32,671 nt of DNA, from contig JAFWEL010000036.1 in NCBI GenBank assembly GCA_017512905.1, positions 1-32,671 on the forward strand. The letters run 5' to 3'. Made by a program: the position numbers and the translations under genes. Below the pieces are notes generated by a model. It did no database searches and was not told the DNA's origin. It worked only from the letters and a program-made list of their open reading frames with translations. This DNA comes from Clostridia bacterium (GTDB taxonomy: Bacteria; Bacillota; Clostridia; Christensenellales; Aristaeellaceae). Below, one piece after another: positions 1 through 32,671 of the stretch. Each line of letters opens with the position of its first letter. Position 1 is the first letter of the stretch.

Positions 1-2
1 AT

Positions 3-152
3 CATCGTTCCATACAAGATATTTTTAACCTTTGTTTTAGAGCTGGATTTGTCATTGATGGATTTTATGAAGAATGTTTCAAAACCAACAAAGAAATTCC
101 TATGGTAATGATAGTAAGGCTTAAGAAGGTAAAACGTGATACCTTACAATAA
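3..152 (+). CDS. C-terminal end of a class I SAM-dependent methyltransferase (partial)
   Basis: An open frame enters from the left edge and runs 49 codons to a TAA. The residues read like the last strands of a class I methyltransferase: a His-Arg-Ser-Ile-Gln start, a helix ending Phe-Arg-Ala-Gly-Phe, then a strand and a final Pro-Met-Val-Met-Ile-Val-Arg-Leu-Lys-Lys strand, as in many small methyltransferases of this fold. The N-terminal SAM-binding part lies outside the window, so neither substrate nor intactness can be judged. Codon use is AT-rich, unlike the genes further right, and fits the conjugative-element debris that follows. The family call rests on pattern recognition of a short tail. 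Confidence 0.5.
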   Translation, partial: HRSIQDIFNLCFRAGFVIDGFYEECFKTNKEIPMVMIVRLKKVKRDTLQ

Positions 153-321
153 ATTCAAGTTTGTCGGGTAAATAGCAAAGCCAGCCGAGCCAGCGGGCGG
201 TCAAGATGAACGGGCTTCGCCCACCGTTGACAGCCCCGCCCGGTTTCGCAGTTAGGCAGTCAAGGAGCGACAGCAAGGAGTGCTGCCGCCCCGCACTATT
301 ATTCAGAGAGGGGGAATTTCC

Positions 322-402
322 ATGACAGACCAGAAAGCCTATCAAGAATATATCCAGCGCAGGTACAACGCCTCTTGCAAGGCTGTTATCCGCTGTGCCT
401 GA
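322..402 (+). pseudogene. truncated small ORF of a conjugative element (26 codons)
   Basis: An ATG follows a GA-rich stretch at 305-316 and opens a frame of 26 codons beginning Met-Thr-Asp-Gln-Lys-Ala-Tyr-Gln-Glu-Tyr before a TGA. This N-terminus resembles a small sigma-70/HTH-like accessory protein that is common in Tn916/Tn1549-type conjugative elements of Clostridia, where the product is roughly 130 residues. Here it stops early and the following bases do not continue the reading, so I call it a broken remnant. The 170 bases before it (153-321) hold no gene. The family assignment is from memory of such elements and not from a search. Confidence 0.4.
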
Positions 403-781
403 CAGCGTCCGTCCGTGCCGGAATTATGTAGAGCTCCACATAATTCTGTTGTATTTCCCAGCCTTTTGTGATACTATTTTGATACTAATAAACTTTACAG
501 CCGAAAATAGCAGGTGGAATATTAACATATTTGCGAAAGTTTTTCCTGCGAAATCACCTCAAATACACCCTACTATATCTGAATTTGCCGAAGCGGAATG
601 GTTGCGCCCGGCTTGCCGGTATGCAATAGGGTTTTCTTCGTTTTTTATGCCAACCTCCCGCTCCGCCTTTGCGTCTGTTAAGGTCTGAGAAATATGAGAA
701 CGGCTTAGAAACAGTTCTTTTGCCCAGTCTGATGGTAGACTATGCCATGATTAATCAGGACAAAGGAATCGTTTACTTATC
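403..781. other. gene-poor remnant of a mobile element
   Basis: No convincing intact gene lies in these 379 bases. The composition is AT-rich and mixed. A frame on the plus strand (678-800) encodes a plausible tail of about 40 residues ending Leu-Ser-His-Ser-Ile-Val-Thr before TAA, and it overlaps the stop of the leftward gene at 782 by 19 bases. It has no start or recognisable family, so it may be the surviving 3' end of a mobile-element gene joined to the chromosome here. The junction of this debris with the regulatory block is therefore near 780-800. Confidence 0.35.
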
Positions 782-2098
782 TCATTCCATTGTCACATAA
801 TGCGGGTGCCGCAGTATTACAGCTGGCTCCGGCAGTGTTTCTCCGCGCAATACTCCCAACATCATACCTACCAGGGCGGCGTCCACCATCAGAATGGCAT
901 GGCCGTAGGACAGAAGCGGTAGGCTGAGGTGTTCGCCGATCAAACCAAAGGAAGCGGGCACATAGATAACTGCCTGAAGGCACATCGTCAGCACAGCCGT
1001 CATCCCCAACAGTGCGCCCATGCGGTTTTCGAAGCGCGAGAAGCGGCGGACACACCAGGTAAGCAGGACAGCCAGGGCCAGAGTCAGCAGCGCACAGGGC
1101 ATCCAGCCGACATAGGCCACGATGCCCGGCAGCATGTAATCCGCCATGCCATAACCCATGTCAACAAAGCGCCTCCAAGCGTCTGAGACGGCTGCGACAT
1201 TCGCCGAGTGTCCGAAAGGTCTGGCGCCGCGGAGAATCGCGCCTATCATCTGGCGCATATCCCCGTCGCCAGGTTGAGGATTAAACCGCGCAGCGGAGAA
1301 GATGACCGCGAGGCCAATCAGGCTGATCAGCAGCACATAAGCCCAACGCCGGGAAATCTTGAAGAATCCGTCCCGAACGGCCAGAATCAGTATCAACAGC
1401 CCGAGGGCCACCATCAGCATACAAGGCGCAATATCAATTCCCGTATATCGGTATTCCCAGCACAGCAGCATTGCAACGGCCCCTGGGAACAGGCACACCG
1501 CAAATGCGCCCCAGCCCCGCCCGCGCAGGCGACAGGCCAGCAGTGCCGTGACCATGGGAAGCGAAACCGCCAGGACCTGCGGAACCAGAACACGGAATAT
1601 TGCGGGGTCGTATGTGATAAGGCGTTGAAGCGGAATCAGTCGATGCGCCATACAAATCAGCCAAGCGGCCATGATTGGCAGGCTCCATCGAATCCAGAGG
1701 GTATAATCCGTCAGGGCAAGCAGGCACAGCGGCACGAGGGCAAACGCGGTAAAGAGCGCACGAGCGCCCACCAGCGTGTCCATGATGGAGCAACCTGCCA
1801 GCATGCCATTGACCACCTGTATCCCCAATCCAAGGGTCAGAAGCAACATCGCAATCGCGATGCCCCTCCACTGTGTTGCGGGACGGTGCGCCGCGTCCAG
1901 TTCTCCGCCGACCAGCAGCGCGTTCCCCATATCCTCCGTGGTTCTGCGCTCGGCTTCCTCCTCAGACAGCCCCGCCGCCAAGTATTCCTCTTTCTGTGAC
2001 AGCATATGATCCCTCAATTCCGCCGTCAGCGGTTCACGAATGCGCACAACACGCACTTGCCGGGCTACCTGATCCAGGTAATCGTCAGGCCAGAACAT
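782..2098 (-). CDS. permease-prefix / FtsW-like polytopic membrane protein
   Basis: The product of about 438 residues begins with a soluble helical part of ~70 residues (charged, with Leu-Arg-Asp-His and Glu-Glu-Ala-Glu-Arg-Arg segments) that matches the permease prefix domain seen beside PadR genes. About ten hydrophobic segments follow. The C-terminal part has the FtsW/RodA/SpoVE (SEDS) layout, with a Phe-Gly-Leu-Ile-Gly-Glu-His-Leu-Ser-Leu-Pro-Leu-Leu-Ser-Tyr-Gly signature close to the usual P-x-x-S-Y-G motif. SEDS proteins polymerise or help polymerise peptidoglycan glycan strands, but the catalytic loop here looks diverged, so activity is uncertain. I chose the ATG at 2098 because a GGGGGTG site lies 6 bases upstream; it overlaps the PadR gene by 14 bases, so the two are translationally coupled. 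Confidence 0.72.
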   Translation of the reverse strand: MFWPDDYLDQVARQVRVVRIREPLTAELRDHMLSQKEEYLAAGLSEEEAERRTTEDMGNALLVGGELDAAHRPATQWRGIAIAMLLLTLGLGIQVVNGMLAGCSIMDTLVGARALFTAFALVPLCLLALTDYTLWIRWSLPIMAAWLICMAHRLIPLQRLITYDPAIFRVLVPQVLAVSLPMVTALLACRLRGRGWGAFAVCLFPGAVAMLLCWEYRYTGIDIAPCMLMVALGLLILILAVRDGFFKISRRWAYVLLISLIGLAVIFSAARFNPQPGDGDMRQMIGAILRGARPFGHSANVAAVSDAWRRFVDMGYGMADYMLPGIVAYVGWMPCALLTLALAVLLTWCVRRFSRFENRMGALLGMTAVLTMCLQAVIYVPASFGLIGEHLSLPLLSYGHAILMVDAALVGMMLGVLRGETLPEPAVILRHPHYVTME

Positions 2099-2429
2099 AA
2101 CCATCACCCCCAAGCACACCCTGTACGGCGGTTGAAAAGATATGCCAGTCCTGTTCCCGCTCAGCCAGATAATCCGCTCCCTTCTGAGTCAGGTGATAGT
2201 ACTTGCGAACCCTTGCCTCGCCGACGTTCTTCTCATAAGTGGTGAGAAAGCCCTTCTCGGCCAGCTGGTGCAGCAGCGGATACAGCGTTCCCGCTTTCAT
2301 GTCAAACACGTGGTTCGAACGCTTGCAAAGCTCCTCAATGATTTGGTACCCGTACATGTCCTCCTGAGCCAGCAGCTTTAGCAGCAGCATATCCGTGTTC
2401 CCCATCATCAGTTTACGGTCAATAGGCAT
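2085..2429 (-). CDS. PadR family transcriptional regulator
   Basis: A 114-residue winged-helix protein of the short PadR class. The N-terminal part has the family hallmarks: Leu-Leu-Leu-Lys-Leu-Leu-Ala, then Asp-Met-Tyr-Gly-Tyr-Gln-Ile-Ile-Glu-Glu-Leu (helix 2) and Gly-Thr-Leu-Tyr-Pro-Leu-Leu-His-Gln-Leu (recognition helix), followed by the wing with Arg-Lys-Tyr-Tyr-His-Leu-Thr. PadR proteins usually repress their own operon and a linked membrane gene. That fits the overlapping downstream gene with a permease prefix domain and two AT-rich palindromes over the promoter at 2445-2495. The start is set by an AAGGAGAG site ahead of the ATG. The inducing signal cannot be read from the sequence. Confidence 0.93.
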   Translation of the reverse strand: MPIDRKLMMGNTDMLLLKLLAQEDMYGYQIIEELCKRSNHVFDMKAGTLYPLLHQLAEKGFLTTYEKNVGEARVRKYYHLTQKGADYLAEREQDWHIFSTAVQGVLGGDGYVLA

Positions 2430-2444
2430 GTTATCGCTCTCCTT

Positions 2445-2495
2445 TATATAGATAATCTATATAAAGATTATATATCGATAATCTATATATGTCAA
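2445..2495 (-). promoter_or_regulatory. sigma-A promoter of the padR operon with two overlapping palindromes (probable PadR operator)
   Basis: Reading leftward, a perfect TTGACA (2490-2495) is followed after 17 bases by TATAAT (2467-2472). Two palindromes sit on it: a 19-base perfect one at 2445-2463 centred on base 2454, just downstream of the -10 box, and AGATTAT-6-ATAATCT at 2465-2484, covering the -10 box and spacer. Placement over and just downstream of the -10 box suits autorepression by the PadR product encoded immediately downstream. Confidence 0.8.
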
Positions 2496-2698
2496 GAAGC
2501 AAATAGAATAAGTGTAAATAAATAGGGCACAGCGATGGCCATGCCCCTTTACCTATATGTTACGGATTTGTTTTGATTAAAGCGCTGATACAGCGTGTGG
2601 CCGCACTGCAAAGCGTTCCAATCTTCACGCCCAATCAGCTTTATGTTTGCAGGAGTGAATGGTTACGACAAATGAGGTCTTTCAGATCCTTCATGCCG
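2496..2698. other. intergenic, possible weak terminator hairpin
   Basis: No gene is seen. Bases 2525-2546 can fold into a GGGCA/TGCCC-based hairpin followed by CTTTA, which could end leftward transcription of the anti-sigma gene, but the T-tract is poor. Confidence 0.3.
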
Positions 2699-3622
2699 CT
2701 ATACTGTTCTCTTATGCTGCGACCAAATCTGCCAGGCAAACGAAAACAGAACATACAGGGCGACGGCGGTTAACACGATGCTGAAGAAGTCTGTTTCCAT
2801 AAAGAAGGTTTCCGTCCGTGCGCCTTTGATCAGGAAATGAGCGATCACATAGGAAAGCGGTGCAAAGAACAGCTGACGGGGAATCCAGCTGTATGCCCTG
2901 TTGCGAAGTACAATCCAGACGATGCTCAGGATCAGAGCAAATCCTGCCGCAACGATGACGTAGAAGGCCAAAGCCAGACGGGGCAATACTTCCACGCCGC
3001 CGTTCATCGGCTCGCCCCACAGAAGCTGCTGCTGATCACCCGCGCCGTAAAGAAGTCGATCCGGCACAGGGCGCAAAACCATCTCGTTGTAATCCTTCAG
3101 CAGGTTTCCGCTATCGCGTCTCGAGCTCCATCCCTGCAGAATGACTGTCCTCGTTCCGTCTTCATCTTTGAACACGGATTCATTCATGCCATTGATTCGT
3201 CCTTCTACTTTGAGAACAAGAACATCAACCATGGGCTCAAATCCATCTGATGATTCGGCATCTCCGTATACTTCCTCATAAGGTCGCGCCTCAATGCCTT
3301 CAACTTCAATCAGCCCGCTCTGCCAGGGTACCGGTTCCAGTTGGCCGTCATGGCAGAAGAAGGTGTATACAGCAACAAAAACTAACAGCGCGGCAACGAT
3401 AACAGAATACCGGCGTCGCTTTCGAATTTCATTCTTCAATGCCACCAGAGGCTGCGTGGATTCGACAGGAGTAACGTTATCTGAACCCATTTCAGCCAGT
3501 TTCTGACGACATTCAGCGCAGTCCTCCAGATGCTCATCAACCAGCTTTCGCGTCTCCGGTTCTGTCATTTTCTCCGCATACAAGGGAAGAAGATCCTTGA
3601 CAACAGCGCACGGCAGTTTCAT
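2699..3622 (-). CDS. zinc-finger (ZAS-type) transmembrane anti-sigma factor
   Basis: The N-terminal ~45 residues form a zf-HC2 anti-sigma domain: Cys5, then His31-x3-Cys35-x2-Cys38, the H-x3-C-x2-C ZAS pattern that binds zinc and clamps the cognate ECF sigma factor. A transmembrane segment follows at about 72-90, then an outer domain of ~130 residues, and further hydrophobic segments near the C-terminus (about 215-300). The gene directly follows the sigma gene, whose stop overlaps an upstream in-frame ATG. I prefer the second ATG because GGAGG lies 7 bases ahead of it. The expected role is to hold the sigma factor at the membrane until an envelope signal releases it. The outer domain is not one I recognise. 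Confidence 0.85.
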   Translation of the reverse strand: MKLPCAVVKDLLPLYAEKMTEPETRKLVDEHLEDCAECRQKLAEMGSDNVTPVESTQPLVALKNEIRKRRRYSVIVAALLVFVAVYTFFCHDGQLEPVPWQSGLIEVEGIEARPYEEVYGDAESSDGFEPMVDVLVLKVEGRINGMNESVFKDEDGTRTVILQGWSSRRDSGNLLKDYNEMVLRPVPDRLLYGAGDQQQLLWGEPMNGGVEVLPRLALAFYVIVAAGFALILSIVWIVLRNRAYSWIPRQLFFAPLSYVIAHFLIKGARTETFFMETDFFSIVLTAVALYVLFSFAWQIWSQHKRTV

Positions 3623-3624
3623 TG

Positions 3625-4110
3625 TCATGCCTCCATTTCTTTTTTGAGTTTGGTACGAGCGCGATGATAGACGACGCAGGCCCAGTTTTCGGATTTGCCG
3701 AAGAGATCTCCAATGTCCCGGTAGCTGAGCTGTCCCAACGTCCGCAGGGTGAAGACCTCGCGGTAGGGTTCATCCAGACGGTGAAGCAGCCGATGGATGC
3801 ACATGCTTTCATCCTGACGTATGATGGACTCTTCAGGACTTACGCCAGGATCGGGAAGCACCGATGCTTCGTCTATGGGTTGCGCCTTCTTTTTCCTCTG
3901 TTCGGAAATCCAGATGTTCTTCGCTATGGCGCAGAGCCAGCTTTTTATGCTGCTGTCTCCCCGAAACTGATCTAAGGATCGTAAAGCCTTGAAGAATGTT
4001 TCCTGAGTGATTTCTTCCGCGACATGTGGGTCTCTGGAAAGGGAGAGCACATATCGATAGACCGGATCAAAATGGCTTTGATAGATCTCGTCAAACGATT
4101 CTGGTTCCAT
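3625..4110 (-). CDS. ECF-type RNA polymerase sigma factor
   Basis: A 161-residue sigma-70 family protein with only regions 2 and 4. Region 2 spans about residues 8-75 with Tyr-Arg-Tyr-Val-Leu-Ser-Leu, Glu-Glu-Ile-Thr-Gln-Glu-Thr-Phe and a Ser-Trp-Leu-Cys-Ala-Ile-Ala-Lys-Asn segment. Region 4 has Gln-Leu-Ser-Tyr-Arg-Asp-Ile-Gly-Asp-Leu-Phe-Gly-Lys-Ser-Glu and a basic Lys-Leu-Lys-Lys end, the -35 binding helix-turn-helix. I start at the ATG at 4110, which has a GGAGG site; a longer upstream reading looks noncoding. It directs core polymerase to its own promoters when freed by the anti-sigma encoded immediately downstream. Its regulon is unknown. Confidence 0.9.
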   Translation of the reverse strand: MEPESFDEIYQSHFDPVYRYVLSLSRDPHVAEEITQETFFKALRSLDQFRGDSSIKSWLCAIAKNIWISEQRKKKAQPIDEASVLPDPGVSPEESIIRQDESMCIHRLLHRLDEPYREVFTLRTLGQLSYRDIGDLFGKSENWACVVYHRARTKLKKEMEA

Positions 4111-4242
4111 TGAGCGTCCTCCTTTCACTGTATTTGACGCGGGTCGCGCAAAAATCTTACAGCAAATCCAGCTATTTTGTTTTACCTGCCAGCATGCCCC
4201 GATGCATTCGCACCAGGGCATGGGTGGTCATTTGGGAACGTC

Positions 4243-5559
4243 TTATTTCAATTTGACCGTAAAGCAGCCCTCCGCCTTCGCCTGGTCGGCGACGCGCTGC
4301 CAGTAGGCCGTCGAGGGTTCGCCCTCCTGCCGGGGAAGATCGCTCACCGGAATGAAGGTCAGGCTGTCCGGCAGATCGGTCACGGGCGAATCGCTGCCAA
4401 GGTCATAATGGATGACGGTGCAGAGCTTTCCGTCACGCTCGATGGTTTCCGCTTCATTGCTGCTCAGGCTCAGCGACCACTCCACGTTTTTCACCTGTCC
4501 ATCTGGGCCGGCGACCAGATACCAGCACGTCTCGGCATTCGCGTCCGCGTCGCTGTCCAGAATGACGTCATACCGGATCAGCGTGGAGGCGATGTCAAAC
4601 TTCATGGCTTTCAGCTCAACCGTCCTGCCGGGCAGCTCGAAGGTCTGCGGCTCTGCCAGTTCAAAGCCGGCGGTATCGACCGGTTCGGCGATTTCCACTT
4701 CGAGCGTCAAATCCTTCAGCGGCTGGAACAGGCCGGATGCCGTCAGCGCGTTGCAGATCTCCTCCGGCTCAGTGCCGTTCCCCAGCGCCTGCCGGTAGGC
4801 GTCGTAGCTGCCCACATAGCACAGTGGCAGGTTGCAGGCCATGGGGATACCACCGGCGGCCTCGATGTCCTTGACCACAGCGCATGCCGCGTCTCCGGGT
4901 TCCATACAGTACAGCTCCGGGGCGCGGAAGTCCGTCTGCCTCATGACAAGATCCGTGGTGTAGGCCCGAACGAATACCCTCGCCGTCAGCGGACGGTCGA
5001 TGCCGTGGGCCCAGCCCTGGGACATATCGCTGGTATAGGCGTTCGCACCCGGAGCCAGCCGCACCAGCGCGTTGTCGCCGATGCTCTCGTCGCTGCTGCC
5101 GTAGGGGAAGCCGGGCACATAGCCCTGCGCTTCGTCCGCCTCCGTCAGCCCGTGGTCGTCGACTTCCGCCCAGGTGACGTAGTAGACGGGCTCGTCTCGT
5201 TCGGAGGTGACTGTCCAGGACAGATTCAGCGTATTCTGATCCGCCAGGTACTCGTCCAGCTTCAAGGTGATGCCTGCGTCGGATACCTGCCCGGCATCCC
5301 GAACCAGCGCGGCCTCCGCCTCCGGGCTGGGCGTCCTGCCCCGGAACAGGTTCGACAGGATATTGGATTGCAACGTTGCCGCGATAGCCGTCCCCACCAG
5401 CAGCACCGCCAGAGCGATGGCGATGACCGCGGTCCGGCTGATGGGCTTTACCAGTTTCTTTCCATCAAAGTGTGCCATAATCTGAGCCTCCGTTTCAGCT
5501 TCTAATGATCGGCTGGGCTGAATCCGATCGTAGATGGCCTTGTATTCGTCTTTAAGCAT
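4243..5559 (-). CDS. single-pass membrane anti-sigma factor, DUF4179-like
   Basis: The 438-residue product has a cytoplasmic N-terminus of ~40 charged residues with no zinc-finger cysteines, one transmembrane segment at about 42-62, and an extracytoplasmic part of ~370 residues. The first outer portion (Gly-Ile-Thr-Leu-Lys-Leu-Asp-Glu-Tyr, then Asn-Leu-Ser-Trp-Thr-Val) is beta-rich, as in DUF4179-type regulators found next to ECF sigma genes in Clostridia. The ATG overlaps the sigma gene by 8 bases and has an AAGGAGG site inside the sigma gene, so the pair is made together. The role is inferred from this pairing: inhibitor and sensor for the sigma factor encoded at 5552-6064. The ligand is unknown. 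Confidence 0.75.
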   Translation of the reverse strand: MLKDEYKAIYDRIQPSRSLEAETEAQIMAHFDGKKLVKPISRTAVIAIALAVLLVGTAIAATLQSNILSNLFRGRTPSPEAEAALVRDAGQVSDAGITLKLDEYLADQNTLNLSWTVTSERDEPVYYVTWAEVDDHGLTEADEAQGYVPGFPYGSSDESIGDNALVRLAPGANAYTSDMSQGWAHGIDRPLTARVFVRAYTTDLVMRQTDFRAPELYCMEPGDAACAVVKDIEAAGGIPMACNLPLCYVGSYDAYRQALGNGTEPEEICNALTASGLFQPLKDLTLEVEIAEPVDTAGFELAEPQTFELPGRTVELKAMKFDIASTLIRYDVILDSDADANAETCWYLVAGPDGQVKNVEWSLSLSSNEAETIERDGKLCTVIHYDLGSDSPVTDLPDSLTFIPVSDLPRQEGEPSTAYWQRVADQAKAEGCFTVKLK

Positions 5560-6064
5560 TCGGATTCGCCTCCTTGTTCTGCGTCAGTTCCCGCTTCAGT
5601 CGTTCCCTGCCCCGCGCGAGGCGGGAGCGGATCGTAGCGGGCTTGGTGTTTAATACAGCCGATATTTCATCCACGGACATTTCTTCATAGTAATATAGGT
5701 GTATGACGGCGCGATAGCGAGCGGGCAGGATATCCAACGCCCGGTTCAGCGCTTCATAGCGATCATCGCCATCCCATGGAGATGCCCTCTCCGGAAGCGC
5801 CTCGACCGTCTGAACATGTCGCCGCCAGGCGCTTCGAAAGAGATTCACCGAACAGTTGACCGTCACCCGCAGCAGCCACGCCTTCACATGCTCCTGATCC
5901 TCAAGGGAAATGTCGGCCCTCGCCAGCTTTAGGAACACCTCCTGATAGATATCCTCCGCGTCCGCATGGTTGCGCGTCCGCGCGTAGGCCAGGCGATAGA
6001 CCATGGATGAATACCGCTTCACAGCTTCTATGACACCGTCTCTGCGCGCCGGAGACAGCTCCAT
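5552..6064 (-). CDS. ECF-type RNA polymerase sigma factor
   Basis: About 170 residues with sigma regions 2 and 4. Region 2 contains Val-Tyr-Arg-Leu-Ala-Tyr-Ala-Arg-Thr and Asp-Ala-Glu-Asp-Ile-Tyr-Gln-Glu-Val-Phe-Leu-Lys, then Lys-Ala-Trp-Leu-Leu-Arg-Val. Region 4 contains Leu-Pro-Ala-Arg-Tyr-Arg-Ala-Val, Met-Ser-Val-Asp-Glu-Ile-Ser and an Arg-Ser-Arg-Leu-Ala-Arg-Gly-Arg-Glu recognition helix. Two in-frame ATGs lie 6 bases apart; I choose the second because the G6 Shine-Dalgarno tract would touch the first. The -10-like TATAAT on the minus strand at 6085-6090 is close upstream. It is paired by overlap with the downstream membrane anti-sigma gene. Confidence 0.92.
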   Translation of the reverse strand: MELSPARRDGVIEAVKRYSSMVYRLAYARTRNHADAEDIYQEVFLKLARADISLEDQEHVKAWLLRVTVNCSVNLFRSAWRRHVQTVEALPERASPWDGDDRYEALNRALDILPARYRAVIHLYYYEEMSVDEISAVLNTKPATIRSRLARGRERLKRELTQNKEANPNA

Positions 6065-6390
6065 GTTCATCCCCCCTTTCAGCTATTATACAATACAGAC
6101 TTGCAAATAGTTGCAAAACTGATATGTTTTTCCTAGAGCTATTGCCTGACATCTACTAAGAGCGAATCATCAATTAAGCTCGAACAGGCAAGTCATTACT
6201 GACAACCTGTTCGGGCTGTTCTTTTATTTGGTTTCAATACCTGGATCCGCTTGTATTATATCCATGTACACCCTGGAACTCTGTTCAGGTATCTGCGATG
6301 ACGTAGATGAAGATGCTCTCACCTATCCTGCAGAAGGGCACATTTCATTTATCGCTGATCCCCATGCGGTGCCGTGCCCAATCCCACGGA
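6065..6390. other. intergenic stretch with promoter elements and a hairpin
   Basis: No credible gene is found. Near 6085-6090 the minus strand has TATAAT, and TTGCAA occurs twice nearby (6101-6116 region), forming an upstream direct repeat that may belong to the promoter of the leftward sigma gene. An inverted repeat CGAACAGG/CCTGTTCG near 6181-6212 could form a terminator-like stem, with a T-rich run on its right side. The remaining ~170 bases look like decayed coding DNA on the minus strand but no family can be named. Confidence 0.35.
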
Positions 6391-8775
6391 TCAATACTCT
6401 TCTCTCAGGCATTCCAGCCATTCGTCCCGGCTGATTTGCCCCGTCGCATATCGGTTGGTAGCTTCCTGAATTGCCACAACAGATTCCGGCGTCATGTTCA
6501 CGCAGAAGGTGAAATCCCCTACCTGCTCCCTAAAGCGACGGATGGCGTCGGCCATATATGCGCCGCCCCAAGCGGATGCGAAATCCTCCGGATCGGTGGC
6601 AAAGTCAAAGTAAACGGCTTCAGGGCTACCATCGTAAGCCGTGTGATTGACCCGCGCCAACGTCTTTAGGTATTCCTGGGCGGTGGCCCGGCTGGTGCTG
6701 GCGGCGGGGACGAATACAAAGGTCCCGCTAGCCCGGCTGAGCTTTGGTGCGTCCGGACGGATGCGCAGTGTACAGCGGATGACCACCGCGCTTTCATGCG
6801 GGTTGTAGTCCGGGTAGAACAGCATAGCCCGGTGTTCCTTCCCATCAATTGCGGTATCCCTGCCATGATAGCGCAGGGCGTCCCAGTCCACGCCTTCAAG
6901 GGCTTCGAGGCACGCGGTGAATTCCGGCTTCGAGAAGTCCACCGCCTCGCCGAGGGCCTTCCAGCATCGGGCGTAGGCGTCGGCCATGCTCAGGAGCGTA
7001 TACGCTTCAAACGCCTCCGCCACGCTCTGTTCAGTTCTGTCGAACACATCAAACTCGATCACATAATCGCGGGCGGCTGCGCTGTGGGAATACTCACCCA
7101 GCCACCGGATATACTCAGGCCAGGTACCGGGGGCGTCCTCAAAGCTGCCCCGGATATCGTTCCAGTTCTCCGCCGGGAACGCCACGTCGGGATAGGCGTA
7201 TACGTCCAGGGGAATAGCGGCGGGTTGCCCATTGACCGAGAGAAAGGCTTGCAGGCCCTCGGGCAGCTTCTCCCATTCGGCGCGCAGCTCCGGGTCGGTC
7301 AGCGGCGCGATGAGCCCCGCGTCGCGCACCCGCTCAAAGCCATCCTGCTCCAGCGCTACCACATCTCCCGCGGCGCTGCCCGACAGCATCCGATCCGAGT
7401 AACGCCCGATGTCCTCCAGGTTTTTGCCGGGATCGCTGACGATGGCAACGTCGGGATGCTCGGCAATGAAGGTCTGGTTGGCATAGTCATTCCAACCGTC
7501 GCCGTCCACGACCAGCTCATTCACCTCCCCGGGCGAGGTCGTCAGGTCGAACACATGCACCGAATCCCCGTGAAGCACGGCGTAGGTCGCGTCGTCCAGC
7601 ATCAGCCCCTGCCCGCTCAGTTCACCGCAGACCGCAATACGCGTGGCCGTGTCCGAGTTCATGTTCTGCGCCATCCAGACGCTGCCGTCCAGCACATACA
7701 ACAGCGCATCGTCCGCTTCTCTCAGAGCAAAGCTGTTCGGGCGCATGGCGCCGCTGTAGGGAATCTCGCACAGCGGTTTCAGCGTGGAACCCTCCGTGCG
7801 GTAAACGCGGGCCACCGCCGCATGGTCGTCATACGCCGCCAGGTAAGCGGCGTCCCCGCCGCCAAACAGCTCTGGCGACCAGTCGGTGGGAACACCGGCG
7901 AGGTCGAACTCCGACAGCACACCGTCTGCCAGGTCCCAGCTGAAAAGCCGCACGTTTGCCGGTGCGAAGCCGAAGCCCTCCAGCTCCGACTCCACGGCGT
8001 ATTCCGCAGTGAAATAGAGCTTGCCGCCAGTCAGCACCGTGTCCTGGATGCCATAGCTGTTGAGCTTCCGGCCCTCGGGATCGAGGATCGCTGCCGCCGG
8101 GACCTCGGCCAGCGCCGCCACGTCGAAAGTGCCGCCTTCATCCAGCGTCACGCGCCCGAGGCCGTAGGCCAAGGGCACATAATCAAGGTTGAAGGACGAA
8201 CTGGAATTGCCATGACCGTCCGCATAGATGACATAGATCGCGTCTGAGCCTGCTACCACCGCATTGATGGAGCGTTCCCCTGCATCCCGCCACTTGTAAA
8301 CCGTGGGCTCGACATTTGTGCCCTCGTATACGCTGATACTCTCGTTGTCCTCCACCGCGATCAGCTTTCCATCCATCACCGCGCCGTCGGTCAGGTAGCT
8401 GTGTACCTCGCCGAAGAAGCTGTCCGAGTCGGTCACGCGGCTGTACAACGCGCCCGCCGCCCACCGGCGCGCGGCAGGAGACGCCGCCAATGCAATGCTG
8501 GCGCTGATGGACAGTACAGCAATAAACGCGGCGGCAATCTGAGCCGTTTTGGGAACCGTGTGGCGGAAGGCCAGCCAGCGCCGTCTGCGGTTCACTTTTC
8601 GGCGAATCCCGGGGGAAGCCATCGGGTATTCAGCATTTTTCCTGATATCTGTAACCATCCTTTTCATTTCCATTTCCTCCATTCTCTGAAAGGCCGCGCA
8701 ATACAGCGCAGCTTCCAGAGCCTCGGAAACGGATGCCCTGTCATGTTCCGGAATGAAAGCGTCATGTCGTTTCAT
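6391..8775 (-). CDS. transmembrane anti-sigma/sensor with beta-propeller-like and solute-binding-like extracellular domains
   Basis: The 794-residue product has a cytoplasmic N-terminus of ~75 residues rich in Glu, Met and Arg, a transmembrane segment at about 78-99, then ~690 extracellular residues. Residues ~130-415 show repeating short beta segments (Leu-Tyr-Phe, Tyr-Val-Leu-Asp-Gly, Val-Tyr-Arg-Thr) typical of a beta-propeller. From ~420 the pattern changes to that of an ABC family 1 solute-binding protein: Phe-Ile-Ala-Glu-His-Pro-Asp-Val-Ala-Ile-Val, Gly-Asp-Val-Val-Ala-Leu, Ala-Ala-Ile-Pro-Leu-Asp-Val, and a helical end with Tyr-Ala-Thr-Gly-Gln-Ile-Ser-Arg-Asp-Glu-Trp. The ATG overlaps the sigma gene stop as ATGA, with AGGAGG upstream, so it is the partner of that sigma factor. 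Function as an anti-sigma that senses a bound extracellular ligand is inferred from architecture and pairing. Confidence 0.7.
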   Translation of the reverse strand: MKRHDAFIPEHDRASVSEALEAALYCAAFQRMEEMEMKRMVTDIRKNAEYPMASPGIRRKVNRRRRWLAFRHTVPKTAQIAAAFIAVLSISASIALAASPAARRWAAGALYSRVTDSDSFFGEVHSYLTDGAVMDGKLIAVEDNESISVYEGTNVEPTVYKWRDAGERSINAVVAGSDAIYVIYADGHGNSSSSFNLDYVPLAYGLGRVTLDEGGTFDVAALAEVPAAAILDPEGRKLNSYGIQDTVLTGGKLYFTAEYAVESELEGFGFAPANVRLFSWDLADGVLSEFDLAGVPTDWSPELFGGGDAAYLAAYDDHAAVARVYRTEGSTLKPLCEIPYSGAMRPNSFALREADDALLYVLDGSVWMAQNMNSDTATRIAVCGELSGQGLMLDDATYAVLHGDSVHVFDLTTSPGEVNELVVDGDGWNDYANQTFIAEHPDVAIVSDPGKNLEDIGRYSDRMLSGSAAGDVVALEQDGFERVRDAGLIAPLTDPELRAEWEKLPEGLQAFLSVNGQPAAIPLDVYAYPDVAFPAENWNDIRGSFEDAPGTWPEYIRWLGEYSHSAAARDYVIEFDVFDRTEQSVAEAFEAYTLLSMADAYARCWKALGEAVDFSKPEFTACLEALEGVDWDALRYHGRDTAIDGKEHRAMLFYPDYNPHESAVVIRCTLRIRPDAPKLSRASGTFVFVPAASTSRATAQEYLKTLARVNHTAYDGSPEAVYFDFATDPEDFASAWGGAYMADAIRRFREQVGDFTFCVNMTPESVVAIQEATNRYATGQISRDEWLECLREEY

Positions 8776-9326
8776 ATCCACTCACCCTCCTGAAGCTGCG
8801 CGCCGACATGTCGCCGGGCGCGGTCGATCACGTTGCGGATGCCCGATCTGCTCATGCCGAATAGCCGGGCAATCTCACCCTCGGTCATCCTGTCGTAATA
8901 CTTCATTCGCAGCGCCAGACGCTCGCGATCATCCAGCGCCTCCAAAGCCTTGATCACGGCCTGAATCTGTTCCTCTCGAATCAGGCTGGTATCCAACTGC
9001 GGACTCTCATCCGGCAGCTTACGGAGACGTTCCTCAGCGTCATCAAGGCTTTGAGTTTTTTTCTCTCGTCGCATGCGATCAATGGCCTCGTTCCGCACGC
9101 AAGTGACGAGATATGAACGCACTGAGGCGCGATTACAACCCCGCAACAGCTCAATCCTGTCGATCAGCCGCAGCATGACCGATTCCACTACATCCTCCGC
9201 TGCATGTCGGTCGCGCACCATGGATTGCGCCTTGTGCAGCATCAGGACATAATAGTCCGTATACAGCGATTCAATCAGTGACCGGTCATTCTCATCTTCA
9301 ATCGCTGCGATTACAGCTGTCAGCAT
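8772..9326 (-). CDS. ECF-type RNA polymerase sigma factor
   Basis: A 184-residue sigma-70 family protein. Region 2 runs from about residue 15 with Leu-Tyr-Thr-Asp-Tyr-Tyr, Ala-Ala-Glu-Asp-Val-Val-Glu-Ser-Val and Val-Arg-Ser-Tyr-Leu-Val-Thr-Cys-Val-Arg-Asn-Glu-Ala. A linker rich in Asp/Glu follows, then region 4 with Leu-Asp-Asp-Arg-Glu-Arg-Leu-Ala-Leu-Arg-Met-Lys-Tyr-Tyr and Met-Thr-Glu-Gly-Glu-Ile-Ala-Arg-Leu-Phe-Gly-Met-Ser-Arg-Ser. The ATG at 9326 is preferred; an upstream in-frame TTG is also possible from an AAAGGAG site. The gene overlaps the large anti-sigma/sensor gene by four bases. It is the first gene of the leftward regulatory block. Confidence 0.9.
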   Translation of the reverse strand: MLTAVIAAIEDENDRSLIESLYTDYYVLMLHKAQSMVRDRHAAEDVVESVMLRLIDRIELLRGCNRASVRSYLVTCVRNEAIDRMRREKKTQSLDDAEERLRKLPDESPQLDTSLIREEQIQAVIKALEALDDRERLALRMKYYDRMTEGEIARLFGMSRSGIRNVIDRARRHVGAQLQEGEWI

Positions 9327-9474
9327 GGGCAAACGCTCCTTTCTTTGCGTTCTATTATATATGACGAATCGAAAAATGGAAAAGACAGTCTTTTATAGTA
9401 ATCTTTGAATTCTTATTCTTACGGCAGCCAAATAAGAAAGAGAGAACATCACATCAGCAGTATCTTGAGATAGC

Positions 9475-9505
9475 GACTTCGTTCATTGAAACGAAGTCCT
9501 TTGTT
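9475..9505 (+). terminator. hairpin followed by T-rich run ahead of the recombinase module
   Basis: GACTTCGTT at 9475-9483 and AACGAAGTC at 9490-9498 form a 9-bp stem with a 6-base loop, followed by CTTTGTTATT. It lies in the 250-base gap between the divergent sigma gene and the HTH gene. It may be an attenuator in the leader of the recombinase operon or the end of an inserted unit. The rest of the gap (9327-9578) holds no gene. Confidence 0.5.
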
Positions 9506-9578
9506 ATTCGCATTTAACAATACCTGTTGATTCTGCCCGTTTTTTCATCGACTCCCCGTTGAAGGAAGTGATATATCC

Positions 9579-9953
9579 ATGACACAGGAACAGAAGACGC
9601 GCATTGCCCAGCTGCGCCAGCAGAACGTCGGCTATGCGTCCATAGCCAGGGAGCTCTCCCTGTCGATCAACACGGTGAAGGCGTTTTGCCGAAGAAATGA
9701 TCTCGCCGGGACGCGCAATCCAGCTGTGGAAACGATCGAAACTTTATCCGGGGAATCGCCCGACATCGACTTGCCTTCCTGCCTGAACAGAGGTAATAGT
9801 ACTACTACCGTCAGGACGGGAAGCTCTGAAAACACAGGGCTTTCCGGGGCTCAGCCCTTCTGGGACGTTTCCGTTTCCTACGCTGATACGCAGGATGAGA
9901 ACGCCATCTCAGATGTGCTGAGCATGCTGATGAATGCAAATTATGGGAGGTGA
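9579..9953 (+). CDS. small helix-turn-helix protein coupled to a serine recombinase
   Basis: A 124-residue protein. Residues ~3-40 form a resolvase-type or sigma-region-4-like helix-turn-helix: Lys-Thr-Arg-Ile-Ala-Gln-Leu-Arg-Gln-Gln, Tyr-Ala-Ser-Ile-Ala-Arg-Glu-Leu-Ser-Leu-Ser, then Thr-Val-Lys-Ala-Phe-Cys-Arg-Arg-Asn-Asp-Leu. The rest is low in structure and rich in Ser, Thr and Gly. A GAAGGAAG site precedes the ATG. Its stop lies 5 bases before the recombinase ATG, and the recombinase ribosome site (GGGAGGTGA) sits in its last codons, so the two are translated as a unit. Small HTH genes often precede clostridial large serine recombinases; roles as regulator or directionality factor are inference. 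Confidence 0.75.
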   Translation: MTQEQKTRIAQLRQQNVGYASIARELSLSINTVKAFCRRNDLAGTRNPAVETIETLSGESPDIDLPSCLNRGNSTTTVRTGSSENTGLSGAQPFWDVSVSYADTQDENAISDVLSMLMNANYGR

Positions 9954-9958
9954 GCCCC

Positions 9959-11536
9959 ATGAAGCGAGTCATATGCCTCTACCGCGTTTCGACCATCGGG
10001 CAGGTGGATCATGACGACATCCCCATGCAGAAGCTGGCATGCCGTGAGTACGCGGCGACTCACCCGGACTGGGAGATCGTCGATGAGATTTCCGAAAAGG
10101 GCGTCTCCGGCTACAAGGTCAGTACCAATGCCCGTGACGCAATCGTGGAGATCAAGAAGCGGGCCATCACGCACCAGTTTGACGTACTGCTCGTTTTCAT
10201 GTTTGACCGTCTGGGCAGGCGCGACGACGAGACACCCTTTGTGGTGCAGTGGTTTGTACAGCAGGGCATCGAGGTATGGAGCACCCGCGAAGGGGAACAA
10301 CGCTTCGACACCCATGTTGACAAGCTACTGAACTACATCCGGTTCTGGCAGGCTTCCGGCGAAAGCGAAAAGACTGCCATCCGCGTTCGCACTAAGCACT
10401 CTCAGATGATCCAGGAAGGCCAGTGGCGCGGTGGTCTGGTGCCTTATGGTTACCGGCTGGAATTCCAGGGCCGCACAAATAAGAAGAACAAGCCCGTCCG
10501 GGATCTGATGATCGACGAGGAAGAAGGCAAAGTCGTCAAGGAGATTTTCCATCTCCTGACCGAAGAGGGCTACGGCACCAATAGGGTCGCTCAGTACCTG
10601 AACGACCGGGGCATCAAAACCAAGCGCGGAACCACGCTGTGGCGCGGCACCAGCATCCGGGCGCTGATCGACAATCCGGTCTACATCGGCGTCCTCAAAT
10701 TCGGGGATGAACGCTCCGAGCCCTTTGAACACCTTCGACTCATCGATGACGCCACCTACGAACGCTGCCTGCAGACTGTCAAGGCGCGTGCTACGAAGAC
10801 CTGCGGTGATGACCTCGTGGTGCCTCTCCGCACAGACGCCAGGGGGCTGCTCACCGGGATATTGTACTGCGGGGAGTGTGGCAACCGGTTATGCTACTGC
10901 CACAACACCACAAAGCGTAAGCTGGCCGATGGAACAATTCGCGTCTATGAGCGTGACTTGTACCGCTGCTACCGGAAAATCTCATCGCGGAATACCTGCG
11001 CCGGACAGAGCTCCTATGACATGCAGCCCATCAACGACGCGGTCGAAGTTCAGGTCAGGAGTTTCCTGGGCAAGCTTGCGTCCAAGCCCAGAGAGGAGCT
11101 GCTCCAGATGGCCAGCGCCCGGAACACAGAGATGTACAAGGTCGCGCTGAAGCAGGCGGAGAAGGAATATGAAAACGCTCAAAAGCAGGTGACGGCCCTG
11201 GAAGAGGAAGCGGTCAAGGCGCTGACCGGGGAGAGCGCATTGGACTTGAGCGTCATCAACGGCATGATCATCAAGCACCGCGCCAAGCGGGACGCGGCGG
11301 CCCAGACCATCGAGGAAGCCCGTGCCCGGCTGGAGCAGGAACAGATGAGCCAGAAGGAGACGCAGGCCCAGATCGACGAGATGCTTTCCTGGGCAGACTG
11401 CTACGACAAGGCCAACATCGAGACCCGCCACATGATCATTGCCCGGATCATCGAAAAGGTTGAGGTTCGGGCCAACCGAAAAATCCATATCAAATTCAGG
11501 ATTTCGCTTGACCAGTTCCTCGGGAAGAGTGCCTGA
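9959..11536 (+). CDS. large serine recombinase (resolvase/invertase N-domain, recombinase domain, zinc ribbon, coiled coil)
   Basis: A 525-residue site-specific recombinase. The N-terminal catalytic domain (about 1-145) has Tyr-Arg-Val-Ser-Thr with Ser11 as the likely nucleophile, then Gly-Val-Ser-Gly-Tyr and Val-Phe-Met-Phe-Asp-Arg-Leu-Gly-Arg-Arg-Asp-Asp-Glu-Thr. The recombinase DNA-binding domain (~160-280) contains Val-Pro-Tyr-Gly-Tyr-Arg and Thr-Lys-Arg-Gly-Thr-Thr-Leu-Trp. A zinc beta-ribbon starts at Cys304-x2-Cys307 with a second Cys pair near 345-360. A coiled coil covers ~395-480. All parts are present and of normal length, so it is probably active. I use the ATG at 9959, with GGGAGGTGA 5-8 bases ahead; a GTG at 9950 is the alternative. 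It is followed by a strong terminator and the tRNA-Val locus, a plausible target. Confidence 0.92.
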   Translation: MKRVICLYRVSTIGQVDHDDIPMQKLACREYAATHPDWEIVDEISEKGVSGYKVSTNARDAIVEIKKRAITHQFDVLLVFMFDRLGRRDDETPFVVQWFVQQGIEVWSTREGEQRFDTHVDKLLNYIRFWQASGESEKTAIRVRTKHSQMIQEGQWRGGLVPYGYRLEFQGRTNKKNKPVRDLMIDEEEGKVVKEIFHLLTEEGYGTNRVAQYLNDRGIKTKRGTTLWRGTSIRALIDNPVYIGVLKFGDERSEPFEHLRLIDDATYERCLQTVKARATKTCGDDLVVPLRTDARGLLTGILYCGECGNRLCYCHNTTKRKLADGTIRVYERDLYRCYRKISSRNTCAGQSSYDMQPINDAVEVQVRSFLGKLASKPREELLQMASARNTEMYKVALKQAEKEYENAQKQVTALEEEAVKALTGESALDLSVINGMIIKHRAKRDAAAQTIEEARARLEQEQMSQKETQAQIDEMLSWADCYDKANIETRHMIIARIIEKVEVRANRKIHIKFRISLDQFLGKSA

Positions 11537-11551
11537 GCAAGAAACTGAATC

Positions 11552-11587
11552 GCCTGTGGGGAAGGACAACCCCGCAGGCTTTTTTTG
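11552..11587 (+). terminator. rho-independent terminator of the recombinase operon
   Basis: GCCTGTGGGG and CCCCGCAGGC pair around an 8-base loop (11552-11579, one G-T pair) and are followed by seven T. It starts 16 bases after the recombinase stop codon. Confidence 0.92.
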
Positions 11588-11615
11588 TTTGCCAGCGAAC
11601 CGTTCACACCTACAA
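11588..11615 (+). repeat. 28-bp direct repeat, left copy (flanks the tRNA-Val locus)
   Basis: This stretch, from TTTGCCAGCGAAC to CTACAA, matches 12039-12066 at 25 of 28 positions in the same orientation. The copies are 451 bp apart and enclose the motif array, the tRNA terminator and the tRNA. It includes one variant of the GTTCACATC motif. It may be an attachment-site duplication. Confidence 0.7.
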
Positions 11616-11806
11616 TCGGCATTTCGTTCACATCTAACACCCGAGCCGTTCACATCTAATCCGCCGAGCTGTTCACATCGACCGCCCGAACTGTTCACAT
11701 CGACGGCGATGTGAACGATTTGTCAGACAACAAAGCTACCCGAAAAATGTACCTGCACACCCCTGATTCTTATAGTTCGTGAATTTGGCTATAAATCGAT
11801 GTGAAC
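11602..11806 (+). repeat. iteron-like array of GTTCACATC motifs between recombinase and tRNA-Val
   Basis: The nine-base motif GTTCACATC occurs at 11626, 11648, 11671 and 11693 (start positions), with variant GTTCACACC at 11602, giving direct spacings of 24, 22, 23 and 22 bases. Neighbouring bases are also partly conserved, giving units of about 22 bp. Inverted copies start at 11708 and 11798. The copies at 11693 and 11708 form a perfect 10-bp inverted repeat (11693-11702, 11707-11716) around four bases. The same nine bases occur in the anticodon arm of the adjacent tRNA-Val(CAC) (11933-11941) and again at 12053. Function as recombinase or accessory-protein binding sites is inference. Confidence 0.8.
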
Positions 11807-11851
11807 GGAGTGACGGTACAATGGAGCCATACGAAAACTCATAGGGAGGAT

Positions 11852-11896
11852 AGGAAAAAGAAAACCCTCGAAAACGCAGTGTTTTCAAGGGTTTTT
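11852..11896 (-). terminator. rho-independent terminator of tRNA-Val
   Basis: On the minus strand a long stem (AAAACCCTTGAAAAC against GTTTTCGAGGGTTTT, one mismatch) with a five-base loop is followed by CTTTTTCC. It begins at the tRNA 3' end, so it ends the tRNA transcript. Confidence 0.88.
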
Positions 11897-11971
11897 GGTG
11901 GTCGCAACAGGACTCGAACCTGTGACCCCATCGATGTGAACGATGTGCTCTACCAACTGAGCCATGCGACC
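11896..11971 (-). tRNA. tRNA-Val (anticodon CAC), CCA encoded
   Basis: The minus strand folds into a full cloverleaf: acceptor GGTCGCA/TGCGACC, D stem GCTC/GAGC with AGTTGGTA loop, anticodon stem CATCG/CGATG with loop TTCACAT (anticodon CAC at positions 34-36), five-base variable loop, and T stem ACAGG/CCTGT with loop TTCGAGT. A discriminator A and genomic CCA follow, so the mature end is at 11896. It reads GUG valine codons. Its anticodon arm contains the nine-base motif of the adjacent array. Its presumed native promoter lies beyond a second 5' tRNA fragment at 12096-12117. Confidence 0.96.
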
Positions 11972-12038
11972 TTATCCGAACATTTCTGGCGTTTTGAGGA
12001 AATTCGTCCGGGCTTTTCCTCGTGGTCAACGTGAACGG

Positions 12039-12066
12039 TTTGCCAGCGAACTGTTCACATCTACGA
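12039..12066 (+). repeat. 28-bp direct repeat, right copy
   Basis: Same sequence family as 11588-11615 (25 of 28 positions). It includes one exact GTTCACATC at 12053-12061. It lies between the intact tRNA and the tRNA 5' fragment. Confidence 0.7.
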
Positions 12067-12095
12067 CCTTAGTTGGATAATCCTACCAGTACGTA

Positions 12096-12117
12096 CTACC
12101 AACTGAGCCATGCGACC
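12096..12117 (-). pseudogene. 5' fragment of tRNA-Val (22 nt)
   Basis: The minus strand from 12117 to 12096 is identical to the first 22 bases of the tRNA-Val at 11971, through the acceptor strand and D loop, and then diverges before the second half of the D stem. It sits directly downstream of a perfect sigma-A promoter. This is the layout left when DNA inserts into a tRNA gene and brings a replacement copy, or when such an insertion is later deleted. Confidence 0.8.
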
Positions 12118-12152
12118 ATGTTAAATTTGCTGTCGCCTTGACGACGAAAGAT

Positions 12153-12181
12153 ATTATATCACCTCTGACGGGGGTTGTCAA
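12153..12181 (-). promoter_or_regulatory. strong sigma-A promoter of the tRNA-Val locus
   Basis: Reading leftward, TTGACA (12176-12181) and TATAAT (12153-12158) are both perfect consensus boxes with a 17-base spacer. Transcription would begin near 12146 and run through the tRNA fragment to the intact tRNA-Val. Confidence 0.88.
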
Positions 12182-12324
12182 GGGTTTTGGCAAAATATTT
12201 CTGATGGCGGGTCTACTGGCAGGATATTACCGGTGGCGGGCGGCGGGCTTTGATTCTCGGTAATATACTTTTGCCCGACATGCGGATTTTTTCCGTGATA
12301 CAGTGGAAATATTCCTGTGACCAT

Positions 12325-12332
12325 GATATAAT
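12325..12332 (+). promoter_or_regulatory. extended -10 promoter abutting the YdcF-like start codon
   Basis: TGATATAAT (12324-12332) is a perfect extended -10 box. The -35 region is weak (GTGGAA at 17 bases). The ATG of the next gene begins at 12339, just where a transcript from this box should start, and no Shine-Dalgarno site is present, which suggests a leaderless mRNA. Confidence 0.6.
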
Positions 12333-12338
12333 GAAACC

Positions 12339-13239
12339 ATGAAGCGAATATTATATGTGTTGACAGCGATCATTCTGCTGATTTCAAACGTCCCCGCGCT
12401 GGGGGCGGAATTCCGGGAACGGCCGGACATCAACCCGCTGGTTGAGGACATGATACTGTACTATGGCTGCTATGGCGAAGCGGCGGCTGAAGAAGTCAAC
12501 GGACGCCTTGAGGCCCTGAAGGAGACGGATAGCCGCCAGGGGGAGCTCTGGGAGGACGTCATGGATTACTGGGGATATGTCAATACAGACCTGGTGATCC
12601 ATGGGGATCATCTTCCGGACGGCCTTCCGAAGGACGACAGCCTTGCCCTCGTCATATTGGGCGGGGCACTGAATCCTGACGGCAGCATGAGGGATGAGCT
12701 GGTCAGGCGGCTGGAGGTCGGCCTTGACTGTGCGGCCCAATATCCGAACGCCTATGTTGTCTGCACCGGGGGCGGAACGGCCAGGGAAAACAAGGCCGTG
12801 ACAGAGGCGGGCCAGATGGGCGCCTGGCTGCGGGAAAACGGCCTGGAGGCGAGCCGACTGATACTTGAGGATCGGTCCCGGTCCACCATAGAGAACGCCC
12901 GGTTTACACTGGACATCCTTCGCAGCGATTACCCCCCGGGTTGGCGCGATCGCGATCGTCAGCAGCGACTATCACGTCGCCAGGGGCTGCCTGCTGTTTG
13001 AGACAGTCATGCTGATGGGGATGCATGAGCGACAGGAGCCGGAGGTGCGGGTGATTACAAACTACGCCTCGCCCGCCCCGGATAAGGACTATACGGATGA
13101 TTATCTCCGCGGATGGCAGATGTACAATATGCTGCAATTGATCGGGGATTGGGATCTGGCGCGACAGTATGTGCAGGATCCGGAGCATTTCCCCAGGCCG
13201 GTGCTGGATGAACGGGCCGAAGTGCCCGATGCCGCGTAA
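12339..13239 (+). pseudogene. YdcF/SanA-like DUF218 protein, interrupted by one frameshift
   Basis: The first frame (12339 to about 12940) encodes a signal-like N-terminus (residues 1-23), then the DUF218 core: Leu-Val-Ile-Leu-Gly-Gly-Ala-Leu-Asn-Pro-Asp-Gly, Val-Val-Cys-Thr-Gly-Gly-Gly-Thr-Ala-Arg-Glu-Asn, and Glu-Asp-Arg-Ser-Arg-Ser-Thr-Ile-Glu-Asn-Ala-Arg-Phe. At the CCCCCCGGG run near 12932-12940 the reading must shift by one base to continue as Ile-Ala-Ile-Val-Ser-Ser-Asp-Tyr-His-Val-Ala-Arg-Gly and on to the TAA at 13239. Removing one base from that run restores a protein of about 299 residues. DUF218 proteins are linked to envelope sugar-lipid metabolism, but the exact reaction is unclear. 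The break may be real decay or a homopolymer sequencing error. Confidence 0.82.
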
Positions 13240-13281
13240 AAGGACGCCCCCCCGGGGGGAGCGCCCGCATGGGCTTAACGG

Positions 13282-14248
13282 CTACAATACCGTCCCCGCG
13301 ATGACCATGATGGTTCCCGCGACGATTCCAAGCAGGAATATGTATTGGGACGTGCTGACCCTTTCCTTCATGAGGATGCGGCCGCCGATCATCACAAAGA
13401 CCGGATAGACGGCAACCAGCGGGTCCGTGGAAACTGAGTTCATCGCCATGGCGTAGCTGTAGAACACAATCCCGATATTATCCGTAAGCGCGCCAAGGAT
13501 CCGGGGCGCGCTGTGCTTCGTGAAGGGGTTGTACAGCTTCCCTTCCTTCCAATAGATATAAATCCAGCACCCCAGCGCGAATAACGCGTATTCCATCCCG
13601 ACGATGATGATGCTGTCGCCCTCCGGCATCGCGTAGCCGTAGGTGGTATCCAGGCAGACGCCCGTCACGATGGTCTCCAGGGCATCCGCAAGGGAGAACA
13701 GAACCGGAAAGATCAGGGTTCCCAGGCCCCGCCTCATTCCAGCCCGCATTCTGATGCCGCCCGTCTGCGCGCACCGCTCTGTTGCGCACCGTGGACAACA
13801 GGACGATGCTTATCAGGATCACCAGTATTCCCGCGGTCCTCAACGGCGTCAGGAGCTCAGAGATGGATTTCACCCTTCCGAGGGCAATATATGTAATGAT
13901 GAGCAATATCGTAGACGTGCCGCCGCTGATGCCCTCTACGGGAGATTCCACCGTGGCCTCGTTGTAGATATAGCCGTTGAAGGATAGGGTGTTGATGACG
14001 GCGTATACAAGGCCAAAGGCCGTCATCGGCCAGTATCTTGCGGCGCTTTCCCGGATGGTAAAGGGTTCGTCGCGCGTTATCAGATAGACGAGGGCGATCA
14101 CAAAAAACACCATTCCGGCACAGACGGAGTATTTCAGGCAGAGATGCAGCTCCTTGCCGTCGTGAATCCCCGCCTTGTAGAGCAGGCTGGTTGACGCCCA
14201 CATGATGATTGCCATGGAAATTAACAATAGCCAGATTATGCCGTTCAC
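13282..14248 (-). pseudogene. EamA/DMT-family multidrug or metabolite transporter, interrupted by one frameshift
   Basis: A GTG with GGAGG ahead starts a membrane protein read from 14248 leftward. The first frame holds about four to five membrane segments with Trp-Ala-Ser-Thr-Ser-Leu-Leu-Tyr-Lys-Ala-Gly, a typical DMT start. Around 13755-13775, in a GTGCGCGCAG stretch, the frame changes and the reading continues as Leu-Gly-Thr-Leu-Ile-Phe-Pro-Val-Leu-Phe-Ser to the stop at 13282, with Ser-Thr-Asp-Pro-Leu-Val-Ala-Val-Tyr-Pro-Val-Phe, the usual second-repeat motif. Joined, the two frames give ~320 residues and about ten helices, normal for the family. As in the adjacent DUF218 gene, a single indel is the only defect. 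Substrate unknown. Confidence 0.8.
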
Positions 14249-14447
14249 AAAATAACCTCCCGCGTCATCTGGAGCGATCTGGAATGAATCGCCGGACTGT
14301 TCTGATCCAAAAATTCACTCAGATAATTATTGTATTAGATAAAGATGGAATATACAAGCAGGAAACGAACGAAAACGACAAAATAGCCCGGGCGCGGGAG
14401 ATCGCGGACGGGCTGTTCAACAACACAGAACAAACGGAGGAACGAAA

Positions 14448-14888
14448 ATGGATTACAGGAAAATGGGCTCAACGTTCTACATTCGCATGGACCGCGGCGA
14501 CGCGGTCATCGCGTCGCTGCTGTGCGTCTGCGAGAAGGAGCACATCCGCTCGGCCACCTTCAACGGCATCGGGGGCTGCATGTCAGCCGCCATACAGACC
14601 TTTGATCCCGCCGCGGGCGCGTTCCACACCGAGGAGAAAACCGGCATGCTGGAGCTGGTCAGCCTGATGGGAAACGTGGTTTCGGATGGAGATGGCTCCC
14701 TGCATCACCACACACACGCCCTGTTTTCCTATGTTGAAGCGGGGGAGCATCGGGTGCTGGCCGGACATCTGAAGGAGACGGTGGTGCTGTATACCGCTGA
14801 AATTGAGCTCAGGCCGGTGGATGGCGTCATTGGCCGCAGGCACGACCCCGAAACCGGGACGGGCTTCTGGAGCTTTGAAATGGCATAA
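14448..14888 (+). CDS. PPC/DUF296 domain protein
   Basis: The 146-residue protein is a single plants-and-prokaryotes-conserved (PPC, DUF296) domain of usual length. Visible hallmarks are Ala-Thr-Phe-Asn-Gly-Ile-Gly-Gly near residue 40, a central Gly-Ser-Leu-His-His-His-Thr-His-Ala metal-site-like histidine run near 85, and Ala-Gly-His-Leu-Lys-Glu-Thr-Val-Val-Leu-Tyr-Thr-Ala-Glu-Ile-Glu-Leu at the end. Such proteins form trimers; some bind AT-rich DNA as the C-terminal part of AT-hook proteins, but stand-alone bacterial members have no agreed function. An ACGGAGGAACG site precedes the ATG. The AAA ATPase gene starts 58 bases after its stop and may share a transcript. Confidence 0.85.
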   Translation: MDYRKMGSTFYIRMDRGDAVIASLLCVCEKEHIRSATFNGIGGCMSAAIQTFDPAAGAFHTEEKTGMLELVSLMGNVVSDGDGSLHHHTHALFSYVEAGEHRVLAGHLKETVVLYTAEIELRPVDGVIGRRHDPETGTGFWSFEMA

Positions 14889-14918
14889 TTCCGGACGCCA
14901 TACCGGAAGGAAAGCCGA

Positions 14919-14951
14919 TGGAGAGGATCCTGAACAGGAGGGACAAGTGAC
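14919..14951 (+). CDS. ten-codon leader peptide overlapping the AAA ATPase start
   Basis: An ATG with a GGAAGGAAAG site opens Met-Glu-Arg-Ile-Leu-Asn-Arg-Arg-Asp-Lys and ends in TGA, sharing bases with the GTG of the next gene (GTGA). The AGGAGG site of the ATPase lies inside it. It could couple translation; it may equally be chance. Confidence 0.3.
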
Positions 14952-15687
14952 AGACGATGTGATGCGCCGGGGCGCGCTGTTCATACGGGAGGCGGTCGTC
15001 GATTGGGACGAGGTGCCCCGGGACTCCTACCTGCGGGACATCCCGGCCCTGAAGGGGCTCGACCGACTGGCCTTTGACAGCAACGTCACCTTCTTTGCCG
15101 GGGAAAACGGCACGGGCAAGTCCACGCTGCTGGAGGGCATTGCCGTGGCCTACGGCTTTAACGCCGAGGGCGGCACGCGGAATTACCATTTCAGCACCTA
15201 CCGCGACGTTTCCGGCCTGGAGGAGGCCATTCGGCTGGTCAAGGGCTATCGCAAGCGCAACTCGGGGTATTTCTTCCGGGCGGAGAGCTTTTTCAACGTC
15301 GCTACCGTGACGAATCTGGAATACAACGACGGGTCGATGCCGGACTACCACGCCCAGTCCCACGGGGAGAGCTTCCTCGCCTTCCTGCAGGATGAGTGCC
15401 GGGAGGGCGTCTATCTGATGGACGAGCCGGAGGCGGCCCTGTCGCCCCAGCGACAGCTGACCCTGCTGCTGCACATCCACGGCATGGCGCTGGAGGGCTC
15501 CCAGTTCATCATCGCCACCCATTCGCCCATACTGCTGGGCCTGCCTGGGGCGAGGATACTGGGCTTCTCCGAGGCCGGCATCCAGCCCATGGCCTATGAG
15601 GACACGGAGAGCTATCAGGTCACGAAGCTGTTTCTGGAACGGCGCGAGCCGCTGCTGAGGGAGCTGCTTGGAAGCGAGGATGGGTGA
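14947..15687 (+). CDS. AAA family (ABC/SMC-like) ATPase
   Basis: A 246-residue ATPase with a Walker A Gly-Glu-Asn-Gly-Thr-Gly-Lys-Ser-Thr (Lys58) and a Walker B Val-Tyr-Leu-Met-Asp-Glu-Pro-Glu-Ala (Asp159-Glu160), followed by Ala-Thr-His-Ser-Pro-Ile-Leu-Leu as the switch histidine. Ser-His-Gly-Glu-Ser in the middle matches the signature region. This is the compact AAA_15/AAA_21-like type common in Clostridia, with no membrane subunit. The start is the GTG with AGGAGG five bases upstream; an earlier in-frame reading overlaps the PPC gene and is unlikely. Such single-domain ATPases are sometimes part of defence or repair systems, but no partner nuclease is adjacent, so the role is open. Confidence 0.85.
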   Translation: MTDDVMRRGALFIREAVVDWDEVPRDSYLRDIPALKGLDRLAFDSNVTFFAGENGTGKSTLLEGIAVAYGFNAEGGTRNYHFSTYRDVSGLEEAIRLVKGYRKRNSGYFFRAESFFNVATVTNLEYNDGSMPDYHAQSHGESFLAFLQDECREGVYLMDEPEAALSPQRQLTLLLHIHGMALEGSQFIIATHSPILLGLPGARILGFSEAGIQPMAYEDTESYQVTKLFLERREPLLRELLGSEDG

Positions 15688-15745
15688 GGGCCGTATGCGT
15701 CGTAGAGCACGCATTGCCCAATTCCATCCAATCCCTGATTTTCCA

Positions 15746-15774
15746 TTGCCTGATTTTCAAAACCGTGATACAAT
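15746..15774 (+). promoter_or_regulatory. sigma-A promoter of the secreted protein gene
   Basis: TTGCCT (15746-15751) and TACAAT (15769-15774) are spaced by 17 bases, 46 bases ahead of the ATG at 15820, with AAGGAGG at 15805 region. Confidence 0.7.
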
Positions 15775-15819
15775 AATGCGGTATCAAAATCCCACACCGA
15801 CGATAAGGAGGAACAACCC

Positions 15820-17136
15820 ATGAAAAAACTGCTTGCCCTGATGATGGCGCTGGCGATGCTGCTGTCCTGCACGGGGGCCCTGGCCGAAACGACGGCCGTC
15901 GATGAGGCGTCCGAAGCCCCGGTGATCAAGACGCCCCTGAACATCTATTCTGAAACCGATATCGACCGCGAAGCGCTGGCGACGGACCTGACCGCGCTGG
16001 GCCAGGATGAAAGCTTCCTGCTGAAGGCGGACACCGTCGCCGCCGTGCTGACCGAGGCCGCCGAGCGGCTGACCATCGTTGACAACGGCTTCCAGTGGGA
16101 CCTGCTGCTCGGCGGCAAGGACATCTTCACCGTCGCCGCTGAGATCACCGATGAAGGCTTCACCATGGGCAGCAATCTGTTTCCCAACTACGTCTTCAAG
16201 TTCTCCAATGAGGAGCTGAACGATCTGGCCAAAGCTGTCTCTGCCCAGTATGAGGAGCAGAACAAGGCCATGGAGCGGATCGACGTGAACGCCCTGGCCA
16301 GGGCTGTCGGTCCCATCTTCGAGAATTACATGGCTGCCAGCCTTGCCGCCTTCGAGGGCGGCGAATCCCAGCGGGGCGATTTCAAGGTGAACGACGTCAG
16401 CTACAACACCATGGTGCCCGTCGAAATGGACGTGGCCGCCTTTGCCAACGCCCTGACCCAGCTGGAGCAGGATCTGCTGGCCGACCCCACCGTGGCCGTC
16501 ACCCTCGCCCAGTTCGACAGGTCCGGCAAAATCACCAAGTCCGTTGAGAAGACCATCGATCCCGCCAACGCCCCCGCGGTGCACCTGGAATTCTATACGA
16601 ATACTGACGAGGCGGGCAACCAGAGTGGCCCCATGGACACCACCTTTACCGTCACCATGCCCGGCAAAAAGGACCCCGACATCAAGGGCGACGTGTGGGC
16701 GGACGGCGAGGATGTGACCGCCAACGCCCAGTTCCTCAACGCTGACATCAACATGGTCCTGTCTTCCCGGAAGACCGAAAACGGCCATGTCCACAAGGCG
16801 GACCTGAACGTCAACGGCCTGTACTTCGGCTGTGTGGCCGACGTGGGCGAAAACGACCAGAAATACAACGACACCGAGATCTTCTTCCTCGACCCCGAGA
16901 ACAGTCTGATCAGCCAGCGCTCCACCATGACCCATGAAAACGGGCTCACCTTTGACCTGAGCCAGGGCACGCCCATCACCCTGTCCGACCTCAAGGGGAA
17001 GGACAGCAGCGTTCTGGCCGGCCTGTCCACGGACGTCATGCTCGGCCTGGCCAGCATCGCCACCGCCGCCAGCGAGGCCCTGCCTGAGGAAGTCAGCGCC
17101 ATGCTGGCCCTGTTCAGCCTCTCCTCGGAAGGCTGA
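15820..17136 (+). CDS. secreted protein of unknown function
   Basis: The 438-residue product has an export signal at residues 1-23 (Met-Lys-Lys, hydrophobic core, then Ala-Leu-Ala before Glu). A cysteine at about residue 17 in a Leu-Leu-Ser-Cys context could be read as a poor lipobox, but cleavage after Ala-Leu-Ala is more likely. The mature part is acidic, has no further Cys-rich or catalytic motif I recognise, and shows alternating beta segments and helices. It has its own promoter and is closed by a terminator at 17204-17239, so it is a single-gene unit. It shares the signal peptide style with the proteins at 17447 and 18901. No function is proposed. Confidence 0.75.
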   Translation: MKKLLALMMALAMLLSCTGALAETTAVDEASEAPVIKTPLNIYSETDIDREALATDLTALGQDESFLLKADTVAAVLTEAAERLTIVDNGFQWDLLLGGKDIFTVAAEITDEGFTMGSNLFPNYVFKFSNEELNDLAKAVSAQYEEQNKAMERIDVNALARAVGPIFENYMAASLAAFEGGESQRGDFKVNDVSYNTMVPVEMDVAAFANALTQLEQDLLADPTVAVTLAQFDRSGKITKSVEKTIDPANAPAVHLEFYTNTDEAGNQSGPMDTTFTVTMPGKKDPDIKGDVWADGEDVTANAQFLNADINMVLSSRKTENGHVHKADLNVNGLYFGCVADVGENDQKYNDTEIFFLDPENSLISQRSTMTHENGLTFDLSQGTPITLSDLKGKDSSVLAGLSTDVMLGLASIATAASEALPEEVSAMLALFSLSSEG

Positions 17137-17203
17137 TTCCGTCATAACCCTGCCAAAGCCCGCCCGTCCCGGGATAGGGGCACAGGTGAAAGCGGGGTGA
17201 CAA

Positions 17204-17239
17204 CACCGGCAACCTGAAGGGGTCGCCGGTGCTTTTTTT
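17204..17239 (+). terminator. rho-independent terminator
   Basis: CACCGGC (17204-17210) and GCCGGTG (17225-17231) form a stem around 14 bases, followed by C and seven T. It closes the secreted protein gene. Confidence 0.9.
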
Positions 17240-17338
17240 GTAATTTTCGGGCGGGGGCAAATTCTGAATTGTATGAATCCGGGACCCAAATCCCGCGCAA
17301 CAAAGGGGGATATTCTGCCGCGAAGGATACCGCTGCCA

Positions 17339-17367
17339 TTTACATTGTCTCCCGGAAGTGCTATAAT
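17339..17367 (+). promoter_or_regulatory. sigma-A promoter of the acetolactate decarboxylase gene
   Basis: TTTACA (17339-17344) and a perfect TATAAT (17362-17367) are separated by 17 bases, 79 bases ahead of the ATG at 17447. Confidence 0.82.
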
Positions 17368-17446
17368 ACTTAATAAAACAGTAACTGTTCGGCAGAATTC
17401 CCCTGGACGGACAGATGCGAATCAGGATAAAATGGAGGAATGAATC

Positions 17447-18277
17447 ATGAAGCGTTTGGTGAAGGTGTTGGCGGTGCTGTGCGCGATGGCGCTGGGCCTG
17501 TGCGCCCTGGCGGAGGAGAGCGGGACCGCGGGGGAGACGGCGAACGGCGACACGCTCTATCAGGTGGCGCTGCTGCAATCCCTGGTGCAGGGCTACTATG
17601 ACGGCATCGTCACCGTGGGCGAGCTGAAACAGCATGGCGACACCGGCATCGGCACGTTCGAGGGCGTCAACGGCGAGATGATCGTGCTGGACGGCACCGT
17701 CTACCAGGCCGTCGCGGACGGCAGCATCGCCGTGCCCTCCGACGACGAGACCGTCCCCTTCAGCAATGTGACGTTCTTTGACGTGGATGAGACGCTGACC
17801 CTCAGCGGCATTGGGGATATGGCGGCGCTCCAGGACGCGATGAACGGCGTTGTGAAGGCGCTGGGGGCGAATTGCTTCTACATGGTCAGGCTCGAGGGGA
17901 CCTTTGACGCCATCAAGGTGCGCAGCGAGTACAAGCAGGAAAAGCCCTATCGGGCGCTGGACGTGGCCCTGGCCGATGACCAGACGGAGTTCGATTACGA
18001 GGACGTTCGCGGCACCATCGTCGGCCTGTACTGCCCGGATTACATGGGTGGGCTCAACACCCCCGGCTGGCACTTCCACTTCATCAATGAGGACCGCACC
18101 CGGGGCGGGCACGTCCTGCAGGTCAGCGTCGCGGAGGCGCAGGCGGCCTTCGACATGACGGACGGCTTCGAGATGGCGCTCACCCGGGAGGCGGCCTTCC
18201 AGGACATGGAGCTGGCGAAGGACGTGAACGAGGCGATCCATCGGGCGGAGACGGCGACGACCGGGAACAATGACTGA
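17447..18277 (+). CDS. alsD: alpha-acetolactate decarboxylase with a signal peptide
   Basis: The 276-residue protein matches alpha-acetolactate decarboxylase, which converts (S)-2-acetolactate to (R)-acetoin and CO2 on a zinc ion. The zinc ligands are visible as Trp-His209-Phe-His211 and Gly-Gly-His222, with the family spacing of 11 residues between the second and third. Other signatures are Gly-Thr-Phe-Glu-Gly-Val-Asn-Gly-Glu-Met near the start and Arg-Leu-Glu-Gly-Thr-Phe in the middle. Unlike cytoplasmic enzymes it starts with an export signal (residues 1-22, ending Ala-Leu-Ala before Glu), so it should act outside the membrane; exported forms are known in some Bacillota. No acetolactate synthase lies nearby. 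The next gene overlaps it by eight bases. Confidence 0.93.
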   Translation: MKRLVKVLAVLCAMALGLCALAEESGTAGETANGDTLYQVALLQSLVQGYYDGIVTVGELKQHGDTGIGTFEGVNGEMIVLDGTVYQAVADGSIAVPSDDETVPFSNVTFFDVDETLTLSGIGDMAALQDAMNGVVKALGANCFYMVRLEGTFDAIKVRSEYKQEKPYRALDVALADDQTEFDYEDVRGTIVGLYCPDYMGGLNTPGWHFHFINEDRTRGGHVLQVSVAEAQAAFDMTDGFEMALTREAAFQDMELAKDVNEAIHRAETATTGNND

Positions 18278-18767
18278 CGGGATCGTTAATCGGTGGGGGA
18301 ACGGCGCGTGGAATCCGAGGGGCTGTGCCCTCGTGGACCTGCGCCGGCGTCCCGGGCTGGCGGAACAGGCGGCAGCGTGGTTCCACGCGAAGTGGGGCCT
18401 GCCGGCCGAGGCCTATCTGGAGCGCATATCGGCCTATTTGAACGGCGAAACGGAATACGGCTGGTATCTCTGCCTGGACGGCGAGCGCATCGTCGGCGGG
18501 CTGGGCGTCATCGACAATGACTTCCATGACCGGCCGGACCTCGCGCCGAACGTCTGCGCCGTCTACACCGAGCCGGATTGCCGGGGGCGGGGGATCGCGG
18601 GCCGGCTGCTGGATCTGGCGGTGGCGGACATGGGCGCAAAGGGCGTGTCGCCGCTGTACCTCGTCACCGACCATGTGGGGTTCTATGAGCGCTACGGCTG
18701 GGAATTCCTGGGCATGGTCCGCGAGGCTGACGGGACCGGGCAGACGCGCATGTATGTGCATCGCTGA
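18270..18767 (+). CDS. GNAT family N-acetyltransferase
   Basis: A 165-residue GNAT enzyme, which moves acetyl from acetyl-CoA to an amine. Motif A is clear: Val-Cys-Ala-Val-Tyr-Thr-Glu-Pro-Asp-Cys-Arg-Gly-Arg-Gly-Ile-Ala-Gly-Arg-Leu-Leu, with the Arg-x2-Gly-x-Gly/Ala pyrophosphate loop (about residues 102-107). The final Val-Gly-Phe-Tyr-Glu-Arg-Tyr-Gly-Trp-Glu-Phe is motif B. Length is normal and no signal peptide is present, so it is cytoplasmic. It starts in the last codons of the acetolactate decarboxylase gene with only a weak ribosome site, which suggests translational coupling. Substrate unknown. Confidence 0.9.
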   Translation: MTDGIVNRWGNGAWNPRGCALVDLRRRPGLAEQAAAWFHAKWGLPAEAYLERISAYLNGETEYGWYLCLDGERIVGGLGVIDNDFHDRPDLAPNVCAVYTEPDCRGRGIAGRLLDLAVADMGAKGVSPLYLVTDHVGFYERYGWEFLGMVREADGTGQTRMYVHR

Positions 18768-18815
18768 CCGGACCCGGATGATTGGTATTGTAAATGGGTA
18801 TCTGTTCAGTCAGGT

Positions 18816-18852
18816 AAATTCTGATTTGTCGCGCTGCGACAAATCAGAATTT
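18816..18852. repeat. perfect 17-bp inverted repeat, member of the ATTCTGATTTGTCG hairpin family
   Basis: Two 17-bp arms (AAATTCTGATTTGTCGC and its exact complement) surround three bases. Nearly the same hairpin is at 25145-25179, and a related one at 24911-24950. It lies between the GNAT gene and the next secreted protein gene and might act as a bidirectional stop or a mobile repeat. Confidence 0.85.
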
Positions 18853-18900
18853 GCATACAACCGAACAATTACTGTAAACGCAGAAAGGCAGAAGGAGAAT

Positions 18901-19881
18901 ATGAAAAAGATCGTGTCGATGATGGGGGTGCTCGTTTTCATGCTGTCTGCCGTGACGGCGCTGGCCGCCCACCCGGAAAGGGACTGGACCCGGTGCATGG
19001 ATTTCCCCACGGAGGAACAGCTCGCCCAGCAGGGGGAGCTTCGCTCGCCCTACATCGCCTTTTTCCCGGGGTTTTCCGGCGACGCGGGCATGACCGCCGT
19101 TGCCATGGATTATCGCATCGACCATGACCCGGTGGGGACCTATATCTGCCCCGTCGTCTGGAACATCAACACCAGCAGCCTGGCGGAGGAGTACACCTCT
19201 GTCAAGACAGATTACGGCGAAGCGGTCAGCGGGTATTTCGGCTTTCAGGTGCTGGAAGACGGTACCAAGGCGGTGATCATGTCCCTCTGGAATGCCTTCT
19301 GTGAGGATGAGGCCGGCAATGTCAACCAGGTGAAGGGCAAGGTGCTGTTCCCGGAGGAGGTAGGCGGCAATGATTTCACCCCCGAGAACAACGGGGAGGG
19401 CAGCTTTGTCCAGTGCATCTATCCCTATGAATGGGAGGTGGGCAAGGACTATCGCTTCGTCCTCGAGCAGACGACGGGCGAGAGCGGCACAGAGTGCTAC
19501 ACCCTTTGGCTGATGGAACCGGAAGGCGAAGGCCGGGAGGAGCTGTTCTGCATCGACAGCGGCCTGAAGGACATCTGGATCGACGACGTGTGCGGCTTTG
19601 TGGAGAACTTTGTCCCGGAGACGGCGGCCTGGCCGCGGACGATGGAATTCTGGAATGTCCGGGGCCGGATGCGGGACAGCGGCGAGTGGGAAAACGCCCC
19701 ATTCGTATTGTTCACGGTCAACAGCAGCGAGGGCGATGAGGTCTACGAGGGCAGCTGGAACTTCGGCCAGGATGAGCATTGCTGCTGGATCATCACCTCC
19801 GGCATCCACGGCCTGTGCGCCGCGCCCGAAAGCCTCGGGCCTTACCCGATCCCGGCCACGGAAAGCGGCGCCCCGGACTGA
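18901..19881 (+). CDS. secreted protein of unknown function
   Basis: The 326-residue product begins with an export signal (residues 1-23, cut after Ala-Leu-Ala). The mature protein is acidic, rich in Trp, Tyr and Glu, with beta-type segments such as Gly-Tyr-Phe-Gly-Phe-Gln-Val-Leu and Glu-Gly-Ser-Trp-Asn-Phe-Gly. The pattern recalls extracellular beta-sandwich proteins (DUF3472-like, found in putative glycan-binding proteins), but I cannot name it firmly. The ATG at 18901 has GAAGGAGAAT directly ahead; a much longer upstream frame runs over the GNAT gene in another phase and is not coding. The hydrolase gene begins 33 bases after its stop. Confidence 0.75.
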   Translation: MKKIVSMMGVLVFMLSAVTALAAHPERDWTRCMDFPTEEQLAQQGELRSPYIAFFPGFSGDAGMTAVAMDYRIDHDPVGTYICPVVWNINTSSLAEEYTSVKTDYGEAVSGYFGFQVLEDGTKAVIMSLWNAFCEDEAGNVNQVKGKVLFPEEVGGNDFTPENNGEGSFVQCIYPYEWEVGKDYRFVLEQTTGESGTECYTLWLMEPEGEGREELFCIDSGLKDIWIDDVCGFVENFVPETAAWPRTMEFWNVRGRMRDSGEWENAPFVLFTVNSSEGDEVYEGSWNFGQDEHCCWIITSGIHGLCAAPESLGPYPIPATESGAPD

Positions 19882-19914
19882 AGCGGCAATCGCGCCTGAT
19901 CAATGGTGACGGTT

Positions 19915-20874
19915 ATGAAGAACAGGCTTTTCGTGGCGGCAATGCTGTGCCTGCTGGCGATCCTCTGCGGCGCGGGGATTGGCCGCGCCCAGGGGACGGA
20001 GGAGAATATGGCCGACTATAGCTACAGGGTCTGCCCCCTTGAGCGCAACGGCTGCCCGCTGCACCTGGACTGTGTGCGCCTGGAGGGTACCACGCCCGAG
20101 AGGAACATCCTGCTGTTGCACGGCTCCACGTACTCATCCCACATCTTTGACGTCGATTATGGGGACTACAGCCTTGTGCGCCGCCTGGCGCGGGAGGGCT
20201 ACGGGGTCTGGCGGCTGGATATCGCCGGATATGGGCGTTCCGGGGCGGTGGCGGACGGCTTTATGCCGGATACCGCCTACGCCGCCGGGGACATCGCCGC
20301 TGCCGTGGAAGCCATCGTCCGGGAAACGGGATCGGAGCAGGTTGACCTCCTCGGCTGGAGCTGGGGCACGATGACCGCCGCGGCCTACGCGGCGACGCAT
20401 CCGCGCCACCTGGGCAGGCTCGTGCTGTACGGACCCGTATTGTCCGGGCTCGAGGGCGAAGCGGGCGACGCGCCCTTCAGCCACAACACCTGGGAGGGCG
20501 CGGCGGAGGACTTTCAGCGAAGGGACGACGGGAGCTTTGACAGCGCCGTAACGGACCCGGTGGTCATCGACCTGTTCTGCTCGGGCTGCTGGCGGTACGA
20601 CGGGGATTCCAGCCCGAACGGCTGGAGGAAGGATGCCTTTGTCGGGCGCTCCGCAAGGCTGATCGACCTGGATTCGATAGCCGCGCCCACGCTCTTGATC
20701 TGCGGCAGCCTGGACCCCTATATGGACTGGGAGGCGGTCGGCGCGGCCCTCGAACACCTGCCCGGGGGCTCGCGGCTTGAAATCATCCCCGGGGGTTCCC
20801 ATATCATGATGTACGAAAAGCCGTGCTATCGCGCGTTCCAGGAGAAGGTGATCCGCTTCCTCGAAGGCGCGTGA
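19915..20874 (+). CDS. exported alpha/beta hydrolase
   Basis: The 319-residue protein has an N-terminal hydrophobic signal (residues ~1-25) and a complete alpha/beta-hydrolase domain. The oxyanion strand Asn-Ile-Leu-Leu-Leu-His-Gly is followed by nucleophile elbow Gly-Trp-Ser149-Trp-Gly, acid Asp267 in Gly-Ser-Leu-Asp-Pro-Tyr and base His296 in Gly-Gly-Ser-His-Ile-Met. All three catalytic residues are in order with usual spacing. Substrate is unknown; esterase or peptidase activity is possible. I prefer the ATG at 19915 because GGTGA lies five bases ahead; an ATG at 19903 is possible. It closely follows the secreted protein gene, perhaps in one transcript. Confidence 0.88.
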   Translation: MKNRLFVAAMLCLLAILCGAGIGRAQGTEENMADYSYRVCPLERNGCPLHLDCVRLEGTTPERNILLLHGSTYSSHIFDVDYGDYSLVRRLAREGYGVWRLDIAGYGRSGAVADGFMPDTAYAAGDIAAAVEAIVRETGSEQVDLLGWSWGTMTAAAYAATHPRHLGRLVLYGPVLSGLEGEAGDAPFSHNTWEGAAEDFQRRDDGSFDSAVTDPVVIDLFCSGCWRYDGDSSPNGWRKDAFVGRSARLIDLDSIAAPTLLICGSLDPYMDWEAVGAALEHLPGGSRLEIIPGGSHIMMYEKPCYRAFQEKVIRFLEGA

Positions 20875-20883
20875 CGCCCGGAC

Positions 20884-20925
20884 CCAAAAAAGATGCCCCG
20901 GACGTTCGCAAAAAACGTCCGGGGC
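20884..20925 (-). terminator. strong terminator for the leftward SH3-protein gene, possibly bidirectional
   Basis: GCCCCGGACGTT (20895-20906) and its exact complement (20914-20925) form a 12-bp stem. On the minus strand it is followed by ATCTTTTTTGGG. It lies nine bases after the leftward stop and also 20 bases after the hydrolase stop. Confidence 0.88.
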
Positions 20926-20933
20926 GCTTTGGT

Positions 20934-21224
20934 TCAGCCGATGATCTTGGTGTAGCGGGAGGAGACCCAGCCGTTGTGGCCGTGGAAGCTCACCTTGTAC
21001 CACACCACGTCGCGGTCATCCCAGCGCTTTTCCTCGAGGTAAGGCGCGGAATTGCCCTGGTACAGTACGCCGAGGTCCGCGGCGTCCTTGTCGGGATGCT
21101 TGCGCACGTAGGTGTCGCCGCTGACGGCCTTGACGCGCCGGCCCGAGTCGCTCCTGCCGCCCGCGACCTCTTCCAGGTTTTCCTCGTTCAGCTCAACCAC
21201 GTTCTTGATCTCGTTGTTTTCCAT
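20934..21224 (-). CDS. double-glycine-leader peptide with a C-terminal bacterial SH3 domain
   Basis: The 96-residue product starts at the ATG with GACAGGAGG nine bases ahead. Residues 1-23 look like the leader of class II bacteriocins and related peptides: acidic, with Val-Val-Glu-Leu-Asn-Glu-Glu-Asn-Leu-Glu-Glu-Val-Ala-Gly-Gly, i.e. a hydrophobic pattern ending in Gly22-Gly23. Residues ~30-96 form one SH3 type 3 domain: Tyr-Val-Arg-Lys-His-Pro, Leu-Gly-Val-Leu-Tyr-Gln-Gly, Trp-Tyr-Lys-Val-Ser-Phe, and Gly-Trp-Val-Ser-Ser-Arg-Tyr. Cleavage after Gly-Gly and export by a peptidase-bearing ABC transporter would release a 73-residue wall-binding or toxin-like peptide. No transporter or immunity gene is recognised nearby. 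A TACAAT-like -10 sits at 21281-21286 on this strand. Confidence 0.85.
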   Translation of the reverse strand: MENNEIKNVVELNEENLEEVAGGRSDSGRRVKAVSGDTYVRKHPDKDAADLGVLYQGNSAPYLEEKRWDDRDVVWYKVSFHGHNGWVSSRYTKIIG

Positions 21225-21341
21225 ATCATTGCCTCCTGTCATTGGATGGTCGGTTATTGTTTTCCCCTGTTGATGGGACCATTGTAGCACGGTGGGTGTC
21301 ACACAACCGTCATAGCCCGCGCCAGGATGGCGCGAGGCCGG

Positions 21342-21443
21342 TCACGACCGGTAGATCCGGTTGATGAAGCGGTCGATCCGCCCCATGAGCCAATAGCCGC
21401 CCACAGCGGGAAGGGGAATCAAGAGTAAAAGCAAAGCGCTCAT
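21342..21443 (-). CDS. 33-residue single-span membrane protein
   Basis: An ATG with AGGAGA eleven bases ahead opens 33 codons: Met-Ser-Ala, a Leu-rich hydrophobic stretch (residues 4-20) with Ile-Pro-Leu-Pro-Ala-Val-Gly-Gly-Tyr-Trp-Leu-Met, then a basic tail Arg-Ile-Asp-Arg-Phe-Ile-Asn-Arg-Ile-Tyr-Arg-Ser. One membrane helix with a cytosolic basic amphipathic end fits small regulatory or accessory membrane proteins; similar short proteins with a Gly-Tyr-x-Met-x-x-Ile-Asp-Arg-Phe pattern are familiar from Clostridia, function unknown. A longer in-frame extension upstream looks noncoding. It may be a stabilising subunit of a larger membrane protein, but none is adjacent. Confidence 0.6.
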   Translation of the reverse strand: MSALLLLLIPLPAVGGYWLMGRIDRFINRIYRS

Positions 21444-21572
21444 GTCAGTTGTCTCCTGTATTGATTTCCAGTCCGTTGGACGGAAGCCGCCTGGAAACGG
21501 TTCCGCCGAGGATGAAATGTTCACAGCGAGGTCATTTTTTTGACATGGTAGATTTTCGGGTGGGTGGAAATT

Positions 21573-21711
21573 CTGATTTGTCGGCAAATTGTAGGGGCGG
21601 CGTTGCGCCGCGAAGCAAGTCCTTTAGGGCACCGCCAATCGGTATCGCGCGCGCTTCCCGCGCACGAGATGGCGCCCCTACAACGGGGTTTTCATCTCCC
21701 CGATAAATCAG
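21573..21711. repeat. MITE-like element with nested inverted repeats
   Basis: Outer arms CTGATTTGTCGG (21573-21584) and CCGATAAATCAG (21700-21711) pair at 11 of 12 positions. Inner arms TTGTAGGGGCG (21589-21599) and CGCCCCTACAA (21673-21683) are perfect. The interior carries AGTCCTTTAGGGC, also found at 25094 in another repeat. The first 18 bases of the inner unit recur at 32605. Confidence 0.8.
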
Positions 21712-21835
21712 TCTTTCCCGCCGCAGCATCATACATGATCTGCGCGTTCCCGCGGCCTTCGTGGGGCGCTGCCGCGCAACTGTCGTCCCTTGGCCTACAG
21801 GAAATATGGATAAAATGGAAAATTTCGGAACGATC

Positions 21836-21865
21836 TTGACACGCCTCTGCCGGATGGTTTATGCT
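21836..21865 (+). promoter_or_regulatory. sigma-A promoter with a hairpin in the leader
   Basis: TTGACA (21836-21841) and TATGCT (21860-21865) are 18 bases apart. Downstream, CGCCGGG-TAT-CCCGGCG (about 21881-21897) forms a seven-base-pair stem before the ATG at 21916. It would drive the short ORF at 21916 and the transporter remnant behind it. Confidence 0.6.
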
Positions 21866-21915
21866 TGTGTCAATGAAAGCGCCGGGTATCCCGGCGTGCG
21901 AGTCGAGGCTTACAG

Positions 21916-22092
21916 ATGAAGACAGAAAAGAAAAAGCTTGAATTGAAGAGCTATAGGAAGACCGGATTTGAAAAGCGCATTGAGGGCGTCAAATTCGATC
22001 CGTCCATGTCGATGCTGCCGCTGATCCATAAGGCGGACACGGTTGCGCGGCCGGGGCGGACGGACCCCATCGCCCCGGGCCGTTTTCGCTGA
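21916..22092 (+). CDS. 58-residue hypothetical ORF, probably a truncated gene start
   Basis: An ATG downstream of the promoter opens 58 codons: a Lys-rich start (Met-Lys-Thr-Glu-Lys-Lys-Lys), then Tyr-Arg-Lys-Thr-Gly-Phe-Glu-Lys-Arg-Ile-Glu-Gly-Val-Lys-Phe-Asp-Pro and a Met-Leu-Pro-Leu-Ile-His-Lys-Ala-Asp stretch. The last ~15 residues are read from DNA that in another phase encodes the chromate-transporter remnant, so the natural protein was probably longer and lost its end in a deletion. Ribosome site is weak (CGAGG). I do not recognise the family. Confidence 0.45.
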   Translation: MKTEKKKLELKSYRKTGFEKRIEGVKFDPSMSMLPLIHKADTVARPGRTDPIAPGRFR

Positions 22093-22472
22093 ATTGCTCG
22101 TCCTTTGTGGACATGAAGGTGGCCGGCATCCCCGGCGCGATACTGGCGACGACGGGATTTCTGGCGCTTCCGCTGGCGGTGGTGCTGATCCTGGCGTTCC
22201 TCTACGGTCGGTACCGCGCCTTTCCGGTTGTCGGAAAGGTTTTCTCGGTGCTCAATGCCTGCATCGTCGCGGTGCTGCTGAGCTCCGCCATCAACCTGAT
22301 CGTGTCGTCCGTGTTTGGAGGCGCGCTGTTCTCAGGCAAGGTGGACTTCCTGGCCCTGGTGATCTTCCTGGTCTCGTTCCTGGGGCTGTTCAAGCTGAAG
22401 CTCAACCCCGTCCTCCTGCTCTTCGCGTCGGCCCTGGTGGGGGCGGTCCTGTATCCGGTGCTCGGGATCTGA
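22032..22472 (+). pseudogene. C-terminal remnant of a chromate transporter (ChrA family)
   Basis: From 22032 an open phase encodes Arg-Pro-Gly-Pro-Phe-Ser-Leu-Asn, then Gly-Ile-Pro-Gly-Ala-Ile-Leu-Ala-Thr-Thr-Gly-Phe, the ChrA P-G-P and G-A-x-x-A-T-x-G landmarks, followed by three to four membrane segments and the family's usual end Lys-Leu-Asn-Pro-Val-Leu-Leu-Leu-Phe-Ala-Ser-Ala-Leu-Val-Gly. Chromate transporter subunits of this type have ~185 residues; only the last ~135 are here, with a stop just upstream (22029-22031) in the same phase. The N-terminal membrane segments are missing, so it is probably nonfunctional. A GTG at 22107 or ATG at 22113 could start a still shorter product. Confidence 0.7.
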
Positions 22473-22483
22473 ACCGCGGCCAC

Positions 22484-23434
22484 CTATCTCAGGTCGGGGA
22501 CGTCGCTCCAGTCAAAGTCGCGGACGCGCTCGTATTCCGCCTCGGTGATGGGCAGTATGGTGCCGTGCTTGAAGCCGTAGGGGAAGCTGAAGGCGGCGTC
22601 GCAGCGCTCAAAGGCGCCATCGGACAGGCGCGGGGCGACAAGGGGAATATAGCCCTGGTATTTGCCGGGACGGCCATAGTAATCGAGGAACAGGCACCAG
22701 CGCCCATCGTCCAGCTGTACGGCGGTGGGCGCTTCGTATTGCCCGGACTCGAGCACGGCCATTGATTGGTCAAAGCGGGGAACGCGCTCAAAGGGCCCGG
22801 TGGGCCGACGGCCGACCAGCTCGATCATGGTCTGGGGGTTGCTTTCGCTCTTGACGAACAGGTAGTAAAGGCCGTCCTCCCGGTACATGGCGGAGTCGAT
22901 GCAGCCGCTGTCCGGCTTCCGGTAGAGCAGCTCCGGCTGGGAATAGGCGCGGAAATCCGCCGTGCGGATGCAGTAGATGGCCTTTGAGGCGTAGTCGTCC
23001 CCGGCGTGGGAGGCGGAGAAATGGAGTATGTAGTCGCCCGCCTCGTCGTCCTTGATGATGTCCGGCGCCCACAGGCAGCCGAACTGCCCGTCGCCCACCC
23101 GGATCAGCTCCTCCTCGGTCCAGTGAACCAGGTCCTTCGATTCCCAGTGGGCGAGATACTCGCTGCCGTGGCGGGAGATGTTGTCCCAGCTGTGGGCATA
23201 GCGTCCCCGCATGCCATAGGACAGGGACAGGTCGGTGGCGAATATGTGGAAGGCGTCGCCGGCGCGCAATATGGTCATGTCTCTGACGCCGCGGTCGCCG
23301 TAGTAGGCCCAGAGTACGGGCTGCCCGGCGTTCACGGGGGACCAGTGAAAGCCGTCCCGGCTCAGCGCGAAGTGCACCTGTTCGCCGTCGGGTGTGGTCT
23401 TTTCCCTGAAGTGGACAAAGAGATAGCAGGTCAT
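22484..23434 (-). CDS. GH43-like (five-bladed beta-propeller) glycoside hydrolase
   Basis: The 316-residue protein has the look of family GH43/GH32-type beta-propeller glycosidases acting on plant-cell-wall arabinosides and xylosides. Repeating blade strands are seen, including Phe-Ala-Leu-Ser-Arg-Asp-Gly-Phe-His-Trp, Leu-Trp-Ala-Pro-Asp-Ile-Ile, Gly-Asp-Tyr-Ile-Leu-His-Phe-Ser-Ala, Gly-Cys-Ile-Asp-Ser-Ala-Met and Gly-Gln-Tyr-Glu-Ala-Pro-Thr-Ala, which offer Asp/Glu candidates for the catalytic triad. There is no signal peptide, so it probably works on imported oligosaccharides. It lies 26 bases downstream of the amidohydrolase stop, likely one leftward transcript. Substrate cannot be read from sequence. 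Confidence 0.8.
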   Translation of the reverse strand: MTCYLFVHFREKTTPDGEQVHFALSRDGFHWSPVNAGQPVLWAYYGDRGVRDMTILRAGDAFHIFATDLSLSYGMRGRYAHSWDNISRHGSEYLAHWESKDLVHWTEEELIRVGDGQFGCLWAPDIIKDDEAGDYILHFSASHAGDDYASKAIYCIRTADFRAYSQPELLYRKPDSGCIDSAMYREDGLYYLFVKSESNPQTMIELVGRRPTGPFERVPRFDQSMAVLESGQYEAPTAVQLDDGRWCLFLDYYGRPGKYQGYIPLVAPRLSDGAFERCDAAFSFPYGFKHGTILPITEAEYERVRDFDWSDVPDLR

Positions 23435-23460
23435 GGCGTCACTCTCCCTTCGACAGCGCG

Positions 23461-24615
23461 TTATGCGGTGTAGACCTGATCGCCGTTGATGTAGGTCGCC
23501 AGGATGTGGGACTGGAGGGCGAAGATGCTGCCGCTGGCGAGCACGACGTCGGCGTCCTTGCCCACCTCAAGGGATCCGACGCGGTCCTCGAGGCCGATGT
23601 GGCGGGCGGGGTTGATGGTGATGGCCCGCAGGGCGTCGAAGGGCGGCATGCCGCTTTCGATGGCCATGGCGGCGCAGAAGCGCAGGTGGCTCTGCTGGGT
23701 GACGGGGCTGTCGGTGATGATGGACACCCTGCAGCCGGCGGCGTTCAGGATCACGGGGGTCTGCCAGCTCTTGTGCTGCAGCTCGATCTTGGTGGGCTGG
23801 CCGAAGGTGGGGCCGATGGCCAGGGGAAGGTCCGCCCGGACCAGCTCGTCCACGATCAGCGCGCCCTCCGTCACGTGCTCCAGCGTGAGCTTCACGCCAA
23901 ATTCCCGGGCGATGCGCACGGCGGTGAGGATGTCGTTGGCCTGGTGGGCGTGGGCCTTCAGGGGTATCTGCCCGCGAAGCACGGGTATGAGCGCGTGCAG
24001 CTTCATGTCGAAGGCCGGCCTTTTCGCGGGGTCATCCCCGGCAGCGTCCAGCTTTTCCATGTACTCCCGGGCCCTGAACAGCGCCTCCCGCAGCAGCGCG
24101 GCGGTGTTCATGCGGCTGGAGATGTGCTTGTCCTTATACATGCGCTTCGGATTTTCGCCGAAGGCGCACTTCATGGCGGCCTGGGGCAGCAGGCACATGT
24201 CGTCGATGCAGCTGCCCACCGGCTTGAACGCCGCGAAGGTGCCGCCCAGCACGTTGCTGCTGCCGGGACCGGTACACAGCGTGGTCACGCCGCCCCGCAC
24301 CGCGTCCCGCAGGGCCTCGTCAAAGGGGTTGATGGCGTCGATGGCCCGCAGATGGGGGGTCACCGGGTCGTTGCATTCGTTGTAATCCTGCCCTTCGTAG
24401 CCGACGGCCCAGCCGTCCAGCCCGATGTGGCCGTGGGCCTCCACCAGCCCGGGATAGACGTACAGCCCGGTGGCGTCCACCACCCGCGCCCCGGAGGGCG
24501 CCTCCAGATTCGCGCCGATGGCGGCGATCCTGCCGCCTTCGATCAACAGGTCGCCGGTGAAGGGCTCGGGGTGTACCGCGTCGTGGATGAGGCCGTTGCG
24601 AATGATCGTGTCCAT
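23461..24615 (-). CDS. metal-dependent amidohydrolase
   Basis: The 384-residue enzyme has the amidohydrolase fold: an N-terminal beta-sandwich (Asp-Leu-Leu-Ile-Glu-Gly-Gly-Arg-Ile-Ala-Ala-Ile-Gly), then Val-Tyr-Pro-Gly-Leu-Val-Glu-Ala-His-Gly-His, the metal His-x-His after strand 1. Later Lys-Ala-His-Ala-His, Leu-Glu-His-Val-Thr-Glu-Gly and Ile-Ile-Thr-Asp-Ser-Pro supply the remaining metal and catalytic residues, and Gly-Ser-Leu-Glu-Val-Gly-Lys-Asp-Ala-Asp-Val-Val-Leu closes the sandwich. It hydrolyses an amide or imidic bond, as in imidazolonepropionase- or isoaspartyl-dipeptidase-like relatives; the substrate is unknown. I start at the ATG at 24615 with AGGAGA ahead; a longer frame upstream is unlikely. 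Confidence 0.9.
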   Translation of the reverse strand: MDTIIRNGLIHDAVHPEPFTGDLLIEGGRIAAIGANLEAPSGARVVDATGLYVYPGLVEAHGHIGLDGWAVGYEGQDYNECNDPVTPHLRAIDAINPFDEALRDAVRGGVTTLCTGPGSSNVLGGTFAAFKPVGSCIDDMCLLPQAAMKCAFGENPKRMYKDKHISSRMNTAALLREALFRAREYMEKLDAAGDDPAKRPAFDMKLHALIPVLRGQIPLKAHAHQANDILTAVRIAREFGVKLTLEHVTEGALIVDELVRADLPLAIGPTFGQPTKIELQHKSWQTPVILNAAGCRVSIITDSPVTQQSHLRFCAAMAIESGMPPFDALRAITINPARHIGLEDRVGSLEVGKDADVVLASGSIFALQSHILATYINGDQVYTA

Positions 24616-24776
24616 ATGCGTCGTCTCCTGACTTTGATTTGACGGGTTCCTGCCGGCGCTACCGCCGTGCTGTTGCCGTATATCATTCATATTATCACAG
24701 CGACGCCGGAAATTCAACCGTGTGCGAGGCGCTTTTACGCAGGCGGCAGAATACAGATTTTCCGCGGCGCTGCGCA

Positions 24777-24805
24777 TTGACTTCCCCCGCAGGCGGGTGT
24801 ATACT
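24777..24805 (+). promoter_or_regulatory. rightward sigma-A promoter left of a composite MITE
   Basis: TTGACT (24777-24782) and TATACT (24800-24805) are 17 bases apart. The next real start codon rightward is the HD-GYP gene at 25228, so this is probably its native promoter, now separated by a ~270-bp repeat insertion. Nothing coding is seen in 24806-24910. Confidence 0.6.
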
Positions 24806-24910
24806 ATATAATGACATAATGTCAGCAATAATCCGACCGACGGAGGCGGAACGAAAAACCGCTTTGCACAGGTATGGATATATCATTGAGGGATTTTTTG
24901 GGGTCAGATC

Positions 24911-25179
24911 AATTCTGAATTATCGAGCTGTTGCTCGATAATTCAGAATTTGAGTATTTAGTATCTAGTATTTAGTATTTAGTGATGGTGCAAATCCCTA
25001 CGGGATTTGTTTGATTCATTGGAATGGCAGAGATTTCAACGTTTCTCGGTCCTTTAGTCAAAAGAAATCCGCAAGGATTTCCGACGCGAAGATAGTCCTT
25101 TAGGGCTCCTCCACTAACCACTAAATGCTAGATACTAAATACTGAATTCTGATTTGTCGCAACGCGACAAATCAGAATT
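24911..25179. repeat. composite MITE: two outer hairpins bracketing a 191-bp unit with 32-bp terminal inverted repeats
   Basis: An 18-bp perfect hairpin (24911-24950, loop TGTT) and a 16-bp perfect hairpin (25145-25179, loop AAC) flank a 191-bp unit. That unit has 32-bp terminal inverted repeats built from ATTTAGTAT-like steps (24953-24984 and 25112-25143, three mismatches). Its interior has two small hairpins around AAATCC/GGATTT and the AGTCCTTTAGGGC core also present in the element at 21573. No transposase is encoded. Confidence 0.85.
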
Positions 25180-25227
25180 TCCCTGCGACTGCACAGCCGC
25201 TAATTGAGCATAAAGGAGATTTGTGAG

Positions 25228-26790
25228 ATGAAAAAGCCGATACTGCCGACCGTGATGCTGGCCGTGGTGTGCGCGGCCCTCGTCATCATCGGGCGGGAGA
25301 GCAACCTGTCCAGCGTCATCACCGTCGGCGGGATACCCTTCGCCTTCACGGACGCCTTCGTCATGATCGCGGCGGGCGTCGGCGGCCTGGGCTGCGGGCT
25401 GGCGTCCTTCGTCATACTGTTCGTTTCGGAATTTCTGCGCCGGAGCGGGGACGCCTCCCTCTATTCCATATCAATCTACCTGATGCTGGTGCTGTGGACC
25501 GCCTGGCTGGCCTACAAGGGGTGGTTCAGGACGGTTTGGAGGGCGCTGGTGTCGTGGGTGGCCACGACGGCGCTGCTGGCCTTCATGTGGCTGGTGGCCT
25601 TCACCGTGTTGCCCATGCCGGGCAGCGGCGTCATCTATCAGGGCGTGTCCTATCCGCGGCTGCTGCTGATGGCCGCGCCGGAGACGCTCCTGGCCGTGGC
25701 GGTCCTGCTGTTCATGGAGCGCTTCGCACCCAAAGAGCTGAAGCATGCCTTTGTCACTGGCATGGAGTGCTTTGACCGGCGCTACAGCGTGCTGCCCCGG
25801 CGGGTGACGGTGCTGTCGCTGCTGGAGGCGCTGGTGCTGAGCGCCGTGGCCATCATCGTGACGAACCTGTTTGCCGCGAGCCGGGAGGGCGTGACCTTCT
25901 GCTTTCGCTATATCTCCTCCCGCTGGGCGGAGAATTTGCAGCTCGGCCTGACGATGATGTGCGCCGCCGTGCCCACGGCATACCTGCTGAACCTGTTCAT
26001 CATGAACAACATCGTCCGGCCAGTCAACGCCATGTCCCGCCTGATGGACGATTATTTCAGCGTCGATGAGCGGGAACGGGCCAGGCAGCTGCCGGACCTG
26101 GACATCCATTCGGGGGACGAGGTGGAGCGGCTGTACCACAGCCTGCAAAAGATGGTGGCGGACATGTCCGACCACATCGACCGCATTCTGGAAAACGAGC
26201 GGCGCACCGCCCACCTGACGAAGGACTTCATGCTGGCCCTGGCCAAGGCGGTGGACGCGAAGGACCACTACACCAGCGGCCATTCCCAGCGCGTCGCCGA
26301 ATACGCCCGGGAGATCGCCCGCCGCATGGGCAAGAGCGCGGCGGAGCAGGAGGAAATCTATACCCTGGGCCTGCTGCACGACATCGGCAAGATCGGCGTG
26401 CCCGAGGCCATCATCAACAAGAATGGACGCCTGACCGACGAGGAGTTCGGAAAGATCAAGGAACACCCGGTGATGGGCCACGAGATCCTGAAGAACGTGG
26501 AGGAGATCCCGACCCTGGCCACCGGCGCGCGCTGGCACCACGAGCGCTATGACGGCAGGGGCTACCCGGACGGGCTGGCGGGGAAGGACATTCCCGAGGC
26601 GGCGCGGATCATCGGCGTGGCCGACGCCTACGACGCCATGACCTCCAATCGCGCCTATTCCAACATACGCCCCCAGGCGCAGGTTCGCGCCGAGATCGAG
26701 CGCTGCAAGGGCTCCCAGTTTGACCCGGAAATCGCCGACATCATGCTGCAGATGATCGACGACGACAAAGCCTATACGATGCACGAATAG
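25228..26790 (+). CDS. membrane HD-GYP domain protein (probable c-di-GMP phosphodiesterase)
   Basis: The 520-residue protein has an N-terminal membrane part of about six hydrophobic segments (residues ~5-190) and a further long hydrophobic pair (~200-265), then a HAMP-like linker (Arg-Leu-Met-Asp-Asp-Tyr, ~270-320) and an HD-GYP domain. The HD pair is His384-Asp385 in Leu-His-Asp-Ile-Gly-Lys-Ile-Gly, with His-His-Glu-Arg-Tyr-Asp-Gly-Arg-Gly445-Tyr-Pro447. All family residues are intact, so cyclic di-GMP hydrolysis is expected. The N-terminal membrane layout resembles MASE/7TM-type sensors, but I do not name it. The start is the ATG with AAGGAGA ahead; an upstream in-frame TTG is less likely. 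Confidence 0.9.
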   Translation: MKKPILPTVMLAVVCAALVIIGRESNLSSVITVGGIPFAFTDAFVMIAAGVGGLGCGLASFVILFVSEFLRRSGDASLYSISIYLMLVLWTAWLAYKGWFRTVWRALVSWVATTALLAFMWLVAFTVLPMPGSGVIYQGVSYPRLLLMAAPETLLAVAVLLFMERFAPKELKHAFVTGMECFDRRYSVLPRRVTVLSLLEALVLSAVAIIVTNLFAASREGVTFCFRYISSRWAENLQLGLTMMCAAVPTAYLLNLFIMNNIVRPVNAMSRLMDDYFSVDERERARQLPDLDIHSGDEVERLYHSLQKMVADMSDHIDRILENERRTAHLTKDFMLALAKAVDAKDHYTSGHSQRVAEYAREIARRMGKSAAEQEEIYTLGLLHDIGKIGVPEAIINKNGRLTDEEFGKIKEHPVMGHEILKNVEEIPTLATGARWHHERYDGRGYPDGLAGKDIPEAARIIGVADAYDAMTSNRAYSNIRPQAQVRAEIERCKGSQFDPEIADIMLQMIDDDKAYTMHE

Positions 26791-26791
26791 G

Positions 26792-26816
26792 CCCGCAGGA
26801 GCTGATGGCCTGCGGG
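26792..26816 (+). terminator. GC hairpin after the HD-GYP gene (no T-tract)
   Basis: CCCGCAGG (26792-26799) and CCTGCGGG (26809-26816) form a stem with a nine-base loop right after the stop. There is no run of T, so termination is uncertain. Confidence 0.35.
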
Positions 26817-26866
26817 GATGATGGAGGTGAAAAAAAGGAAAAAAAGTGGATAGTTGCTTCAGCTTA

Positions 26867-26875
26867 TGATATAAT
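26867..26875 (+). promoter_or_regulatory. extended -10 promoter of cstA
   Basis: TGATATAAT gives a perfect extended -10 (TATAAT at 26870-26875), 33 bases ahead of the ATG. A convincing -35 box is not seen. Confidence 0.6.
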
Positions 26876-26908
26876 GACAGATAACAATGGTGATAAGGAG
26901 CGTTGGAT

Positions 26909-28330
26909 ATGATTTCGCTGATTCTGTCTTTCGCAGTGCTGATTATCGGCTATTTGACTTATGGAAAGCTTGTGGACCGTATGTTCGGGCCGGACGACCG
27001 CGTGACGCCGGCCAACCGCCTCACGGACGGCGTGGACTATGTGCCGATGAAGACCTGGCGCGTGTTTCTGGTGCAGCTGCTGAACATCGCCGGCACGGGG
27101 CCGATCTTCGGGCCGCTGATGGGCGCGTGCTTCGGGCCGGTGGTGTTCCTGTGGATTATATTCGGGTCGGTGCTGGGCGGCGCGGTGCACGATTATATGG
27201 TGGGCATGATTTCCGAGCGCCATGACGGCGAATCCATTGTCGAGCTCTCGGGCGTCTACCTGGGCAGCGGCGCGAAGTGGGGCATGCGGCTGTTTTCGGT
27301 GCTGCTGCTGCTGCTTACGGGCACCGTGTTCGTCAACAGCCCCGCTGCGCTGATCGACCGGCTGACGCCCATGGCGAACGACACCCGGCTCTGGGTGGTG
27401 GTGATACTGGTCTACTACGTGCTGGCGACGCTGCTGCCCATCGATAAGATCATCGGCAGGCTGTACCCGGTGTTCGGCGTGGTGCTCATCACCATGGCGG
27501 TGGGCATACTGGGCGGTACCGTGCTCGGCGGCTATAGAATTCCGGAGATTTCCCTGGCCAACCTGCACCCGGAGGGATTGCCGGTGTGGCCCTTCATGTT
27601 CGTCACGGTGGCCTGCGGCGCGATATCCGGCTTCCATGCCACCCAGTCGCCGATGGTGTCCAAGTGCATCACCTCGGAAAGGCACGGCCGCAAGGTGTTT
27701 TACGGCGCCATGCTGGCCGAGTCGGTGATCGCGCTGGTATGGGCCGCCGCCGGCGTGGCCTTCTACGGCGCCACGGGCGGCCTGTACAACGCCCTTTCCA
27801 CGCTGGGCCAATCCGACACGGTGTATGACATTTCCACCGGTATGCTGGGCCCGGTAGGCGCGGTGCTGGCCATCATCGGCGTGATCGCCTGCCCGATCAC
27901 CTCGGGGGATACCGCCTTCAGGAGCGCCCGCCTGATCCTGGCCGAGATGTTCCACCTGGACCAGAAGCCCATCAAAAACCGCCTGATCGTGACCCTGCCC
28001 CTGCTGGCGGTGGCCGCGGTGCTGACCCAGCTGGACTTCAACGTGCTCTGGCGCTATTTTTCCTGGTCCAACCAGACCCTGGCGATGATCAGTCTGTGGG
28101 TGGCGACGGCCTATCTGCTGCAAAATGGCCGTGTGCGCCTCGGCTCCCTGGTGACGGCGCTGCCGGCCACCTTCATGTCCGCGGTCAGCATGACCTACAT
28201 CCTGATGGCGGACGAGGGCCTGAGGCTGAAGGCGGCCATCGCCTATCCGGCGGGGATCGTTTTCGCCGTGGCGCTGTTCGCGGTGTATATCCTCAAGTAC
28301 CGCGCCGGGGCCCAGACGCACAGCATTTGA
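26909..28330 (+). CDS. cstA: carbon starvation protein A family transporter
   Basis: The 473-residue protein is a polytopic membrane protein of the CstA family with about 13 hydrophobic segments. Hallmarks are Leu-Leu-Asn-Ile-Ala-Gly-Thr-Gly-Pro-Ile-Phe-Gly-Pro near the N-terminus, Gly-Gly-Ala-Val-His-Asp-Tyr-Met, Ser-Gly-Phe-His-Ala-Thr-Gln-Ser-Pro and Gly-Asp-Thr-Ala-Phe-Arg-Ser-Ala-Arg. CstA relatives take up peptides or pyruvate, often on carbon limitation. It is shorter than E. coli CstA (~700 residues), as clostridial members usually are. The ATG at 26909 has AAGGAG eight bases ahead; a TTG at 26903 is the alternative. It has its own promoter. Confidence 0.93.
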   Translation: MISLILSFAVLIIGYLTYGKLVDRMFGPDDRVTPANRLTDGVDYVPMKTWRVFLVQLLNIAGTGPIFGPLMGACFGPVVFLWIIFGSVLGGAVHDYMVGMISERHDGESIVELSGVYLGSGAKWGMRLFSVLLLLLTGTVFVNSPAALIDRLTPMANDTRLWVVVILVYYVLATLLPIDKIIGRLYPVFGVVLITMAVGILGGTVLGGYRIPEISLANLHPEGLPVWPFMFVTVACGAISGFHATQSPMVSKCITSERHGRKVFYGAMLAESVIALVWAAAGVAFYGATGGLYNALSTLGQSDTVYDISTGMLGPVGAVLAIIGVIACPITSGDTAFRSARLILAEMFHLDQKPIKNRLIVTLPLLAVAAVLTQLDFNVLWRYFSWSNQTLAMISLWVATAYLLQNGRVRLGSLVTALPATFMSAVSMTYILMADEGLRLKAAIAYPAGIVFAVALFAVYILKYRAGAQTHSI

Positions 28331-28405
28331 CGCGGCGGGCCAGGTGACCGCTGCCGGGGTTGTTTAACAATATGAAAAATAACTGTGCCAATTTGGAATG
28401 CCTGA

Positions 28406-28434
28406 TTGCAAAGAGGCCGTTTCAACGATATAAT
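28406..28434 (+). promoter_or_regulatory. sigma-A promoter of the alpha-glucan operon
   Basis: TTGCAA (28406-28411) and perfect TATAAT (28429-28434) are 17 bases apart. A leader of about 87 bases precedes the ATG at 28529, with TTTGGAGG just ahead of it. Confidence 0.82.
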
Positions 28435-28528
28435 GAGGGGTAACACATTGCCGCCACCCGGGCTCCGGCGCGCGGCAATCCCTGTGGAATCGCCGCAGGC
28501 AGTCTCCTAAACGGTTTGGAGGTTTTCC

Positions 28529-30583
28529 ATGAATCAACCCTACAACGAAATGGACATGCTTTTTTCTTCGATATTCAGCGACGGCACGGAGCTGTTCCGG
28601 AAGCCCACCGAGCCGGAGCCGGGCGATTACGTCGCCATCCGCCTGCGGATCATGAAGGGGGCGGAGGTGACCATCACGCTGCTCAAGGGCTTCCCCGCGG
28701 CCATGGCGCACATGTCGAAATATATGAGCGACGACGCCTTCGACTGGTACGAGGCCAAAATCTACTGTCGCGCGCAGCCGGTGTTCTATTCCTTCCTGGT
28801 GCGGTGGGGGGACCGGTACATTCACTTCGACCGGCGGGGCCCCCGCTGGGTGGACTCCGTGCCCTCGGCGGACCCGAACGGGGCCTTTCAGGTGATTCCG
28901 GGGTTCCATGTGCCCCAGTGGGCCAAGGGCGCGGTGCAATACCAGATCCTGCCGGACCGCTTCAATAAGGGCAACCCGGAGAGCGACGTGATGGACCGGG
29001 AATATTGGTACGCGAAGAATTACATACGCCATGCCCGCTCCTGGGACGCCATGCCCGAGACGGACGACTACCGCTGCCACTACGGCGGCGACCTGGTGGG
29101 TGTGCTGGAAAAGCTGGACTACCTGCAATCGCTGGGCGTGGAGGTCATCTACTTCAACCCCATATTCGTATCCCCGTCCCCCCACAAATACGATACCCAG
29201 GATTATGACTACGTCGATCCCCACCTGACGGTGATTCCGCTGGACGAGGGCGAGGTGCTGGCGCCAGGCGACAACGACAACGCCCACGCCACGCGCTACA
29301 GGGCCCGCACCACCAACCTGCTGAACCTGGAGGCCAGCAACACCTGGTTCGCCGCCTTCTGCGAGGAGGTTCACCGGCGGGGCATGCGGATCATACTGGA
29401 CGGCGTGTTCAACCACTGCGGCTCCTTTGCCCGCTGGATGAACCGGGAGGGCGTCTACGGCAAAAAGGAGGGCGCCTTCAAGGACACCAAAAGCCCCTAC
29501 CGGGCCTATTTCGACTTCAGGGACGCCCGGGATTACCACTGCTGGTGGGACATCGAGACGCTGCCCAAGCTGTATTACGAGCGCTCCAGCCAGCTGTGTG
29601 ACGAGATCTACCGGGTGGCGGAGAAGTGGGTTTCCCCGCCCTTCTGCGTGGACGGCTGGCGGCTGGACGTGGCCGCGGACCTGGGCCTGACGCTGGAGTT
29701 CAACCACCTGTTCTGGAAGGAATTCCGCCGCCGGGTGAAGGCCGTGAACCCCGATGTACTGATCATCGCGGAGCACTACGGCAATCCCGCGCCTTGGCTG
29801 GGCGGCGACGAGTGGGACACCGTGATGAACTACGACGCCTTCATGGACCCGCTGTCCTTCTTCCTCACGGGCGTGGAGAAGCATTCGGACTATCGCCGGG
29901 ACGACCTGTACCAGAACGGCATGGCCTTCTTCGGGACGATCTTCGACGCCATGTCCCATATGCCCACGTCCTCGGTCTATTCCGCCATGGACGAGCTGGA
30001 CAACCACGACCACAGCCGCTTCATGACCCGCACCAACGGCAAGATTGGCCGGCTGCACACCGTGGGGGCCGAGGAGGCCGACACGGACATCCAGCCCGAC
30101 GTTTTCCGCGAGGCGGTGGTGATCCAGATGACCTGGCCCGGCGCGCCGACGATCTACTACGGCGACGAGGCGGGCCTCACCGGCTGGACGGACCCGGACA
30201 ACCGGCGCACCTATCCCTGGGGCCATGAGGACGCGGCGCTGATCGCCTTTTACCGGGCGCTGGCGAAGCTGCGCGCCGAACTGCCGGTGCTGCGCCAGGG
30301 CAGCGTCAAGCCCCTGTGCGCGGGCTACGGCTACATCGCCTATGCCCGGTTTGACGCCGACGACGCGGTGATCGTGGCCTGCAACAACACGGAATGGCCC
30401 ATGCTGCTCGACCTTCCCCTCCGGGATCTCGGCATTCCCGACGAAACCACGCTGCTGACCCGACTGACGACGACAGAGGATGGCTACGACACGACCGACG
30501 TTTCCGCGGGCGCCGTATCCCAGGGCGTGCTTCGCCTGTCTGTGCCCGCCCACAGCGCTATGATACTCACACCGGAAAAATAA
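28529..30583 (+). CDS. GH13 alpha-glucan hydrolase, neopullulanase/cyclomaltodextrinase-like
   Basis: A 684-residue GH13 enzyme with an N-terminal ~120-residue beta-sandwich (starch-binding-like), the (beta/alpha)8 barrel, and a C-terminal beta domain. GH13 motifs are complete: Asp-Gly-Val-Phe-Asn-His (region I), Gly-Trp-Arg-Leu-Asp380-Val-Ala (nucleophile), Ile-Ile-Ala-Glu415-His (acid/base) and Leu-Asp-Asn-His-Asp494 (transition-state stabiliser). The N-domain and length fit the neopullulanase/cyclomaltodextrinase subfamily, which opens cyclic or branched maltodextrins. There is no signal peptide, so it is cytoplasmic. The GlgB gene follows 31 bases later, so the two form an alpha-glucan unit. 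Confidence 0.93.
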   Translation: MNQPYNEMDMLFSSIFSDGTELFRKPTEPEPGDYVAIRLRIMKGAEVTITLLKGFPAAMAHMSKYMSDDAFDWYEAKIYCRAQPVFYSFLVRWGDRYIHFDRRGPRWVDSVPSADPNGAFQVIPGFHVPQWAKGAVQYQILPDRFNKGNPESDVMDREYWYAKNYIRHARSWDAMPETDDYRCHYGGDLVGVLEKLDYLQSLGVEVIYFNPIFVSPSPHKYDTQDYDYVDPHLTVIPLDEGEVLAPGDNDNAHATRYRARTTNLLNLEASNTWFAAFCEEVHRRGMRIILDGVFNHCGSFARWMNREGVYGKKEGAFKDTKSPYRAYFDFRDARDYHCWWDIETLPKLYYERSSQLCDEIYRVAEKWVSPPFCVDGWRLDVAADLGLTLEFNHLFWKEFRRRVKAVNPDVLIIAEHYGNPAPWLGGDEWDTVMNYDAFMDPLSFFLTGVEKHSDYRRDDLYQNGMAFFGTIFDAMSHMPTSSVYSAMDELDNHDHSRFMTRTNGKIGRLHTVGAEEADTDIQPDVFREAVVIQMTWPGAPTIYYGDEAGLTGWTDPDNRRTYPWGHEDAALIAFYRALAKLRAELPVLRQGSVKPLCAGYGYIAYARFDADDAVIVACNNTEWPMLLDLPLRDLGIPDETTLLTRLTTTEDGYDTTDVSAGAVSQGVLRLSVPAHSAMILTPEK

Positions 30584-30614
30584 CAGCCGGACAGTCGAAA
30601 GGAAGGGATTCCCC

Positions 30615-32543
<1,929 letters not shown>

Positions 32544-32604
32544 TGCCATCCCTCCCCAAAAAACAGAGGGCTGGTATAAAATGAATATCGCTGCATAAAA
32601 CAGC

Positions 32605-32671
32605 TGTAGGGGCGGCGTTGCGACGCCCGCCAGGGTACGAACTGTGTCGTTGTACCCGGCGGGCGGCGCAA
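32605..32671 (+). repeat. start of another TGTAGGGGCG-type repeat, cut by the window edge
   Basis: TGTAGGGGCGGCGTTGCG (32605-32622) is identical to 21590-21607 in the MITE-like element at 21573. Beyond it an inverted pair, GCCCGCC-A-GGGTAC against GTACCC-G-GCGGGC, forms a hairpin up to the end of the window. It follows the glgB gene by about 60 bases. Confidence 0.7.

Follow-up and report, generated by a model that had tools for sequence, protein, structure and literature searches.

Within the window (i.e., the whole stretch of 32,671 nt analysed here), a gene for a large serine recombinase is followed by an array of short repeats and by a complete tRNA-Val(CAC) gene. Taken as a whole, this arrangement is rather likely to combine (i) an integrative element with a tRNA D-arm as its insertion target; and (ii) a recombination-control array bound by a small partner protein with a helix-turn-helix (HTH). 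Judging from the sequences, the element appears to bring a complete replacement tRNA and to recreate its own target, the gene being replaced at each insertion, and the array is probably a docking region for recombination proteins near the element end.

The array and its surroundings

The nine-base motif GTTCACATC occurs in eight exact copies in the window (both strands), six of them inside 205 bp. Among 500 random sequences from an order-1 Markov model, the number of exact copies (both strands) had a mean of 0.27 and a maximum of 3, and no stretch of 205 bp contained more than one. With up to one mismatch there are 16 matches, against a mean of 6.3 and a maximum of 13 in 100 shuffles, and this is the sole 9-mer of the window with at least five occurrences within 205 bp. 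The motif starts, on the forward strand, at 11602 (one mismatch), 11626, 11648, 11671 and 11693, i.e., at a spacing of 24, 22, 23 and 22 bp; inverted copies follow at 11708 and 11798. The last direct and the first inverted copy form a perfect 10-bp inverted repeat around 4 bp (GTTCACATCG-ACGG-CGATGTGAAC). Between the end of the recombinase reading frame (11536) and the first unit lie 65 bp, and the anticodon arm of the tRNA-Val(CAC) contains the nine bases of the array. An earlier note on this DNA had described the five-fold repeat (one variant, 22-24 bp spacing) with its inverted copies, the perfect inverted repeat, the nine bases common to array and tRNA, and the distance to the recombinase, and a recount confirmed all of them. 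Two further features were absent from that note: (i) the eighth exact copy, at 12053, lies within an inverted dyad; and (ii) the initial 22 nt of the tRNA-Val are repeated between the tRNA and a promoter that matches the consensus at 12 of 12 positions (Table 1).

Table 1. Features around the array, with their positions in the window, strand and basis or remark.
Feature	Position	Strand	Basis or remark
Small partner protein, 124 aa	9579..9953	+	N-terminal helix-turn-helix; C-terminal motif also present in the HTH-less partners that accompany sister recombinases
Large serine recombinase, 528 aa from GTG (525 aa from ATG at 9959)	9950..11536	+	Pfam domains
Terminator-like hairpin 3' of the recombinase	11552..11579	+	
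Array of five direct units (the first a variant), 22-24 bp apart	11602..11701	-	Family consensus GATGTGAAC(G/A)(G/A)N-T-T-G-C-Y-N-G
Perfect 10-bp inverted repeat around 4 bp (last direct and first inverted motif)	11693..11716	none	
Additional inverted motif	11798..11806	+	
Terminator-like hairpin of the tRNA, convergent with that of the recombinase	11861..11895	-	
Complete tRNA-Val(CAC), interpreted as a replacement tRNA borne by the element and as regenerated attB	11896..11971	-	Arrangement in relatives
Predicted AG crossover dinucleotide in the D-arm (tRNA nt 21-22)	11950..11951	-	Common part of the two kinds of junction in relatives
P' end of the inserted element (attP half-site and spacer, 124 bp)	11972..12095	-	
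Inverted dyad of two array-type arms around TG, within the P' segment	12028..12061	none	
Leftover 5' piece (22 nt, with the AG core as its last bases) of a previously hit tRNA; B.AG of attL	12096..12117	-	
Promoter TTGACA-17-TATAAT, reading through the scar into the tRNA	12153..12181	-	12/12 consensus matches

The array lies between two convergent terminator-like hairpins and, in consequence, it probably acts as DNA, not as RNA. In the long P' segments (positions 11972-12027 of the window, and loci L037, L038, L147 and L148) a hairpin-like CCGRAC...GTTCGG is located just before the tRNA, which could be a tRNA-leader processing signal or a boundary signal.

Direct repeats of 22-23 bp with one invariant core are iteron-like. 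The array shares this form, and its units might be iterons for the replication of an excised circle, the match with the tRNA being a coincidence. We regard this as improbable: the shared 9-mer is found in the target tRNA itself, which by our own arithmetic (76-bp gene, both strands) has a chance of about 5e-4, and no replication initiator gene was noticed beside the array on a plain reading of the neighbouring reading frames. The ends of IS21- or Tn7-like transposons were considered as well, and were set aside, no transposase having been noticed beside the array by the same plain reading.

Insertion into the D-arm and renewal of the target

In relatives, tRNA 5' pieces are found upstream, each followed by a P' segment, while tRNA 3' pieces are found downstream, behind foreign sequence that ends in AG. 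Altogether, 32 distinct upstream junctions (B.AG.P') and 29 distinct downstream junctions (P.AG.B') were collected, and the part common to them is AG. The upstream set was gathered by its TAG ending, and what follows the AG there is variable; in the downstream set the AG is present in 28 of 29, and at least two of the 29 (L224, L225) look like intact tRNA variants. All the collected junctions, which were sought via tRNA pieces, fall in tRNA D-arms. The reverse complement of P and P' have a mean best identity of 0.615 when centred on the AG (offset 0), versus 0.37-0.43 (maximum 0.432) at offsets of 1-4 either way and a mean of 0.398 (maximum 0.422) in 200 shuffles of the halves; the element half-sites are thus inverted repeats centred exactly on AG. 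We infer strongly, from these sequence comparisons, that the elements of this recombinase group insert into a tRNA D-arm, here that of tRNA-Val(CAC), at a 2-bp AG core (nt 21-22). The suggestion that this recombinase family targets the adjacent tRNA gains support from AG-centred junctions in the tRNA-Val D-arm of relatives. Regarding the window element, a search for its own P.AG.B' end or a tRNA 3' piece found neither, and in four genomes (G086, G108, G146 and G228) the intact tRNA copy alone was found at up to one mismatch. The many matched attP halves could serve as new integration tools.

Under the proposed mechanism, the recombinase and its partner would be parts of an integrative element whose target is the tRNA-Val(CAC) D-arm, with crossover at AG. 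A complete tRNA-Val would be carried 28-147 bp (most often 31) inside the P' end of the element; the host promoter could go on transcribing an intact tRNA, and the attB would be formed anew. Later elements could then insert again, in a nested way, leaving tRNA 5' pieces upstream and 3' pieces downstream.

Several arrangements in relatives bear on these steps. The P' segments upstream of tRNA-Val(CAC) are most often 31 bp long (in stacked units of 53 bp), others ranging from 28 to 147 bp. On one contig (L039/L064, G263:C45; also L142) a P.AG.P' junction has a complete tRNA-Val 32 bp further on. A complete element of about 4.4 kb (L237, 4880-9256) consists of B.AG.P', the complete tRNA, cargo, a recombinase 42% identical and P.AG.B', with ends of the same class. 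Its cargo includes two reading frames, AlbA-like and HNH-type by eye, which are possibly a defence module. The genome of the window has a second tRNA-Val(CAC) island, on contigs C88 and C116, whose ends seem, by our own reading, to be of one class, the left one decayed. This island (L027, 5290-8929 on C88, repeated in C116) contains glycosyltransferase- and GtrA-like frames, by eye, and no recombinase; since both contigs are identical over 15.9 kb, they represent either one locus assembled twice or a real duplication.

Up to six stacked tRNA 5' pieces are seen before one tRNA (L147). Because each element supplies a new tRNA with a D-arm site, the upstream stacks are best read as a record of nested insertion, and the stacked scars (often of 53 bp) point strongly to successive insertions, as far as sequence can tell. 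Homologous recombination, by loss or duplication of units, could distort the count of nested insertions. In any case, the serial integration that the earlier note had envisaged is borne out by the stacked scars beside the array and by the P.AG.P' junction. Replacement of the whole tRNA would mean a self-renewing landing site and a readable insertion history.

Eight loci of the genus (G146, G108, G086, G266, G270, G234, G282 and G182) have the upstream chromosomal flank in common. The recombinase adjoins the tRNA in three of them (G146, G108, G086); at E 1e-60 it is absent from the genomes of G266, G270 and G234, which carry other inserts there, and from those of G282 and G182, where the contig stops 0.4 and 1.3 kb past the tRNA, respectively. 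As syntenic loci occur with and without the recombinase, a resident, integron-like recombinase was rejected. In L126 (977-1136) a tRNA-Val 3' copy is seemingly interrupted by about 100 bp of GC-rich, repeat-like sequence, and L121, L125 and L129 contain similar pieces.

Outside tRNA-Val, many family recombinases of 31-45% identity adjoin tRNA-Ala(CGC) pieces. All 22 distinct tRNA-Ala 3' copies have an A before the shared G, at the same D-arm AG position; 19 are orphan and three intact by eye (L235 4100, L242 980, L246 3706). Moreover, a tRNA 3' piece lies at most 190 bp after the recombinase in 8 of the 12 distant loci read, with pieces of tRNA-Lys (L044, L045, L050, L054, L055, L057) and tRNA-Asn (L049, L056) identified by eye, and none within that distance in L046, L047, L051 and L053. 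With Ala, Lys and Asn pieces beside distant recombinases, D-arm targeting seems to be a property of the wider group.

Distribution of the array and its candidate binder

Strict arrays are found in 21 of the 300 family genomes, and a reversed-pattern control gave 0. The consensus of 47 distinct units is GATGTGAAC-(G/A)(G/A)N-T-T-G-C-Y-N-G, in which 9 of the 23 positions are fixed by construction, the profile having been built from exact GATGTGAAC in tandem pairs. The earlier note had proposed a multi-site attachment region. On the unit strand, the core position holds CT, the right-sense crossover dinucleotide, in 0 of the 47 units and AG, the opposite sense, in 5; hence, the array is not a row of attachment sites. 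Serial insertion is real, next to the array, but that it takes place in the array itself is scarcely credible: the collected junctions, sought by tRNA pieces, lie in tRNA D-arms, and none of them within an array.

The array could also be a functionless relic of repeated slippage or of past insertions. Its size varies widely among loci, and some arrays persist without a recombinase; nevertheless, unit positions 13, 15 and 19 are conserved beyond the 9-mer (37, 40 and 39 of 47) while other positions drift, neighbouring units (36 distinct pairs, up to 60 bp apart) are spaced by 22 or 23 bp in 29 cases, and the distances to the tRNA core are kept in 8 of 19 arrays, all of which makes a relic very improbable.

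Array and recombinase tend to occur together. The 21 array genomes and the 29 genomes with a recombinase of at least 50% identity share 11 of the 300 (Fisher P 1.8e-7, the genome of the window included), an overlap that supports the claim that the array belongs with the recombinase; with the 18 genomes that have recombinases of 31-46% alone, they share 1 (P 0.74), G271 (recombinase 49%) being left out of both lists. Among 19 loci with a recombinase identity of at least 58%, 12 (L029-L039, L059) have at least one unit scoring 14 or more beyond the tRNA's own copy, a single recognisable unit being left in L036, L037, L038 and, outside the recombinase gene, L059. In L040, L041, L043 and L048 the flank is present with no array in reach, and the recombinase frames are truncated or interrupted; in L042, L060 and L061 the sequence ends at the recombinase. 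The strict pattern was found 0 times in the genomes or records of 25 of the 39 recombinase loci, including L036, L040-L043, L048, L060 and L061. More distant recombinases (31-49%) have no tandem array, and 14 of the more distant loci (36-49%) show neither tandem array nor tRNA-Val, with single matches of 11-15 bits; single units scoring above 20 occur within 3 kb of L236, L238 and L244, outside the array clade. Arrays without an intact recombinase look like remnants in L136 (beside a tRNA 3' remnant) and L138 (beside a 14-aa recombinase remnant), others being near contig ends. Thus, both kinds of relatives that the earlier note had named as counterexamples, i.e., recombinase without array and array without recombinase, do occur, but mostly look like decay.

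Two observations are added here. In L030 (1873-2103, G228) the recombinase frame is broken near its 3' end, while array and tRNA are intact. In L235 (about 7505-7585) other short repeats, CAAACGCA/CATTGACC, are located about 20 bp apart in both orientations behind an orphan tRNA-Ala 3' piece, and they are perhaps an analogue of the Val array; as three-copy 8-mers also occur in L232, L233, L236, L240 and L250, they may be due to chance.

The small gene before the recombinase encodes, in the array clade, an HTH plus a C-terminal motif. Pfam HTH_38 is recognised at E 0.01 in 13 of 14 partner homologues, the window's partner scoring 21.8 bits, below the cut-off of 27, and the C-terminal motif matches that of HTH-less partners (hhalign probability 91.7, E 7.8e-7). 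Such HTH-less partners were read in the sister loci L044-L047, L057, L204, L205, L231, L234-L236, L239, L240, L243 and L245, where the small gene was readable; no partner was recognised for the remaining sister recombinases. In the recombinase tree, HTH partners fall in one supported clade (100/99), in 16 of 18 rows and 11 of 12 distinct sequences, the twelfth coming with no upstream DNA, and tandem arrays beside a recombinase are seen only in this clade. The partners of L205 and L204 both lack the HTH. L205, a sister locus ending at a tRNA-Val 3' piece, shows no units, nor does the available 1.2 kb of L204; L237 ends at the tRNA-Val target with no array and no partner recognised. From L205 and L237 we conclude that tRNA-Val can be targeted without the array, which goes along with the HTH; this weighs most in favour of the partner as the binder. 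However, recombinase clade, HTH and array coincide, so that phylogeny cannot tell the binder apart. Binding by the small HTH protein, one of the options in the earlier note, fits the joint distribution of array and HTH. Searches of the PDB with the partner gave no useful match; it is a candidate directionality factor.

Alternatively, the recombinase itself may bind the array, whose units would be attB half-sites used as enhancer or decoy, the HTH partner being incidental. The 22-23-bp units resemble one attB half-site, sharing at least 9 bp with its B' half, and their lack of a right-sense crossover dinucleotide suits such a role. Nevertheless, the tRNA agrees only weakly with the unit profile outside the 9-mer (P 0.024, or 0.14 with one tRNA variant), the dyad is, by our own count, 2 bp shorter between its motifs than two B' arms around a 2-bp core, and the array is missing from the sisters L205 and L237, which end at the same target. 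Covariation between unit and tRNA variants is suggestive at most. On balance, we consider binding by the recombinase alone unlikely, yet more than a formality.

The position of the array was compared as well. Behind 61 distinct tRNA-Val 3' copies with 420 bp available, at least one unit is found in 24 and at least two in 19; in 8 of these 19, units lie 188-191, 211-213 and 234-236 bp from the tRNA AG, although P' ranges in length between 31 and 136 bp. Array placement may hence be tied to the renewed target no less than to the attP of the element itself, though common descent could explain the constant distances instead. The units of the window lie 249, 271, 294, 316 and 340 bp from the AG, outside this common comb, so a fixed array-to-core distance was rejected as a rule. 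In the window type, the array comes after the element's tRNA and terminator; in L142, L152 and L156 it is on the P side with no tRNA between, the nearest outward-reading unit being 155-157 bp from the core (own count). In the loci read, the recombinase is transcribed towards the array wherever both are in one locus.

The best reading of these data is that of a recombination-control array bound by the partner and/or the recombinase. The array would be a cluster of half-site-like protein-binding units without a right-sense crossover dinucleotide; the HTH partner would bind it, and its conserved C-terminal motif would gather the recombinase at the element end, so as to control synapsis or the direction of the reaction, be it integration, excision or the use of the renewed tRNA. 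We infer the binder and the effect of the array weakly. More tentatively still, and with less than even confidence, the HTH-fused partner might bind both an arm-type array and the target tRNA, the array controlling integration, excision or target re-use, with insertions countable via whole tRNAs. Tyrosine integrases and small invertases are known for accessory-site control; were the array to work as proposed, large serine recombinases would have it too, and the gain of the HTH would mark its origin.

Comparison with known systems

The recombinase of the window has Pfam Resolvase, Recombinase and zinc-ribbon domains, all above cut-off. This domain set, the 2-bp core common to attL and attR, and attP arms inverted around the core assign it to the large serine recombinases, of which an inverted-repeat attP around a 2-bp core is the usual pattern. 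Its best sequence match in the PDB is the YokA-YotN entry; we take YokA of SPbeta to be SprA, and its directionality factor YotN to be SprB. SPbeta YokA/YotN elements are alike in domain order, 2-bp core and inverted-repeat attP; the present element differs in (i) its tRNA D-arm target; (ii) the complete replacement tRNA; (iii) the end array; and (iv) the HTH-bearing partner. We know of no array of such kind in SPbeta-type serine integrase elements.

SCC elements likewise use a serine recombinase and accrete at one site, but the present target is a tRNA gene. An SCC cassette chromosome (CcrA/B/C recombinase) was ruled out, since the NCBIfam CcrC and CcrA scores (56.5 and 33.9 bits) are far below the curated cut-offs of 900 and 700. 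Integrons, with successive inserts at one fixed site, are a little like the present system, which differs in its serine enzyme, its nested whole elements and its non-resident recombinase; a true integron (tyrosine integrase IntI, attI/attC) was discarded because the linked enzyme is a serine recombinase with an attP inverted around a 2-bp core.

The closest parallel in layout is with Islander-type tRNA islands, which also restore the tRNA, leave a tRNA fragment behind and occur in tandem; an intact tRNA with a displaced tRNA fragment is present in L027 (the window's own genome, C88), L132 and L237. Islander-type islands use tyrosine integrases (PMC4383910, 2014), whereas the recombinase linked here is a serine one. 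Insertion of serine recombinases into tRNA genes has been described as rare, the cases given being mycobacterial AICEs in tRNA-Leu and phiRSM in the 3' end of tRNA-Ser (PMC3218068, 2011); between them, both accounts treat tRNA genes as rare or not known targets of serine integrases (PMC4383910, PMC3218068). A literature search, judged by titles and the beginnings of abstracts, found no description of the present system. The combination of D-arm target, whole replacement tRNA and end array looks like a new variation on known elements and, while serine integrases are described as rarely using tRNA genes, one recombinase group here would use the D-arm of several different tRNAs.
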